60,972 bases of DNA from Gammaproteobacteria bacterium (GTDB taxonomy: Bacteria > Pseudomonadota > Gammaproteobacteria > Eutrophobiales > Eutrophobiaceae), in NCBI GenBank assembly GCA_016193395.1, contig JACPSH010000003.1, forward strand, positions 1-60,972. The letters are read 5' to 3'. The notes below the pieces were generated by a model. The model was not told where the DNA came from, searched no databases, and saw only the letters and a list, made by a program, of their open reading frames with translations. Position numbers and translations under genes: made by a program. Of this stretch, positions 1 to 60,972 are shown one piece after another. Position 1 is the stretch's first letter; every line of letters begins with the position of its first letter.

Positions 1-61
1 ATACGCCCTCCCGCGCAGCGGCGTTTCTTCCAACTTTTCACTTTTTACTTTTCACTCACCG

Positions 62-137
<76 letters not shown>

Positions 138-242
138 TTCCTTCATTCCTTTCTTCCTGAATTCAAGTCATGCAGGATCGCAAGACCTGACCCCCGATCC
201 CGTGAAAATCCTCTCCGATCCAGTCCTGGTGCGGGTTTCCGC

Positions 243-270
243 TTGATTGTGCCGGGGAAGATCCTATAGT
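243..270 (+). promoter_or_regulatory. Candidate sigma-70 promoter for the small secreted protein gene
   Basis: TTGATT (243-248) and TATAGT (265-270) are separated by 16 bp, 4/6 and 5/6 matches to the consensus hexamers. The predicted start falls about 28 bases before the ATG at 305, which itself follows a strong GGGAGGG ribosome-binding site. Consensus matching only. Confidence 0.45.
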
Positions 271-304
271 TCTACAAAAGCGGTAATCACGGGAGGGAAC
301 TTCC

Positions 305-814
305 ATGCGGGCAATACTCATTTTGGGGTGCGCCCTGCTGATCTCTTCGGCGCATGGGCAGGAACCGTTCCGGGATGATGTGGCTGCCATGCTGTATATC
401 AGTGTCCCGTTCGGGGCTAATAAGCAGACACCAGAAAGTCACACTGCCCTTGGATTGTCCGTGTCTTGGTCACCGGTCAAAGTGAACCGGCTGACTGGAT
501 ATGATGCCGGTATCGATCCGGCTAAAGATGCTGCCATGGTCGATGTTCAGTTCACACCGAAGACGCGATTCTTTTCGAAATTTGCTCTTGGCGGTATCGA
601 CGCCCTGACCTATCGCAAGGTGTATAGCGCGGATGGTTCATCGACTCAGTGGCCGATGGGCCTATCAACAACGCAAGTTGTACTTGGAGCGCTGGTCGCT
701 GTTGGAGTTGGCTACTTCGTGGTTGATGCCATTAAAAGTGAGGACGATGATCTTTGCGTAACTCTCGGTGATGGGACTATCGAATGCGAGCAGCCACCCG
801 GCGGATTAATCTGA
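305..814 (+). CDS. Small secreted or membrane-anchored protein of unknown function
   Basis: 169 aa, function not recognised. The start is supported by GGGAGGG just upstream and a candidate promoter at 243-270. Residues 1-18 form a typical signal peptide ending near AHG-QE. The mature part looks beta-rich, and a hydrophobic segment (about 124-143) near the C-terminus is followed by an acidic tail with two cysteines (CVTL...IECE). The layout and several motifs (AAMLYIS, TALGLSV, AAMVDVQF, FALGGIDAL) resemble the 175-aa protein at 51197-51724, so the two may form one uncharacterised family (inference). The gene lies alone between tRNA-Phe and the duplicated 3' half of that tRNA, so it may be cargo of an integrated element or a remnant of one. 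Confidence 0.75.
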   Translation: MRAILILGCALLISSAHGQEPFRDDVAAMLYISVPFGANKQTPESHTALGLSVSWSPVKVNRLTGYDAGIDPAKDAAMVDVQFTPKTRFFSKFALGGIDALTYRKVYSADGSSTQWPMGLSTTQVVLGALVAVGVGYFVVDAIKSEDDDLCVTLGDGTIECEQPPGGLI

Positions 815-1196
815 CCAGCGAGGGATTCTCAATCGTTCAAGCCGACGTAAAATCGATTGCACCTCTCTCCTTAGTCTTTGGATTACAAGAACCATTACTG
901 AACTACCAGCGACGTACACATCAACGGTGGGCAAGCGCCTTAAGTGACTGATCCATCGTTAGTAACCTTTCCTCTGAAAATCCTTGTGTCGGCGGTTCAA
1001 TTCCGTCTGTTTTCTGTGCCCGGCCGGCTTGTGGTAGGGTCGCATCCGTCCGGCTGGTGTTTGCAGCCTGGTCTGAAACGCTCGAGAGTCTCGGCATGAC
1101 TATGTTGGGGTCTGTTCCTGTAGTCCATCGAGTTGCAACCAGGACGAGCATCCTCGCCTCCCGCCTCATTACGACTTACTCGCCGCCGTTGCAATC
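815..1196. other. Intergenic region holding the att-like repeat
   Basis: No convincing gene. It contains the 974-1007 copy of the tRNA-Phe 3' half; the bases on either side of the copy do not continue the tRNA. The frame of the downstream RTX gene stays open leftwards through much of this region without a recognisable start or protein motif, so the 5' end of that gene is uncertain. No integrase fragment or terminator was seen. Confidence 0.6.
974..1007 (+). repeat. Direct repeat of tRNA-Phe 3' half (att-like site)
   Basis: These 34 bases are identical to 93-126 inside tRNA-Phe, running from the anticodon loop to the T stem. The copy lacks the 5' half and acceptor stem, so it is not a second tRNA. 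Tyrosine recombinases of integrative elements commonly use this part of tRNA genes and leave an intact gene at one end and a partial copy at the other. The repeats enclose about 850 bp with one small ORF and no integrase, which suggests a deleted element or a scar. Confidence 0.85.
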
Positions 1197-3695
1197 ATGT
1201 TGACCGTGTCGTTCGGGATCCAGGTCGACATGACCCAGGAGGACGGGCTCGCCGGCCTGTTCAACACCATCGGTGACGTCGACGAGCAGCAGGTCACTGC
1301 CACGGCCTCGAACATTACGGCATTCACGTTCTCGGGCTACGCGCTGACGATCAGCGGGCAATTCGATTTGCCGAGCGACGACAGCGAGGATGAAATCAAT
1401 GAATTCCTGGACAGCCCCTTCACCGGGCTGATGATTCGCGATCCGTCGCAGCGCATCGTCCTTTCCATTTCCGGTGTCACGGGGCTTTCGCTGCGGGATC
1501 TCGAAAGCATCGACTTCGAACAGAAGTTCGAACGCCTGCTGGCTCAGGGCGTGCGCATTTTAGGGAGCCCGTTCAACGACGTGTTGCTGGGAGACACGGG
1601 CGCGGACACGCTCATCGGCGCCGGCGGCTCCGATGAGTTGCGCGGCCTGGGCGGCAACGACGAACTCGCCGGCCTGAACGGCAATGACACGCTGCACGGC
1701 GGTGCCGGCAGCGACCTCATGACGGGTGGTGCGGGCAATGACCGCTATGAAGTGGAGTCGGCCGGCGACCAGGTCATGGAACGGCCCGGTGAGGGAGTGG
1801 ATGAAATCCACACCAACATCTCCTTGGCGCTGCCCGCGAACGTGGAGAACCTCAGTCTGCTGGGGTCCCTCGCCATCAACGGCTTCGGCAATTCCGCGGG
1901 TAACACGATATTGGGCAATGCGGCACGCAATGTTCTCATGGGCGGCGTCGGAGATGACTGGCTCGACGGGCACGGCGGAATCGACGTGCTTGCCGGCGGC
2001 AGCGGCAACGACACCTACGTGATCGACCACCTCAGCGAGGTAAACAAGTTGGCGGCCGATGCGGGCGTCGATCATGTGCAGAGCCCCTTAAGCTACGCGT
2101 TGGGCCCGAACCAGGAGAACCTCACACTCACTGGTGCCGGAAACATCAACGGCGCAGGCACCGCCACTTCCAACACGCTCAGCGGAAATGCGGGACACAA
2201 TTCGCTGAACGGCGGGGCAGGAGATGACCGTATCCTGGGGAATGCCGGCAACGACGCGTTGATCGGAGGGGCTGGTAATGACGCTCTCATCGGCGGTGCA
2301 GGCAACGACACCCTCGCGGGCGGTCGCGGTGACGATGTCCTGAAGGGAGGGGCCGGTCGTGACGTGCTGGTGGGCGGGGCCGGCAACGATGTATTGGCGG
2401 GCGGCGCCGATATCGACAAGGCGGACTTCAGCGGGTTGTCCACAGCCATTGTTGTTGACCTGGCTGCCCGCACGGCGACGGGGAACGGGACTGACAAGCT
2501 GTCCGGGATTGAGAATGTGACCGGTGGAGCCGGCAATGACACCCTGTCGGGCGACGCACGCACGAACGTGCTGGTGGGAGGGGTAGGCGATGACGTGCTG
2601 GCGGGTGTGGCGGGCAACGACACGCTGAAGGGCGGCGCTGGGGATGACACCTATTTCGTGAGTGACGGGCCCGACGACCCGTTCACCACGCTTTCGATGT
2701 CAGGGAACAGCTACATCCTGAACGGGGATCTCAGTTTCACGTCTACGAGCGGGACGTTTAACATTTCCCTCGGCGATCTGACCAATGACGGGCTCGTCGA
2801 CACCATTAATGTCTCCTATGTCGACAACATCGGGTATTCCGGGCATTGGTGGGGCCTCAGTTTCTCGACCCGGGAGTTGGACCAGAACCTGGTTCCGGGC
2901 TTCTACGACGATGCAATGCGCTACCCGTTCGAGACCACTGGCCATCCGGGATTGGATGTCAGTGGTGACGGCCGCGGCTCCAACACGGTCACGGGAAATT
3001 TCACCGTAGTCACCGCCGACTTCGATTATTCCGGCGCTTCGCCCCAGGTCCTGGATTTCACGGTGAATTTCGAACATCACTCCGAAGGCGGGCCGGGCAC
3101 GGTGACCGGCACACTGAAGATCAGTCTGAGCGAGAACGATTCGGTCATCGAGGCGGCGAATAAGGGCACCGACACGGTTTTCTCCTCGATCACCTACGAA
3201 TTACCGGCGAATGTGGAGAACCTGGTCCTCGGCGGAGACGATGCCATCGATGGCACTGGCAATGGGCTCTCCAATTCAATTACCGGCAACCTCGCAGACA
3301 ACAGTCTGAACGGCGGTGCCGGTGGCGACACCCTGACCGGGGGCGCCGGTAACGACATTTTCATCTTCGACGCTCCACTGGGTGAAGCGGCCACCATAGA
3401 CACCATCACGGATTTCGACGGTGCGGGGTCTGCGGCGGAGGATGAAATCCACGTGGACAATGGCGCGGGTCTGTTCCAAAACGTCGGCGTCGACGGGGCG
3501 CTTTCCGGGGCAGCGTTCGAATCCGGAGCCGGATTGACGGAAGCCGCAACGGCAGAAGGCCGCATCATCTACGACACGGCGACCGGCGCCTTGTATTACG
3601 ATTCCGACGGTTCGGGTGAAGCGGCTGCCGTGCAATTTGCGGTTATCGCCACTGTGCCCGCAGCACTGGACGAGTCAGACTTCCTGATTGTCTGA
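1197..3695 (+). CDS. RTX-type calcium-binding protein, probably type I secreted
   Basis: 832 aa. Blocks of glycine/aspartate-rich nonapeptides (GGxGxDxLx) occur at about 130-190, 240-265, 335-405, 440-485 and 695-720. These are RTX repeats that bind calcium and fold as beta-rolls after secretion. Serralysin-like connectors (PANVENL...NGxGN) lie between blocks, as in modular RTX proteins. A non-repeat beta domain (about 500-665) carries a GRGSN motif. The C-terminus (IIYDTATGALYYDSDGSG ... DESDFLIV) resembles the uncleaved type I secretion signal of this family. No transporter genes for it lie in the window. No catalytic domain was recognised, so it could be an adhesin, a surface-layer protein or a truncated enzyme. 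The ATG at 1197 has no clear ribosome-binding site and the N-terminus is atypical, so a lost 5' part is possible. Confidence 0.85.
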   Translation: MLTVSFGIQVDMTQEDGLAGLFNTIGDVDEQQVTATASNITAFTFSGYALTISGQFDLPSDDSEDEINEFLDSPFTGLMIRDPSQRIVLSISGVTGLSLRDLESIDFEQKFERLLAQGVRILGSPFNDVLLGDTGADTLIGAGGSDELRGLGGNDELAGLNGNDTLHGGAGSDLMTGGAGNDRYEVESAGDQVMERPGEGVDEIHTNISLALPANVENLSLLGSLAINGFGNSAGNTILGNAARNVLMGGVGDDWLDGHGGIDVLAGGSGNDTYVIDHLSEVNKLAADAGVDHVQSPLSYALGPNQENLTLTGAGNINGAGTATSNTLSGNAGHNSLNGGAGDDRILGNAGNDALIGGAGNDALIGGAGNDTLAGGRGDDVLKGGAGRDVLVGGAGNDVLAGGADIDKADFSGLSTAIVVDLAARTATGNGTDKLSGIENVTGGAGNDTLSGDARTNVLVGGVGDDVLAGVAGNDTLKGGAGDDTYFVSDGPDDPFTTLSMSGNSYILNGDLSFTSTSGTFNISLGDLTNDGLVDTINVSYVDNIGYSGHWWGLSFSTRELDQNLVPGFYDDAMRYPFETTGHPGLDVSGDGRGSNTVTGNFTVVTADFDYSGASPQVLDFTVNFEHHSEGGPGTVTGTLKISLSENDSVIEAANKGTDTVFSSITYELPANVENLVLGGDDAIDGTGNGLSNSITGNLADNSLNGGAGGDTLTGGAGNDIFIFDAPLGEAATIDTITDFDGAGSAAEDEIHVDNGAGLFQNVGVDGALSGAAFESGAGLTEAATAEGRIIYDTATGALYYDSDGSGEAAAVQFAVIATVPAALDESDFLIV

Positions 3696-3965
3696 AGGCG
3701 TGAGATGCAGTCCAGGCGCGCGCGTTTCCTGTCGACGGCTGCGCAGATATCGACTGGATCGATGCGCTCTGTCCTTTTCCACGACTTCGATCTCGAACCC
3801 GGATAGCCCGTCGTGCTTGATCGGCTTGCTGCCCTTGATGCTACCGTCCTCCTCCAGAATCTGGGTCCATGCTTCCTGGCACTCGCGATCCGACAACTTC
3901 CTGCTCTCCGCGTCCTCAATCCACGAACCTACCTGAAAGGTGGCGTCGCGCCACAGGACGCCCAT
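3675..3965 (-). CDS. Hypothetical protein
   Basis: 96 aa, not recognised. It is charged and soluble, with no signal peptide or membrane segment. GGGAGG lies 10 bases before the ATG. Its 3' end overlaps the end of the convergent RTX gene by 21 bp. The first 70 residues (WRDATFQVGSWIEDAES ... GLSGFEIEVVEKD) look more protein-like than the arginine-rich tail, so the gene could be frameshifted or decayed near its end. It may also be spurious. Confidence 0.35.
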   Translation of the reverse strand: MGVLWRDATFQVGSWIEDAESRKLSDRECQEAWTQILEEDGSIKGSKPIKHDGLSGFEIEVVEKDRAHRSSRYLRSRRQETRAPGLHLTPSDNQEV

Positions 3966-4272
3966 TGATGATTAACCTCCCTCGGTGTGCCCGGTGGGAG
4001 GTTTGGAAGACTGTCCCCATACGCGACGAGATTGAAACTGGCAAAATGGCAGGGCAAGGGCAAACCGACAACGGGTCCGTGATAATTCAGGGTCAAGCTG
4101 GAAGGATGGGCGCCTGGTTGTTTCTTGCCCTCGCGTGGATCGAGGATGTCATGGTGGGCGCCGAAATTAGCATCGCGAGCGGCGTGATCTTCACCACGCC
4201 CTACCACAGTGTCGCCGTGGCGCCCTTTGCGGGGTCGGGTACTTACGGAGTGCGTTTGGGCGCTGCCTGGTG
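3966..4272. other. Region with no confident gene
   Basis: A 75-codon frame (ATG at 4046, stop at 4271-4273) overlaps the ATG of the downstream asparaginase-like gene in a TGATG arrangement, which can signal translational coupling. Its product has no recognisable motif and no clear ribosome-binding site, so it is not called as a gene. No terminator or repeat was seen. Confidence 0.4.
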
Positions 4273-5164
4273 ATGATCGGCATCCTGCTGGCCAACAGTG
4301 AGGGTAGTCCCGGTGTGCCGGCGGCGGTAGAGGTGTTGCGCGCGGGGCGCGCCGCGCTCGATGCCGTCGAGACCGGGATCCGCATTGTCGAAGCTGACCC
4401 GTCGATCCGCAGCGTCGGTTTCGGCGGTGCGCCCAATCTTCTCGGTGAAATGGAACTGGATGCCTCGATCATGTGCGGCGCGACGCTGCGCACCGGCGCG
4501 GTGGCCGCCCTCAAGGGTTATCTACATCCGATCACCGTCGCGCGGCGGGTGATGGAATTGACGCCGCATGTCATGCTCGCCGGCGAGGGCGCGGCGCGTT
4601 TTGCGGCCGGCATCGGCGCGCAGGCCGGCGAGGTTCTGTCCGACGATGCGCGCAAGGATTATGAAAATTGGCTGGCGGATCGGCTGGCACGAATATATCC
4701 CGGACATGGCGCGCACGGGGAAACCGGCCGGCACGACTTGTTTCCTCGCGCGAGGCGGCGATGGACATTGGGCCGGCGGCGTCAGCACTTCGGGCTGGGC
4801 CTACAAGCATCCGGGGCGGCTCGGGGATTCACCCGTCATCGGTGCAGGGCTGTACGTCGATGAGCGTTACGGCGCGGCCGGGTGCACGCAAACCGGGGAG
4901 ATGACCATACGCGCCGGCACGGCCCGTGCCGTTGTCGCGTACTTGAAGCGCGGAGCTTCAGTCGGGGAGGCGTGCAGCGAGGCAATCGACGACTTGCGCG
5001 CTTTAAAAGGCGGTTATCTCGGCCCGGTCATCGTGCATGCCGTCGATCGCGAGGGCGATCCCGCCGTGCTTGGATTCAGGCTCGCGAAGGAAGCGAATTA
5101 CTGGTACTGGCGCGAGGGAATGGACAGTCCCGAGTGCCGGTCCGTGGTCAACGCGGGGTGCTAG
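4273..5164 (+). pseudogene. Frameshifted asparaginase / isoaspartyl peptidase family (Ntn hydrolase) gene
   Basis: The first frame encodes a typical N-terminal alpha chain (MIGILLANSEGSPGVPAAVE ... GFGGAPNLLGEMELDASI ... LAGEGAARFAAGIGA). The second, shifted by one base, encodes the beta chain (AGTTCFLARGGDG ... STSGWAYKHPGRLGDSP, GAGLYVDERYGAAG, TGEMTIRAGTARAVV). In this family the precursor cleaves itself before a threonine that becomes the nucleophile; GTT in the second frame is the likely site. The frame changes between about 4660 and 4735, in the linker just before that site, by a net extra base or two missing bases. Neither frame alone could make the enzyme. A sequencing or assembly error is possible because both halves are well preserved. 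The end abuts the convergent gene, with overlapping stop codons at 5161-5164. Confidence 0.8.
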
Positions 5165-5469
5165 TTGTTTTTTTCCGCCACCCAGATCGCGCCGTAGGAA
5201 AACAAGTATACGGTGATTGCAGCAGCGGCAAATGTCTGCAGGCTCAGCTTCATCGAGGTGATCAGCGACACCAGCTCCACCGCCGGCAATTGCCAGGCGA
5301 CCACCGCCGACCCCGCGACCGTGGCCGAAAGCAGGAGCAGGTTTTTCACCCACATTGGCAACTCCCTGCGCCGGGGCACCTGCGCCATCACGGCGGAGGC
5401 AAATCCCGCGTCGGAAAGATATGGCTCCGTACGCCGCAGTTCGCTGAAGAGATTGTCGATGTCGTTCAT
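5161..5469 (-). CDS. Single-pass membrane protein, putative anti-sigma factor
   Basis: 102 aa from the ATG at 5469, which overlaps the sigma-factor stop in an ATGA, so the pair is translationally coupled. An N-terminal cytosolic part of about 40 residues (MNDIDNLFSELRRTEPYLSD) is followed by two hydrophobic stretches (about 44-63 and 70-92). A short inner-membrane protein coded immediately after an ECF sigma factor is usually its anti-sigma factor. No zinc-binding HxxxCxxC motif is present, so it is not a ZAS-type protein, and the role rests on position (inference). Confidence 0.7.
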   Translation of the reverse strand: MNDIDNLFSELRRTEPYLSDAGFASAVMAQVPRRRELPMWVKNLLLLSATVAGSAVVAWQLPAVELVSLITSMKLSLQTFAAAAITVYLFSYGAIWVAEKNN

Positions 5470-6014
5470 GCCGGGCTCCCGCTGCGCCAACTGCTCAACT
5501 GGTCCCTGAGTTTTTCGCGTCCGCGCTGGATATGGCTCTTGGCGGTGCCGAGCGGGCAATTCATGATCTCAGCCACTTCCTCGTGTGTCAATTCCCGGTG
5601 CAGGTGCAGGTGCAATGCCATGCGTTGCTCCGGGCTCAAGACCAGCATCGCGCGCGCCAGGTCGCGGTGCAGATCGGCGGCCGCCCCCGGGTCATGACCA
5701 GCGTCCGGCACATCGGCGTCGTCCTTAAGTTGTTCCTCGGGCTTGAGCGAACGCCGGTGCGCCAGGAAGCAGTGATAGGCGATCCGGTAGAGCCACGTGA
5801 AGAATTTCGCATCGCCGCGGAACTGGTGCAGGGACTTATATGCCTTGATGAATGTCTCCTGCGCCAGGTCGTCCGCAAGTGCGTGATCCCATCCTGTGAT
5901 CTGCCGCAGCGAGTAGCGCAACTGCGACTGATGGCGCTTGACCAGTTCCGCGAATGCCCTTTGGTCATTTTCATTGAGGACCCTGCCGATCAGCGTCCGG
6001 TCATCCAAAGACAT
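5466..6014 (-). CDS. RNA polymerase ECF sigma factor (RpoE-like)
   Basis: 182 aa. Region 2 spans about 20-90 (DLAQETFIKAYKSLHQF, with FTWLYRIAYH for -10 binding and melting). Region 4 spans about 120-175 (LSPEQRMALHLHLHRELTHE followed by the helix-turn-helix EEVAEIMNCPLGTAKSHIQRGREKL). Length and two-domain layout are standard for group 4 sigma factors. It lies 6 bp after the DUF6249 protein and overlaps the putative anti-sigma gene by 4 bp, so the genes from 7110 down to 5161 probably form one operon. Confidence 0.93.
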   Translation of the reverse strand: MSLDDRTLIGRVLNENDQRAFAELVKRHQSQLRYSLRQITGWDHALADDLAQETFIKAYKSLHQFRGDAKFFTWLYRIAYHCFLAHRRSLKPEEQLKDDADVPDAGHDPGAAADLHRDLARAMLVLSPEQRMALHLHLHRELTHEEVAEIMNCPLGTAKSHIQRGREKLRDQLSSWRSGSPA

Positions 6015-6020
6015 GGATGC

Positions 6021-6728
6021 CTAGTTCCCGCCCTTGCTCCCGTTCCCATTGCTCTCCAGCTTCCAGATGAGGAGCTGCGCCAGGCCGATGAACAACGGGA
6101 TGGCGCCGATAGCCGCCGCCTCCGGCGCGTCAATGACCATGAAGCAGACGATGATGCCCAGCCCGATGCCGACCATGATCAGGCCCTTGTGCAGGTTGGT
6201 CCTCGGCGTCTTCGGGCCGGCCTCCTGCTGGAAGCTCGCAAACACCTCCGGCGGGATCTCTTTGCCGCTGGCGACGTAGCTGTTGATGGTGTCATGGATC
6301 AGCTTGCGCTTGCGGTATGAAGCATAAAGTATGCCGGCAACGATCATGATCGGCGTTCCGAAAATGAGGGTAATGGCCAGGCCGCCGAGAAAGATTCCTC
6401 CCATGGGGAATCTATCGCTGTTGCCATGCCCACCGCCATCCAGTTTTTTGAGTTCCTTGAGGTCCTCAACGAGCGCCCGCCGTTCCTCCGGGGTCATCGA
6501 TTCCGCGGAATCGCTGAACAGCCCTTCCACGAAGCTTTCGATCTTCTTTTCCAGCCGCTCCTCCAGGTCCTTCTTCTTCGCGGCGTCCTCGTCATCGCCA
6601 TTGATGTCGATGACGAATGGCATGGACGCGCCGTGCTTATCCTCATCCGGGGTCGTGGCCTGTTCCTGCGCGCACGCCGGGACGGCAAACCCGAGAAGGA
6701 GTATGGCCGTCAGCAGCAATTGCTTCAT
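6021..6728 (-). CDS. DUF6249-like membrane protein
   Basis: 235 aa. A cleavable signal peptide (residues 1-20, ending ACA-QE) is followed by an acidic periplasmic segment of about 90 residues with a possible coiled coil (AAKKKDLEERLEKKIESFVE). Then come a transmembrane hairpin (about 108-137), a cytosolic loop and two more hydrophobic segments near 180-225. This matches the DUF6249 type often seen beside ECF sigma factors (recalled, not searched). GGAGAG lies about 8 bases before the ATG. It could present envelope signals to the sigma/anti-sigma pair (inference). Confidence 0.75.
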   Translation of the reverse strand: MKQLLLTAILLLGFAVPACAQEQATTPDEDKHGASMPFVIDINGDDEDAAKKKDLEERLEKKIESFVEGLFSDSAESMTPEERRALVEDLKELKKLDGGGHGNSDRFPMGGIFLGGLAITLIFGTPIMIVAGILYASYRKRKLIHDTINSYVASGKEIPPEVFASFQQEAGPKTPRTNLHKGLIMVGIGLGIIVCFMVIDAPEAAAIGAIPLFIGLAQLLIWKLESNGNGSKGGN

Positions 6729-6780
6729 GATCAGTCTCTCCGTATTTGTTCCTAGCTTACTGCAAAGGCAGTCCGCGTGT

Positions 6781-7110
6781 TTACAGGCTCGGCGTATTGC
6801 CGGCCAGGCCGCCGAAATCGCCGGCCAAGGCGATGTTCTGGATCTCCAGTGCCACGGTCGCGGGGCGGATACGGCTGGCGACCACCACGATTTCCTCCAT
6901 CTCCGCTTCCGTCACCGGTAGCCGGCTGGCGACGACCAGGATTTCCTCCATTCCCTGTTCCGCTTCCGCCGGGAGCCGCTTGGCGACCACCACCATCTCT
7001 TCCATGCCTGCGTAACTATTGCCCTTGTTCAGATCATCCTGGGCGGTTGCGCCATGCTGCATGCCGAGGGTGAGGACGGTGCCGAGTGCCATCAATTTTA
7101 CGAGTTTCAT
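6781..7110 (-). CDS. Small secreted protein with three TonB-box-like repeats
   Basis: 109 aa. A signal peptide (1-23, ending ATA-QD) precedes a mature protein of about 86 residues. It holds three tandem units: GMEEMVVVAKRLP, GMEEILVVASRLP and EMEEIVVVASRIRP. Each resembles the TonB box of outer-membrane TonB-dependent receptors (consensus near EEIVVTAxR), but no plug or barrel domain follows. CGGAGA lies about 8 bases before the ATG. It is the first gene of the ECF sigma operon, 52 bp before the DUF6249 gene. Possible roles are a TonB decoy, a TonB-linked signal, or a low-complexity protein that mimics the box. Function unknown. Confidence 0.75.
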   Translation of the reverse strand: MKLVKLMALGTVLTLGMQHGATAQDDLNKGNSYAGMEEMVVVAKRLPAEAEQGMEEILVVASRLPVTEAEMEEIVVVASRIRPATVALEIQNIALAGDFGGLAGNTPSL

Positions 7111-7168
7111 GTCTGTTCTCCGGTGTAAACGGCTGCCTTTGAATTGTTAGATGCCGCCCGGAGAGGCT

Positions 7169-7202
7169 TTGGATGCAGGCATATTGGAGAGCATGCATCC
7201 AA
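7169..7202. repeat. Perfect 9-bp inverted repeat in an AT-rich gap
   Basis: TTGGATGCA (7169-7177) is mirrored by TGCATCCAA (7194-7202) with 16 bases between. It lies before the TonB-box operon and after cysQ, both on the minus strand. There is no T-run, so it is not a typical intrinsic terminator. A regulator-binding site upstream of the sigma operon is one possibility. The following 40 bp are strikingly AT-rich. Confidence 0.4.
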
Positions 7203-7249
7203 TTTATAAGTAATTATAAATCAATGAGTTATATTAATAAGGGAGATAT

Positions 7250-8077
7250 TCAGGCAGATTCCGGGAGGTAGGACCGCCAGTCAAATGAGGGATCGCCAAT
7301 GACGAGGAAATGCGGGTTGAGCAGGGATTCCCTGGTGTTGTAGCGCAAGGGGTTGAAGCATAGATCGGTAACGATACCGCCGGCCTGCTCGACCACGCAC
7401 TGTGCCGCCGCGGTGTCCCACTCGGAGGTTGGACCGAAACGCGGGTAGATGTCGACACGCCCCTCCGCGACCAGGCAGAACTTCAGCGCGCTGCCCATGG
7501 ACATGACTTCGGTGCCCGGGCCGAGCGCCGCGAAAAAACGCTCCTGCTGTTCCGAGCCGTGCGAGCGGCTGCCCGCGACGGTGAACTTTCCGCGCACCGT
7601 GGGCCGGGTGCGGATCGCGGTGGCCGGAGCGCCTTCGTCCTGTACAAATGCGCCGCGCCCTGGTGCGGCGGCGAAACAGCGCGTCGTGGCCGGCACGAGC
7701 ACGACGCCGAGCAGCGGCGCGTGGTTTTCGATCAGCGCAATATTCACGGTGAAATCCTGACTGCCGCCGATGAATTCCTTCGTGCCGTCCAGCGGGTCGA
7801 CCAGCCAGTAGCGGTTCCATTCCCGGCGGCGGGGGAAGGAAATGCCGGACGACTCCTCGGAGAGGAGCGGTATGTCCGGCGCGAGTCCGCGCAAACCTTC
7901 TGCGATTGCCGTATGCGCGGCGAGATCGGCGGCGGTCAGTGGCGAATGGTCACTCTTTTTCTGAACGGTAAAACCCGCGGAATGAACCTCCATGATGCGA
8001 CGGCCCGCTTCGCGGGCGATCCCAATCACGCGATCCAGCCAATGCGCCGGCGCACCGCCCTGCCCGTTTGTGCCCAT
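7250..8077 (-). CDS. cysQ: 3'(2'),5'-bisphosphate nucleotidase CysQ
   Basis: 275 aa, usual family length. It hydrolyses 3'-phosphoadenosine 5'-phosphate, a by-product of sulfate assimilation, to AMP and phosphate. The inositol-monophosphatase-fold metal ligands are visible: LSEES at 72-76, DPLDGTKEF at 94-102 and a WDTAA motif in the C-terminal third. Cytosolic. The start has no obvious ribosome-binding site and a GTG a few codons in (RVIGIA) is an alternative. It is transcribed divergently from the nucleotidase gene at 8129. Confidence 0.93.
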   Translation of the reverse strand: MGTNGQGGAPAHWLDRVIGIAREAGRRIMEVHSAGFTVQKKSDHSPLTAADLAAHTAIAEGLRGLAPDIPLLSEESSGISFPRRREWNRYWLVDPLDGTKEFIGGSQDFTVNIALIENHAPLLGVVLVPATTRCFAAAPGRGAFVQDEGAPATAIRTRPTVRGKFTVAGSRSHGSEQQERFFAALGPGTEVMSMGSALKFCLVAEGRVDIYPRFGPTSEWDTAAAQCVVEQAGGIVTDLCFNPLRYNTRESLLNPHFLVIGDPSFDWRSYLPESA

Positions 8078-8128
8078 GCGGCGGCCATCTTACCCGTGCG
8101 CGCCCCTATTAACATGTAAACTGGAAGC

Positions 8129-8812
8129 ATGGTCCGCTGGGAAGACATCGATACCGTCCTTCTGGACATGGACGGGACCCTGCTCGATCTTCATTTCGAC
8201 AACCTGTTCTGGAACGAATACCTGCCGCTCAAGTGGGGCGAACTGCACGGCCTCGATTTTCCCGCGGCCAGCGCACAATTGCTGCCGCGGTTCCGGAGCC
8301 GGGAGGGCACCTTGTCCTGGTATTGCCTGGATTACTGGACGCGCGAGCTGGGGTTGGACATCTTCGAGCTCAAGTCCGGGATCGAGGATCTGATCCGCGT
8401 GCGCCCGGGCGCGGACGAATTCCTCGCCTACGTACAGTCGCTCGGTAAGTTCATCGCCCTGGTGACCAACGCGCACGAGAAACTGCTGCAACACAAGCTC
8501 GCGCGCACGGGGATCGCGGGTCATTTTGATGCCATCGTTTCCGCGCACAGCCTCGGTCTGTCGAAAGAGGAGGCGGGATTCTGGCCGGAACTTCAGGCCA
8601 GGTTCGCCTTCAACCCCGGTCGGACGCTGTTGATCGACGACAACGCCGTCGTGCTGCGCTCGGCCCGGGCATTCGGCATACGCTGGTTATTGACCATCGC
8701 TCGACCCGACAGCGGTCGGCCGCCGCGTGAGAGCACGGAATTCCCGGCACTGGACTCCTTTCAGCCGCTCATGCTTCCGGCGCGGGCAAAACAGAGTTCC
8801 CAGGCCGGCTGA
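8129..8812 (+). CDS. yrfG: HAD-family GMP/IMP nucleotidase (YrfG-like)
   Basis: 227 aa. HAD motif I is DMDGTLLDL (residues 13-21), motif II is VTNA near 110, and motif III/IV is LIDDN near 170. The conserved segments YLPLKWGELHGL and SWYCLDYWTRELGLD fit YrfG, which dephosphorylates GMP and IMP. Cytosolic. The last 52 bp overlap the convergent trmB gene. Confidence 0.85.
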   Translation: MVRWEDIDTVLLDMDGTLLDLHFDNLFWNEYLPLKWGELHGLDFPAASAQLLPRFRSREGTLSWYCLDYWTRELGLDIFELKSGIEDLIRVRPGADEFLAYVQSLGKFIALVTNAHEKLLQHKLARTGIAGHFDAIVSAHSLGLSKEEAGFWPELQARFAFNPGRTLLIDDNAVVLRSARAFGIRWLLTIARPDSGRPPRESTEFPALDSFQPLMLPARAKQSSQAG

Positions 8813-9465
8813 TTGCCACGTTTCCCCCGCCGCTCGAACTTCGTGGCCGGTCGCCAGGCGGGCCGAGGCGCGAAGTTGCCTTTCCCGGCGAGGTTGACAA
8901 GCCCCGCATGCGCATCGCAGACGCGCAGCATGTCGCCCGCCAGGTCCGCGAGATCGGTTGCGAGAAACAGGCGCGCGTTGTCCTTCATGCGCGGTACGAG
9001 AAGATCCAGGAAGCGGACATTCACGAGCCGGCGCTTGTGGTGGCGCTTTTTCGGCCAGGGATCGGGAAAGAAAATGTAGACCTCGTCCAGCGAGCGTTCG
9101 GGCAGTTGATCGCGCAACACGTCCATTACGTCGTGGGAGATGATGCGGACGTTCGAGAGGCCGAGGCTGACGGCATGGCGGAGCAGGCTGCCGACACCGG
9201 GCCGGTGCACTTCGACCGCGAGGTAATCGTTCTCGCGGTACCTGTCGGCAAGCGCCGCGGTGCAGTCCCCCATCCCCGATCCGACTTCCAGTATTCTCGG
9301 CGCGGCCCGGCCGAAAACACGATCCAGGATCAGGAGTTCAGGCGAATAGTCGATCCCGAAATCATGCCAGTGCCTGTACAGCGCCTCTTTCTGTGCGGAG
9401 GTGATGCGTCCACGAATGGCGTAGCTGCGGACCCGCGACAGCCTGGCTTTTTCGGTCGGGGCCAC
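8761..9465 (-). CDS. trmB: tRNA (guanine-N7-)-methyltransferase TrmB
   Basis: 234 aa. It transfers a methyl group from S-adenosylmethionine to N7 of G46 in the tRNA variable loop. The SAM-binding motif I is ILEVGSGMGD (58-67), and the family signature FPDPWPKKRHHKRR lies at 133-146. An N-terminal SYAIRGR segment is typical. It sits just downstream of thiSG on the same strand and overlaps the convergent nucleotidase gene by 52 bp. Confidence 0.95.
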   Translation of the reverse strand: MAPTEKARLSRVRSYAIRGRITSAQKEALYRHWHDFGIDYSPELLILDRVFGRAAPRILEVGSGMGDCTAALADRYRENDYLAVEVHRPGVGSLLRHAVSLGLSNVRIISHDVMDVLRDQLPERSLDEVYIFFPDPWPKKRHHKRRLVNVRFLDLLVPRMKDNARLFLATDLADLAGDMLRVCDAHAGLVNLAGKGNFAPRPAWRPATKFERRGKRGNQPAWELCFARAGSMSG

Positions 9466-9490
9466 GCGGGTAATGGAAGCAGAGCAAAGA

Positions 9491-10351
9491 TCAGGGGAAA
9501 AACTTCCCGTCCATCGGGGAGGAAGCGCTGGCGTAGGCGCGGCGCGGCATGCGGCCGGCGAGGAACGCTTCGCGGCCGGCTTCGACCGCCTTGCGCATCG
9601 CCGCGGCCATCAGCACGGGATGCTTCGCCTCGGCGATGGCGGTGTTCATCAATACGCCGTCGCAGCCCAGCTCCATGGCGATGGCGGCATCGGAAGCCGT
9701 GCCGACGCCGGCGTCGACCAGAATGGGGAGCCTGGCGTTCTCGACGATCGTGCGGATGTTATACGGGTTGCGGATCCCGAGTCCGGATCCGATCGGGGCG
9801 GCGAGCGGCATCACCGCCACGCACCCCATCTCCTCGAACCGCCTAGCCATGACCGGATCGTCGTTCGTATAGACCATGACCCGGAATCCTTCGCGGATGA
9901 GCACATCCGCCGCCTTGAGGGTTTCCGGGATGTCCGGGAACAGCGTTTTCGGATCGCCCAGTACCTCCAGTTTGACCAGGGAGTGCCCGTCCAGCAGATC
10001 GCGCGCCAGCCGGCTGGTGCGGATCGCGGAGTCGGCGTCATAGCACATCGCCGTATTGGGCAGGATGGTGAAGCGATCCGGTGGTATGACATCGAGCAAG
10101 TTCGGCTCGCCGACATTCTGGCCGATGTTCGTGCGCCGTATGGCTACGGTGACGATCTCGGCGCCGCTCGCGTCAATCGCGCGCCGCGTCTCCTCCAGGT
10201 CGCGGTACTTGCCGGTGCCGACCAGCAGCCGCGAACGGAACTTGCGGCCGTCGATGACGAGCGGATCCGCGATTTCCGGCGGCGTGTCTCGGGCGCGATC
10301 GCGCGCTTCAGCCGCCGCCGATTGCCCGGACGATTTCAACGGTATCTCCAT
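9491..10351 (-). CDS. thiG: Thiazole synthase ThiG
   Basis: 286 aa. It forms the thiazole phosphate moiety of thiamine from 1-deoxyxylulose 5-phosphate, dehydroglycine and ThiS thiocarboxylate. The TIM-barrel sequence is highly conserved: [12 protein letters not shown] near 40-50, [37 protein letters not shown], and the phosphate-binding [12 protein letters not shown]. The ATG at 10351 makes the gene overlap thiS by 44 bp and gives about 30 non-conserved leading residues, so the start is tentative. No TPP riboswitch fits upstream of thiS, since only 34 bp separate it from the next gene. Confidence 0.95.
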
Positions 10352-10505
10352 CGCGCAGGTTGCGCGTGGCGAACTGGCCGTGGGTGACGAGTTCCCGGTT
10401 CACTTCCACCGCGATACGGCCGTGGAACGCGAAACGGCAAATCAGGTCCGCGACGGTGGCGACGCCCTCGAGCGTCGTCTCCTCCCCATTGATGATGATG
10501 CGCAT
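10308..10505 (-). CDS. thiS: Sulfur carrier protein ThiS
   Basis: 65 aa, ubiquitin-like fold ([14 protein letters not shown] ... [10 protein letters not shown]-type core) ending in Gly-Gly-Gly. The C-terminal glycine pair is adenylated and converted to the thiocarboxylate that donates sulfur to ThiG. Overlap with thiG indicates coupled expression. Confidence 0.93.
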
Positions 10506-10539
10506 GATTCACTGCAACTTGAAAGGCGAGAGGTACGGC

Positions 10540-11454
10540 TCAGGACAAATCTATCGTCATGCCCTCGCGCGCGACTTTGCAGACCAGGGAGGCGTTCCGT
10601 TCCTTGATGATTTCCTGGCATGCGGCGGAGATGGCATCGATGGCCGCATCGGTGTAATTGGGATCATGATGGTAGAGATAAAGTTCCTTGACGCCCGCGT
10701 CAATTGCCGTGTTCACGGTATCGATGTAGCAGGAGTGGCCCCAGCCGCGTTTTTTCTGGTAATCGTCCGGCGTGTACTGGGCATCGTGAATGAGGATATC
10801 CGCGCCCTGGATCAGCTTGAGCTCGGCCTCGTATTCCTCCCGCTGCATCTCGGAAAGGAGGCGCTGTTCCTCCTCGCTGAACTCCCGGTACTTCTGCCGG
10901 ATGGACTTGTCCAGGTACAGGCACTCGTTGTCGGATATATAAAGTATGGTCTTGCCATTCACCTGGATGCGGTAGCCGTAGGTGATGCCGGGATGATGCA
11001 CGCTCTGGTATGAGAGTGCGATGGGTCCGTATTTGAAATGCTGATCCTTGGGCGGATCCATGTAACGGATCTTGGCCAGCCAGGTTTCCGTGCCCACCGG
11101 GAAATACGGCGCGCGCATCTGCGCGGAGACGTGTTCCTCGATATCCTTCCTGCTCGGCCCGGGGCCGAAAAAGGTGATGTTCCAGTTCGGGATGAACGCC
11201 GGAACGAAATACGGCAGTCCGCAAATGTGATCCCAGTGATAATGCGTCAGGATGACGAGCAGTTCACGGATGCTCGATTGTTTCAATATCTCGGTGCCGA
11301 AGGGGATGATGCCACTGCCGGCATCGCAGACCAGCACATGGTCGTCGACGCGGATTTCGACGCACGAAGTATTCCCGCCGACGCCAAGGTGCGTCGCGAA
11401 CGGCGCGGAATAGGAACCGCGCACGCCCCAGAAACGGAGAAAGGCGTCGCTCAT
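10540..11454 (-). CDS. MBL-fold metallo-hydrolase
   Basis: 304 aa. The metallo-beta-lactamase motif THYHWDH (70-76) supplies metal ligands, with later ligands likely in SVHHPG, SDNE and HDAQYT; a C-terminal histidine follows in YHHDPN. It resembles phosphodiesterase/PqsE-like or cAMP phosphodiesterase-like MBL proteins, but the substrate cannot be named. It is 22 bp downstream of a single-domain receiver protein, suggesting a functional pair, perhaps a signalling hydrolase controlled by that receiver. Confidence 0.85.
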   Translation of the reverse strand: MSDAFLRFWGVRGSYSAPFATHLGVGGNTSCVEIRVDDHVLVCDAGSGIIPFGTEILKQSSIRELLVILTHYHWDHICGLPYFVPAFIPNWNITFFGPGPSRKDIEEHVSAQMRAPYFPVGTETWLAKIRYMDPPKDQHFKYGPIALSYQSVHHPGITYGYRIQVNGKTILYISDNECLYLDKSIRQKYREFSEEEQRLLSEMQREEYEAELKLIQGADILIHDAQYTPDDYQKKRGWGHSCYIDTVNTAIDAGVKELYLYHHDPNYTDAAIDAISAACQEIIKERNASLVCKVAREGMTIDLS

Positions 11455-11476
11455 GCTGGTTCGTATTTGGATGGGT

Positions 11477-11866
11477 TCAGTCGGAACCGATATTCAGGTA
11501 ATCGAGCACGACCTCGGTTATTACCCGAATTGGCGTCGGCTTGGTGATGAAGTCCAAGGCGCCAAGCCCGCTCGCGACGGAACGATCCTGGGCATAGTCC
11601 TTGGAACTGATCATCACAACTGACGTGTCCTTGTGCAGGGGCAATTCGCGTAATTCCTTCAGAAAGGTGAGCCCGTCCTTGCCCGGCATCTTGACGTTGA
11701 GGAACAGGAGATCCGGCCGGTTTTTTTCCAGGTAGGTCCATGACCCATCCGCCGAATCGAATATCCTCAGTTCCACCGCCAGATTCTGCGTCGCCTTTTC
11801 AAACAGGACACGCATGCTCGGGCTGTCGTCCACGACGGCCACCACCGGTTTGCGATTAGCATTCAT
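11477..11866 (-). CDS. Single-domain receiver protein with Asn at the phospho-acceptor site
   Basis: 129 aa, CheY-like fold with no output domain. The acidic pair D13-D14 (VVDDS), the Ser/Thr switch S87 (MISS) and K109 (FITKP) are present. The usual phosphorylated aspartate is N57 (LFLNVKMPGKDG), coded by AAC, so phosphorelay at this site should not occur. It is therefore a pseudo-receiver, perhaps a constitutive or ligand-bound adaptor. It precedes the MBL hydrolase by 22 bp on the same strand. Confidence 0.88.
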   Translation of the reverse strand: MNANRKPVVAVVDDSPSMRVLFEKATQNLAVELRIFDSADGSWTYLEKNRPDLLFLNVKMPGKDGLTFLKELRELPLHKDTSVVMISSKDYAQDRSVASGLGALDFITKPTPIRVITEVVLDYLNIGSD

Positions 11867-12154
11867 GCCTTTGCGTTCCCTGGCGAAGCTGGCTTCTTGG
11901 CATGATTATTATGTCGTTATAAGCCGCTGTTTTTTCAGTCTTCTGGCAGACGGGCTGCATGGTGCTGCGGGGTTTGCGGCCGTCCACATCCGGCGGGTCG
12001 CGTCGATTTTACACCAAATCCTCAAGCCCTTGATACTCCGGGCCGGAGGCTGCCGCCTGTCAGACCAAGCGCATCAATTGACTGTCCGGGGTCGGGACCG
12101 GGACAATTCCGTTTGCCCGGCCGCGGGGACACGACCGCTGAAATCCGCAATAAC

Positions 12155-12228
12155 GCGGGTGTAGTTCAATGGCAGAACATCAGCTTCCCAAGCTGAGAAT
12201 GTGGGTTCGATTCCCATCACCCGCTCCA
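12155..12228 (+). tRNA. tRNA-Gly (CCC)
   Basis: 74 nt with encoded CCA. The acceptor stem GCGGGTG pairs with CACCCGC. The anticodon stem TCAGC/GCTGA encloses the loop TTCCCAA, giving anticodon CCC. It closely resembles the E. coli CCC glycine tRNA. Confidence 0.96.
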
Positions 12229-12266
12229 TCGTCCGGCCGGGGCCACGGAGCGCCGCCGAACGGCAT

Positions 12267-12866
12267 TCAGCCGTCGCCGGTCCGCGCGTCCTCGACTTTC
12301 AGCTGCAGCACCATGAATTCGATCTGATTGGCCCGCAGTCGCTGGCGGATCTCCTCAAACTTTTCGGGGCTTTGATACGGGCCGATGCGCACGCGGTGGA
12401 CCGCATCCTGCCCGTTGATCACCACACGTTGAATGTCAGCCTCGATGCCGAGCAGTGCCAGCCTGGCCTTGGTCTGGTCGGCCGCTTCCGCCGTCTTGAA
12501 AGAGCCGACCTGGAGTATGTAGAGCCCACCTGCTTCGCCGGCCGGGGCGGCTGCGGCCGGCTTCTCCTCGGCGACCCACTCGGATACGTTGACCTCCCGG
12601 CTGGGCAGGATCTTGTAGAAATCAAAAGTCGGGCGCGGGACCGCGGCCGGCGGTTCGCCGGCCTGACCGTCTGCCTTTGCGGCCGCCGCTGCCGGGGCCG
12701 CAGCATCCGAGCGGATGCCGATGCGCGCCTGGTACTGATACAGGTAGACCAGGAACGCGACCAGCAATCCGATGCTGAGTCCGCTCAGGAATGCGAGGAA
12801 ACTGGTCGTGCCGATACCGGGTTTGCCGGATTTCTTGCCGCCCATGTGCTTGTAGTCCCGCGACAT
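12267..12866 (-). CDS. SPOR-domain cell-division protein (FtsN-like)
   Basis: 199 aa from the ATG at 12866; its A is the last base of the argS stop (TGATG), so translation is coupled. A short cytosolic N-terminus is followed by one transmembrane segment (about 24-43), an Ala/Pro-rich periplasmic linker and a C-terminal SPOR domain (about 115-190, YILQVGSFKTAEAADQTKAR ... RVRIGPY). SPOR domains bind denuded septal peptidoglycan. The position after priA-argS is the usual site of ftsN in gammaproteobacteria, but FtsN proteins vary, so no symbol is assigned. Confidence 0.85.
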   Translation of the reverse strand: MSRDYKHMGGKKSGKPGIGTTSFLAFLSGLSIGLLVAFLVYLYQYQARIGIRSDAAAPAAAAAKADGQAGEPPAAVPRPTFDFYKILPSREVNVSEWVAEEKPAAAAPAGEAGGLYILQVGSFKTAEAADQTKARLALLGIEADIQRVVINGQDAVHRVRIGPYQSPEKFEEIRQRLRANQIEFMVLQLKVEDARTGDG

Positions 12867-14614
12867 CACATCTCCACGGGCGCGGTCACGCCCAGAATGC
12901 CAAGGCCGTTCTGCAACACCTGGCGCACGCAGACAATCAGGCCCAGGCGCGCGTTTCTCAACGCGCCGTCCTCGACGAGGATCTGGTGGGCGTTGTAATA
13001 GACGTGGAAGTCGTTGGCAACTTCCCGCAGGTAGAACCCGATCTGATGGGGCTCGTACGCCAGCGCCGCCGCCAGGATCACCTCGGGATAGCGTGAAAGG
13101 GTTGCCAGCAGCGCCTGCTCGCGGGGTTCCTCGAGCCGGTGCGTGTTCTGCATGGCGCCGTCCGGGTCGTAGTCGAGTCCTCTCTCGCGGAGCTGGGCGA
13201 ACACGCTGCAGATCCGCGCATGCGCGTACTGTATGTAGTAGACGGGATTCTCGTTCGAGCGGGATTTCGCGAGCTCGAGATCGAAGTCGAGATGCTGTTC
13301 GGATTTCCTCGTTACGTAAAAGAAGCGCGCGGCGTCGTTCCCGACCTCTTCACGCAATTCGCGCAGAGTCACGAATTCCCCGGAACGCGTCGACATCTGG
13401 ACTTTCTGCCTGCCGCGGTACAGCGTGGCAAACTGCACCAGCAGGACGGTCAAGGCTTCCGGGTCGCGACCGAGCGCTTCGAGGGCGGCCTTCATCCTGG
13501 GGATGTAGCCGTGGTGGTCCGCGCCCCAAATGTTGATGGCGCGCTGGAACCCGCGATCGAACTTGTCGAGATGATAGGCGATGTCCGGGGCGAAATACGT
13601 AGTCTGGCCGTTCTCGCGCACCACGACGCGATCCTTTTCGTCGCCGAACCGGCTGGACTGGAGCCACAGCGCCCCATCCTTCTCGTACAGGTGGCCGCTT
13701 TCCTTGAGTTTTCTGATGCAGTCGTCAACGCGCCCGGAGGCGATCAGGCCCTTCTCCGAGTACCAGTTGTCGAACTCGACGCCGAATTCGCGCAGATCGT
13801 CGCGTATGTCGCCGAGGATGTCGTCCAGGCCGGCCTTCCACACCCGCTCGAATCGATCCCCGCCGAGGCTGGACCTGCTGCGCGCGATCAGCCAGTCGAG
13901 TTGCGCATCCGGCCCGACCTGCCGCGGAAATCCGTCGAAGAGACCTGCCGCGGAAATCTCGAATTCGCGGCCCGAGTCCGCGTGGAGTTTTTCCGCGATG
14001 GGCCGGACATAGTCCCCCCGGTACGCCTGCTCGGGGAACGTGAATTCCTGTCCGCACAGTTCCAGGTAGCGCAGCCAGATGCTGACGGTCAGGATGTCCA
14101 TCTGGCGGCCCCGGTCGTTGACGTAGTATTCGCGGGTGACCTGGAAACCCGCCGCCGCCAGCAGCCGCGCCAACGCGGCGCCGTAGGCCGCGCCGCGCCC
14201 GTGGCCGATGTGCAGGGGACCGGTGGGATTGGCCGAGACGAATTCGAGCAGCACGGATACGCCCTGGCCGGCGTCCCCGCTGCCGTAGCGCGCGCCGGCC
14301 GAAATGATTTCCGGGATGAGCGCCTGGTAACTGTTGCGGGCCAGGAAAAAATTGATGAAGCCGGGACCGGCCACTTCCACGCGATCCAGCATCGGCGAAG
14401 AAGGCACACGCGTGGCGATGGACTGCGCCAGGTCCCTGGGTCTGGAGCCGATATTGGCGGCAACGGTCAATGCATAATTGCTGGAGAAATCCCCGTGACG
14501 GCTGTCGCGCGTCCGATCGACCTGGATCGGAGTGTCGGGCAGCGCGGTCAGTTCCCCGCTGTCGACCATCGCCTTGATTGCCTGCCGGAGGAGATTCTCA
14601 ACCCGCTGTTTCAT
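12866..14614 (-). CDS. argS: Arginine--tRNA ligase
   Basis: 582 aa from the ATG at 14614 (MKQRVENLLRQAI); frames upstream add non-conserved residues. Class Ia synthetase charging tRNA-Arg. The HIGH motif appears as HIGHGRGA in PTGPLHIGHG, and the ArgS N-terminal add-1 domain and C-terminal DALR anticodon-binding domain (RYPEVILAAALAYEPHQIGFYL, then HVYYNAHQIL) are present. It is followed by the SPOR protein and preceded by priA on the same strand. Confidence 0.97.
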   Translation of the reverse strand: MKQRVENLLRQAIKAMVDSGELTALPDTPIQVDRTRDSRHGDFSSNYALTVAANIGSRPRDLAQSIATRVPSSPMLDRVEVAGPGFINFFLARNSYQALIPEIISAGARYGSGDAGQGVSVLLEFVSANPTGPLHIGHGRGAAYGAALARLLAAAGFQVTREYYVNDRGRQMDILTVSIWLRYLELCGQEFTFPEQAYRGDYVRPIAEKLHADSGREFEISAAGLFDGFPRQVGPDAQLDWLIARSRSSLGGDRFERVWKAGLDDILGDIRDDLREFGVEFDNWYSEKGLIASGRVDDCIRKLKESGHLYEKDGALWLQSSRFGDEKDRVVVRENGQTTYFAPDIAYHLDKFDRGFQRAINIWGADHHGYIPRMKAALEALGRDPEALTVLLVQFATLYRGRQKVQMSTRSGEFVTLRELREEVGNDAARFFYVTRKSEQHLDFDLELAKSRSNENPVYYIQYAHARICSVFAQLRERGLDYDPDGAMQNTHRLEEPREQALLATLSRYPEVILAAALAYEPHQIGFYLREVANDFHVYYNAHQILVEDGALRNARLGLIVCVRQVLQNGLGILGVTAPVEM

Positions 14615-14701
14615 TGGCATCTCGAAAAAAGGCCGCGCATTGTAGCCCTGGCTGCCGCGATGTAGAAGCCGCGCCCCGCCTGCCACGACATTCCCGCCGC
14701 T

Positions 14702-16912
14702 TCAACTCAGATCCACCGGATCCACGTCCAGCGACCAGCGCACCTGCCTGGCGCCGGGGATGTCCTCCAGTTCCTGTGTCCAGGATCGCAGCGCCTTGTG
14801 GAGCGCGGCGCGGCTGTTTCCCTGGACCAGCAATTGAAAACGGTGCCGGCCGGCGCGCTTCTCCATCGGCGCCGGCACCGGCCCGAAGATCTGCAGACCG
14901 CCCGCGCGCTGTTCGAGCATCCCGCGCGCCGCATCCAGAAAGCGCTGCGGCGTTTCCGGCCGGTAGTGCTCCGCGCGCAGCAACGCCAGGTAACTGTAAG
15001 GCGGCAATTGCGCGTCACGGCGTTCCCGGAGCACGGCATCGGCAAATCCCCCGTAGCCGTGCTCGATCAATGATCGCAGCAGGGGATGGTCCGGGTGATG
15101 CGTCTGGATCATAACCGTTCCCCTGTGTTCCGCGCGGCCGGCGCGGCCGCTGACCTGCATGAACAGCTGCGCCATGCGCTCGCCCGAACGGTAATCGGTG
15201 CTGTACAGGCCGCGGTCGGCATCCACGATGCCGACCAGGGTCAGATTCGGAAAATCGTGACCCTTGGCGAGCATCTGCGTGCCGATCAGGATATCCGCGT
15301 CGCCGGTCGCGATGGATTCGACCATTCTGTTCATGACTCCCTTGCGCCGCGTGCTGTCGCGGTCGATGCGCAGGACGCGGGCCTCCGGGAATCGCCTCGA
15401 CAGCGTTTCGGCCAGGCGTTCCGTTCCATGCCCGACTTCGAGCAGTTCCCCCGCGCCGCATTCGGGACAGCGCAGAGGCAGCCTGGACTGCAGCGCGCAG
15501 TGATGGCACAGGAAGCGGTCTGCGCGCTTGTGCCAGGTCAGCGGGACGTTACAGCGCTTGCAAGTTGCCATCCAGCCGCAGGCGTGGCAGAGGATCACCG
15601 GGGAATAACCGCGCCGGTTGAGAAAGATAAGTACCTGCCGGCGCGCCGCCAGCTCGCGGTCGATCGCCTGGATCAGCGGCAGGCTGATCGCCCCGTCGAG
15701 CCGCTGATGCCTCAGATCGACAATCCTGATCTCCGGAGGCAGGGCGTCGCCGGCCCGCTGCGGCAGGCGCAATTCCGTGTACTTGCCGGTGCGGGCGTTG
15801 TGCAGGCTTTCCATCGATGGCGTCGCGGAGCCGAGCACGATGGGCACGCCGGCGTCGCGGGCGCGCATGATCGCCACGTCTCTTGCCGAATAGCGGAACC
15901 CGTCCTGCTGCTTGAATGAGGAATCGTGCTCCTCGTCGATGATGAAAATCCCCGGCTTGCGCAGCGGCGTCCACACGGCCGAACGCGTGCCGAGAAGGAC
16001 GTCGGCCTGTCCGGCGCGCGCCTGCAGCCACGATGCGAGCCGTTCCGATTCCGAAAGCGAGGAATGCATGAGCGCAACCCTGGATCCGATCCTGGCGCGG
16101 ATGCGCTCCACCAATTGCGGCGTCAAACCGATTTCCGGCACCAGCACCAGGGCCTGCGAGCCGCTGCCCGCCACCGTGTTGATCAGGTTCAGGTAAACCT
16201 CGGTCTTGCCGCTGCCGGTCACGCCATTCAGCAGGAACGGCTGGAACCGCCCCAGTTCCGCCGCGATCTGGCCGGCCGCGCGGGCCTGGGCGGCATTCAA
16301 CGCCACCTGCGCGGAGACAGGCCGCGGGGCTTCCACAGGGCCGGGTGCAGGAGCCGATTCGATCCGGCCTTTGGCCTGAAGCGATTTGAGCGTAGCGCGA
16401 CCGATCTCGTGGTGTAAGCGCATTTCGCCTTCGAGGATGCCATCGGCCGACTGCTGCAGCAGGCTGAGAAGCGCTGCTTGCTTTGGACCGAGCCGCGTCC
16501 CGCCGTCCGCCTGCGATTGTCCGGCCCTGCTCAGTCGCCAGACCCGGTCGGACTTAAGTTCCACCGTCTTGCCCTTCCGTAGCGCTCCGGGTAGCGCCCC
16601 GAACAGGACTTCGCCGATGGGATGCTGGTAATACTCACTGGCCCAGAGGAGCAATCGGAAATGATCCGCGGAGAACAGCGGTTCGTCATCGATGATCGCC
16701 CCGGCGGTCTTCAGCCGCCCGCTCGGCAATTCGGATCGCATGGAGTTTCCCAACACGATGCCAATGCGCCAGCGCGACTTTCCAAATGGCACATGGATTC
16801 GCGTTCCCGGCCCGGGCGGGCGGGTCATGGCGGGTGGAGCAAAGTACTCGAAGCCGCGCCGCAGCGGCACCGGCAAGGCCACGCGCAGGATGACGGGGCG
16901 CGCGTGCGGCAT
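14702..16912 (-). CDS. priA: Primosomal protein N' (replication restart helicase PriA)
   Basis: 736 aa. A superfamily 2 helicase that recognises stalled forks and reloads DnaB. The Walker A is GVTGSGKTEVYL, motif II is DEEHD, and the SAT-type motif is LGSATPSMESL. The zinc-binding cysteines appear as CHACGWMATCKRCNVPL and CHHCALQSRLPLRCPECG. The N-terminal fork-binding domain (RVALPVPLRRGFEYFAP) is intact. Confidence 0.97.
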   Translation of the reverse strand: MPHARPVILRVALPVPLRRGFEYFAPPAMTRPPGPGTRIHVPFGKSRWRIGIVLGNSMRSELPSGRLKTAGAIIDDEPLFSADHFRLLLWASEYYQHPIGEVLFGALPGALRKGKTVELKSDRVWRLSRAGQSQADGGTRLGPKQAALLSLLQQSADGILEGEMRLHHEIGRATLKSLQAKGRIESAPAPGPVEAPRPVSAQVALNAAQARAAGQIAAELGRFQPFLLNGVTGSGKTEVYLNLINTVAGSGSQALVLVPEIGLTPQLVERIRARIGSRVALMHSSLSESERLASWLQARAGQADVLLGTRSAVWTPLRKPGIFIIDEEHDSSFKQQDGFRYSARDVAIMRARDAGVPIVLGSATPSMESLHNARTGKYTELRLPQRAGDALPPEIRIVDLRHQRLDGAISLPLIQAIDRELAARRQVLIFLNRRGYSPVILCHACGWMATCKRCNVPLTWHKRADRFLCHHCALQSRLPLRCPECGAGELLEVGHGTERLAETLSRRFPEARVLRIDRDSTRRKGVMNRMVESIATGDADILIGTQMLAKGHDFPNLTLVGIVDADRGLYSTDYRSGERMAQLFMQVSGRAGRAEHRGTVMIQTHHPDHPLLRSLIEHGYGGFADAVLRERRDAQLPPYSYLALLRAEHYRPETPQRFLDAARGMLEQRAGGLQIFGPVPAPMEKRAGRHRFQLLVQGNSRAALHKALRSWTQELEDIPGARQVRWSLDVDPVDLS

Positions 16913-16932
16913 CGCGCGGCGGATCCCCGGAT

Positions 16933-17544
16933 TCAGGCGGTTTTCTGCAACAGGGCCTCAACCTGGCGCAGATCGGCACGTTGCATGGGTTTGCCGTCAA
17001 TCGGACTCAACGGCCTGATGTTCTTCTGCATGGGGCTGAACACGATCAGTACGACCGGCGTCTGGCCGGCCAGAAAACGGTATGCCGGAAAGTCCCCCAC
17101 TTCGTTCTGGTTCAGCCTGAGCGTGCGTTCCGTGCTCTGGAACGGCACGCCTTGGTCGCCCAGGAAAAACGCAAGCTCCTCGACGCTGTCGCTGTAGAGA
17201 TGCAGCACGATCTCGGAATGCCGAGTTGCGTTTCCGGAGAGCACAGGGCCGACCAGCCGTGGCTCGAACTGTTTCAGGAATACCATGGCTTCCAGCGCCG
17301 TTCTCCGCAGGCTGTCCAGGGCCGCTGGCTGCGCGTCGCCCTGGAACAGGCGCTGGTAATCCGACAGCGCTTCTTCTATTTCATGATTGGACGGCATCAA
17401 TTTGTCGGGCCGGGCCCCGAGGCGGAGCGCGGCCTTGCGCTTTGCGACGAGATAGTCGGACACGCCGTCCACGGCGATGATCTTTGCCGCCAGTTGCGCG
17501 ATCTCCCTGCGCAATCGGTTTGCCGATTTGTCCGCCGCAGTCAA
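16933..17544 (-). CDS. Conserved nucleotidyltransferase-like protein
   Basis: 203 aa from a TTG at 17544, preceded by a G-rich run and 20 bp after the ponA stop. The longer reading to 17811 overlaps ponA and gives only arginine-rich shadow sequence. The core (YLVAKRKAALRLG, LPSNHEIEEALSDYQRLF, EPRLVGPVLSGNATRHSE, VHLYSDS-like strand) matches a conserved gammaproteobacterial family described as nucleotidyltransferase-like (recalled, not searched). Catalytic residues cannot be assigned. It lies between ponA and priA on the same strand. Confidence 0.75.
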   Translation of the reverse strand: MTAADKSANRLRREIAQLAAKIIAVDGVSDYLVAKRKAALRLGARPDKLMPSNHEIEEALSDYQRLFQGDAQPAALDSLRRTALEAMVFLKQFEPRLVGPVLSGNATRHSEIVLHLYSDSVEELAFFLGDQGVPFQSTERTLRLNQNEVGDFPAYRFLAGQTPVVLIVFSPMQKNIRPLSPIDGKPMQRADLRQVEALLQKTA

Positions 17545-17564
17545 TGGTTGGCCCCCCCGCTGGT

Positions 17565-20048
17565 TCAGAACAGGTCCTCGGTCCCGCGTCTCAAGTCTTC
17601 GCCCTGTTCCAGGGCGGCGCTTGGTCCCCCCGCTCCCTCTTCGGTCGAGGGCGCGGTGCCGGACTGAAACACTTCGAAAATCGCGTCCGGATCCCCTGCC
17701 TTGGCCAGGCTTCCGGTATGAGGGTCGATACGCACGTTGACGATGCCATCCGGGCGTTCCAGCGTCATCTCCGGGATATCCTGGAGGGCGATGCGCATGT
17801 ATTCGATCCACATCGGCAAGGCCGCACGCCCTCCGGTCTCGAGGTTGCCAAGCGGCTCGAAATTATCGAACCCCACCCAGGTGACTGTGACAATCCCGGG
17901 GTTGAACCCGGCAAACCAGGCGTCGCGCTGGTCATTCGTCGTGCCGGTCTTTCCGGACAGGTCGGATCGGTTCAATTCGAGCGCCCGGCGGCCCGTCCCG
18001 AATCTGATCACGTCGCGAGTCATTGAATCCATGATCCAGATGTTCTGCGCGTTTACGACGCGCGGTGCGATCCTGCGTGCCGGGCCGGCCGCGGTTGCAG
18101 GCGGCACCGGAGGTTCTGACTCCGGCGCGGCCGCGGGTTCCGCCGCCTGGGCGGAGGCCAGGCCCTGTTCCGCTTCGCCCGAGGCGCTTTCCGCCGGGAA
18201 CGCGCTCTCGCACTCGCGGCACACCGTCGACGGCGAACTGACGGATTTAATCTCGCCGGTGTCCGTCTCGACGCGTTCAATCAGATAAGGCTCCGTCAGG
18301 AAACCGCCGTTTGCGAATACGCCGTACGCCCTCGCCATCTGCAATGGCGAGACCGTGCCGCTGCCAAGCGCCAACGACAGGTTCTTCGGCAGGGTGTGGG
18401 GGTCGAAGCCGAACCGGGCGGCCTGCTCGAGGGCCCGCGGGACGCCGATCGCGTGCAGCAGGCGTATCGAAACGAGGTTCCGGGAGTGGGTCAGTGCCTC
18501 CCGGAGACGCGTCGGCCCGTAATACCTGCCGCTGTAGTTTTCCGGGCGCCACATCTCTTCCACGCCGGGATCCTCGAAGACCACGGGGGCATCATTGATG
18601 ATGCTGGCGGCGGTGAACCCCGCATCGAGGGCGGCGGAATAGATGAACGGCTTGAAACTCGATCCCGGCTGCCGCTGGGCCTGAACGGCGCGATTGAAAC
18701 TGCTCAGGCCAAAATCGAATCCCCCCACCAGGGCGAATATCGCCCCGTCATCCGGACGCAATGAAACCAGCGCGCCTTCCACCGCCGGCAACTGGCTCAA
18801 TCTCCAGCGTCCCTCTTCATCCTCGATGATCCGGACCACGTCGCCCCGGCGCACAACATCACCCGCGATCTTGGGTCCCGGGCCGCGCGCATTTTCGCTG
18901 ATGTACTTTCGCGCCCACTCGATGCCGGGCCATTCCAGGGCCACCAGTCCGACGCCACTCAGCCAGGCGGTGGCGGATTGCGATTGGACGTCGGTAATCA
19001 ACGCGGGATACAAGTCGCCGATGATTGCGGTTCCGCGCAGGAACCTTTCGAAGGTTCCGTCATCGACGGCGCCTTCGGCGAACTCAAGGTGCCGTTCCGG
19101 TCCGCGGTAACCGTGGCGCTGGTCGTAGTCGAGCAGGGCAACGCGCAGCGCGTGATTGGCCGCGGCCTGGTAGCGGTCATTGATCGTCGTGATGACGCGG
19201 TATCCGGCGCTGTAAGCGTCTTCGCCGTATTGATCGACGAGCTGCTGGCGCACCATCTCCGCGACATAGGGAGCCTCGACTTCGATATTCGGGCTATGCA
19301 GGCTGGCGGACAGCGGCTCGATGCTCGCGGCGTCATATTCATCCTTGCCGATCATCTCCAGTTCGAGCATCCGTCGCAGCACGTACTCGCGGCGTTGCAG
19401 CGCCCGTTGCGGGCTGCTGACCGGGTTCGTCGTCGATGGCGCCTTCGGCAGGCCGGCAAGCATGGCAATCTGCGCGAGATCGAGATCCCCGAGTTCACTG
19501 CCGTAATAAACCTGCGCCGCGGCGCCCACGCCGTATGCGCGTTGACCGAGATAGATCTTGTTAAGGTACAACTCGAGGATTTCATCCTTGCTCAATTCCC
19601 GCTCAATCTTCAACGCGAGGAAAATTTCGTTGAGCTTGCGCAGATAGGATTTTTCGCGACTGAGAAAGAAATTTCTCGCCACCTGCATTGTGATTGTACT
19701 TCCGCCCTGGGTCTTCTCGCCGGTCCGCGCGAGGTTGAGCGCCGCCCGCAGGATTCCCTGCCAGTCGACTCCTGGGTGCGCGAAGAAGCGATCGTCCTCC
19801 GCGGCGATGAAGGCGTCGACCATTTTCCGGGGCACTTCCGCGATCTTGAGCGGCTTGCGCCGCTTTTCGCCGAACTCGGAGATCAGCGACAGGTCGCGCG
19901 TGTAGACGCGCAGCGGGACCTGCATGTGGACGTCGCGAAGCGTCTCGATATCCGGAAGCTGCGGGATGATGTGTAGCGACAGGCCGGCGAGCGTAATCGC
20001 ACCCACCACGAACACAGAAAGGACCAGGCTGAACAGGAACCTCAACAT
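17565..20048 (-). CDS. mrcA: Penicillin-binding protein 1A (bifunctional peptidoglycan synthase)
   Basis: 827 aa. One N-terminal transmembrane segment (about 5-30), then the GT51 glycosyltransferase domain (AAEDDRFFAHPGVDW, QGGSTITMQVARNFFLS, KIYLGQRAYGVGAAA), an OB-like insert and the transpeptidase domain with SSFKPF (serine nucleophile), SRN and KTGTTND. It polymerises and cross-links peptidoglycan. An Ala/Pro/Glu-rich insertion (about 625-665) is unusual but lies in a variable loop. It is divergent from pilM, as in Pseudomonas-type genomes. Confidence 0.96.
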   Translation of the reverse strand: MLRFLFSLVLSVFVVGAITLAGLSLHIIPQLPDIETLRDVHMQVPLRVYTRDLSLISEFGEKRRKPLKIAEVPRKMVDAFIAAEDDRFFAHPGVDWQGILRAALNLARTGEKTQGGSTITMQVARNFFLSREKSYLRKLNEIFLALKIERELSKDEILELYLNKIYLGQRAYGVGAAAQVYYGSELGDLDLAQIAMLAGLPKAPSTTNPVSSPQRALQRREYVLRRMLELEMIGKDEYDAASIEPLSASLHSPNIEVEAPYVAEMVRQQLVDQYGEDAYSAGYRVITTINDRYQAAANHALRVALLDYDQRHGYRGPERHLEFAEGAVDDGTFERFLRGTAIIGDLYPALITDVQSQSATAWLSGVGLVALEWPGIEWARKYISENARGPGPKIAGDVVRRGDVVRIIEDEEGRWRLSQLPAVEGALVSLRPDDGAIFALVGGFDFGLSSFNRAVQAQRQPGSSFKPFIYSAALDAGFTAASIINDAPVVFEDPGVEEMWRPENYSGRYYGPTRLREALTHSRNLVSIRLLHAIGVPRALEQAARFGFDPHTLPKNLSLALGSGTVSPLQMARAYGVFANGGFLTEPYLIERVETDTGEIKSVSSPSTVCRECESAFPAESASGEAEQGLASAQAAEPAAAPESEPPVPPATAAGPARRIAPRVVNAQNIWIMDSMTRDVIRFGTGRRALELNRSDLSGKTGTTNDQRDAWFAGFNPGIVTVTWVGFDNFEPLGNLETGGRAALPMWIEYMRIALQDIPEMTLERPDGIVNVRIDPHTGSLAKAGDPDAIFEVFQSGTAPSTEEGAGGPSAALEQGEDLRRGTEDLF

Positions 20049-20171
20049 CTTGTGTAGTTTATGCGATCTGCACCCAACATGTGCCTTTCAGGGAGAAAAC
20101 TTGTCAATTCAAATCGAATTTTGCAACTTCAACAGTTAGACGGCAATTTTCCAAAAATTCATTGACGGTCG

Positions 20172-20199
20172 TTGCGGAAAGAAGTTAATGTTCTATTAT
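20172..20199 (+). promoter_or_regulatory. Candidate promoter of the pilMNOPQ operon
   Basis: TTGCGG (20172-20177) and TATTAT (20194-20199) are spaced by 16 bp, with an AT-rich upstream stretch. The predicted start is about 35 bases before the pilM GTG. The -35 match is weak (3/6), the -10 is 5/6. Confidence 0.4.
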
Positions 20200-20239
20200 A
20201 TGAAAGGCAGATAACTCACCACATTCAAAGGAAAAACGC

Positions 20240-21301
20240 GTGTTTCTATTCACGAAAAAATCGACCCCCGTGCTGGGAATCGATATCAGTGCGACAGCAA
20301 TAAAGCTGCTCGAACTGGGCCGAGCCGGCAATAGATATCGTGTGGAAAGTTACGCGGTGGAGCCGCTGCCGGCGAATTCGGTGGTCGACAAAAATATAGC
20401 CGATGTGCAGGTGGTCGGCGAGGCCGTGGGCCGGGCGGTGAAGAAGTCGGGCTCGAAACTGAAAACCGCGGCTGCGGCGGTCGCGGGATCCTCCGTCATC
20501 ACCAAGATCATCGAGATGCCGGCGAACCTGTCCGACTCGGATCTCGAGAACCAGATTCAGGCGGAAGCGGACCAGTACATTCCGTTCCCGCTCGACGAGG
20601 TCGCCCTGGATTTCGAGGTGGTCGGCCCGAACGCCGCCAACCCGGAACGGGTGGACGTGCTTCTCGCCGCGTCGCGCAGCGAGAACGTGGACGTGAGGGT
20701 CGGCGCGCTGAGCGTCGGCGGGTTGACGGCGAAGGTCATCGACATCGAGGCCTTTTCGCTGGAAAACACCGTGAAACTGATCGCGCAGGACCAGCTCGGC
20801 GGCGGCGAGGAAATGATCATCGCCCTTGCCGACATCGGTTCCACAGTCACCACATTCAGCGTGTTCGAGAAAATGAAAATCATCTATTCGCGCGAACAGC
20901 AATTCGGGGGCGCGCAACTGACCGAGGACATCCAGCGCCGATACGGCCTTTCCTATGAAGAGGCGGGGCTGGCAAAGAAGCAGGGCGGCCTGCCGGACAA
21001 CTATGTGCCGGAAGTCCTCGAGCCCTTCAAGGAAAACATGACTCAGCAGATCAGCCGCGCGCAGCAATTCTTCTTTTCGTCCAGCCAGATTCCGACCATC
21101 GATCGACTGTTGCTGGCCGGAGGCTGCGCCTCGATAGAAGGCATCGCGGAACTGATTGAATCGAAGATTGGCATCCCGACGATGATCGCCAATCCTTTCG
21201 CGAACATGTCCGTATCATCGCGCGTACCGGCGCAAAGCCTGAGCAATGACGCCCCGGCGCTGATGATAGCTTGCGGACTGGCCCTGAGGGGGTTCGACTG
21301 A
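20240..21301 (+). CDS. pilM: Type IV pilus assembly protein PilM
   Basis: 353 aa, starting at GTG 20240 with AAAGGA 7 bases upstream. An actin-like cytoplasmic protein (LGIDISATAIKLLEL, ADIGSTVTTFSVF, LLLAGGCASIEG) that binds the N-terminal tail of PilN and couples it to the rest of the alignment complex. First gene of the operon; its stop overlaps the pilN ATG. Confidence 0.96.
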   Translation: MFLFTKKSTPVLGIDISATAIKLLELGRAGNRYRVESYAVEPLPANSVVDKNIADVQVVGEAVGRAVKKSGSKLKTAAAAVAGSSVITKIIEMPANLSDSDLENQIQAEADQYIPFPLDEVALDFEVVGPNAANPERVDVLLAASRSENVDVRVGALSVGGLTAKVIDIEAFSLENTVKLIAQDQLGGGEEMIIALADIGSTVTTFSVFEKMKIIYSREQQFGGAQLTEDIQRRYGLSYEEAGLAKKQGGLPDNYVPEVLEPFKENMTQQISRAQQFFFSSSQIPTIDRLLLAGGCASIEGIAELIESKIGIPTMIANPFANMSVSSRVPAQSLSNDAPALMIACGLALRGFD

Positions 21302-21867
21302 TGGCGCATATAAATCTACTGCCCTGGCGTGAAGAACTCCGCAAGGAGAAGCAGAAGGAATTCGGCATACGCATCGGCGCCTTTGCGGTGCTTGCCGTCG
21401 TCGTCGTAGGTGTAGTGCATATCTATCACGTCAATCTCATTGCATACCAGCAGTCGCGCAACAAGTTTTTGGAAACGAAAATCACCGACCTGGACAAGAA
21501 GATCAAGGAGATTGAGGCGCTGGAAAAGGAGCGGCAGCGGTTGATTGACCGGATCCGGGCGATTGAGAGCCTGCAGAGCAACCGGCCGCTGGTCGTCCGG
21601 TTTTTTGACGAGTTGATCGCCAGCCTGCCGGAAGGCGTGAGCGTCACGAAGGTTGAACAGCAAGGCGACGGGATAACCATCAACGGAGAGGCGCAGTCCA
21701 ATGCGCGCGTATCGTCTTTCATGCGCAACCTGGAATCCTCCGAGTGGCTGAAGGATCCGCAACTGGACATCATTCAAAGCAAGAGCACCAGTGGAACGCA
21801 CATCAGCAGCTTCACGCTTCGTTTCAAACAGGTAATCCCGAAGGCGGAAGGGGAAGAAGACGCATGA
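21301..21867 (+). CDS. pilN: Type IV pilus assembly protein PilN
   Basis: 188 aa. The conserved PilM-binding INLLPWREE tail (residues 4-12) precedes a transmembrane helix (about 26-46), a coiled coil (KITDLDKKIKEIEALEKERQ) and a ferredoxin-like periplasmic domain. It dimerises with PilO in the inner membrane. Start overlaps the pilM stop by one base, its end overlaps pilO by 4 bp. Confidence 0.95.
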   Translation: MAHINLLPWREELRKEKQKEFGIRIGAFAVLAVVVVGVVHIYHVNLIAYQQSRNKFLETKITDLDKKIKEIEALEKERQRLIDRIRAIESLQSNRPLVVRFFDELIASLPEGVSVTKVEQQGDGITINGEAQSNARVSSFMRNLESSEWLKDPQLDIIQSKSTSGTHISSFTLRFKQVIPKAEGEEDA

Positions 21868-22454
21868 GCTTTGCCGACGATCTCAAGAATCTAGACCCAA
21901 ATAATCCGGGAAGGTGGCCATTCGCGGTCCAGATGCTGGCCGGGGCCGTGTTATGCGGACTGCTCCTGTTTGTCGGCTGGAATTTTGACGTGAAAAACCA
22001 GCGCGCCGAACTTGCCAAGGTGGAATCCAAGGAAGCAGACCTGCGCAAGACTTTCGAAGACAAGCAGAAGAAGGTGGCCAACCTGGATGACCTCCGCGAA
22101 CAGATGAAGGAGATGGAACAGTCGTTCGGTGAAATGGTGCGGCAACTCCCCAACAAGACCGAGGTGGCTGCCCTGCTCGTCGATATCTCGCAGACCGGGC
22201 TCGCGGCGGGACTGGAATTCCAGTTGTTCGAGCCAAAGAGCGAGCGCCAGGCGGAGTTCTACGTTGAACTGCCAATCAACCTGAAGATGACGGGCACTTA
22301 CCACCAGTTCGGTCTGTTCGTCAGCGGCATTGCCGCGCTTCCGCGCATCGTGACTACCCACAATATCAGCATCTCCTCCAAGAAGGCCGGCGGGACCCTC
22401 GAAATGACCGCTGTGGCCAAGACCTATCGCGCGCTCGAAGAAGAAGAGGGATGA
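21864..22454 (+). CDS. pilO: Type IV pilus assembly protein PilO
   Basis: 196 aa from the ATG at 21864 (ATGA overlap with pilN). A short cytosolic N-terminus (MSFADDLKNLDPNNPGRWP) leads into a transmembrane helix (about 22-42), a coiled coil and a periplasmic domain (FYVELPINLKMTGTYHQFGLF). It pairs with PilN and contacts PilP. Confidence 0.95.
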   Translation: MSFADDLKNLDPNNPGRWPFAVQMLAGAVLCGLLLFVGWNFDVKNQRAELAKVESKEADLRKTFEDKQKKVANLDDLREQMKEMEQSFGEMVRQLPNKTEVAALLVDISQTGLAAGLEFQLFEPKSERQAEFYVELPINLKMTGTYHQFGLFVSGIAALPRIVTTHNISISSKKAGGTLEMTAVAKTYRALEEEEG

Positions 22455-22458
22455 AGCG

Positions 22459-23019
22459 ATGACGATTTCCAATGCAGGTATGCGTGCGTGGTCGGCAGCG
22501 GCGACCCTGATTTTGCTGCTCACCGGGTGCGTGTCCAAGGGCATGGGCGACCTGGAGGACTACACGAAGGAAGTGCTGGCGCGCAAGGGCGGGCGGATTG
22601 AACCGCCTCCGGAAATCAAGCCGTACGAGCCGTATGCGTACAAGTCCGCTGATGCGAGCGCCCGCGATCCGTTCGAGCCCTTCTACCAGGTGCGCAAGAC
22701 GGAAACCAGCGAAGTCGCCGATACCGGTTTGAGCAAGGAACTGGAACAGGAAATCAAGAATCGCAACCGCGAGGAGCTCGAGCGGTTTGAGCTGGACAGC
22801 CTGAAAATGGTGGGGACGATTCAGAACGACGATGAGAACTGGGCGGTCATCGCTGATCCGGCCGGGGTCGTGCACAGGGTCAAAGTGGGCAACTACATGG
22901 GACGGAATATCGGCAAGGTCGTGAATATCTTCGAGGACAAGATCGAGCTGCGCGAGATTGTGCAAAACTCGCAGGGAAAGTGGGAAGAGCGACAGGCCGC
23001 CGTTGCGTTAGTGGAATAA
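22459..23019 (+). CDS. pilP: Type IV pilus lipoprotein PilP
   Basis: 186 aa. Lipobox LLTGC gives a lipidated cysteine near residue 23. The extended N-terminal region and the C-terminal beta domain (LKMVGTI ... VHRVKVGNYMGRNIGKV) are typical. It links PilN/PilO at the inner membrane to the secretin PilQ. Confidence 0.95.
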   Translation: MTISNAGMRAWSAAATLILLLTGCVSKGMGDLEDYTKEVLARKGGRIEPPPEIKPYEPYAYKSADASARDPFEPFYQVRKTETSEVADTGLSKELEQEIKNRNREELERFELDSLKMVGTIQNDDENWAVIADPAGVVHRVKVGNYMGRNIGKVVNIFEDKIELREIVQNSQGKWEERQAAVALVE

Positions 23020-23038
23020 ATTCGATGGGGAAAAACAC

Positions 23039-25174
23039 ATGATTCAGACAAGGCAAGACATCTCTTTCTCTCTGATTTCGGGATTGGGCAGTCTCCGAAG
23101 CCGCCCGGGAGGCGTCGTTTTATCGTTCCTCCTGCTTTTCGGACCGTGCGCGTCCGCCGGTGCGGTCACGCTGGACGGGGTCAGTTTCTCGGCCCTGCCC
23201 GGAGACCGCGTCCAGGTGCGTATGCAGTTCTCCGAGGCGCTGCCGGAGAAACCGGTCAACTTCACCATCGATAATCCTGCGCGTATCGCGATCGATCTTC
23301 CGGGCGTCGGCCTGAATCTGGAGGAGAAGAGCCAGGCCATCGGAATCGGCATGGCCCACAGCCTCGCCGCGGTGGAGGCAGCGGGACGCACGCGCGTCGT
23401 CGTCAATCTGGTGCGGCCGGTGTCCTACGACCTCGACATGGACGGTAACGCGGTGGTGCTGACGCTGGGTACGGGCGTTGGCGCCACGCAGGCGCCTACC
23501 GTAGCCGCCGCAATGCCGGCCGAGGGCCGTACGGCGAGGGTGGAGGATATCGATTTCCGCCGTGGCGACGGCGGTGAGGGAAGGATCATCATTACATTGT
23601 CTGATCCGTCGATCGGCGTGAACATGGGCCAGGAGGCGGGGCAGATAGTCGTGGATTTCTTTTCGGCATCCCTGCCTTCCGAACTGGATCGCCGGCTGGA
23701 TGTGGTTGACTTCGCCACGCCGGTCAAGGAAATCGACACCTCCGCCACGGCCGGCGGCGCACGCATGGTGATTACAACCACGACTGAACAGTACGACCAC
23801 CTTGCCTACCAGTCGGACAATATCTTCACGATCGAGGTCCGCCCCCTGTCGCAGGAGCAGCAGGAAGAGCTCAAGAAATCCAAATTCGGTTTCACGGGCG
23901 AAAGGCTGTCGCTGAACTTCCAGGACATCGAGGTGCGCGCGGTGCTGCAGCTCATTGCGGACTTTACCGGGCTCAACCTCGTGGCGAGCGACTCTGTCAC
24001 CGGGCACGTAACGCTGCGGCTCAAGAACGTGCCGTGGGACCAGGCGCTCGACATCATACTCAAGGCGCGCGGTCTCGGCATGCGCCAGGCGGGCAACGTC
24101 ATGATGGTTGCGCCGCAGGGCGAGATCGCGGCTCGCGAGAAGCTGGAACTGGAATCGCAGAAGCAGGTGGAGGAGCTTGCCCCCCTGCGGACCGAGTTCG
24201 TGCAGATCAATTACGCGAAGGCCTCCGATCTGGCGAACCTGATTCGGACTGAGCAGAACAACCTCCTCTCGGAACGTGGCAATGTGTCCATCGATGAGCG
24301 CACCAATACGCTGATCATCCAGGACGTCTCGGCGAGCCTGGAAGCCATCCGCGACATGGTGGCGAAGCTGGACATCCCGGTGCGCCAGGTCCTGATCGAG
24401 TCGCGCATCGTGAATGCCGATGAAAGCTTCACCAAGGATCTCGGCGTGCGCTTCGGCGTGGGCAAACGCAGCGGCGATTTCTTTGATGGCACCGAGCCGG
24501 TCACGGACGTCGTCGTCGGCGGCAATCTGGGAGGTGGTGTAGTCACCCCGGATGCCGGACCCACCGGGTTCGACGTGGGCGGAACCGAAGGCCTGATGGT
24601 CAACCTGCCGGTTCCGGGTGCAACCAGCACCTTCGGCCTGCTGGTCGGCAAGATCGGCACGTTCCTGCTGCAGCTCGAGTTGTCAGCCTTGCTCTCGGAA
24701 GGGCGCGGCGAGGAAATCGCGAGCCCGAAGGTCATCACCGCAAACCAGCGCGAGGCGACCATCGAGTCGGGTATTGAAATTCCGTACCAGCAGGCGACTT
24801 CCAGCGGCGCAACGTCCGTTTCGTTCAAGAAGGCCGTGTTGGCCCTGCGCGTCACGCCGCAAATCACGCCCGATAATCGCGTACTGCTCGACTTGCAGGT
24901 GAACCAGGACACGCGCGGCGCCCCCGACGTATTGGGCGTGCCCCCGATCAACACGCGTACCGTGAGCACCCAGGTGCTCGTGGATGACGGCGAGACCGTC
25001 GTGCTGGGTGGCATCTACAACCAGACCGATCGGAATTCCCTCGACAAGACGCCGTTCTTCGGCGATTTGCCGGTGCTCGGATGGCTGTTCAAGAAGAACC
25101 GCGTGGAACGCTCCCGCACCGAGCTGCTGATATTCGTGACACCCAAGATACTCAAGGAAAATCTGAGCATTTAG
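23039..25174 (+). CDS. pilQ: Type IV pilus secretin PilQ
   Basis: 711 aa. A signal peptide (about 1-42, with an extended basic N-terminus) is followed by two AMIN domains (about 45-250) that bind peptidoglycan. Then come the secretin/STN domain (LSLNFQDIEVRAVLQLIADF) and N1 domain, and the C-terminal secretin beta-barrel (VLIESRIV, ISPKVITANQREA-type core, GETVVLGGIY). It forms the outer-membrane pore for pilus exit. Last pil gene, followed by a strong terminator. Confidence 0.96.
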   Translation: MIQTRQDISFSLISGLGSLRSRPGGVVLSFLLLFGPCASAGAVTLDGVSFSALPGDRVQVRMQFSEALPEKPVNFTIDNPARIAIDLPGVGLNLEEKSQAIGIGMAHSLAAVEAAGRTRVVVNLVRPVSYDLDMDGNAVVLTLGTGVGATQAPTVAAAMPAEGRTARVEDIDFRRGDGGEGRIIITLSDPSIGVNMGQEAGQIVVDFFSASLPSELDRRLDVVDFATPVKEIDTSATAGGARMVITTTTEQYDHLAYQSDNIFTIEVRPLSQEQQEELKKSKFGFTGERLSLNFQDIEVRAVLQLIADFTGLNLVASDSVTGHVTLRLKNVPWDQALDIILKARGLGMRQAGNVMMVAPQGEIAAREKLELESQKQVEELAPLRTEFVQINYAKASDLANLIRTEQNNLLSERGNVSIDERTNTLIIQDVSASLEAIRDMVAKLDIPVRQVLIESRIVNADESFTKDLGVRFGVGKRSGDFFDGTEPVTDVVVGGNLGGGVVTPDAGPTGFDVGGTEGLMVNLPVPGATSTFGLLVGKIGTFLLQLELSALLSEGRGEEIASPKVITANQREATIESGIEIPYQQATSSGATSVSFKKAVLALRVTPQITPDNRVLLDLQVNQDTRGAPDVLGVPPINTRTVSTQVLVDDGETVVLGGIYNQTDRNSLDKTPFFGDLPVLGWLFKKNRVERSRTELLIFVTPKILKENLSI

Positions 25175-25198
25175 CGTCCTTCTCACCAGTGACACCCA

Positions 25199-25226
25199 GG
25201 TGCGGCCCGTGCCGCACCTTTTTTTT
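25199..25226 (+). terminator. Intrinsic terminator after pilQ
   Basis: An 8-bp perfect stem GGTGCGGC/GCCGCACC (25199-25206 and 25211-25218) with loop CCGT is followed by eight T. It lies 25 bp after the pilQ stop and separates pilMNOPQ from aroK-aroB-dgt. Confidence 0.93.
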
Positions 25227-25319
25227 GCCTGCGATCCGGACCGGCGCCCGTAAGCGCCGGGCCGCCCCTGCCGGGAGGGCTGTACCGCGTGTTGAAGAGC
25301 ATCGGCGCGTGCTTATAAC

Positions 25320-25898
25320 ATGAGCGGCCCGCATTGCCCGATTCACCGGAGCCACACCGGACAGCCAGCCGTGTCCCGCGAATCAAACATATTCCTGATA
25401 GGACCCATGGGAGCGGGCAAATCCACAATCGGCCGACACCTGGCCGCGGTGACCGGCAAGCGCTTTCTGGACACGGACAAGGAGATCGAGCGCAACACGG
25501 GTGCCGAGATCGATCTGATTTTCGAACTGGAGGGCGAGCCGGGCTTTCGCAAGCGCGAGTCGCGCGTCCTCGAACAACTGGCCGCCATGAAAGGAATCGT
25601 CCTGGCAACCGGGGGCGGAGCCATTCTGGAGCCGGATAACCGCGCGTTGCTCAAGCACGAGGGGATCGTCGTGTATCTCACTGCCGCCCCGGAAATCCTG
25701 GTGAAGCGTACCGCGCGCGACAAGAAGCGGCCGTTATTGCAAACGGACGATCGCCTCACCCGCATCCGCGAACTGCTGAACGATCGGGAGCCGATATACC
25801 GCGAACTGGCGGACGTGATCATCGATACCGGACGCTGCACCGTGCGCCGCGCCGTCGACCAGATCTGCAAGGAGCTCGACGAAGCATGCGCGAAATAA
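25320..25898 (+). CDS. aroK: Shikimate kinase
   Basis: 192 aa from the ATG at 25320, or 175 aa from a GTG at 25371 that begins right before the conserved core; neither start has a clear ribosome-binding site. Walker A is GPMGAGKSTIG, the shikimate-binding residues lie in DTDKEIER and GEPGFRKRE, and GGG near LATGGGAI is conserved. It phosphorylates shikimate in chorismate synthesis. Its end overlaps aroB by 13 bp. Confidence 0.95.
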   Translation: MSGPHCPIHRSHTGQPAVSRESNIFLIGPMGAGKSTIGRHLAAVTGKRFLDTDKEIERNTGAEIDLIFELEGEPGFRKRESRVLEQLAAMKGIVLATGGGAILEPDNRALLKHEGIVVYLTAAPEILVKRTARDKKRPLLQTDDRLTRIRELLNDREPIYRELADVIIDTGRCTVRRAVDQICKELDEACAK

Positions 25899-26980
25899 CC
25901 GTCAATCTCGGGGATCGGAGCTATCCGATCCGGGTCGGCCATGGCCTGCTCGATTCGACGCAGGCCTTGGCCGGACTGATCGCCGCGCCGCGCGTGCTGG
26001 TCGTCACCAACTCGGTCGTGGCGCCGCTCTACCTGCCGCGGGTCATGCAGGTCCTGCAGTCCTGGGCGCCCGAATCGCACATCATGCCCGATGGCGAGCA
26101 ATACAAGACCCTCGAAGTCATGAACGGGATCATCACCCGCCTGCTCGAGCGTGGATTCGGACGGGACTCCTGCCTGATCGCGCTCGGCGGGGGCGTAGTC
26201 GGCGACATCACGGGGTTTGCGGCCGCCACCTATCAGCGGGGGATCCAGTACGTCCAGGTGCCGACGACCCTGCTGGCGCAGGTGGATTCCTCGGTGGGCG
26301 GCAAGACGGCGGTCAACCATCCGCTCGGAAAGAACATGATCGGCGCCTTCCACCAGCCGGCCGGCGTGATCGCGGATACTTCGACGCTGGCGACCCTGCC
26401 GCGGAGGGAGTTGAGCGCCGGGATGGCCGAGGTCATCAAGTACGGCCTGATCGCGGATGCGGAGTTCTTCGCCTGGCTGGAGCGGGAGATGGATGCGCTC
26501 ATGAAACTGGCGCCCGAGGCGCTCGAGTACGCCATCGAGACATCCTGCCGCATCAAGGCGCGGGTCGTCGAGATCGACGAGCGCGAGAGCGGTCTGCGTG
26601 CCATCCTCAATCTCGGCCACACCGTCGGCCATGCCATCGAAACGGCTCTCGATTACGGGGAATGGCTGCACGGTGAGGCCGTCGCGGTGGGCATGCTGAT
26701 GGCCGCCGATCTGTCCTGCCGCGGGCAGGGCCTGGATCCCGAAGTGCCCGCGCGGCTCCGTGCCCTGTTGCAGCGGGCCGGCCTTCCGGTCGAGGCCCCT
26801 TCCGGCATAGGTCAGGATCGCCTCCGGCAATTGATGAACGTCGACAAGAAGACGCGCTCGGGGCGGCTGCGGCTCGTATTGCTCAGGCGGCTGGGTGAGG
26901 CCATCGTCACGGACGATGTGGACGAGCACCGGCTGCATGAGTCGATGGGCAGATTCCTGCCCGGGAGCGGGCGGAACTGA
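25886..26980 (+). CDS. aroB: 3-dehydroquinate synthase
   Basis: 364 aa. Converts DAHP to 3-dehydroquinate with NAD and a divalent metal. [20 protein letters not shown], the [20 protein letters not shown] segment and metal ligands ([18 protein letters not shown]) are intact. Start overlaps aroK, stop overlaps dgt by one base. Confidence 0.97.
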
Positions 26981-28134
26981 TGGCGCGGCTCGCCCGGTAT
27001 GCCGCCAGCCCCGCGACCTCGCGCGGGCGCAGCTTCCCCGAGCCGAAGCCGGCTTACCGCACACAGTATCAGCGGGACCGGGACCGCATCATCCATTGCG
27101 CGGCGTTCAGGCGCCTGGAATACAAGACCCAGGTATTCGTCAATCACGAAGGCGACATGTTCCGCACGCGCCTGACGCACTCCATCGAAGTCGCGCAGAT
27201 CGGCAGGACGGTGGCGCGTGCCCTCAATCTTAACGAGGATCTCACGGAGGCCATCTGCCTCGCGCATGACCTCGGCCATACGCCCTTCGGACACACGGGA
27301 CAGGACGCCCTCAACGAGTGCATGCGGAAATACGGGGGGTTCGAGCACAACCTGCAGTCGCTGCGCGTGGTCGACGTGCTCGAGGAACGCTATGCCGAGT
27401 TCTCCGGGCTCAACCTGACCTTCGAGACCCGGGAGGGGATACTGAAGCACTGCTCCCGGGCAAAGGCGCGGGCGCTGGGGGATCTGGGCAAGCGGTTCCT
27501 GAAAAAGCAGCAGCCCTCGCTGGAAGCGCAGATAGCCAATGTCGCGGACGAGATCGCATACACCAACCATGACGTGGACGACGGCCTTCGGGCCGGCCTG
27601 CTGACCATCGGCCAGCTCAGCGCCTGCAGCCTGTTCGACACGCAATTGCGCGCCGTGCGTTCCCGCTGGCCGGATCTGCCCGAACGCAGGCTGATCCACG
27701 AACTCGTGCGGCGCATGATCGATTACCTGGTCAGCGACTTGGTGCGCCACAGCGGGGAAAGGATCGCGGCGCGTGCGCCGAAAAATATCGAGGATGTGCG
27801 CAAAGCCGGCCGATCCCTCATCGGTCTCGGCGCGGAGGCGACGCGTCTGCAGTTGGAACTCAAGCGTTTCCTCAACCGCCACCTGTACAAGCATTACCGA
27901 GTGCAGCGGATGTCGCACAAGGCAAAACGCATCGTCAGAACCCTCTTCGCCGAGTTCATGGGCAACGGCAGGCTGCTCCCTCACGATGTGCAGGAACGCA
28001 TCATGGAGGCCGGGCGGGGCACCGGCGGCGCGGGGCGCGCGAGGATCATTGCCGACTACATCGCCGGCATGACCGATCGCTATGCCATAGCGGAGTTTGA
28101 GCGGGTCATGGGGCCGGCGCGCGGATTCGACTGA
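26980..28134 (+). CDS. dgt: Deoxyguanosinetriphosphate triphosphohydrolase-like protein
   Basis: 384 aa. HD-domain metal ligands: H in [12 protein letters not shown], the HD pair in [14 protein letters not shown], and D in NHDVDDGL. It matches the shorter dGTPase class that hydrolyses dNTPs to nucleoside and triphosphate. The aroKB-dgt order is translationally coupled. Its 3' end overlaps the convergent lnt gene by 29 bp. Confidence 0.93.
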
Positions 28135-29617
28135 AAGGCCGGAGCGGCAGCAGAACGCCGAGGAACCCGGCGATCACGATCGGCATATTGCCGAAGCGCG
28201 CATAGGGCGTGAGTCCTTCAATCAACTCGACCTGGCCGCCCAGTACCGCGGGAGCGAACTGCGGGGAGCGGGCCAGGATCCTCCCACGGTCATCGATCAC
28301 CGCGCTGATCCCGGTATTCGTCGCGCGCAGCAGGTAGCGCCGGGTTTCCAGCGAGCGCATCCGCGCCATCTGCAGATGCTGGTGCGGGGCGGCGGAGTCC
28401 CCGAACCAGGCGTCATTGCTCACGTTAATGAGGATCTGCGATTCCGGCAGGGCCTGGATCACTTCCTCGCCGAACGTATCCTCGTAGCAGATCGAAATCC
28501 CCGCGATGGCGTTATCGCCGACGATCACCGGTTTTGCCTGCCGGCCCGCGCTGAAGTCTGACATGGGGATCTGCAGGAAACTGAAGGCCGCGCGCAGCGT
28601 CGATTTCAACGGCAAATATTCCCCGAAGGGGACCAGGTGGCGCTTATGGTAGGCGGTTTCCCCGCGGTTCAGCAGGAAAACGCTGTTGAAATATTCGCCG
28701 CGTCCGGGATCGAGGTACGGCAGTCCCACGTATAGATCAGCGCCGTTCGCCACTGCCTGGTTCGCGATCCCGTCCAGATAGTCCTGGACCTGATGCTTGA
28801 ATGCGGGGATGGCGGTTTCCGGCCAGACAATGATGTCCGAATCCCAGTGAGGTTCGGTCAGCTTGCGATAGATCTCCAATGAGCGGAGGCGCTGCTCATC
28901 GCGCCATTTCAATTGCTGTGGAACGGCGCCCTGAACCAGCGTCGCCCGGAGAACAACGCGGGTGTTGCGGGTCCATTCCAGCGTACCCGCCGACCAGGCG
29001 GCGGCGGCAAGCAAGACCGTGACGATCATGGCCACCAGCCGCTGCCGGCGTTCGCCGGAGCAGACCAGAACGAGGCTCCCGGCCATGATCGCGATCAGCG
29101 CGCTGAGTCCGAATACACCTCCAACAACGGCAAATCCGCCGAGCAGCGTGTCGGTCTGGCTGTATCCCAGGTTCAGCCATGGAAACCCGCTAAACAGCCA
29201 GCTCCGCACCCATTCGCCCAACGTCCAAAGTGAAGGGATGACGCATAGAAAATGAGCTGTGCCGCCGGCGCGCCCAAAGCGGCTGGAAAGGAACCCGACG
29301 CAGCCCGGGAACAACGCGAGGTAGGCGACGACCACGGCAGTCGCCGTGACGGACGCGGCGAGATTCATGCCGCCGAACTCGTACATGCTGATGTAGAGCC
29401 AGTTCACGCCGGCGCCGAACATGCCGACGCCGAACAGGAAGCCGCGAAGGAACGCCTCTCGGGGCCGCACCCCGCGCCACAGGTAAAAGAGAACGGCAGG
29501 ACTCGCTATCGCCAGCAGCGGCAGGTTCCACGGCGCAAAGGCGAACGGCAGTGCCGCCCCGGAGAGTACGCAGAACAGGGGCGGCGCCAGCCGCCTGATT
29601 GCAGGAGGGGGATTCAG
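28106..29617 (-). CDS. lnt: Apolipoprotein N-acyltransferase, likely CTG start
   Basis: 503 aa from a CTG at 29617, in line with the usual length near 510. The nitrilase-fold catalytic residues are visible: E in [12 protein letters not shown] in [13 protein letters not shown] in [11 protein letters not shown]. It acylates the N-terminal cysteine of lipoproteins in the inner membrane. The first canonical start is GTG at 29470 (454 aa), which would cut out a conserved membrane segment ([20 protein letters not shown]). Between the corC stop (29636-29638) and that GTG the frame has no ATG, GTG or TTG. AGAGG lies 7 bases before the CTG. Confidence 0.9.
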
Positions 29618-29635
29618 CGCAACAGCCTCTGTGTG

Positions 29636-30472
29636 CTACTCCTGCGATCCCGCCCGTTCGAAGCGGAGAAGCTGGATCCGGCGCTTGTCGGCGCGCAACA
29701 CCTTGACGTTGAAACCTTCGAAGTCGACCGTTTCGCCGCGGGCGGGCAGGTGGCCGAATGACTTGACTATCAGACCGCCGATGGTGTCGTACTCGCCAGG
29801 ATCCAGGTTCGTCTGGAAATACTCGTTGAACTCTTCCACCGGCGTGATGGCCTGCACGGTGAAGCGGTTCCGGCCGTGCTGGCGGATGTTCTCCTCCTCA
29901 TCCAGGTCGTGCTCGTCCTCGATGTCCCCGATGATTTCCTCGATGACGTCCTCGATGGTGATGAGCCCCGCGACGCCGTATTCGTTGACGACGATGGCCA
30001 TGTGGTTGCGGCTGGCGCGGAATTCCCGAAGCAGCACATTCAGACGCTTGCTTTCCGGTATGAAGACCGCCGGGCGCATGATGTCGTTGATGTCGAAGTC
30101 GCCCTGGCCGTCCTCGGTGAAACAGGCCAGCAGATCCTTGGCGAGCAGCACGCCCAGCACGTTGTTGGCGTCGTCGCTGACTACCGGGAACCTGGAATGG
30201 CCGGACTCAACGACCGTGCGGATAATGTCCGTCGCCCCGGCATCATGCCGCGCGACGACCATGTTCACGCGCGGAACCATGATGTCCCGCACCTGCAGAT
30301 CCGATACGTGGATGGCCCCCTCGATCATCACCAGGGCGTCCGGATCGATGAGGCTACGCTGTTCCGAGGCGCGCAGCAGGTTGATCAAGGTCGGCCGGTC
30401 ACGCGGTTCCCTGGACCAGAGGCGCGCCAGACGCTTGAACCATGAAGGCGCATTTTGCCGGTTTTCGCTCAT
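29636..30472 (-). CDS. corC: CorC/HlyC-family membrane-associated CBS protein
   Basis: 278 aa. Two CBS domains (about 60-190; VRDIMVPRVNMV, SRFPVVSDDANNVLGVL, NEYGVAGLITIEDVIEEIIGD) and a C-terminal CorC_HlyC domain (about 205-270). No transmembrane segment. The family is linked to magnesium/cobalt homeostasis. It lies in the conserved miaB-phoH-ybeY-corC-lnt block and ends 19 bases before lnt. Confidence 0.95.
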   Translation of the reverse strand: MSENRQNAPSWFKRLARLWSREPRDRPTLINLLRASEQRSLIDPDALVMIEGAIHVSDLQVRDIMVPRVNMVVARHDAGATDIIRTVVESGHSRFPVVSDDANNVLGVLLAKDLLACFTEDGQGDFDINDIMRPAVFIPESKRLNVLLREFRASRNHMAIVVNEYGVAGLITIEDVIEEIIGDIEDEHDLDEEENIRQHGRNRFTVQAITPVEEFNEYFQTNLDPGEYDTIGGLIVKSFGHLPARGETVDFEGFNVKVLRADKRRIQLLRFERAGSQE

Positions 30473-30481
30473 GGCCTTGCG

Positions 30482-30985
30482 CTAGGAATACGGGTTCGCA
30501 AATCCAAGTTTTTCGAGGAGTCGGATCTCGAAAGACTCCATGGTCCGGGCATCCTTCGCCTTTTCGTGATCGAAGCCGAGCAGGTGCAGCGTGCCATGGA
30601 TCACCATGTGGGCCCAGTGGGCCTCGGGTGCCTTGCCCTGTTCGCGCGCCTCGCGCCGCACGACCGGGGCGCAGATCACGATATCGCCCAGCGGCTCCGG
30701 AACGACGCCGGTGGCTTTCGCAGGGAACGACAGCACATTGGTCGCGCCGGAGCGGTGCCGCCAGTGCCGATTGAGTTCCGCCGACTCCTTTTCGTTTACG
30801 ATTCGAACCGTCAGTTCGCCGTGCGGCCGGCCCCTCCCGAGGGCGGTCCTCGCCCATTTGCGGATGCGCTGCGCATCCGGCAGGCCGCTTCGCCTGCACG
30901 CGTACTGGATGTCCACGGTGACGCCGGCGCCCAATCTATTTTCCGTTCCGGGCGCCTGCATCCAGCTCAAAACGTTCGTAGGCAT
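30482..30985 (-). CDS. ybeY: rRNA maturation endonuclease YbeY
   Basis: 167 aa from 30985, overlapping phoH by 50 bp, or 144 aa from a GTG at 30916, 19 bases after the phoH stop. The zinc motif HGTLHLLGFDH is intact. Functions in 16S rRNA 3'-end processing and ribosome quality control. Confidence 0.93.
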   Translation of the reverse strand: MPTNVLSWMQAPGTENRLGAGVTVDIQYACRRSGLPDAQRIRKWARTALGRGRPHGELTVRIVNEKESAELNRHWRHRSGATNVLSFPAKATGVVPEPLGDIVICAPVVRREAREQGKAPEAHWAHMVIHGTLHLLGFDHEKAKDARTMESFEIRLLEKLGFANPYS

Positions 30986-31934
30986 TGAGGATGCGCGCCA
31001 CGAGCGGATGCCGGACGACGTCCCTGGACTTGAAGAACGTGAAACTGATCCCTTCCTCCTTGCTGAGGATGTCGATGACGTGCCGCAATCCGGACTTGCG
31101 CGCGTGGGGGAGGTCGATCTGCGTGATGTCGCCGGTGACGACCGCCGTGGAGCCGAAGCCGATGCGCGTGAGCAGCATCTTCATCTGCTCGATCGTTGCG
31201 TTTTGCGCCTCGTCCAGGATGATGAACGAATCATTGAGCGTGCGCCCGCGCATGAAGGCGAGGGGGGCGACTTCGATGATGCTGCGCTCGATGTGCTTTG
31301 CGACGCGCTCGAACCCCAGCATTTCGTAAAGGGCGTCGTACAGCGGGCGCAGGTATGGGTCGACCTTCTGCACGATGTCGCCGGGCAGGTAGCCGAGCTT
31401 CTCTCCGGCCTCGACCGCCGGCCGCACCAGCACGATGCGGCGCACGCGATCCTGTTCAAGCGCCTCGACCGCGCAGGCGACTGCCAGGTAGGTCTTGCCG
31501 GTTCCGGCGGGTCCGATGCCGAAACTGATGTCGTGACTGCGTATGTTCCTGAGGTACAGGCGCTGGTTCGGACTGTGTCCCTTGATTGATCCGCGTCGGA
31601 TCTGGATGGTGATGTCCGCCGTGCCCTCGTCCTCCGGGGTTTCGTCCGAGCTGGCCGACTGCAGGTACAGATGGACCTTTTCCGCCGACAGGGCCTCGTT
31701 TCCGGTAACTTCGTACAGATCCGCGAGCAGGCGACTCGCCATCTGCACGGTGTGCGGCTGGCCGATGACGCGGAAACTGTCCCCTCGGTGGTTGATCTCG
31801 ACGCCGAGCCGGCGCTCGATCTGGCGCAGGTGCTCATCCAGCGGACCGCACAGGTTGGCGAGGCGCTCGCTGCTCGATGGCTCGAGCACCATGTCCGCTG
31901 CAATGGGGTGAACGATTTCCGCGGACGTGTTCAA
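30936..31934 (-). CDS. phoH: PhoH-like ATPase
   Basis: 332 aa, starting with TTG (TTGAACACG) that overlaps the miaB stop as TTGA. Walker A is [11 protein letters not shown], Walker B is [11 protein letters not shown], and [16 protein letters not shown] is typical. A KH-like N-terminal region precedes the ATPase domain. Related to RNA metabolism; partner of YbeY in the operon. Confidence 0.95.
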
Positions 31935-33310
31935 GTATCGGCGGGCGCCAGGTTCGCGGGCTGCTCGGGCCCGGGGCGGGCCGCGGAAGTCACAGGTTCC
32001 CCGCGCAACGAGTTGGCAAGGACAGCGGTGATGCGTACGTCGCTAAACCGCCCGATCAGGGAGGGTTCGCCGGGGAAATTCACCGTGCGGTTGTTTTCGG
32101 TGCGCCCGCACAATTCCACGGCATTTTTCCTCGACGGTCCCTCGACCAGCACGCGCTCGATTTCCCCGACCATCGCGTTGCTGATGGACGCCGCCAGCCC
32201 GTCGATGCGTTGCTGCAGCTGTTGCAGGCGTTGCGATTTCATCTCGGGCGCCGTGTCGTCGGCGAAGCCTGCCGCAGGCGTGCCGGGCCGTCTGCTGTAG
32301 ATAAAGCTGTACGACTGGTCAAAACCGATTTCGTCGATGAGATCGAGGGTCGCCTGGAAATCGGTTTCCGTCTCACCAGGGAAACCGACGATGAAGTCCG
32401 ATGAAATGCTCATTGCGGGCCGGACTTTTCTCAGTTTCCTTATCGTGGATTTGTACTCCACCGCCGTGTGCCCGCGCTTCATCAGCGCGAGGATGCGATC
32501 CGATCCGCTTTGCACGGGCAGGTGCACGTGGCTCACCAGTTGCGGCACGCGGGCGTAGGCCGCGACGAGGCGATCGGAGAATTCGAGCGGGTGCGAGGTC
32601 GTGAAACGTATCCTGCCGATACCCGGCGCCGCCGCGGTATACTCGATGAGCAGCGCCAGATCGGCGACGCCGCCGCCGTGAATCCTGCCGCGGTAGGCGT
32701 TGACGTTCTGGCCGAGGAGAACGATCTCCTTCACTCCCTGTTTTGCCAATCCGGCGATCTCCGCGAGCACGTCATCGAATGGTCGGCTCACTTCCTCTCC
32801 GCGAGTATAAGGCACGACGCAGAACGTGCAGTACTTGCTGCACCCTTCCATGATTGATACGAAAGCGGAGGGGCCTTCCGCATGCGGTTCGGGCAGCCGG
32901 TCGAATTTCTCGATTTCCGGGAATGAAATGTCGACCACTGCCTGGGCGCCGCGGCGTACCTCATCGTACATTTCCGGCAGCCGGTGCAGCGTCTGCGGGC
33001 CGAAGACCAGGTCGACGTGCGGGGCGCGCCGGATGACGTCTCGGCCTTCCTGGCTGGCGACGCAGCCGCCGACGCCGATGACGACCCGCGGGTTCCGCGC
33101 CTTGTATTCCTTCCAGCGGCCGAGTTCCGAGAACAGTTTTTCCTGGGCTTTTTCCCGCACGGAACAGGTATTGAACAGGAGCAACTCCGCCTCCTGCGGC
33201 GCTTCGGTCAGGATCATGCCGTGGGACTCTGCCAGCAGGTCCCGCATCCTTGCGGAATCGTACACGTTCATCTGGCATCCGAAGGTTTTTATGTACAGCC
33301 GTTTTTGCAT
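31931..33310 (-). CDS. miaB: tRNA-2-methylthio-N6-dimethylallyladenosine synthase MiaB
   Basis: 459 aa from the ATG at 33310 with AGGGA just upstream; an in-frame TTG at 33328 would add six residues. The N-terminal UPF0004 cysteines ([23 protein letters not shown]) bind one 4Fe-4S cluster and the radical-SAM CxxxCxxC (GCSKYCTFC) the other. A C-terminal TRAM domain follows. It thiomethylates A37 of tRNAs. First gene of the phoH-ybeY-corC-lnt operon. Confidence 0.97.
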
Positions 33311-33541
33311 ATTTCCCTGATGTATCAAGGGGATGGGTAACTTACACCGTCTCCGGAACGTTTTCCAGCGCGATTTCCCAGGGTGCCGGGAGGCAGACCT
33401 GACGCAGTCGTTGCTGCCGGCGCAGTGCGCTCTGGAAAGCCAGCGCGATCATCGTGTTGTGCAGGTGTGGTGGACACGTCCTCATCCTTCCAGCCACGAT
33501 CAACCGGGCCATGTCGGCGCGCGTAGACGCGGAGAGGACAC

Positions 33542-34984
33542 ATGCGACTCCATGACAACATCGCGCATCAGCGCGATCTCGAAGCAACGCTCCAAGCCGT
33601 GCTGGTTCTTCTCAGCCGGCAGGAGGTCGTCAGTGGACTGGTCGAGCGCGAGGCCGGGCCCCGCCGGGACCTGGTTCAGAATCTCCTTCAGCGGCAGCAT
33701 TCCGCGGAACTGCAGAGAACGCTCCACCGGCTGCACCCCGCGGACATTGCTTTCGTGCTGGAGAACATCCCTCCGGACAAGCGCCAGATGCTCTGGGCGC
33801 TACTGTCTGACCCGGAGCGTGGCACGATCCTGCTGGAGCTCGCGGACGCCGTGCGCGAGAACCTGATCGGGTCCATGAGCGGGAAGGACATCCTGAATCT
33901 CGCATCGCATCTCGACTCCTCGCAGATCGCCGAATTGATGCCGAAATTGCCGGAGGATCTGGCGCTGGACGTGCTCGGCGCGCTCGATCGAAACAAGCAG
34001 AGCAAGGTGCAGTCCGCGCTGTCCTTTCCGCGCGGCAGCGTCGGCGCGCTCATGGAATTCAACATGGTGACCGTGCGCGAGGATATGAGCGTCGACGACG
34101 TGTTGAATTACCTCCGCAAATACGAAATGCTCCCGGCCACCCTCGATCGCGTGTTCGTCATCGATCAGGGCGGGATCCTGCATGGCGTCTTGTTGATGCG
34201 TGATGTCATCCGCAGCCAGCCGGCCACCGCGATACGGGACCTGATGGACGCCGAAGCCGTCGCCTTCCGCACTGATGATTCGGCGCGTGAAGCGGCGAGT
34301 GCGTTCGAACGCTATGACCTGCTCAGCGCGCCGGTAGTCAACCTGCACAATCAGCTCGTCGGCGTCATCAACATCGATCGAATCATGGATTTCAAGGACG
34401 AGGTAGCGCAGAAGGACATGCTCAACCAGGTCGGTCTGCGGGAAGACGAAGACCTGTTTGCGCCGGTCTGGAACAGCGCGCGTGATCGCTGGATCTGGCT
34501 GGGCCTCAACCTGACTACCGCGTTTCTGGCGTCCCGTGTGGTCGCGCTGTTCGAGGGGAGCATTGCGCAGGTCGTTACGCTCGCGGCGCTCATGCCCATC
34601 GTGGCCAGCATCGGCGGAAATACCGGCAATCAGACCGTGGCGCTGATGATCCGGGGCATTGCCCTGCGTCAGATCACCCGCCAGAACTTCAAGCGTTTTG
34701 TGGCGAAAGAGATGGGCATCGGCCTCATCAACGGCGCCGTCTGGGGATGCGTCATGGCGGTGGTGGTGTTCTTCATCTACTTCGAGGGATCCCTGTCCAT
34801 GGTCATGATGCTTTCGATGCTGGCGAGCCTGTTTACGGCCGCGATGATGGGCGCGTTCATCCCGGCCGCGCTGCACCTGCTCGGCCGCGACCCGGTGCTG
34901 GGGAGCAGCGTGCTGCTGACTGCCGTGACGGACAGTCTGGGATTTTTCATATTCCTGGGCACGGCCACCCTGATCCTATTCTAG
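33542..34984 (+). CDS. mgtE: Magnesium transporter MgtE
   Basis: 480 aa. An N-domain of helical repeats (about 40-150) precedes a tandem CBS domain (about 160-290) and five transmembrane helices (about 315-480). The conserved pore region (ASIGGNTGNQTVALMIRG) is intact. The cytosolic domains close the channel when magnesium is plentiful. Divergent from miaB with 231 bp between. Confidence 0.95.
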   Translation: MRLHDNIAHQRDLEATLQAVLVLLSRQEVVSGLVEREAGPRRDLVQNLLQRQHSAELQRTLHRLHPADIAFVLENIPPDKRQMLWALLSDPERGTILLELADAVRENLIGSMSGKDILNLASHLDSSQIAELMPKLPEDLALDVLGALDRNKQSKVQSALSFPRGSVGALMEFNMVTVREDMSVDDVLNYLRKYEMLPATLDRVFVIDQGGILHGVLLMRDVIRSQPATAIRDLMDAEAVAFRTDDSAREAASAFERYDLLSAPVVNLHNQLVGVINIDRIMDFKDEVAQKDMLNQVGLREDEDLFAPVWNSARDRWIWLGLNLTTAFLASRVVALFEGSIAQVVTLAALMPIVASIGGNTGNQTVALMIRGIALRQITRQNFKRFVAKEMGIGLINGAVWGCVMAVVVFFIYFEGSLSMVMMLSMLASLFTAAMMGAFIPAALHLLGRDPVLGSSVLLTAVTDSLGFFIFLGTATLILF

Positions 34985-35102
34985 GATGATCCGTAACCCT
35001 TTGTACTGCCTGGACTTTTACACATCCGGAGGAACATCCTGCGGCGGGTGGCCTGGGCGGGGCTACCGCGCCGCGACGGAAAAATAGCAGAATGGCGGAA
35101 GC

Positions 35103-35444
35103 ATGCCGCGCTACGAATATTATTGTGCAGCGAATCGCCGCAGCATCGAGGTGGAGCACGATTCATCCCTCAGGATCCGCAACTGGGGCGAACTGTGCTT
35201 TGCATCCGGAGCGCGCCTGGGGCGGACCCGTCCCTCGACCCCCGTGCGCCGGATCATCCGCGCCGCGCCCGCTGTCGCCGTGGGGACTTCCAATAGCGAA
35301 CTGCGCGATGCCGGCTTCACGAAACTGGTGAAGCGCGATGAGGGCGTGTACGAGAACGTGACGGCGAGCGGGAGCGAGGCGCGGTTCATGAGGCGCGGAA
35401 AAAAGGAAACGATGCCGCACCTGCACAAGAAAATCAGGGACTAA
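35103..35444 (+). CDS. FmdB-like protein with lost zinc-ribbon cysteines
   Basis: 113 aa. It opens like FmdB/zinc-ribbon proteins (MPRYEYYCAANRRSIEVEH), but the CxxC pairs are reduced to single cysteines, so metal binding is unlikely. The second half (LRDAGFTKLVKRDEGVYENVTASG) looks conserved. Function unknown. No membrane segment. Confidence 0.6.
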   Translation: MPRYEYYCAANRRSIEVEHDSSLRIRNWGELCFASGARLGRTRPSTPVRRIIRAAPAVAVGTSNSELRDAGFTKLVKRDEGVYENVTASGSEARFMRRGKKETMPHLHKKIRD

Positions 35445-35625
35445 CGGCTTCAACGATCGCCCGCATGCAGCCGTCCTGTACGCAACTCAGCGCTGAAGAT
35501 GCCGGGCTGATTACGATTCCCAACCGGCATATCGTCGGCGAGGAGATACGCAATTCATTCGCCCGGGAAACCGAGCCCATGCCCGCATCTTCTCCGCCTC
35601 CAGGGAAGCCGGCATCTCCATTCCG

Positions 35626-36363
35626 TCACCGCGGTGGGAAGTGCGCCTCATAGAAAAGTCCTGAGGTGGACTCGGCCGCGATCAAGCCGGTCCGGTGCCG
35701 CAATGCCTCCAGTTCGTGGCGCAGGAGTTCGCAATCGTATTCCGCCCTGATGAAATGCATGAAGTGATTGCGGACCCGCACGCATGACGAGCCGATGAAC
35801 AGTAAATAAAGAAGGATGAAGCCGCCGAGCGCGCTGTTGTATTTGTCCCCGAGCTGGATGAGGTAGAGCGCGGGCGGAATCAGGGCAGGCAGGACGTAAC
35901 AGAGAAGAACCCGGATGCTGACGCCGTAGGCAATGACGGCGCCGGCAACCAGTCCGCTGATGGTGAGAACGATGAGGCCGTTATAAAGGGTGAATTCGAC
36001 CAGCCGCGCGGGTTCATACGGAACGAGAAGGATCGGCGCCACCCCCCAGAGCACGCCGGACAGAAACACACATAACGCAAACATCGCATGCCACGGTCGA
36101 AAATCTTTGCAAGTGGATGTCACCGACCGAAAGCGCCACAGCAACCCGTAGCGAGCGACCGAATACACGATGACCAGGGTCTCCCAGCCCAGCAGCACCC
36201 GACGCGGGGATACGTCCCAGAGCAGAAGGCACAGCGCAAGTGAAGCGACGACTGGAAACAGAAAGGTGACGGCGGATTGCGAGTACAGAATCATGACCTG
36301 AGTTCGATCCGGCCGGAATTCATCCGTGACATGTGGGGCCGTAAAGACATGTGTTGCGGCCAT
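35626..36363 (-). CDS. Orphan multi-pass membrane sensor-like protein
   Basis: 245 aa from the ATG at 36363 with GAGGGA upstream; the longer reading to 36441 is less likely. About six transmembrane segments (roughly 25-210) resemble the sensory membrane module at the N-terminus of some histidine kinases and GGDEF proteins. It ends after a short helix (ELLRHELEALRHRTG) with no kinase, GGDEF or PAS domain. It may be a truncated sensor or a free membrane adaptor. Confidence 0.65.
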   Translation of the reverse strand: MAATHVFTAPHVTDEFRPDRTQVMILYSQSAVTFLFPVVASLALCLLLWDVSPRRVLLGWETLVIVYSVARYGLLWRFRSVTSTCKDFRPWHAMFALCVFLSGVLWGVAPILLVPYEPARLVEFTLYNGLIVLTISGLVAGAVIAYGVSIRVLLCYVLPALIPPALYLIQLGDKYNSALGGFILLYLLFIGSSCVRVRNHFMHFIRAEYDCELLRHELEALRHRTGLIAAESTSGLFYEAHFPPR

Positions 36364-36537
36364 AACGTTCCCTCGTCTGCGTGATCCTTCAGAGCCGGTC
36401 ATCACTATAGCTCCGCCGGCGCGCCATTTCACATCACCCAATCACAGTATGTTTTCCCCCCCACAATCAATCCACGCTGCGAAAAATGCTAAGCTTGGCA
36501 TCATTCCGTCCGTATCCACCCCGCCGATCGGTGCCTC

Positions 36538-37806
36538 ATGAGTTCAAATGATCTGATCCTGGAATTGTTCGGCAAGGGCCTGGGAGAGCTTCTCGTCCTG
36601 CATGTCCGTCGGGAAGATGTGTGCCTGGGCAACATTGTCCTGGAAAAGGGCAAGCTCATCGTCAGGGATCAGGGCCTGTTGAGCGGATTCAAACCGGCGC
36701 AATTCGCTCCCTGCATGGAGTCCGGAGTGCTCGGTATGGTGGCGGCGTTCAACAACCAGATATGGGAAAGCCTGACGTTCTTCGGTCTCAATTACTGCAA
36801 CATGCCCCAGGATCTGAGCCGCACCCGGCATGGTGCCCTCACCGCCGCGCAGGACCAGTACGGCGACAGCCTCATCGAGTTCATCGGGAGCGTATATCGC
36901 GGCTACCAGTTGATGCTGGATCATCATTTCCTGCCGGTGGTCCTGCTGAAGGAGATTCAATCGAAAGAGGGGTTGCGTGGACTGGCGGTGTGCGATTTGC
37001 GCGTCGTGCCGATGGATCTTGCGGTGATCCGCAGAATCAACGACGTGGTAAGAAAGTCCGTCGAGAAGCAGTTGAGCCTGGATGTGCAGGACGTCGAGGT
37101 GATCACTGAAGAATTCGACAAGCTCTTCCCCGGGTTCGTTGCCGAACCGGTCATCCAAGCCCGCTCAGAACGGGCGCCCCTGACTGCCCTGGCGCCGGCT
37201 CCGAAACCTGCGCCTGCGAAACCCGCTCCTCCCGTCGCCAAGCCCGGCCCGGCCGCAAGGCGTCAGGAGACCTCCTCCGCCCCCGGGCCCGCGACCGCCT
37301 CAATTGTCCCGCTACGCAGCGTGCAGGCGGAAAAGGTCGCGCCGGTGCAGGAACTCGCCCCGGTCATCCGCCTCCTGAAAGTCGTGGCGGCGGAGATTGG
37401 GGACGCCCGTGCCTTTGAGATGTTCGAGCGCTGGGCCACGGATTTCCTGTCAGCCGAAGTTCGCGCGATGCTCGAGAGGCAGGAGATCTTCAACCAGTCC
37501 CCGCGCCGGTTTTTCGATGCAGTGAAATCCCATTTCGAACGCTTTGGCGAAAGGTACTCCATTGTTGAAGAGGCGCCGGACCGTATAGTGCATGAAATCC
37601 ACGGCTGCATGTACCGTCAGGCGTGTCTCCGGGTGGGAGGAATCAACATGGACAAGTGGGGCACCTGCATGCAGGTGATCCCGCTGGTCAGAAGCAAGGC
37701 CGCCGCCGTGGCGGATCCGAATCTCGAATGGGTATGGAACCGCTGCGATCGCCGATCGGATCAACCGTGCCTCTACGAGATCCGCAGGAACAGGGGCGAG
37801 GAATGA
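36538..37806 (+). CDS. Uncharacterised two-domain protein with a cysteine-rich C-terminus
   Basis: 422 aa. An N-terminal domain (about 1-205) is joined by a Pro/Ala/Lys-rich linker (about 210-265) to a C-terminal domain (about 275-422). The C-terminal end (EIHGCMYRQACLRVG ... WNRCDRRSDQPCLYEI) has spaced cysteines and a CxxxxxxxC-Y/F-E tail reminiscent of V4R ligand-binding domains, which is a weak resemblance. No signal peptide or membrane segment. It is divergent from the orphan sensor-like protein. Confidence 0.65.
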   Translation: MSSNDLILELFGKGLGELLVLHVRREDVCLGNIVLEKGKLIVRDQGLLSGFKPAQFAPCMESGVLGMVAAFNNQIWESLTFFGLNYCNMPQDLSRTRHGALTAAQDQYGDSLIEFIGSVYRGYQLMLDHHFLPVVLLKEIQSKEGLRGLAVCDLRVVPMDLAVIRRINDVVRKSVEKQLSLDVQDVEVITEEFDKLFPGFVAEPVIQARSERAPLTALAPAPKPAPAKPAPPVAKPGPAARRQETSSAPGPATASIVPLRSVQAEKVAPVQELAPVIRLLKVVAAEIGDARAFEMFERWATDFLSAEVRAMLERQEIFNQSPRRFFDAVKSHFERFGERYSIVEEAPDRIVHEIHGCMYRQACLRVGGINMDKWGTCMQVIPLVRSKAAAVADPNLEWVWNRCDRRSDQPCLYEIRRNRGEE

Positions 37807-37827
37807 TCGCCTTCCGGTCCGGGTGTG

Positions 37828-37904
37828 TGGTGGCTATGGGTGGACTCGAACCACCGACCTCAGCATTATGAGTGCCGCGCTCTAACCAGCTGAGCTACAT
37901 AGCC
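37828..37904 (-). tRNA. tRNA-Met (CAT, elongator)
   Basis: 77 nt with encoded CCA. The acceptor stem GGCTATG pairs with CATAGCC. The loop CTCATAA gives anticodon CAT. The acceptor start GG and overall sequence match the elongator form rather than the initiator. Confidence 0.95.
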
Positions 37905-37937
37905 GTCGATTAACTGTCATACCGGGTCCTGTCACGC

Positions 37938-38144
37938 TAGGGAACCTCTGAACAAGTTCAGAGGTTCCCGCCATACAGGGACGTATGGCCATTTTCCGAT
38001 CGCGTAAGCGGTTGGAAAATGAAGGAAAACGAAAACTACGCTTTTCGTTCTGACCGCCACGGATGGCGGGAATGCAGAAATGGCAGGAACACATTTCTGC
38101 CGTGCTCTGACAAGTCCCGGATGGACTTGTTCAGAGCTTCCCTA
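37938..38144. repeat. Multi-hairpin intergenic element (copy 1)
   Basis: 207 bp bounded by inverted ends (37938-37957 and 38125-38144, 18/20 matches, TAGGGAACCTCTGAACAAGT-like). Inside are consecutive hairpins: a 13-bp perfect palindrome at 37941-37968, CCATAC/GTATGG, CATTTTCCGATCGC/GCGGTTGGAAAATG at 37990-38021 (two G-U pairs), AACGAAAA/TTTTCGTT, CGCCA/TGGCG, and GCAGAAATG/CATTTCTGC. It carries no ORF. Its core is related to the element at 45695-45864. Confidence 0.8.
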
Positions 38145-38222
38145 AAAGGTGGGCGATCCTGCGGGTGCGGTCCGGGCTTGTCAAGCACGGCGCCGCTGGC
38201 GCCGGGATCCAGGGGCCGCGAC

Positions 38223-38858
38223 TCAGCGCGTTCCGTAAACGACGATGGACTTGCCGGCAACCGAGATCAGGTGTTCTTCCTCGAGGGACTTGAGCACGCG
38301 TCCGACCATTTCCCGCGAGCAGCCGACAATGCGTCCAAGCTCCTGGCGCGTAACCCGGATCAACATGCCATCCGGATGCGTCATGGCATCCGGCTCCGTG
38401 CTGAGATCGAGCAGGGCGCGGGCGACCCGTCCTTTGACGTCGGTAAATGCCAGATCGCTGACCTTGCGGCTGGTCTTGCGCAACCGGATCGCCATCTGCG
38501 AGGCGATCTCGAAAAGCAGGTTGGGGAAGAGCTCATGCAGGCTCTTGAACCGTTCATAGCTGACCTGGGCGATTTCGCACTTCGTCCTTGCGCGCACGAA
38601 TGCCGTGCGCTTGTGCTGCTCGTCGAACAGGCCAATCTCGCCGAAGAAGTCACCGGGGTTCAGATACGCCAGCACGATCTCTCTGCCTTTCTGATCGTCA
38701 ATGAGCACGGATACCGAACCACTCACCATGTAGTACAGGTCAGCGGACGGATCGCCCTCCTTGATAATGATGTGCTTGGCGGGGTAGGACCGGAGATGAC
38801 AGTGCTCCAGAAAGCGCGAAATGGTGACATCCATGCCCCTGGGGGGGATTTCCGGCAT
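38223..38858 (-). CDS. crp: cAMP-responsive transcriptional regulator, Crp/Vfr type
   Basis: 211 aa. A cyclic-nucleotide-binding domain (about 20-130; GDPSADLYYMVSGSVSV, PGDFFGEIGLF, RTAFVRARTKCEIAQV) leads into a helix-turn-helix (TRQELGRIVGCSREMVGRVLKSLEE) ending in IVVYGTR, as in Crp and Vfr. It is not an FNR: no N-terminal iron-sulfur cysteine set. Divergent from the OsmC-like gene, a typical pairing. Confidence 0.9.
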   Translation of the reverse strand: MPEIPPRGMDVTISRFLEHCHLRSYPAKHIIIKEGDPSADLYYMVSGSVSVLIDDQKGREIVLAYLNPGDFFGEIGLFDEQHKRTAFVRARTKCEIAQVSYERFKSLHELFPNLLFEIASQMAIRLRKTSRKVSDLAFTDVKGRVARALLDLSTEPDAMTHPDGMLIRVTRQELGRIVGCSREMVGRVLKSLEEEHLISVAGKSIVVYGTR

Positions 38859-38972
38859 TAATTCACGCCTCCACTTTCAATGTGAAAACGGCACGTTCCA
38901 CGAGACCGGTTTCGGGCGACCGTTTTAACTATGTTACTCTTTCCGACGAAAATCAACCAGTTGGAGTGGTAG

Positions 38973-39395
38973 ATGCAAATCCGTCTGACATGGACCGGTG
39001 GAGCGGCATTCGTGGGCGAGACACCGAGTGGTCACAAGATCATCATGGACGGTCCGCCGGAAGGCGGCGGCCGCGATCTCGGGCCGCGCCCCATGGAAAC
39101 GCTGTTGCTCGGGATGGGCGCGTGCACGAGCTACGACATCGTGTCGATCCTGAAGAAAAGCCGTCAGGACGTTCGCGATTGCCGCGTTGAGGTCACGGCG
39201 AAGCGCGCGGAAAAAGATCCCAAGGTATTCACGGAAATCCACGTCCATTTCACGCTCACCGGCCGCGACCTGGGGGAAAAGCAGGTGCAGCGCGCGATTG
39301 ACCTGTCCGCCGAGAAGTACTGTTCCGCGAGCATCATGATCGGCAAGACCGCCCGGATCACCCACACGTTCGAGATCCGGCAAAGCCCAGAATGA
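38973..39395 (+). CDS. OsmC/YhfA family protein
   Basis: 140 aa. The two conserved redox cysteines lie in GMGACTSYD (C51) and EKYCSASI (C116). The family includes peroxidases for organic hydroperoxides and the less understood YhfA type, which this resembles and which is often beside crp. GGAG precedes the ATG. Confidence 0.88.
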   Translation: MQIRLTWTGGAAFVGETPSGHKIIMDGPPEGGGRDLGPRPMETLLLGMGACTSYDIVSILKKSRQDVRDCRVEVTAKRAEKDPKVFTEIHVHFTLTGRDLGEKQVQRAIDLSAEKYCSASIMIGKTARITHTFEIRQSPE

Positions 39396-39419
39396 CCGCG
39401 CGGCCGTACCGGCCGGGGG

Positions 39420-40715
39420 CTATTCGCTGGAATGAATGAGCAGGCCCACCGGCCCGGTGACGATCATATGCACGAGCGAGGGGAGCCGGTTGATGTTGGT
39501 CTTCGCGTAGATGCGTTTCAGGTGGGTGCGCGCGGTGTTGTAGGTAATCCCCATGGACTTCGCGACCGCGACGAGGTCGGGTTGCAGGACCAGCTTGGCC
39601 GCGATCCGCGCCTCGGTGGGCGACAGGCTGTAGAGGGAACGGATCACGTCGCGGATGCGGTCGGTGTCCTTTGCCGCCTCGAACACATAAACGATCGAGA
39701 TCGGCAGGTCGTGGCCGTAGTTCTCATTATGCGAATGCAACGGCGAAACCAGCAGGTGCAGCGGTGAGTTTCCGGTGCTGCGCTCGATGGTGAAGGTATT
39801 GCCGGTTTCCTGCAGGACGAGGCGCTGGAGTTCCGCGGTCCTTTCCATTGTGCTGCAACGGAGGTGGTTTTCCTTCAGGAACAATTCGCGGCCATCGCGC
39901 AGAATCGTGCCCGCGGACTTGTTCGAGTAGAAGACCTTGAGATTCTCGTTGATGAAAATGATGCCCGTTGAAAGACTATCCAGCGCTTCCGAGAGCGACG
40001 CCTGCAGAATGTTCTGATCCATGAGACGGGAGTGGCGCGTGATGTCGGTCATCGTGACGCGCACCGCCTTTTGCCGGGCGGCCGGCCGAAACTCCCAGGA
40101 GTAAACGTGACCGGAATGCGTTCCGGTGACAAGGTGCGGGCGCTGGGTGCGCAGGCATGTGGCAATGTGATCGCCATGCGCGGCGGGAAGCGCGCTGGAC
40201 GCATCGCGGAAACCGGCGATTTTCAGCGCCAACAATGCCTCTTCGCCGACCCGCGCGGTTTTCCCGCCGGCGTCGCAATGCCATTCCACCTTCCATTGAA
40301 TTTTCCCGCTTTTCGCGTCCTCCACCTCTTCTGCGCGCATTGTTGCGGCGCGATCCAGGGCCAGCGCAATCGTCGTGCGCAGGTCATCCGGCCGCAGCGG
40401 TTTATTGATGTAGCCAAACGGGTGCGAGATCCGCGCCCGTTCCAGGGTTGATTCGTCGGAATAGGCGGTTACATAAATGACAGGAATGGCGCGTTCGCGC
40501 TGAATGGCGCTGGCGGTGTCGATGCCGTCGCTGCCACGGCCAAGATTGATGTCCATGAGCACGAGATCGGGATTCTGCGCCTCGATTCCGCGCACGGCTT
40601 CCGCGCTCGTCCGGGCGTGCCCGACCACCGCGTAACCCATTCCCTTGAGCTGCAATTCGATGACCTTCGCCGTCGTGCGGTCATCGTCGACGATGAAAAT
40701 TCTCTTTCCTGCCAT
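39420..40715 (-). CDS. Response regulator: receiver, PAS-like and LuxR HTH domains
   Basis: 431 aa from the ATG at 40715 with GAGGGG upstream; the longer start at 40772 is less likely. Residues 1-115 are a receiver domain with the acidic pair in FIVDDDR, phospho-acceptor D in LVLMDINLG, and K in YINKPLRP. A middle PAS-like region (about 225-300, LSTGIIFINENLKVFYSNKSA) is followed by a C-terminal LuxR-type helix-turn-helix (about 360-415, LSPTEARIAAKLVLQPDLVAVA ... TYNTARTHLKRIYAKT). No partner kinase is adjacent, so the signal is unknown. Confidence 0.88.
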   Translation of the reverse strand: MAGKRIFIVDDDRTTAKVIELQLKGMGYAVVGHARTSAEAVRGIEAQNPDLVLMDINLGRGSDGIDTASAIQRERAIPVIYVTAYSDESTLERARISHPFGYINKPLRPDDLRTTIALALDRAATMRAEEVEDAKSGKIQWKVEWHCDAGGKTARVGEEALLALKIAGFRDASSALPAAHGDHIATCLRTQRPHLVTGTHSGHVYSWEFRPAARQKAVRVTMTDITRHSRLMDQNILQASLSEALDSLSTGIIFINENLKVFYSNKSAGTILRDGRELFLKENHLRCSTMERTAELQRLVLQETGNTFTIERSTGNSPLHLLVSPLHSHNENYGHDLPISIVYVFEAAKDTDRIRDVIRSLYSLSPTEARIAAKLVLQPDLVAVAKSMGITYNTARTHLKRIYAKTNINRLPSLVHMIVTGPVGLLIHSSE

Positions 40716-40820
40716 GGCTGCCCCTCGATTCATAGTGTTGCATGCCGACACGGCACCGTCGACATACTTCATATGGGTGACATCACGCGCGCGGTCGGGC
40801 CTCCGGTCCGCTTAGCTCAA

Positions 40821-41090
40821 TCAAATCCTGTGCGGCTGATCGGCGCAGCGGATGAAAAACTCAATGACGCCCGCCGTCTCGTTCCTGCATAGCAATTCGT
40901 GTCCCGTTCGCGCGCAATACGCCTCGAAATCGACTGTGGCGTGCGGATCGGTCGCCTCGACCCGCAGCACTTCACCGGGTTTCATCCTGTTCAGCAGGAC
41001 CTTGGTCCGGAGCACCGGGAGCGGGCAGTTCAGGCCCTTGGCGTCCAGGTCCTGATCGAAGGGAATGGGGGTCTGCGGTGTTCTGCTCAT
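40821..41090 (-). CDS. TusA-family sulfurtransferase
   Basis: 89 aa. The active-site cysteine lies in the CPxP motif (LDAKGLNCPLPVLRTK). TusA proteins carry persulfide sulfur for tRNA thiolation or cytosolic sulfur trafficking. Standalone here; divergent from zur across the Zur box region. Confidence 0.92.
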   Translation of the reverse strand: MSRTPQTPIPFDQDLDAKGLNCPLPVLRTKVLLNRMKPGEVLRVEATDPHATVDFEAYCARTGHELLCRNETAGVIEFFIRCADQPHRI

Positions 41091-41142
41091 GGCGCATCGA
41101 GCCTAGCACATTGGCGCGGGCGCCGAATTGCCTTTGCCAATT

Positions 41143-41155
41143 GTTATAATATAAC
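41143..41155. promoter_or_regulatory. Zur box
   Basis: GTTATAATATAAC is a palindrome matching the Zur operator core (TGTTATNNTATAACA-type); with flanks it spans about 41139-41160. It lies 34 bp before the zur ATG, so Zur-zinc probably represses its own zur-znuACB operon. The TATAAT inside could also be the -10 element. Confidence 0.85.
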
Positions 41156-41188
41156 ATTTGCAATCCGCCATCCGCGCAGTCCCTTCCC

Positions 41189-41683
41189 ATGCCCCGTCAA
41201 AATGTCCTGTCACCGTTTCCGCAATCCAGCCACGTTCATGCCCGCTGCCTGAAGGTGGCGGTCGGAAAGGCCGAACAGGCTTGCCGGACACGGGGCGCGC
41301 GCCTCACCAGCCTGCGGCGCCGCGTACTGGAACTCGTCTGGCGCAGCCATGAACCAGTCAAGGCCTACGACATCCTGGATCGGTTGCGAGCGGAACGGCG
41401 CGGCGCGGCGCCGCCGACGGTCTACCGCGCGCTGGACTTTCTGCGCGAGGAAGGATTCGTGCACAAGATCGAGTCCCTGAATGCCTACGTGGGTTGCGGG
41501 GAGCCGGGCCATTTGGGTTCCGGGCAGTTCCTGATCTGCCGGCATTGCGGCGAGGTCGCGGAGATCGACGATGGGGACATCGCCGCGCTGATCGCCGACC
41601 GGGCGCGGCAACTGGGATTTGCCAGCGAGCGGCAGACGATCGAAGTGGACGGGCTGTGCGGCGACTGCCGCGCGGCGCGTTAG
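41189..41683 (+). CDS. zur: Zinc uptake regulator Zur (Fur family)
   Basis: 164 aa. A winged-helix domain (about 30-100; LTSLRRRVLELVWRSHEPVKAYDILDRL, PPTVYRALDFLREEGFVHKIESL) and structural zinc cysteines CRHC and CGDC in the C-terminal domain. The absence of H/E-rich Fur-type sites and the adjacent znu genes support Zur. The ATG is followed by an extended N-terminus, so a later start is possible. Confidence 0.93.
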   Translation: MPRQNVLSPFPQSSHVHARCLKVAVGKAEQACRTRGARLTSLRRRVLELVWRSHEPVKAYDILDRLRAERRGAAPPTVYRALDFLREEGFVHKIESLNAYVGCGEPGHLGSGQFLICRHCGEVAEIDDGDIAALIADRARQLGFASERQTIEVDGLCGDCRAAR

Positions 41684-41704
41684 CGGTCGCTTCAGGGCTT
41701 CGCG

Positions 41705-42544
41705 ATGAGACGCCTTGCCTGCTCAACGCTGATCTTCGCGCTGCTCGGCGCGGCTGCGCCGTCGCTGGCCGCGCCCATGCGGGTCCTGGTCAGCATCCCG
41801 CCGCAGAAGTACCTTGCCGAGCGCGTCGGCGGCGAACGGATCGAGGTCATCACGATGCTGCGGCCCGGGCATGCGCCCGAGACGTTTGAACCCTCGCCGC
41901 GCCAGATCGCCGATCTGGGCGGCGCGACGCTCTATTTTCGCATCGGCGTGCCATTCGAGCGTGCGTGGATCGAACCGTTCGCCACGGGCAATCCGGCGCT
42001 GGAGATCGTCGACTGTTGCCGTGCACTGGAATCGCTCTCCGCGCAGGACGGCAATGCCGGCGGCGACCCCCATATCTGGGTCAACCCTCTCAATGCAATC
42101 GACATGGCCGATTTGATGTGCGCGGAGCTGGGGCGCATCGATCCCGCCCACCGCGACTATTACAGCGGCAACCTGGCGGCACTGCGCGCCGAACTGCTGC
42201 GCCTGCACGCGGACATCCAGGACGCCTTGTCCATGCCCCGCACACGGTACTTCATCATCTCCCACGGTTCGCTCGGCCCGTTCGCCGATACTTACGGACT
42301 CGTCCAGATCGCGCTCGAGGCCGGCGGGCACAGCGTCGGTCCCAGGCAACTGGCCGAGATCGTGCAGCGGGCCAGGACAGAGGGTATTCGGGCGATCCTG
42401 GTGCAGAAACAGTTCAGCCTTGCGCCCGCCCGGACGCTGGCCGCGGAGCTTGACGCGCAGTTGATTGAAGTCGACCCACTCGCCGAAGACTACATCGCCG
42501 GCATGCGCGCCATCGCCGCTGCCGTGGCCGCCGCGACGCACTGA
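41705..42544 (+). CDS. znuA: Zinc ABC transporter substrate-binding protein ZnuA
   Basis: 279 aa. A signal peptide (1-22, ending LAA-PM) precedes a cluster A-I binding protein. Zinc ligands are likely H in PGHAPETFEP, H in GGDPHIWVNP and H in ISHGSLGPFADTYG. The His-rich loop of many ZnuA proteins is absent. Periplasmic. Confidence 0.93.
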   Translation: MRRLACSTLIFALLGAAAPSLAAPMRVLVSIPPQKYLAERVGGERIEVITMLRPGHAPETFEPSPRQIADLGGATLYFRIGVPFERAWIEPFATGNPALEIVDCCRALESLSAQDGNAGGDPHIWVNPLNAIDMADLMCAELGRIDPAHRDYYSGNLAALRAELLRLHADIQDALSMPRTRYFIISHGSLGPFADTYGLVQIALEAGGHSVGPRQLAEIVQRARTEGIRAILVQKQFSLAPARTLAAELDAQLIEVDPLAEDYIAGMRAIAAAVAAATH

Positions 42545-42546
42545 GC

Positions 42547-43272
42547 ATGATGCTGGTCGAATTCGCGAATGTAAGCTTCGCCTACGACGGCGCGCCGGTC
42601 CTGGAGGACGTCACTTTCAGCATCGCGCCGGAGGAGTTTTTCGGCATCATTGGTCCGAATGCCGCGGGAAAGAGCACGCTGCTCAAGCTGATGCTGGGAC
42701 TGTTGACCCCGGATCGCGGCACGATCCGCGTGTTCGGTGAGCCGCCGGTTCTGTCGCGCCGCCGGGTCGGCTACGTTCCGCAGCACCCCGGATTCTCGCG
42801 GCAGTTTCCCGTCACGGTGGTGGAAGTCGTTCTCCTCGGACGGCTCGGAACGGGCGCCGGCCTGGGCGGTTTCAGCCGCCTGGACAGATTCAAGGCGATC
42901 CAGGCGTTACGCGCGGTTCAAATCGAGGACATCGCGCGCCGGCGAATCAACACCCTGTCGGGCGGGCAGTTGCAGCGCGTGCTCATCGCCCGGGCGCTGG
43001 CCTGCGATCCGGAACTGCTGGTGCTGGATGAGCCGACGGCGAACATCGATCTGCGCGCCGAGGAAGACATCTTCGCGCTGTTGCGCGAATTCAACCGGCG
43101 CATGGCCATTGTGGTTGTCTCCCACGACGTGGCCTTCATCTCGGGGTTCGTGAACCGGGTGGGCTGCCTGAACCGCACTCTGGCGTGCCACGACACCACG
43201 GATATCAGCGGCAAGACGATCGAGGAGCTTTACGGCGCGCCGGTCCGCATGATCCATCACGTCCACGCATGA
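42547..43272 (+). CDS. znuC: Zinc ABC transporter ATP-binding protein ZnuC
   Basis: 241 aa. Walker A GPNAAGKSTLLK, ABC signature LSGGQLQRV, Walker B LLVLDEPTAN. The stop overlaps the znuB ATG. The predicted start lies 2 bp after znuA. Confidence 0.95.
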   Translation: MMLVEFANVSFAYDGAPVLEDVTFSIAPEEFFGIIGPNAAGKSTLLKLMLGLLTPDRGTIRVFGEPPVLSRRRVGYVPQHPGFSRQFPVTVVEVVLLGRLGTGAGLGGFSRLDRFKAIQALRAVQIEDIARRRINTLSGGQLQRVLIARALACDPELLVLDEPTANIDLRAEEDIFALLREFNRRMAIVVVSHDVAFISGFVNRVGCLNRTLACHDTTDISGKTIEELYGAPVRMIHHVHA

Positions 43273-44108
43273 CAGCCTTTCTCCAGTCCCTGGTCCAACA
43301 CCAGTTCATGCAGCACGCGCTCGCGGCGTGCCTGCTCGCCAGCATCGGCTGCGGCACGGTAGGCGTCTACGTGGTGGTCAAGCGCATCGGATTTCTGGCC
43401 GGAGGGATCGCCCACACCGTGCTGGCCGGGATGGGCATCGCCTATTTCCTCGGGGAGTCGCCGATCGCCGGGGCGGTCATCGTCGCACTGATCTCGGCGG
43501 TGCTCATCGGCTGGATCAAGCTGCGCTGGCACCAGGAGGAAGACGTGCTCATCGCGGCATTCTGGTCCGTGGGCATGGCGGTGGGCGTCATTTTTATCTC
43601 GCGCGCGCCGGGTTATGCGGTCGACCTCACCAGCTACCTGTTCGGCAACATCCTCCTCGTGTCAGCCGGCGACCTGTGGCTGATGGCCCTTGTCGACGCG
43701 ATCGTGCTGGCGTCCGTGTTGCTGTCCTACCGCCAGTTCCTGGCGACGGTGTTCGACGAGGAGCACGCGCGGTTGCGTGGCGTGAATGTGGAGGCCTATT
43801 ACATTTTTCTCCTCTGCATCGTGGCGTTGACCGTCGTGCTGCTCATCCAGATCGTCGGATTGATACTGGTGATGGCCCTGCTGGTCCTGCCCGCGGCGAC
43901 CGCCGCCGGGTTCGCCGGGTCCATCGTGGGCATGATGGGTCTGGCGGTGGCGCTGAGCATGGCGATCACCGTGGCGGGGCTGGGCCTGTCTTTCGCGCCC
44001 GACCTGCCTTCGGGCGCAACGATGGTCGTGGTGGCGGGGCTCGTCTACCTTGCGGCGGTGCTGTTCAGGATTTACGGCGGGCGGAAACTGCGACCGCGAG
44101 TTCCCTGA
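43269..44108 (+). CDS. znuB: Zinc ABC transporter permease ZnuB
   Basis: 279 aa from the ATG at 43269 (overlap with znuC). Seven to eight transmembrane helices; the core LRGVNVEAYYIFLLCIVALT and the GGIAHTVLAGMGIAYFLG segment match the ZnuB/MntB family. The 3' end overlaps the convergent DAHP synthase gene by 44 bp. Confidence 0.95.
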   Translation: MTAFLQSLVQHQFMQHALAACLLASIGCGTVGVYVVVKRIGFLAGGIAHTVLAGMGIAYFLGESPIAGAVIVALISAVLIGWIKLRWHQEEDVLIAAFWSVGMAVGVIFISRAPGYAVDLTSYLFGNILLVSAGDLWLMALVDAIVLASVLLSYRQFLATVFDEEHARLRGVNVEAYYIFLLCIVALTVVLLIQIVGLILVMALLVLPAATAAGFAGSIVGMMGLAVALSMAITVAGLGLSFAPDLPSGATMVVVAGLVYLAAVLFRIYGGRKLRPRVP

Positions 44109-45120
44109 TCAGCGTCTCGCTGTCGTCCCAGCCAAGGCACGGGTCGGTGATGCTCTGCCCGTAAACCAGCGGCTTGCCGGGGGTCACGTCCTGGCGGCCG
44201 GCGACGAGGTGGCTTTCGATCATGACGCCGAAGATGCGTGACTCGCCGGCGGCGAGCCGCCCGGCAACGTCCCGTCCCACGTCCATCTGCTTGTGGTACC
44301 GCTTCAAGCTGTTGGCATGGCTGAAATCCACCATGATGCGCACCGGCAGTTTTGCCGCCTCGAGTTCGGCGGCCACGCGGTCGACGCTTTCGGCATCGTA
44401 ATTCGGCCTGGTGCCGCCGCGCAGGATGACGTGGCAGTCCGGATTGCCACGCGTGGCGAAGATCGCGGAGTTGCCTTCCTTGCGCAATGAAAGGAAATGA
44501 TGCGGCACCGCCGAGGCCCGCAATGCATCGACGGCGATCTGGGTCGTGCCATCCGTACTGTTCTTGAAGCCGACGGGGCAGGAGAGGCCCGAGGCCAGTT
44601 CCCTGTGGACCTGGCTCTCCGTGGTGCGCGCGCCGATGGCGCCCCAGCTCACGAGGTCGGTGAGGTATTGCGGCGTGATGATGTCGAGGAACTCGGTCCC
44701 GGCCGGCACGCCCATCTCATTCAGATCCAGCAGGAGCTGGCGCGCGACGCGCACACCCTTGTTGATGTGGAAACTGCCGTCCAGGTCCGGGTCGTTGATG
44801 AGCCCCTTCCAGCCCACGGTGGTCCGCGGTTTCTCGAAATAGACCCGCATGACAATGAGCAGGTCCTCGATCAATTCCTCCATGAGCGCGTTCAGCCGTT
44901 CGGCATATTCCTTCGCGGCCTGCGGGTCATGGATGGAACACGGGCCGGCGACTACCATCAGGCGGGTGTCCTGGCCCGTCAGGATGTCGTGAATGGCGCG
45001 GCGGGCCTCAAAGGTGGTCTTCGCCGCGTCTTCGGAAATGGGGATCTCCTCGCAGATCTCGGCCGGAGGCGTGACTGCCTTGATCGAGGCTATGCGCAAA
45101 TCATCGGTCTGGTATTTCAT
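44065..45120 (-). CDS. aroG: 3-deoxy-7-phosphoheptulonate synthase (AroG/F/H type)
   Basis: 351 aa. First step of chorismate synthesis: phosphoenolpyruvate plus erythrose 4-phosphate. Signature motifs are VVAGPCSIHD, RVYFEKPRTTVGWKG, GARTTESQVHRELASG, CHVILRGG and MVDFSHANS. AroF/G/H isozymes cannot be told apart by sequence alone; feedback sensitivity unknown. Confidence 0.93.
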   Translation of the reverse strand: MKYQTDDLRIASIKAVTPPAEICEEIPISEDAAKTTFEARRAIHDILTGQDTRLMVVAGPCSIHDPQAAKEYAERLNALMEELIEDLLIVMRVYFEKPRTTVGWKGLINDPDLDGSFHINKGVRVARQLLLDLNEMGVPAGTEFLDIITPQYLTDLVSWGAIGARTTESQVHRELASGLSCPVGFKNSTDGTTQIAVDALRASAVPHHFLSLRKEGNSAIFATRGNPDCHVILRGGTRPNYDAESVDRVAAELEAAKLPVRIMVDFSHANSLKRYHKQMDVGRDVAGRLAAGESRIFGVMIESHLVAGRQDVTPGKPLVYGQSITDPCLGWDDSETLIRELAVAVSARRKS

Positions 45121-45126
45121 GCGGCG

Positions 45127-45468
45127 TCAGCCGGGAGGCCACGTAAACGGGCGGCCCGCCAGAAGATGGAGGTGCAGATGGAACACGGTCTGCCCCGCGC
45201 CCGCACCATTGTTGACCACCAGGCGATAGGCGTCGCCCACGCCCAGTTGGCCGGCAATTTTGTCTGCGGCGAGCAGCATATGTCCAAGCAGTGATTGATC
45301 CTCATCGGTCGCCGCAGAGAGCTGCAGCAAGGTTTTCTTCGGCACGACCAGCACGTGGACGGGGGCCCGGGGGTTGACATCGCGGAACGCGAGGCACAAC
45401 TCGTCCTCATAAATAATGTCTGCCGGGATCTCCCGGCGGATGATCTTTCCGAATATCGAGTCAGCCAC
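45127..45468 (-). CDS. HIT-family (HinT-like) nucleotide-binding protein
   Basis: 113 aa from the GTG at 45468 (GGGGA 8 bases upstream); the 210-codon reading to 45759 adds shadow sequence. The histidine triad is HLHLHLL (VFHLHLHLLAGRP). HinT hydrolyses adenosine 5'-phosphoramidates. Only 6 bp before the DAHP synthase gene. Confidence 0.92.
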   Translation of the reverse strand: MADSIFGKIIRREIPADIIYEDELCLAFRDVNPRAPVHVLVVPKKTLLQLSAATDEDQSLLGHMLLAADKIAGQLGVGDAYRLVVNNGAGAGQTVFHLHLHLLAGRPFTWPPG

Positions 45469-45522
45469 TAGATTGGTCCCCGGCCCATGGCCGGCTTGCC
45501 GTCGGTCCTGAAGCCGGCGCGC

Positions 45523-45528
45523 ATTATA
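45523..45528 (-). promoter_or_regulatory. Candidate -10 element for the HIT-family gene
   Basis: A perfect TATAAT on the minus strand lies 55 bases upstream of the hinT-like GTG. The -35 region is poor (no close TTGACA at 16-18 bp), so the promoter would depend on an activator or an extended element. Low support. Confidence 0.35.
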
Positions 45529-45694
45529 CCGGCTTTGTCCGCGCCAAAAGTGTGCAGCGCGGGCCTCGTTCGCTCTATCTGGGGGCAGCGCAGCGGCGAA
45601 AAAAGGTCGGGCACCCCGTTTCTTGTGGTTGAGCCCGATGGTACGGGTTTTGCTCCACTCCGCTGCAATCCCCTGCCAATCCCGTCCCGGCGAC

Positions 45695-45864
45695 TTAGCA
45701 GGCTGTTGAAAAACACTGTTTTTCGACAGCCTGTGTCCGGTGCAGGGATGCACCGGCATTTTTCAATCGCGGCAAGCGATTGAAAAATGGAGCAAAGCGG
45801 AAATCGCATTTTCGCTTTGCGAGTTGAAAAACGATAGGGAAATCGTTTTTCAACATCCTGTTAG
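45695..45864. repeat. Multi-hairpin intergenic element (copy 2)
   Basis: 170 bp with inverted ends (45695-45714 and 45845-45864, TTAGCAGGCTGTTGAAAAAC-like, 17/20). Hairpins in order: CAGGCTGT...ACAGCCTG, CCGGTGCA/TGCACCGG, CATTTTTCAATCGC/GCGATTGAAAAATG (45757-45789, perfect), GCAAAGCG/CGCTTTGC, GTTGAAAAACGAT/ATCGTTTTTCAAC (perfect 13 bp). The order and central stem match the element at 37938-38144 with compensating changes. It lies just before the lipoprotein gene. Confidence 0.8.
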
Positions 45865-45889
45865 GCAGGCCGTCATCGGAGGAACCATC

Positions 45890-46270
45890 GTGTACGGAGC
45901 GAGGACCTGCAGAACACTGGCCTTCGCAGCCTGCCTCACGGGCCTCGGCGGTTGCGCGTTCCTGCCGCCCGTCATCGAGCAGAGCTACGCCTTGCTGTCC
46001 GGCATCAGCTATCTCGCCACCAGCAAGGGGCCTGCCGACCACGCCATCTCCCTGGCGATGGAGCGGGATTGCGCGCCGCTGCGCGTGTTGCTCGGCAAGC
46101 CGGCCTGCCGGCCGCTTTCGGATGACAGTAACCGGCCCCTCGTGGCCACGCTGATCGGCGTGCTGCACGCGCCACCCGCCGATTTGCAGCCGCAGGAACT
46201 GTTCACCGAGTTCAGGCCTCCGGTTGACCTGCGCATGTCGCTGGAGCCCGCGATCGCGCAAACCTACTGA
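45890..46270 (+). CDS. Small lipoprotein of unknown function
   Basis: 126 aa from a GTG at 45890 with CGGAGGA 6 bases upstream. A lipobox LGGC near residue 24 implies lipidation. The rest (EQSYALLSGISYLATSKGPADHAISLAMERDCAPLRVLLGKPACRPL) is a compact domain with two more cysteines. The gene is convergent with the P-type ATPase gene, overlapping 7 bp. Confidence 0.75.
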   Translation: MYGARTCRTLAFAACLTGLGGCAFLPPVIEQSYALLSGISYLATSKGPADHAISLAMERDCAPLRVLLGKPACRPLSDDSNRPLVATLIGVLHAPPADLQPQELFTEFRPPVDLRMSLEPAIAQTY

Positions 46271-48888
46271 ACCACGGCGCGTACGACTCCTTTTCGCAGT
46301 TCCTCCGCGACGAGCATGGTCGCCGCAAACGGCAGCATGAACAGCCATGCGTGGGCGCTGATCGGCGCTGTGCCGAACACGGTATTTCCGGCCGGCGTGT
46401 AGACAATGAGCAGCATCAGGACAACTTCGATGGCCATGCCGGCCATGATGAGCGCGTTCCATCGGCGGGCGGATTTGAAAACCGATTCCCTGTCGCTGCG
46501 GCACAGATGCACGTTGACCATTTGCATCACAACAATCGCACCCAGGCAGGCCGCCGTCGCGGCCACGTATCCCTCCCCGGGCAGCACGAAGAAGAAGGCC
46601 GCCATGGCGGCGACCGCCTCGAACCCGCCAAGGAAAAGGTAAGCCCGTGCCAGCAGCGCAGGCGTGAGCACGCGGTTGTCCCGCGGTCGCGGGGGTCGAT
46701 CCATCACCCCGGGTTCAGCCTTCTCGGCGCCGAGCCCGAGCGCGGGCACCATGTCCGTACCGAGGTCCACTGCGAGGATCTGCAGGATCGTGAGCGCGAG
46801 CGGCACGTTGAAGAAGGCGAACGCAAGGTACGGGACCAGTTCCGGCACGTTCGATGTCAGAATATAGGTCAGGAACTTCCTGATGTTGTCGTAGACGGCC
46901 CGCCCTTCCTCGACCGCGCGGACGATGCTGGCGAAATTGTCGTCGAGCAGTACCATGTCGGCGGCCTGCCGCGCGACGTCGGTGCCGGACACGCCCATGG
47001 CGATGCCGATGTCCGCGGCGCGCAGCGCCGGCGCGTCGTTTACCCCGTCGCCCGTGGCTGCCACGATCGAGTGGTGTCGTTGCAGCGTGGTCACGATGCG
47101 TAGCTTCTGGTCGGCGCCGACCCGCGCAAAGAGCACCTCCGGCGCCTCCAGGGCGGCCCACATCTGCGCGTCCGACATCCGGCGCACCTGGTCGCCCGTG
47201 ACGACGAGCGGATCGCTTCCGGACAGAAGGCCAATCTCCCGGCCGATTGCGACGGCCGTCTGCGGATGATCGCCGGTCACCATCACCACGCGGATCCCGG
47301 CGAGGCGGCAGCGTTCGATCGCCGCCGGGACTTCCGGCCGTGGCGGATCTTCGAGACCGACCAGCGCATCGAGCACGAGATCTTCCTCGAGGCGCGCGGG
47401 ATCGTAGGGTTCGGGGAGGTCGCGGTGGACCAAGGCCAGGACGCGCAGGCCCTTTTGCGCCATGGAGGATTGCGCCTGCGTGAAGGCCTCCGCGTCCTGC
47501 CGCGTGAGCGGACGGCGGCCGGCGGCGTCCGCCACCCAGCGGCACGAGGGAAGCAGCATTTCGAACGCCCCCTTGGCATAGAGCACTGGCCCATTGGCCG
47601 TGCGATGCACGGTGAAGAGGCGTTTCCGTTCCGAGTCGAACGGGATCTCATCGATCTTCGGCGCCTCGTCGGGCACGAATGGCGTTGCCATTTCGACCAG
47701 GGCGATCTCCATGGGGTCGCCCAGCCAGCGCGCCCCGCGGCGCCCGGTGTCCTTGAGATCGTGGCAACGCCGGGCGCACTCCAGGAACCGCGCCGGCCAA
47801 CTTCCCGATCCCGACGAAAGCGTTGCCGCATCCACAAAGCCGCCGGAACGGTAGAGGGTCCGTACGGCCATGCGGTTCTCGGTCAGCGTGCCGGTTTTAT
47901 CCGTGCAGATGACTGTCGCCGCGCCAAGCGCTTCCACGCTGGGCAGCCGCCGGACCAATACGTTTCGCGCGGACATGCGCCGGGCGCCCATCGCCATCGC
48001 GAGCGTGACGGTGGGGAGCAGTCCTTCGGGCACGTTCGCCACGATGATCCCGATGGCAAACACGAAATTCGCCCATCGCGAGATGCCCAGCGACTCGCCG
48101 ATCGCGAACACCACGACGCCGGTGGCGAAAGCAAGCACGGCGATGACGCGGCTGAGCGTCGAAAGCTCGCGCTGAAGCGGCGAAGGCGCTTCCTCGGTCG
48201 CCTGGGCCAGGCGCGCGATCCTCCCGAATTCCGTGCGCATCCCCGTCGCCATCACCAGCGCGCGGGCGCTGCCCGAGACGACCGTCGTGCCGGCCAGCAA
48301 CGCGTTCCGGCTGCGGAGGATGTCGCCGTCCGCGACGGCACCGGCGTTGCGTGCCACGGGCTCTGATTCGCCGGTCACGGTGGCGTTATTGACGCGGAGA
48401 GCGAACGCCTCGATGACCCGGCAGTCCGCGGAGATGTTGTCGCCGGCTTCGAGGAAGATGATGTCGCCTGGAACGAGCGCTTCGGCCGGGATGCGCGCGG
48501 CGGCGCCGTCGCGCAGGGTCGTGACCTCCTGCGGGAGCAGCCGCTGGAGCGCGAGGAATGCCTCCTCGGCGCGGTATTCCTGCCAGAAGGAAAACAGACC
48601 GTTCACGGCAATCACGCCGACGATCGCCAGCCCCAGCGTGCGCATTCCCTGTCCGGGCTCGCCCAGGTCGGCGACGAAGGCGAGCAGCGCCGCCAGCCAC
48701 AGGATCACCGCGAAGAAGTGCGTGAACTCGCGCAGGAAACGCACCGCGATTGGCGTGCGGATGGCGCGTTCGATCCTGTTGGGACCGAACTCGGCCCGAC
48801 GCCGGGACGCTTCCGTCGACGTCAAACCGCTCGCGCTGCTTCGCAGGCTTTCGAGCGCGGACTCAACGCCGAGCTGGAAAATGTTCAC
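46264..48888 (-). CDS. P2-type cation-transporting ATPase, Na+/K+-ATPase-like (P2C-like)
   Basis: 874 aa. Phosphorylation motif [13 protein letters not shown], hinge [18 protein letters not shown] in [10 protein letters not shown]. The M4 motif [22 protein letters not shown] and the M5-M6 stretch ([19 protein letters not shown] ... [18 protein letters not shown]) match Na+/K+-ATPase and its prokaryotic relatives more closely than SERCA-type calcium pumps. Ten transmembrane segments expected. No beta or gamma subunit gene is adjacent. Ion specificity is inferred. Confidence 0.85.
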
Positions 48889-48936
48889 GGAACAAACTGC
48901 AAGCGCGCCGCCCGCCCGGCAAGGCGCCGCCCCGAG

Positions 48937-50217
48937 TCAGACGAAGAAGAGAGAGGCGAGCCCCAGTATCAGGATCGCCACGGTGGTGGGGACCACGCGC
49001 TGGCGCATGGACGCGCTGCCCAGCACGGCGACAAAGCCGCATTTGACCACCGTGTTGCTGACGGCGGCGACGGTGACCGCGGTGGCGGCCGTCGCCAGTT
49101 GCCCGCCCTGGCGCGCGAATTCGCTCATGGACAGGGTGATGGCATCCACGTCCGTCAATCCGGCCACCGCCGATACTATATAAAGGCCCTCCGCCGGCGC
49201 GTATTGCTGGGTGAGCTTGACCACCAGCAGGACCACCGCGAACAGGAGGCCGAATTGTGACGCCGCGGTAAGACTGAAAGGATTCTTCATCGGCACTTCC
49301 ATGGTCGGTTCGGTGGATCGGTGCGCGACCAGGCGCCGCCTGTAGAAGAAGATCCCCACCGTCGCCGCAGCCAACGCCATGGTGCCGAAGGGAATCAGTA
49401 CATGGGCGACGAGCCCGCGGTACACGATGGCGATGGTCAATACCACTCGGGCGAACATGACGGCCCAGGCCAGCAGGATTCCGGCCGCGAACGCATCCGC
49501 CGCGCTGGCGCTGGAATCGGTCCGACTCTGGCGCGCGAAACTCAGGCTGACCGCAGTCGAGGAGGCAAGCCCGCCCGCGATCCCCGTGATCGCCGCGCCA
49601 TGCGCGCTGCCCAGCCAGCGCACGGCGACGTAGCCGATCAGGGACAGCGCGGAGATGAGGATCACCAGCAGCCATAATTTGTAGGGGTTGAGCGCCTGCC
49701 ACGGGTCGATGGGCGTGGTCGGCAGCAACGGCAGGACGATGAACGTAGCGATCAGCAGCTTGAGGCCCGCGTAGATATCGTCCGTGCCGAGCTTCGCCAC
49801 GATTCCGTGCAACGGCTGTTTGAACGTCAGCACGGAGGACGTGAGGATGGCCAGCGCGACGGCGAGTTCCGGGTAGCCGCTCATCACTGCCCCGCCGAGC
49901 AGGCACACGGTAATCGCGGCGATCTCCGTCGTCAGGCCCACCGAGTCCGGATTGATGCGGCTTTCCAGCACATAACCGGTGATGACCGCCGCGGAAACGG
50001 CGACTAGGGAGGCGACGAATATCCACGGCGTGTTGTAGTGCAGGGACAACCACGCGCCGACGGCCCCGGCCTGCGCGAAGAGGATGAAGGTGCGCAGGCC
50101 GCCGAAGGTGATCTCGCCTGCGGCTGTTTTGGTCTTCTCGCGCTCGATCCCGACCAGCGCCCCGATGAGCAGTGCGATCAGAAAATTACGGACGACGATC
50201 ACATCTACTTCAGCCAT
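48937..50217 (-). CDS. MgtC/SapB-type membrane protein with DUF4010 domain
   Basis: 426 aa from the ATG at 50217 with GGGAGGG 8 bases upstream. Residues 1-130 are an MgtC-like domain (FLIALLIGALVGIEREK, ITFGGLRTFILFAQAGAVGAWL). The rest is a DUF4010 domain of about ten transmembrane segments. Function unclear; possibly envelope magnesium-stress or ion-linked. It follows the EEP gene by 17 bp and precedes the P-type ATPase. Confidence 0.85.
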   Translation of the reverse strand: MAEVDVIVVRNFLIALLIGALVGIEREKTKTAAGEITFGGLRTFILFAQAGAVGAWLSLHYNTPWIFVASLVAVSAAVITGYVLESRINPDSVGLTTEIAAITVCLLGGAVMSGYPELAVALAILTSSVLTFKQPLHGIVAKLGTDDIYAGLKLLIATFIVLPLLPTTPIDPWQALNPYKLWLLVILISALSLIGYVAVRWLGSAHGAAITGIAGGLASSTAVSLSFARQSRTDSSASAADAFAAGILLAWAVMFARVVLTIAIVYRGLVAHVLIPFGTMALAAATVGIFFYRRRLVAHRSTEPTMEVPMKNPFSLTAASQFGLLFAVVLLVVKLTQQYAPAEGLYIVSAVAGLTDVDAITLSMSEFARQGGQLATAATAVTVAAVSNTVVKCGFVAVLGSASMRQRVVPTTVAILILGLASLFFV

Positions 50218-50234
50218 GTCGCATTCCCTCCCCG

Positions 50235-51095
50235 TCAGCGGACTTCGTACTCGAAGACCGTGAGCACACCATAATGATCCGACAACGGCACGCGCAGGGT
50301 TCCAGTTTCCACGCTTCGGCTCTTGAGGACAATAGCCGCGCTGATCGGCTCGATCCTGCCTGCCAGCGCCTGCGACAGGAACACGTGGTCGATTCGCTGG
50401 GCCGGCAGGTGGCTTTCGCGGCCACCGGCTACCAGCGGGTTCGCCGGATCCCATGTGATGCCGTCGCCGCCGCCGCGTGCAAAGGCATCCGTAAATCCGG
50501 CGTCGATGACCAGTTTGTAAATGCCGGTGGAACTGTGCGGCCCGGCGTTCAGGTCCCCCGCAAGGATCACCGGCCGGTCGCGATGGCCGTGATCCAGAAT
50601 CTGCCGGATCTGGCGCGCGCGGATGCGTTCCATCGGGGGGCTTTGCGGGTGAGCGCGCAGACCGCCGGCGGTGGCATGCACGTTGAGCACATCGATTGCG
50701 CCCAGGCCGGGGACGGCAACGGAGAACTCCTGGTATCCCTTGCTCGTGAACAGGAGTTCCTCGCGCGGCGCGGCGCGAAACCGGTGCAGGCGGTCCGCGC
50801 CGAGCGGATATCTGGACATCACGATGAATTCACTGTGAAGGCGCAGGCTCGGCCCCGGTCTGGCGAAGCCGGAGGCATAGGGGTATACGCTTCGCAAATG
50901 GCGATGAAGCTGACGTTGCAGGTGCGGATGAAACAGTTCCTGCAGGCACACGATGTCGGCGCCGACTGCTGTCAGGGCCCCCGGCAGCGCGGCCAGCCGC
51001 TCGCGCGTATGCGGAACAGGACGATAAACGGGCCGGCCGAGCAGGCGCAGGTCCTGAATGGCGGCGTTCAATGTCAGTATGCTGAGCTTCGGCAC
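50235..51095 (-). CDS. Endonuclease/exonuclease/phosphatase-family protein
   Basis: 286 aa. Catalytic motifs LTLNAAIQDL, QELFHPHLQ, DVLNVHATAG, AGDLNAGP and SDHYGVLTVF. No signal peptide. The fold includes DNases, phosphoinositide phosphatases and neutral sphingomyelinases; the closest look is sphingomyelinase-like, but substrate is unknown. Confidence 0.8.
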   Translation of the reverse strand: MPKLSILTLNAAIQDLRLLGRPVYRPVPHTRERLAALPGALTAVGADIVCLQELFHPHLQRQLHRHLRSVYPYASGFARPGPSLRLHSEFIVMSRYPLGADRLHRFRAAPREELLFTSKGYQEFSVAVPGLGAIDVLNVHATAGGLRAHPQSPPMERIRARQIRQILDHGHRDRPVILAGDLNAGPHSSTGIYKLVIDAGFTDAFARGGGDGITWDPANPLVAGGRESHLPAQRIDHVFLSQALAGRIEPISAAIVLKSRSVETGTLRVPLSDHYGVLTVFEYEVR

Positions 51096-51196
51096 GAGAT
51101 GTTCCGGGTCAGCGTTTCACCGGAAGCGGTTGTTTACAATGGATTGGCCATTGTCTAATCTTCGAACCATCGCATCCGCATGCACAGGGGGAACCG

Positions 51197-51724
51197 ATGC
51201 GCATTCTTTCATCATTCTGCGGTCTGCTGCTGGTCTTCCTGCCCGCGGTCTCCCCGGCAGGCGGGCCTGTGTCCGAACCCCACGCCATGGTCTATTTCCA
51301 GGCGCACTGGTCCGGCCAGGCACGGGACACGCGCTCCACCCTCGGCTTGCGGCTTGACCGCAATGCAGTCGTGGAGAATGGCGTGATTGAATATCAGCAG
51401 TTGCTGCAGCGGCCCGCCATGCTCGATTTCAGGCTCGGGCGCGAGGGAGTGCAGATGTTCACAATTGCCGGCACCGATTACGCGGAATGGTACCGCGTGC
51501 ATCACGCCGACGAGACAGCCGGCTCCGCGGAGAGTCCCCCGCCGCAGGCAGCGGAGGCGGAAGGCGCCGCGGAAGCGCAACAGGCGCCTGCGGAAGCGAA
51601 ACCGGCGCCGGAGACCCCGGAAGGGGAAAAGACCACGATCGGCGGGATCCTCGACAAGGCTCCGGTCGGCGTGATCATGGGCGTGGGTCTCGGCATCTTT
51701 CTCGTCTCCGGTCTCGGCGGCTGA
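51197..51724 (+). CDS. Small secreted or membrane-anchored protein related to the one at 305-814
   Basis: 175 aa. GGGGGAA precedes the ATG. A signal peptide (1-21, ending SPA-GG) leads to a beta-like domain (HAMVYFQAHW, STLGLRLDR, AMLDFRLGREG, FTIAGTDY), then a Glu/Ala/Pro-rich linker (about 110-145) and a C-terminal glycine-rich hydrophobic segment (about 155-174). These blocks parallel the protein at 305-814. Function unknown. It is divergent from the EEP gene. Confidence 0.78.
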   Translation: MRILSSFCGLLLVFLPAVSPAGGPVSEPHAMVYFQAHWSGQARDTRSTLGLRLDRNAVVENGVIEYQQLLQRPAMLDFRLGREGVQMFTIAGTDYAEWYRVHHADETAGSAESPPPQAAEAEGAAEAQQAPAEAKPAPETPEGEKTTIGGILDKAPVGVIMGVGLGIFLVSGLGG

Positions 51725-51768
51725 CCGCGGCGAAGCGTCGCGCCGCCACAGGGTCCGGCCAGCGCCGT

Positions 51769-52035
51769 TCAGATCCCCAGATTGCTGAGCGTCACCATGA
51801 TGTCATTCAGGATCGCCGTGGCCCTGGGGTGTTCCGCTTCGAACTGACTGATCGTATCGCGGATGTCCGAGAGCAGGTTCCGGTGCAGGGATTCATCCCC
51901 GGGATGCTTCAGGCGCCGTTCCAGATCATTGATGATGCCGTTGAGTTTGCCGCGTGTCTCGGCATCGTTCTTCGCCACGCGGTTCAGTTCGGCGCGCAGC
52001 CGCTCCAGGTCCGCCTGCAGTTTTCGATCGCTCAT
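51769..52035 (-). CDS. DUF4404-like small helical protein
   Basis: 88 aa from the ATG at 52035 (GGAGAAGGA upstream); an in-frame ATG at 52056 adds seven residues. It is predicted to be all-helical (LQADLERLRAELNRVAKNDA ... ISQFEAEHPRATAILNDI), as DUF4404 proteins. Function unknown. Confidence 0.75.
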   Translation of the reverse strand: MSDRKLQADLERLRAELNRVAKNDAETRGKLNGIINDLERRLKHPGDESLHRNLLSDIRDTISQFEAEHPRATAILNDIMVTLSNLGI

Positions 52036-52190
52036 CGATCCTTCTCCGTCCGACATCCGCGCCGTCTGAACCGGATGATATCAACGTCGTCCGCTACCGC
52101 ACAGGGCTTCTGAATTCCCTGACAATTTGATGCAAAAGTCCATCCCCTGCTAACCGCGGATTTGCGCCGTGGCCGGAGAATTCGACGTGA

Positions 52191-53069
52191 CTATGTTGCC
52201 CACAACTTGCGCAGGCGGCGGATGGCGTCCATCCCGGTCAACTCCGTCACCTCCTTGAAGGTCTGCAAGACGACGTCATCGGCCGGCAGGATGACAAAGG
52301 GATTCCAGGGGGTTCCCATGACGGTATCGAAACCGAGGGGAATGGCTACGGTGAGAAACGCGCTTTCCATGATGTGCCGCAGGCGGACACCGTCGATTTC
52401 CAGCGGGGGGAGCATGTTGCCGATGTTGGTGAGACCACCGATGACGTGTACGCCGCGCAAGGCCGGGTCCCGCCTGATCTGACGGATGGCGTCGAGCGCC
52501 ATCCGCGTGAGGCCTCGGGTGTCGGACACCAGGCTGTTGATGGTGATGTCGACGAAGATTTCCCGGGCCGCGAAGCCATGGTCGCGGATCAAAACGTCGC
52601 TGAGTCGCCGCGCAACCCCTGCGACATCCTCGCACCTGCGGGCAGGTTTCGGAACGCCGCCGTCCAGATATTCAGAGGCCATGATCACCGCTTCGAAGGG
52701 ACGGATCTTGAGCAGTTCGAGCATCTCCATGCGGGTTTCCGCGAGGGAATTCACGATGGGTTTTCGCCCTCCGGCCTTGGCCGGGTCATAGGCCTTCAGA
52801 CACGTTTCCTGGACGGCCAGGTTCGGGTAGTCGAAACACAGCGGCACCTCCACCGCGTCCTGGAGGGCCTTGATCACCTCGCCCAGGAATTGCGGATCGT
52901 CGCTGCCGCGCTGGCCGATGGTCACATCCAGGTAATGCGCGCCGGCCTGTACCTGCCGTACGGCCAGCGCCTGCAGGCCCGCGATGTCCTCGTTTTCGAT
53001 GAGCGCGTTTGTGCTTTTGAAACCGGGGTTGATGCGGTCGCCGACGATGATGAGGTCAGGGATGGGCAC
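52191..53069 (-). CDS. MtrH/DHPS-like pterin-dependent methyltransferase
   Basis: 292 aa. A TIM-barrel pterin-binding domain (IIVGDRINPGFKST, GAHYLDVTIGQRGSDDP, NSLAETRMEMLEL, MALDAIRQIRRDPALRGVHVIGGLTNIG). Members move a methyl group between a corrinoid protein and tetrahydrofolate or tetrahydromethanopterin. It ends a corrinoid operon and overlaps the reactivator gene by 14 bp, so it probably transfers methyl to folate (inference). Confidence 0.85.
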   Translation of the reverse strand: MPIPDLIIVGDRINPGFKSTNALIENEDIAGLQALAVRQVQAGAHYLDVTIGQRGSDDPQFLGEVIKALQDAVEVPLCFDYPNLAVQETCLKAYDPAKAGGRKPIVNSLAETRMEMLELLKIRPFEAVIMASEYLDGGVPKPARRCEDVAGVARRLSDVLIRDHGFAAREIFVDITINSLVSDTRGLTRMALDAIRQIRRDPALRGVHVIGGLTNIGNMLPPLEIDGVRLRHIMESAFLTVAIPLGFDTVMGTPWNPFVILPADDVVLQTFKEVTELTGMDAIRRLRKLWAT

Positions 53070-54930
53070 CGGCGGGGATCTCCCGTGTGTGCTCCCGCGC
53101 GGGGAAGCGAATGGCGTTCATGAAGGCCCGCTTGAACCGGGTTGATCCCGCCAGTTCGACGTAACGGCTGCGCCTGGCAATCGCCTGCGCCTCCGCACGA
53201 TGCGGGCAGGAAACGAGCGCCAGCTTTGCCCCGATCGCGGCGGCATTCCCGATTTGCGCAAACCGATCGATCGGCAGCGGCGGTAACAGCCCGATCGCGA
53301 CTGCGCTCGCCAGGTTCAGATAGTTGCCGAATGCGCCGGCGATGATCACCTGGTCAAGCTGTTCCTCCCGCAATCCCGCGTCTTCCAGCAGGATGGTGAT
53401 CCCGCTGCGGATGGAGGCCTTGGCGAGTTGCACGGCCCTCACGTCGTCCTGCGTGAAGACCACGGTGCCCGCCGGCTTTTCACGGTTCTCGGACAGGACA
53501 AATTCCGAATGGCGCTTTCCGATCCGGACGCGCGGGTGACCCTCAAGCATCCTGCCCGAGGCATCGACCACGCCGGCAAGATACAGTTGGGCGGCAATAT
53601 CGAGCACGCCTGAGCCGCAGATTCCCAGGGCCGGGGCGTCGTCGATCGTCCTCAGGGTTGCGCCGTCGGCAGTGATCTCCATGGATTCGATCGCGCCGGG
53701 TGCCGAGCGCATCCCGCAACGCACATGTCCGCCTTCAAATGCCGGCCCTGAAGGGCAGGAAAGACTGGACAGGCGGCCCTCATGCAGCAGAGAGATCTCG
53801 GTGTTCGTCCCGATATCCAGAATGATCACGGTCCGGCTTTCGCGTTCGCTGGCAATCGCCAGCAGAACCGCGGTGTGGTCGGCGCCGACGAACCCGGCAA
53901 TGTTCGGCAACATGTGCACATACGCGCCGGGCATGGCCTTGATCCCTACGTCACGCGCTTTCGCGTCTATGGCATCACAGACAGCCGCGACGAATGGCAC
54001 GCGGCCCAGTTGGCTCACGGGAAGACCGAGCAGCAGGTGATGCATGGCCGTGTTGCCGACGATCACGATATCCGCGATCTGCTCAGGGTAAATTCCATGT
54101 GCCTCGCACAGGGACCGCGCCGCCCCGTTGACCGCTTTCAATGCGAGTGCGCGAAGTTCGCCGGGCGCCCCGGGCGATGAAATCGCGTAGCCGATCCGGC
54201 TGATGACATCTCCGCCATGGACGGACTGCGGGTTCTCCAGGCCGCAGCGCTCCAGAGTCCGTCCGGTGCGCAGATCCACCAGCAGCGCTCCGACATTGCT
54301 GGTGCCCAGATCGACGGCGAGGCCCGGCAGGGGAGCGCCGGAAGGCGGGTTCAAGGCGATGATTTCGCCGAAGCGGACGGCAGCAACCACTGTTCCAGAC
54401 GGGCGCAACGCCTTCGACAGAGTGCGCTGGATTTCGATATCCATGCGCGACACCGCTCCAGGCCAGCACGCATTCAAGGCGCTTACCAGGCGGCGGTCAT
54501 CGGGTAGTGGGGATAACCGTGACGGCGCCGGCACGTCGGCGCGGCACAAGCGCACGGCGGGATCGGGTCGGACCCACACATCCTCGCTGGCGACATGCGT
54601 GCGCGTCGGCAGTGCCAGGGCGCGCATCGAAACCTCGATACGGCAGTCGCCGGCGAGGAACGTCTGGCAGGCCCGCCGCCAATTCTCCGCCAGTTCCCTT
54701 TCGGAAAAGAACTCCCGATCCGGCGCGGACGGCGGATCGACCGATCCTTCCATGACGCGTATGACGCAGGACCGGCACAGCCCCCGTCCGCCGCAGACAC
54801 TGGCGATACGCACGCCCGCCCGCCGCGCGCAGTCCAGAACGGTCTCTCCCGGGAGGCCGACTGCCACCTGCGCATCCGGCATGAAGGTTGCGCGGTGGCC
54901 GGTCCGGGGAGGCGCGATTCGCGGTGTCAT
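53056..54930 (-). CDS. Corrinoid-protein reactivator: ferredoxin plus ASKHA (DUF4445) domains
   Basis: 624 aa from the ATG at 54930 (ATGA overlap with the upstream gene). Residues about 15-95 are a 2Fe-2S ferredoxin-like domain (SVCGGRGLCRSC, C46/C52/C55). A middle domain and a C-terminal ASKHA ATPase fold (VDLGTSNVGALLVDL, VGNTAMHHLLLGLP, DIGTNTEISLL, CGSGVLDI) match RamA/RACE-type proteins that reduce inactive Co(II) corrinoid back to Co(I). Supports activity of the corrinoid protein downstream. Confidence 0.9.
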   Translation of the reverse strand: MTPRIAPPRTGHRATFMPDAQVAVGLPGETVLDCARRAGVRIASVCGGRGLCRSCVIRVMEGSVDPPSAPDREFFSERELAENWRRACQTFLAGDCRIEVSMRALALPTRTHVASEDVWVRPDPAVRLCRADVPAPSRLSPLPDDRRLVSALNACWPGAVSRMDIEIQRTLSKALRPSGTVVAAVRFGEIIALNPPSGAPLPGLAVDLGTSNVGALLVDLRTGRTLERCGLENPQSVHGGDVISRIGYAISSPGAPGELRALALKAVNGAARSLCEAHGIYPEQIADIVIVGNTAMHHLLLGLPVSQLGRVPFVAAVCDAIDAKARDVGIKAMPGAYVHMLPNIAGFVGADHTAVLLAIASERESRTVIILDIGTNTEISLLHEGRLSSLSCPSGPAFEGGHVRCGMRSAPGAIESMEITADGATLRTIDDAPALGICGSGVLDIAAQLYLAGVVDASGRMLEGHPRVRIGKRHSEFVLSENREKPAGTVVFTQDDVRAVQLAKASIRSGITILLEDAGLREEQLDQVIIAGAFGNYLNLASAVAIGLLPPLPIDRFAQIGNAAAIGAKLALVSCPHRAEAQAIARRSRYVELAGSTRFKRAFMNAIRFPAREHTREIPAGAHP

Positions 54931-55634
54931 GCCGCGCGATCCGCCGAATGCGGGTGCCGGTATGGGCATTGCCGGCGTGCGCGGCAACGCGCGCAACCGC
55001 GGTCGCGCCCCCAAACCGGCATCCGATCGCCGAGCCCCATGACCATGGTCAGACTCTTTTCCGGATACAGCATCACGCCGGAGGTGAGAGAAATCCCGAT
55101 GTCCGCACCGCCCGCCAGCTCGACGACCTTGCGCTGTTCGCTGAGCTCGAATCCGTCGTCACCGGGGTGAAGTACGCCGCTCGACTGCAGGCCGAGGTGT
55201 TGCGCCTCCACGCGCACTTGCCGCTCCAGGTGTCCCGCCAGTCGGTACAGCGCCAGGGATCCGACCTCATCCAGGACCACGGCCTTGACGGCTTGGCCGG
55301 CGGCGAACCATTCGCGAATTTGATGCCCCAGCCGGCTACCGACAGTGCAGATGCCGGCGGCAAGCCGCGTGGCGCGACCGCAGCGATGCACGGCCAACCG
55401 CGAATGCAGTGTGCCCCCTCCGCGTAACCGCAGATGCCCGGACCCGGAACCGGCCACCGGCCAGAGCGCATAACCGTATGCGGGCTGCAGCCAATGCCCG
55501 TCATTCATGCGCTCGAGGACCGTCGAAACGGTATCGAGGACGCGCGCACTGCAGCTGCGACGGCCGCGTTCCTCCCAGGCCAGGCGGACCTCGTCGGCGG
55601 TCAGGGAAATGCAGGGTGGTGGCAGAACAGGCAC
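54927..55634 (-). CDS. MetH activation domain-like protein
   Basis: 235 aa. Part of the sequence (CTVGSRLGHQIREWFAAGQA, VVLDEVGSLALYRLAGHLE) resembles the activation domain of B12-dependent methionine synthase, which binds SAM for reductive methylation. The C-terminus has cysteines in CARCRARRQCPYRHP, as in related corrinoid-cluster proteins. Probably assists cobalamin handling or reactivation (inference). Confidence 0.75.
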   Translation of the reverse strand: MPVLPPPCISLTADEVRLAWEERGRRSCSARVLDTVSTVLERMNDGHWLQPAYGYALWPVAGSGSGHLRLRGGGTLHSRLAVHRCGRATRLAAGICTVGSRLGHQIREWFAAGQAVKAVVLDEVGSLALYRLAGHLERQVRVEAQHLGLQSSGVLHPGDDGFELSEQRKVVELAGGADIGISLTSGVMLYPEKSLTMVMGLGDRMPVWGRDRGCARCRARRQCPYRHPHSADRAA

Positions 55635-55673
55635 GGAGGCTTCAATAGAGTTCCGCCGGCGGCCGGCACGTGC

Positions 55674-56318
55674 TCAACCCTTGATCCAGCCCTTGCACAG
55701 GGAGATGGCCTCCATGGCATTGAGCCCGAAGGCGTCGGCTCCGGTGAAATTGCGAACCGTCTCATCGACCTGGCCGCCGCCGATCATGATTTTGAGCCCG
55801 TCCCGAAATCCCGCGGCGGCGATTGCGTCTATGGTCTCCTTCATGGAACCGAAGGCGACGGTGAGAAACCCGCTCAGCCCCACGACCTGTGGCTTGTGTT
55901 CGCGGATGCTGGCAATGAAGGATTCAACGGGCACGTCGATCCCCAGATCGACGACGTTGTAACCGTTGATATCCAGCATGAATGTCACGATGTTTTTTCC
56001 AATGTCGTGCAGGTCGCCGTGGACGGTGCCGATGACGACCGTGCCTGCATCCCGCATCGATAACGACCGCTGCTGGACAAGTGGTTTCGCCAGACTGCCG
56101 ATGGCGCTCAGCACTTCACCCGCCAACATCAGTTCCGGCAGGAAATATTCGCCCTTTTCATAGCGGGCGCCGACGATCTCCATTGCTTCTCGGCAGTGTC
56201 CGAGCAGCGCGATGGGGTCGTAGCCCTGATCGAGCATCTCGCGGGCGAGACTGATAGCCTCCTGCTCCTGCATGTCCGCGATCCGTTGAATCAACGTTGC
56301 GCTTTTTTGTTCCTGCAT
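55674..56318 (-). CDS. Methyltransferase cognate corrinoid protein
   Basis: 214 aa from the ATG at 56318 with GAGGAG 6 bases upstream. A helical cap domain (about 1-90) and a Rossmann-like B12-binding domain with the lower axial ligand motif DxHxxG (H104 in HGDLHDIGKNIV), SGFL near 140 and GGGQ near 180. It carries the methyl group between methyltransferases. First gene of the corrinoid operon. The substrate-specific MT1 methyltransferase is not in the window. Confidence 0.92.
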   Translation of the reverse strand: MQEQKSATLIQRIADMQEQEAISLAREMLDQGYDPIALLGHCREAMEIVGARYEKGEYFLPELMLAGEVLSAIGSLAKPLVQQRSLSMRDAGTVVIGTVHGDLHDIGKNIVTFMLDINGYNVVDLGIDVPVESFIASIREHKPQVVGLSGFLTVAFGSMKETIDAIAAAGFRDGLKIMIGGGQVDETVRNFTGADAFGLNAMEAISLCKGWIKG

Positions 56319-56425
56319 GTCGACTCCTCTATAACAGGGCAAACCCTGAAGGAGGCATGTTCGGTCTGCGGTATTGTCGGCCGTCGGCCTTTCCAAAACT
56401 CTAATGCGCAGGGGTCAGGCCGCGA

Positions 56426-56439
56426 TTGACACAGGTCAA
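56426..56439. promoter_or_regulatory. FNR/DNR-family site (TTGAC-N4-GTCAA)
   Basis: TTGACACAGGTCAA is a palindrome of the CRP/FNR superfamily type used by DNR, NNR and FixK-like regulators. If used from -41.5, it would start transcription leftwards into the corrinoid operon with a leader of about 70 nt. No regulator of this type is in the window; the crp/vfr gene here is a different subgroup. Confidence 0.6.
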
Positions 56440-56480
56440 GGCTCCGCCGTGGCGCCCGGGACGGCCGGCGACCAAGCTCG

Positions 56481-56494
56481 TTGATCGCGATCAA
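56481..56494. promoter_or_regulatory. Perfect FNR-type box
   Basis: TTGATCGCGATCAA matches the FNR/ANR consensus TTGAT-N4-ATCAA at all ten defined positions. It is 238 bp before the nirS start, leaving a long leader that includes the 56522-56552 hairpin if used at -41.5 rightwards. Anaerobic or NO-linked control of nir genes fits (inference). Confidence 0.75.
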
Positions 56495-56521
56495 GGCGTG
56501 AAAGCACAGACCAGCCTAACT

Positions 56522-56552
56522 GGGTGATGCAAAACCCCGTTTTGCGTCACCC
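56522..56552. repeat. 14-bp hairpin upstream of nirS
   Basis: GGGTGATGCAAAAC (56522-56535) pairs with GTTTTGCGTCACCC (56539-56552), one T-G pair, loop CCC. There is no T-run directly after it. It could be a fragment of a REP-like repeat, or an RNA structure in the nirS leader. Confidence 0.6.
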
Positions 56553-56705
56553 TGCTATTTGTTGCTTTGATGAAATGGGCGCTTGGGAGGCGATTGGTCT
56601 GACCGAGGTGCCGGCGGTGCCGCGCAGGTCCCCGCCCCGGTACGCCCCATTGACCCGGATCAAGTTTTCCGGCCATTCGTCGCCGTACCCTCTGCAACTG
56701 CATAA

Positions 56706-58517
<1,812 letters not shown>

Positions 58518-58524
58518 GTCCCGC

Positions 58525-58869
58525 ATGAAGCCGGGACGGCGCGCAACAGGCGCCCTGGTGCCGCTCCTGGTCGCGTTGGGAACGCTGCCGGGAGGTGCGG
58601 TTGCCGGACCGGACGCCGCGCGCGAGGGAGAACTTCTGAACCTGCTGCGCCACGATTGCGGCTCATGCCACGGCCTGCGCCTGGAAGGCGGCCTCGGCCC
58701 GTCGCTGACCGTCGCCTCGCTTTCCGGCAAGCCTTCAGGCCTGCTCATCGATGTGATCCGGAATGGACGTGCCGGTACCGCCATGCCGCCATGGCAGGGC
58801 ATGCTGCAGGACGAGGAGATCGCCTGGCTGGTCGACCAACTGCTGACCGGGGTGCACGCGGATGATTAG
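58525..58869 (+). CDS. nirC: c-type cytochrome NirC
   Basis: 114 aa. Signal peptide (about 1-27), one heme site CGSCH (45-49), and M in TAMPPWQG as probable axial ligand. NirC is a small periplasmic cytochrome that assists heme d1 biogenesis or electron supply to NirS. It overlaps nirF by 8 bp. Confidence 0.9.
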   Translation: MKPGRRATGALVPLLVALGTLPGGAVAGPDAAREGELLNLLRHDCGSCHGLRLEGGLGPSLTVASLSGKPSGLLIDVIRNGRAGTAMPPWQGMLQDEEIAWLVDQLLTGVHADD

Positions 58870-60058
58870 CACCCGGCGCGGAGCCCGTCTCCTGCTGCTC
58901 GAATTGCTGGGCTTGCTGCTGTTTCCGGTAGCGGCGCACGCGGGCGAGCGCGGCACGGGAGATCTCGGCATTATCGTCGAACGCGCGTCGGGGAGCGTCT
59001 GCATAGTCGAGACGACCGGGCGGACGCTGCTGAAGAAAGTCGGCGGACTCGGAGATCTTTCCCACGCCTCGGCGGTGTTCTCGCGCGATCAGCGGTTTGC
59101 CTATGTATTCGGCCGTGACGGCGGCCTCAGTAAGGTCGATTTGCTCGCCGGCGCTCTGGTGGGGCGGGTCGTACAGGCAGGCAACAGCATCGGCGGCGCC
59201 ATCTCCCAGGATGGCAGGCTGGTCGCGGTGGCGAACTACGAACCCGGTGGAGTGAAGGTTTTCGATGCGGACACGCTTGCTCCGGTTGCCGACATGCCTG
59301 CCCGGTTCGGTGATCAGGGCGCGCTATCCAAAGTGGTCGGGCTGGTGGATGCGCCGGGGCGGCGGTTTGTGTACAGCCTGTACGACGCGGGGGAGATCTG
59401 GATCGCCGATTTTTCCGTGGCCGGTCAGCCGGCCATCACGCGCCTGAAGGAAATCGGCAAGGAACCCTACGATGCGCTGATCACGCCCGATGGACGCTAT
59501 TACATCGCGGGGCTGTTCGGCGAGGACGGCCTGGCCCTGGTGGACCTGTGGGGTCCGGAAGAGGGGGCTCGGCGCATTGCGTTCGATTATGGTCGTGCCG
59601 GGGAGGAACGGATGCCGGTCTACAAGATGCCGCATCTCGAGGGCTGGGCGAGCGCCGGTGATTATCTGTTCGTTCCGGCGATGGGCCGCCATTGGGTTCT
59701 GGTGATCCGGCGCAGCGACTGGACCGAAGTCAAGCGCATCCCTGTCCGCGGTCAGCCCGTTTTCGCCATGGCCCGCCCGGACGGCCGGCAGGTGTGGATC
59801 AATTTCGCGTTGCCGGACAACGATACCGTCCAGGTTGTGGATGTGAAGGCGCTGGCCGTGATTCATGAGCTCAAGCCCGGCAAGGCGGTCCTGCACATGG
59901 AATTCACGCCGCGCGGCGAGGAGGTCTGGATCTCCGCCCGCGACGAGAACAAGGTCGGGATTTACGACACCGGGACGTTCGCCCGGACGGGTGAACTGGA
60001 AGTGGACACGCCGAGCGGAATCTTCTTCTCGGCGCGGGCGCACAAGATCGGTCTCTAG
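58862..60058 (+). CDS. nirF: Heme d1 biosynthesis protein NirF
   Basis: 398 aa. A signal peptide (about 1-27) and a beta-propeller related to the d1 domain of NirS but without a heme c domain (GDLGIIVERASGSVCIVET, VFGRDGGLSKVDLL, PVYKMPHLEGWA, WISARDENKVGIYDT). It acts on a late precursor of heme d1. Good family match. Confidence 0.93.
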   Translation: MISTRRGARLLLLELLGLLLFPVAAHAGERGTGDLGIIVERASGSVCIVETTGRTLLKKVGGLGDLSHASAVFSRDQRFAYVFGRDGGLSKVDLLAGALVGRVVQAGNSIGGAISQDGRLVAVANYEPGGVKVFDADTLAPVADMPARFGDQGALSKVVGLVDAPGRRFVYSLYDAGEIWIADFSVAGQPAITRLKEIGKEPYDALITPDGRYYIAGLFGEDGLALVDLWGPEEGARRIAFDYGRAGEERMPVYKMPHLEGWASAGDYLFVPAMGRHWVLVIRRSDWTEVKRIPVRGQPVFAMARPDGRQVWINFALPDNDTVQVVDVKALAVIHELKPGKAVLHMEFTPRGEEVWISARDENKVGIYDTGTFARTGELEVDTPSGIFFSARAHKIGL

Positions 60059-60061
60059 CGC

Positions 60062-60226
60062 GGATTATTCATGAACGAATGCGACATGAGGCGGCCGGGT
60101 CCTGTCACCGGGTACTGCCATCCGTGCTCGCTCCACCCATCCCCCGGTGGGGCCCTTTCGCTGCGCGCGAATGGCAGTACCCGATGCCACCCGGCCGTTT
60201 ATCGAAATGCCGTTCATGAATAATCC
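60062..60226. repeat. Nested palindromic element inside the nir operon
   Basis: Perfect 16-bp inverted ends (60062-60077 and 60211-60226, GGATTATTCATGAACG/CGTTCATGAATAATCC) enclose nested arms: CGGCCGGGT/ACCCGGCCG (60092-60100, 60189-60197), CGGGTACTGCCAT/ATGGCAGTACCCG (60109-60121, 60171-60183) and a central CCAC...GTGG. It lies between nirF and nirD, right before the AGGAGA of nirD. Could be a MITE-like insertion, or a structured RNA in the polycistronic message. Confidence 0.8.
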
Positions 60227-60244
60227 GGGCCAGGAGACGCCGCC

Positions 60245-60721
60245 ATGAAGCAGGTACATGCAAGGGGAAAGCTGCCGGATCTTGACCGGCGGCTGCTGGA
60301 CGGCTTCCAGAAAGATTTTCCGCTCAGCGCAACGCCGTTTGCGGATATCGCCGCGGCGCTCGGCGTTGCGGAGAAAGTCGTCTTGCAGCGCCTGCATAGG
60401 CATCTTCGGGACGGCACCGTCAGCCGGATTGGTCCTGTTTTCAGGCCGCATACCATCGGCGCCAGCACACTTGCCGCAATGTCCGTACCCGCGGCCGAAC
60501 TCGATGCGGTTGCCGGGCTGATCAGCGGTTACGCCGAAGTGAACCACAATTACGAGCGGGAACACAGATTCAACCTGTGGTTCGTCGTCACCGCGGCGGA
60601 CCCGCAGCGGCTTGAGTCGGTGCTGTCCGATATCGAGCGCCAGACCGGCTTCGAAGTCCTGCGCCTGCCGCTCGTGGAGGACTATCACATCGATCTCGGG
60701 TTTGCCCTCCAATGGAACTGA
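60245..60721 (+). CDS. nirD: Siroheme decarboxylase subunit NirD-like (AsnC/Lrp family)
   Basis: 158 aa. An AsnC-type winged helix (about 15-65) and an Lrp-like effector domain (GASTLAAMSVPAAELDAVAGL, VNHNYEREHRFNLWFVVTA) match NirD, which with NirL/NirG/NirH decarboxylates siroheme to didecarboxysiroheme for heme d1. It follows nirF, as in Pseudomonas. Confidence 0.88.
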   Translation: MKQVHARGKLPDLDRRLLDGFQKDFPLSATPFADIAAALGVAEKVVLQRLHRHLRDGTVSRIGPVFRPHTIGASTLAAMSVPAAELDAVAGLISGYAEVNHNYEREHRFNLWFVVTAADPQRLESVLSDIERQTGFEVLRLPLVEDYHIDLGFALQWN

Positions 60722-60972
60722 ACGCCAAAGCAGCGGAGACCGCGGTGCCGCTGACGGACGAGATCGACCGGCTCATCATCTCCGCCATCCAGGACGGTCT
60801 GCCGGTCACCCGGCGGCCGTATGCCGCCGTGGCATCCGCGCTCAACCTCGACGAGGCGACGGTCATCGCGCGCATCGCCGCGCTGACTGAACGGCGGGTG
60901 ATCAAACGCTTCGGCATCGTCCTGCGGCATCACGAGCTCGGCTACCGTGCAAATGCCATGGTGGTCTGGGAC
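60712..60972 (+). CDS. Siroheme decarboxylase subunit (NirL/NirG/NirH type), 3' end outside window
   Basis: 87 codons seen from the ATG at 60712, overlapping nirD by 10 bp; the rest runs off the window. The sequence (DGLPVTRRPYAAVASALNLDEATVIARI, RRVIKRFGIVLRHHELGYRANAMVVWD) is a second AsnC-type siroheme decarboxylase subunit. Exact subunit letter not assigned. Confidence 0.85.
   Translation, partial: MELNAKAAETAVPLTDEIDRLIISAIQDGLPVTRRPYAAVASALNLDEATVIARIAALTERRVIKRFGIVLRHHELGYRANAMVVWD

Follow-up and report, generated by a model that had tools for sequence, protein, structure and literature searches.

This study provided evidence that the minus-strand ORF at 6781–7110 of a 60,972-nucleotide stretch of Eutrophobiaceae DNA (hereafter the window, meaning the whole stretch that was analyzed) encodes a 109-aa, predicted exported protein with three TonB-box-like units, and that its gene opens an ECF sigma-factor operon behind a conserved promoter-like site. 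The sequence-only reading had described a signal peptide followed by three near-identical units and no receptor domain; all of these were seen in the ORF, and the observation is real and unusual. Two new facts are firm: the promoter-like site is conserved, and the exported protein encoded first in the operon is exchanged from one lineage to the next. The predicted exported ORF, its three units, their fit to the TonB boxes of the same genome, the operon, and the conserved, once-used promoter-like site can all be read directly from the DNA. Concerning the function, the tri-box protein may be a periplasmic competitor for TonB that is produced while the sigma factor is active, a reading that we consider plausible yet short of probable.

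The signal peptide MKLVKLMALGTVLTLGMQHGATA (7042–7110, minus strand) reads by eye as type I, with cleavage probably occurring after ATA and before Q (MKLVKLMALGTVLTLGMQHGATA/Q). It is followed by QDDLNKGNSYAG, unit 1, LPAEAEQG, unit 2, LPVTEAE, unit 3, and IRPATVALEIQNIALAGDFGGLAGNTPSL, with the C-terminus lying 29 residues past unit 3. The units, all on the minus strand, are MEEMVVVAKR (unit 1, residues 36–45, 6976–7005), MEEILVVASR (unit 2, residues 54–63, 6922–6951), and MEEIVVVASR (unit 3, residues 71–80, 6871–6900), and the two linkers space them 17–18 residues apart. TRF independently detected a DNA repeat at 6872–7005 (period 51, 2.5 copies, 78% match), and its score of 154 was the highest in the window. 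The codon-position GC of the ORF (0.68/0.39/0.78) is in line with that of the adjacent genes, and the ORF therefore looks translated. A search against Pfam and NCBIfam yielded neither a plug nor a barrel domain, and no match exceeded a curated cut-off; matches to CheB and hydroxylase families were rejected as lying far under the cut-off. The plug (PF07715) and 22-strand barrel that follow the box in a TonB-dependent receptor are thus absent. A single-sequence AlphaFold model, made without an alignment, was helical and of low confidence (pLDDT 44.5) and was set aside. Elsewhere in the window, the ORF at 1197–3695 contains 27-bp repeats (TRF 2327–2392 and 3306–3357) encoding GGAGND-type nonapeptides of an RTX-like, calcium-binding kind.

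The genome itself offers receptors for comparison. It encodes 16 plug domains, and the stretch before the plug was readable for 15 of them; their TonB boxes sit just past the signal peptide and include LEEIIVTAQK, IEEMVVTAQK, LEEVVVTAQK, and LEEIVVTATR. A PSSM built from the 15 TonB-box positions of these receptors scored the three units at 13.6, 12.7, and 11.4, all above the best value elsewhere in the ORFs of the window (9.4 over about 18,400 residues); the genuine receptor boxes, which were scored on themselves, reached 16–33 and so stand above the units. When the mature tri-box protein was shuffled 20,000 times, the third-best site never exceeded 6.1. The units match the boxes of the genome's own receptors, following [ILM]EE[IVM][IV]V.A.[RK], and the first of them lies, as in the receptors, near the mature N-terminus just past the signal peptide. 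Unlike a receptor, the tri-box protein has three copies instead of one, no plug or barrel, and, in every unit, Val at the position where 14 of the 15 compared receptor boxes have Thr. Across 53 family genomes, EE[IMV]xVV[AG]x[R/S] occurs at five sites: once in each unit and once in each of two real receptors. The Val variant was found at the TonB-box position of sister-genome receptors, as VDEEILVVGQR (L056) and VVEEVFVVGTRR (L057), and is therefore used by receptors. In Eutrophobiaceae, this motif appears close to TonB-box specific, on small numbers.

The closest box to unit 1 in its own genome, AGIEEMVVTAQK, belongs to the receptor at C29, and the first box lies shortly past the signal peptide in both proteins (AQDDGDGAGIEEMVVTAQK in the C29 receptor and AQDDLNKGNSYAGMEEMVVVAKR in the tri-box protein). 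This best match, the way in which the signal peptide and first box mirror receptor N-termini, and the singleton distribution of the protein would suit a relic, i.e., the N-terminal part of a TonB-dependent receptor, with its signal peptide and box, that was transferred into the operon, was expanded by slippage, and is translated without having a function. However, no plug-like sequence follows the boxes, the DNA likeness to the start of the C29 receptor is confined to the box, the frame is intact with host-like codon-position GC, and the gene stands first behind a strongly conserved promoter-like site. The motif has also been retained through divergence: between units 1 and 2, 7 of 30 nt have changed without loss of the motif, and simulated random substitution preserved its strict form in about 0.1% of trials and its loose form in 1.3%, a test that is supportive at most because the units were picked for their likeness and comprise only 30 nt. 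We regard such a relic as improbable.

The link to an ECF sigma factor, which the sequence-only reading had also drawn, was borne out, as both genes belong to one operon with the tri-box gene first. The gene order is a small exported protein, a DUF6249 membrane protein with a signal peptide (6021–6728, minus strand; PF19762, E 2.8e-23; kept in six sister genomes), an ECF sigma factor (5466–6014, minus strand) with both region 2 (Sigma70_r2, E 8e-14) and region 4 (Sigma70_r4_2, E 1e-12), and a short, anti-sigma-like protein; cysQ lies upstream of the tri-box gene. The last gene (5161–5469, minus strand; start MNDIDNLF) overlaps the sigma stop codon by 4 bp. Its product is a putative anti-sigma factor by its position and two hydrophobic segments, and the corresponding gene likewise lies 3' of the sigma gene in the sister operons; no Pfam or NCBIfam family matched it over the cut-off, and the profile search of the operon products gave no FecR match in it. 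Six further genomes of the family share the DUF6249–sigma module, and more distant DUF6249–ECF versions are present in other families of the class. In one such family (L033–L035), no small exported ORF of at least 45 aa was evident directly before the DUF6249–ECF–anti-sigma operon. As a separate observation, the DUF6249 protein (6021–6728) is rich in Asp in its exported part, and its counterpart at L009:1063–1980 contains DVDLDKDGEND, which resembles a calcium-binding loop; the DUF6249 module may therefore respond to divalent cations.

A predicted ECF promoter of 31 bp, TGCATCCAA-N15-CATCTAA (7147–7177, minus strand), ends 36 bp before the tri-box start codon. The same site heads all seven DUF6249–ECF operons of the family, each time at an equivalent position ahead of the leading small ORF, with one of the seven reading CGTCTAA for CATCTAA and the 15-base spacer diverged throughout. 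Its chance expectation in the window is 0.00, and it is unique in its own 2.7-Mb genome even when up to two mismatches are allowed; the operon itself is thus the visible output, since the site has no second copy there. Most naturally, the operon would be autoregulated, with this site recognized by the sigma factor that the operon encodes. The loci bearing the site are 7147–7177, L038–L041, and L046–L053. The site occurs a second time in sister genomes; in two of them, this copy is followed by a further small exported protein (L051 and L053), which suggests a sigma regulon consisting largely of small exported proteins. At L050 (G005:C111:11835–11865), one such second copy is separated by 50 bp from a downstream gene whose product looks like the membrane fusion protein of an RND efflux system.

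The six sister operons also open with a small, exported-looking ORF, but its sequence is unrelated to the tri-box protein and lacks TonB boxes. In L005–L008, the first ORFs encode mutually related exported proteins of 91–95 aa (best pairwise E 1.8e-23, with L007 matching most weakly), and the proteins at the second sites resemble this family; the first ORFs of L009 and L010 form a separate related pair (E 9e-14). The tri-box protein matched neither group beyond chance (best E 0.06). The promoter and operon are thus kept and the product of this slot is not, and the tri-box protein is best described from these comparisons as the lineage-specific occupant of what appears to be a fast-changing output slot of the sigma factor. 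The tri-box operon shares its gene order with other DUF6249–ECF–short anti-sigma operons of the class, and its promoter-like site with those of the family, and differs from them in its first gene.

Since the sister operons manage without boxes, the main rival explanation is that the slot is filled by a small exported protein with a regulatory or stress-related role unrelated to TonB, e.g., feedback on the DUF6249/anti-sigma module, and that the repeats stem from an acidic/hydrophobic stretch that only resembles a TonB box and was recently duplicated in tandem. The slot is common and the sequence is not, which points to a job that needs no boxes: six operons with the same promoter site open with box-free exported ORFs, and the second promoter sites in two sister genomes precede more such proteins. 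The near specificity of the motif for TonB boxes in the family and its retention despite nucleotide divergence speak against this explanation, which we hold to be a real possibility, if not a likely one.

TonB boxes work by pairing with the TonB C-terminal domain (PMC11308372 and PMC5413942). Competition for TonB by the tri-box protein would proceed as follows. The protein would be made from the first, promoter-proximal gene of an autoregulated ECF sigma operon; cleavage and export would place a flexible chain with three boxes in the periplasm; its three strands would mimic the TonB box and, in the manner of a receptor box, pair with the C-terminal domain of TonB; and, with the sigma factor active, TonB would be drawn off the receptors and TonB-dependent uptake damped. 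A target exists, as the genome has four TonB_C matches, three of them above the cut-off, together with the 16 plug domains. The stronger form, in which the operon supplies a multivalent, gene-encoded TonB decoy whose three free boxes lower all TonB-dependent uptake at once, seems doubtful.

A close precedent is the pentapeptide ETVIV (Tuckman and Osburne 1992, cited in PMC11308372 and PMC5413942): this free TonB-box peptide blocks E. coli TonB function when added at high concentration (PMC11308372), and it was employed as a TonB blocker in PMC5413942. The tri-box protein is likewise a free box-like peptide with an E-x-hydrophobic-[IV]-V core, but ETVIV is synthetic, single, externally added, and needed at high concentration, whereas the tri-box protein is gene-encoded, predicted to be exported, and carries its box in triplicate. 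The missing Thr falls outside an ETVIV-type pentapeptide, because the aligned cores of the units are EEMVV, EEILV, and EEIVV. Against TonB competition stand the high concentration required for the soluble-peptide block (PMC11308372), the unrelated small proteins filling the same slot in sister operons, the absence of Thr from all three units, and the lack of any homologue or tandem-box protein elsewhere in the collections searched. As sister slots hold unrelated proteins, TonB mimicry is not general to the DUF6249–ECF system. TonB-dependent colicins and pyocins, such as colicin M and pyocin S2 (PMC11658791), also bear a TonB box in a non-receptor protein; colicins combine one box with receptor-binding and toxic domains, whereas the tri-box protein has none of these domains and has a signal peptide.

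As in FecI/FecR/FecA cell-surface signaling, an ECF sigma factor is here linked to a TonB-related sequence; unlike that system, the operon has neither a FecR-type anti-sigma factor nor a receptor bearing an N-terminal signaling domain. Co-transcription with the sigma and anti-sigma-like genes from a single promoter-like site forms a closed loop, in which the tri-box protein could report TonB load, TonB binding protecting or exposing it and the DUF6249 protein or anti-sigma factor reading its state and setting sigma activity. However, almost none of the anti-sigma-like protein lies in the periplasm, its sequence did not match FecR, and the sister systems run without TonB boxes; a reporter of this kind is very unlikely. 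Both the reporter and the receptor relic are less likely than either TonB competition or a regulator unrelated to TonB.

The tandem-box pattern was found only in its own genome, with none in the 52 other family genomes or in 368 other genomes of the class, in a sample that includes one genome of the genus; the reversed-pattern control in the class-wide scan was also zero. A narrower form of the pattern, which needed GAG as the first Glu codon of one unit and could miss some cases, gave no true match in a collection of 84,980 species. The single match there (L030) was an out-of-frame reading of a glycine-rich linker. The protein itself had no relative in the 52 family genomes, in the 84,980-species collection, or among plasmids and the PDB, and only a weak match (E 0.04) in its own genome. 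One family-genome match (L002, E 0.009) was rejected as unrelated, falling within a long ORF that apparently encodes a signal-recognition GTPase, and a viral contig match (L064) as a chance match on the opposite strand of a 476-aa ORF. A literature search on multi-TonB-box proteins, TonB decoys, DUF6249, and the promoter site returned nothing relevant.

These searches bear on the earlier proposal that the protein could sequester TonB, tune uptake, or report TonB load, with a search for homologues of the repeat beside ECF genes as a check. The proposal is partly supported. The exported ORF, the three box-like units, and the ECF operon stood, and the family of homologues did not: six sister operons lack a TonB-box repeat, tandem boxes occurred nowhere else searched, and a conserved tri-box family beside ECF genes is absent from the genomes searched. 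Loss of the repeat with the rest kept, which the same reading had named as counting against it, describes the operon in its six sister versions and does not strictly apply to the protein, for which no sequence homologue was found.

TonB-dependent receptors far outnumber TonB in cells, and the sharing of TonB access among receptors is poorly understood. If TonB binding fails, what is left is still an ECF operon in which the exported protein made nearest the promoter is exchanged between lineages. If the tri-box protein does bind TonB, it would be a genetically encoded TonB inhibitor comparable with the ETVIV peptide, and access to TonB would be regulated in a new way, by a natural soluble competitor that a sigma factor controls.
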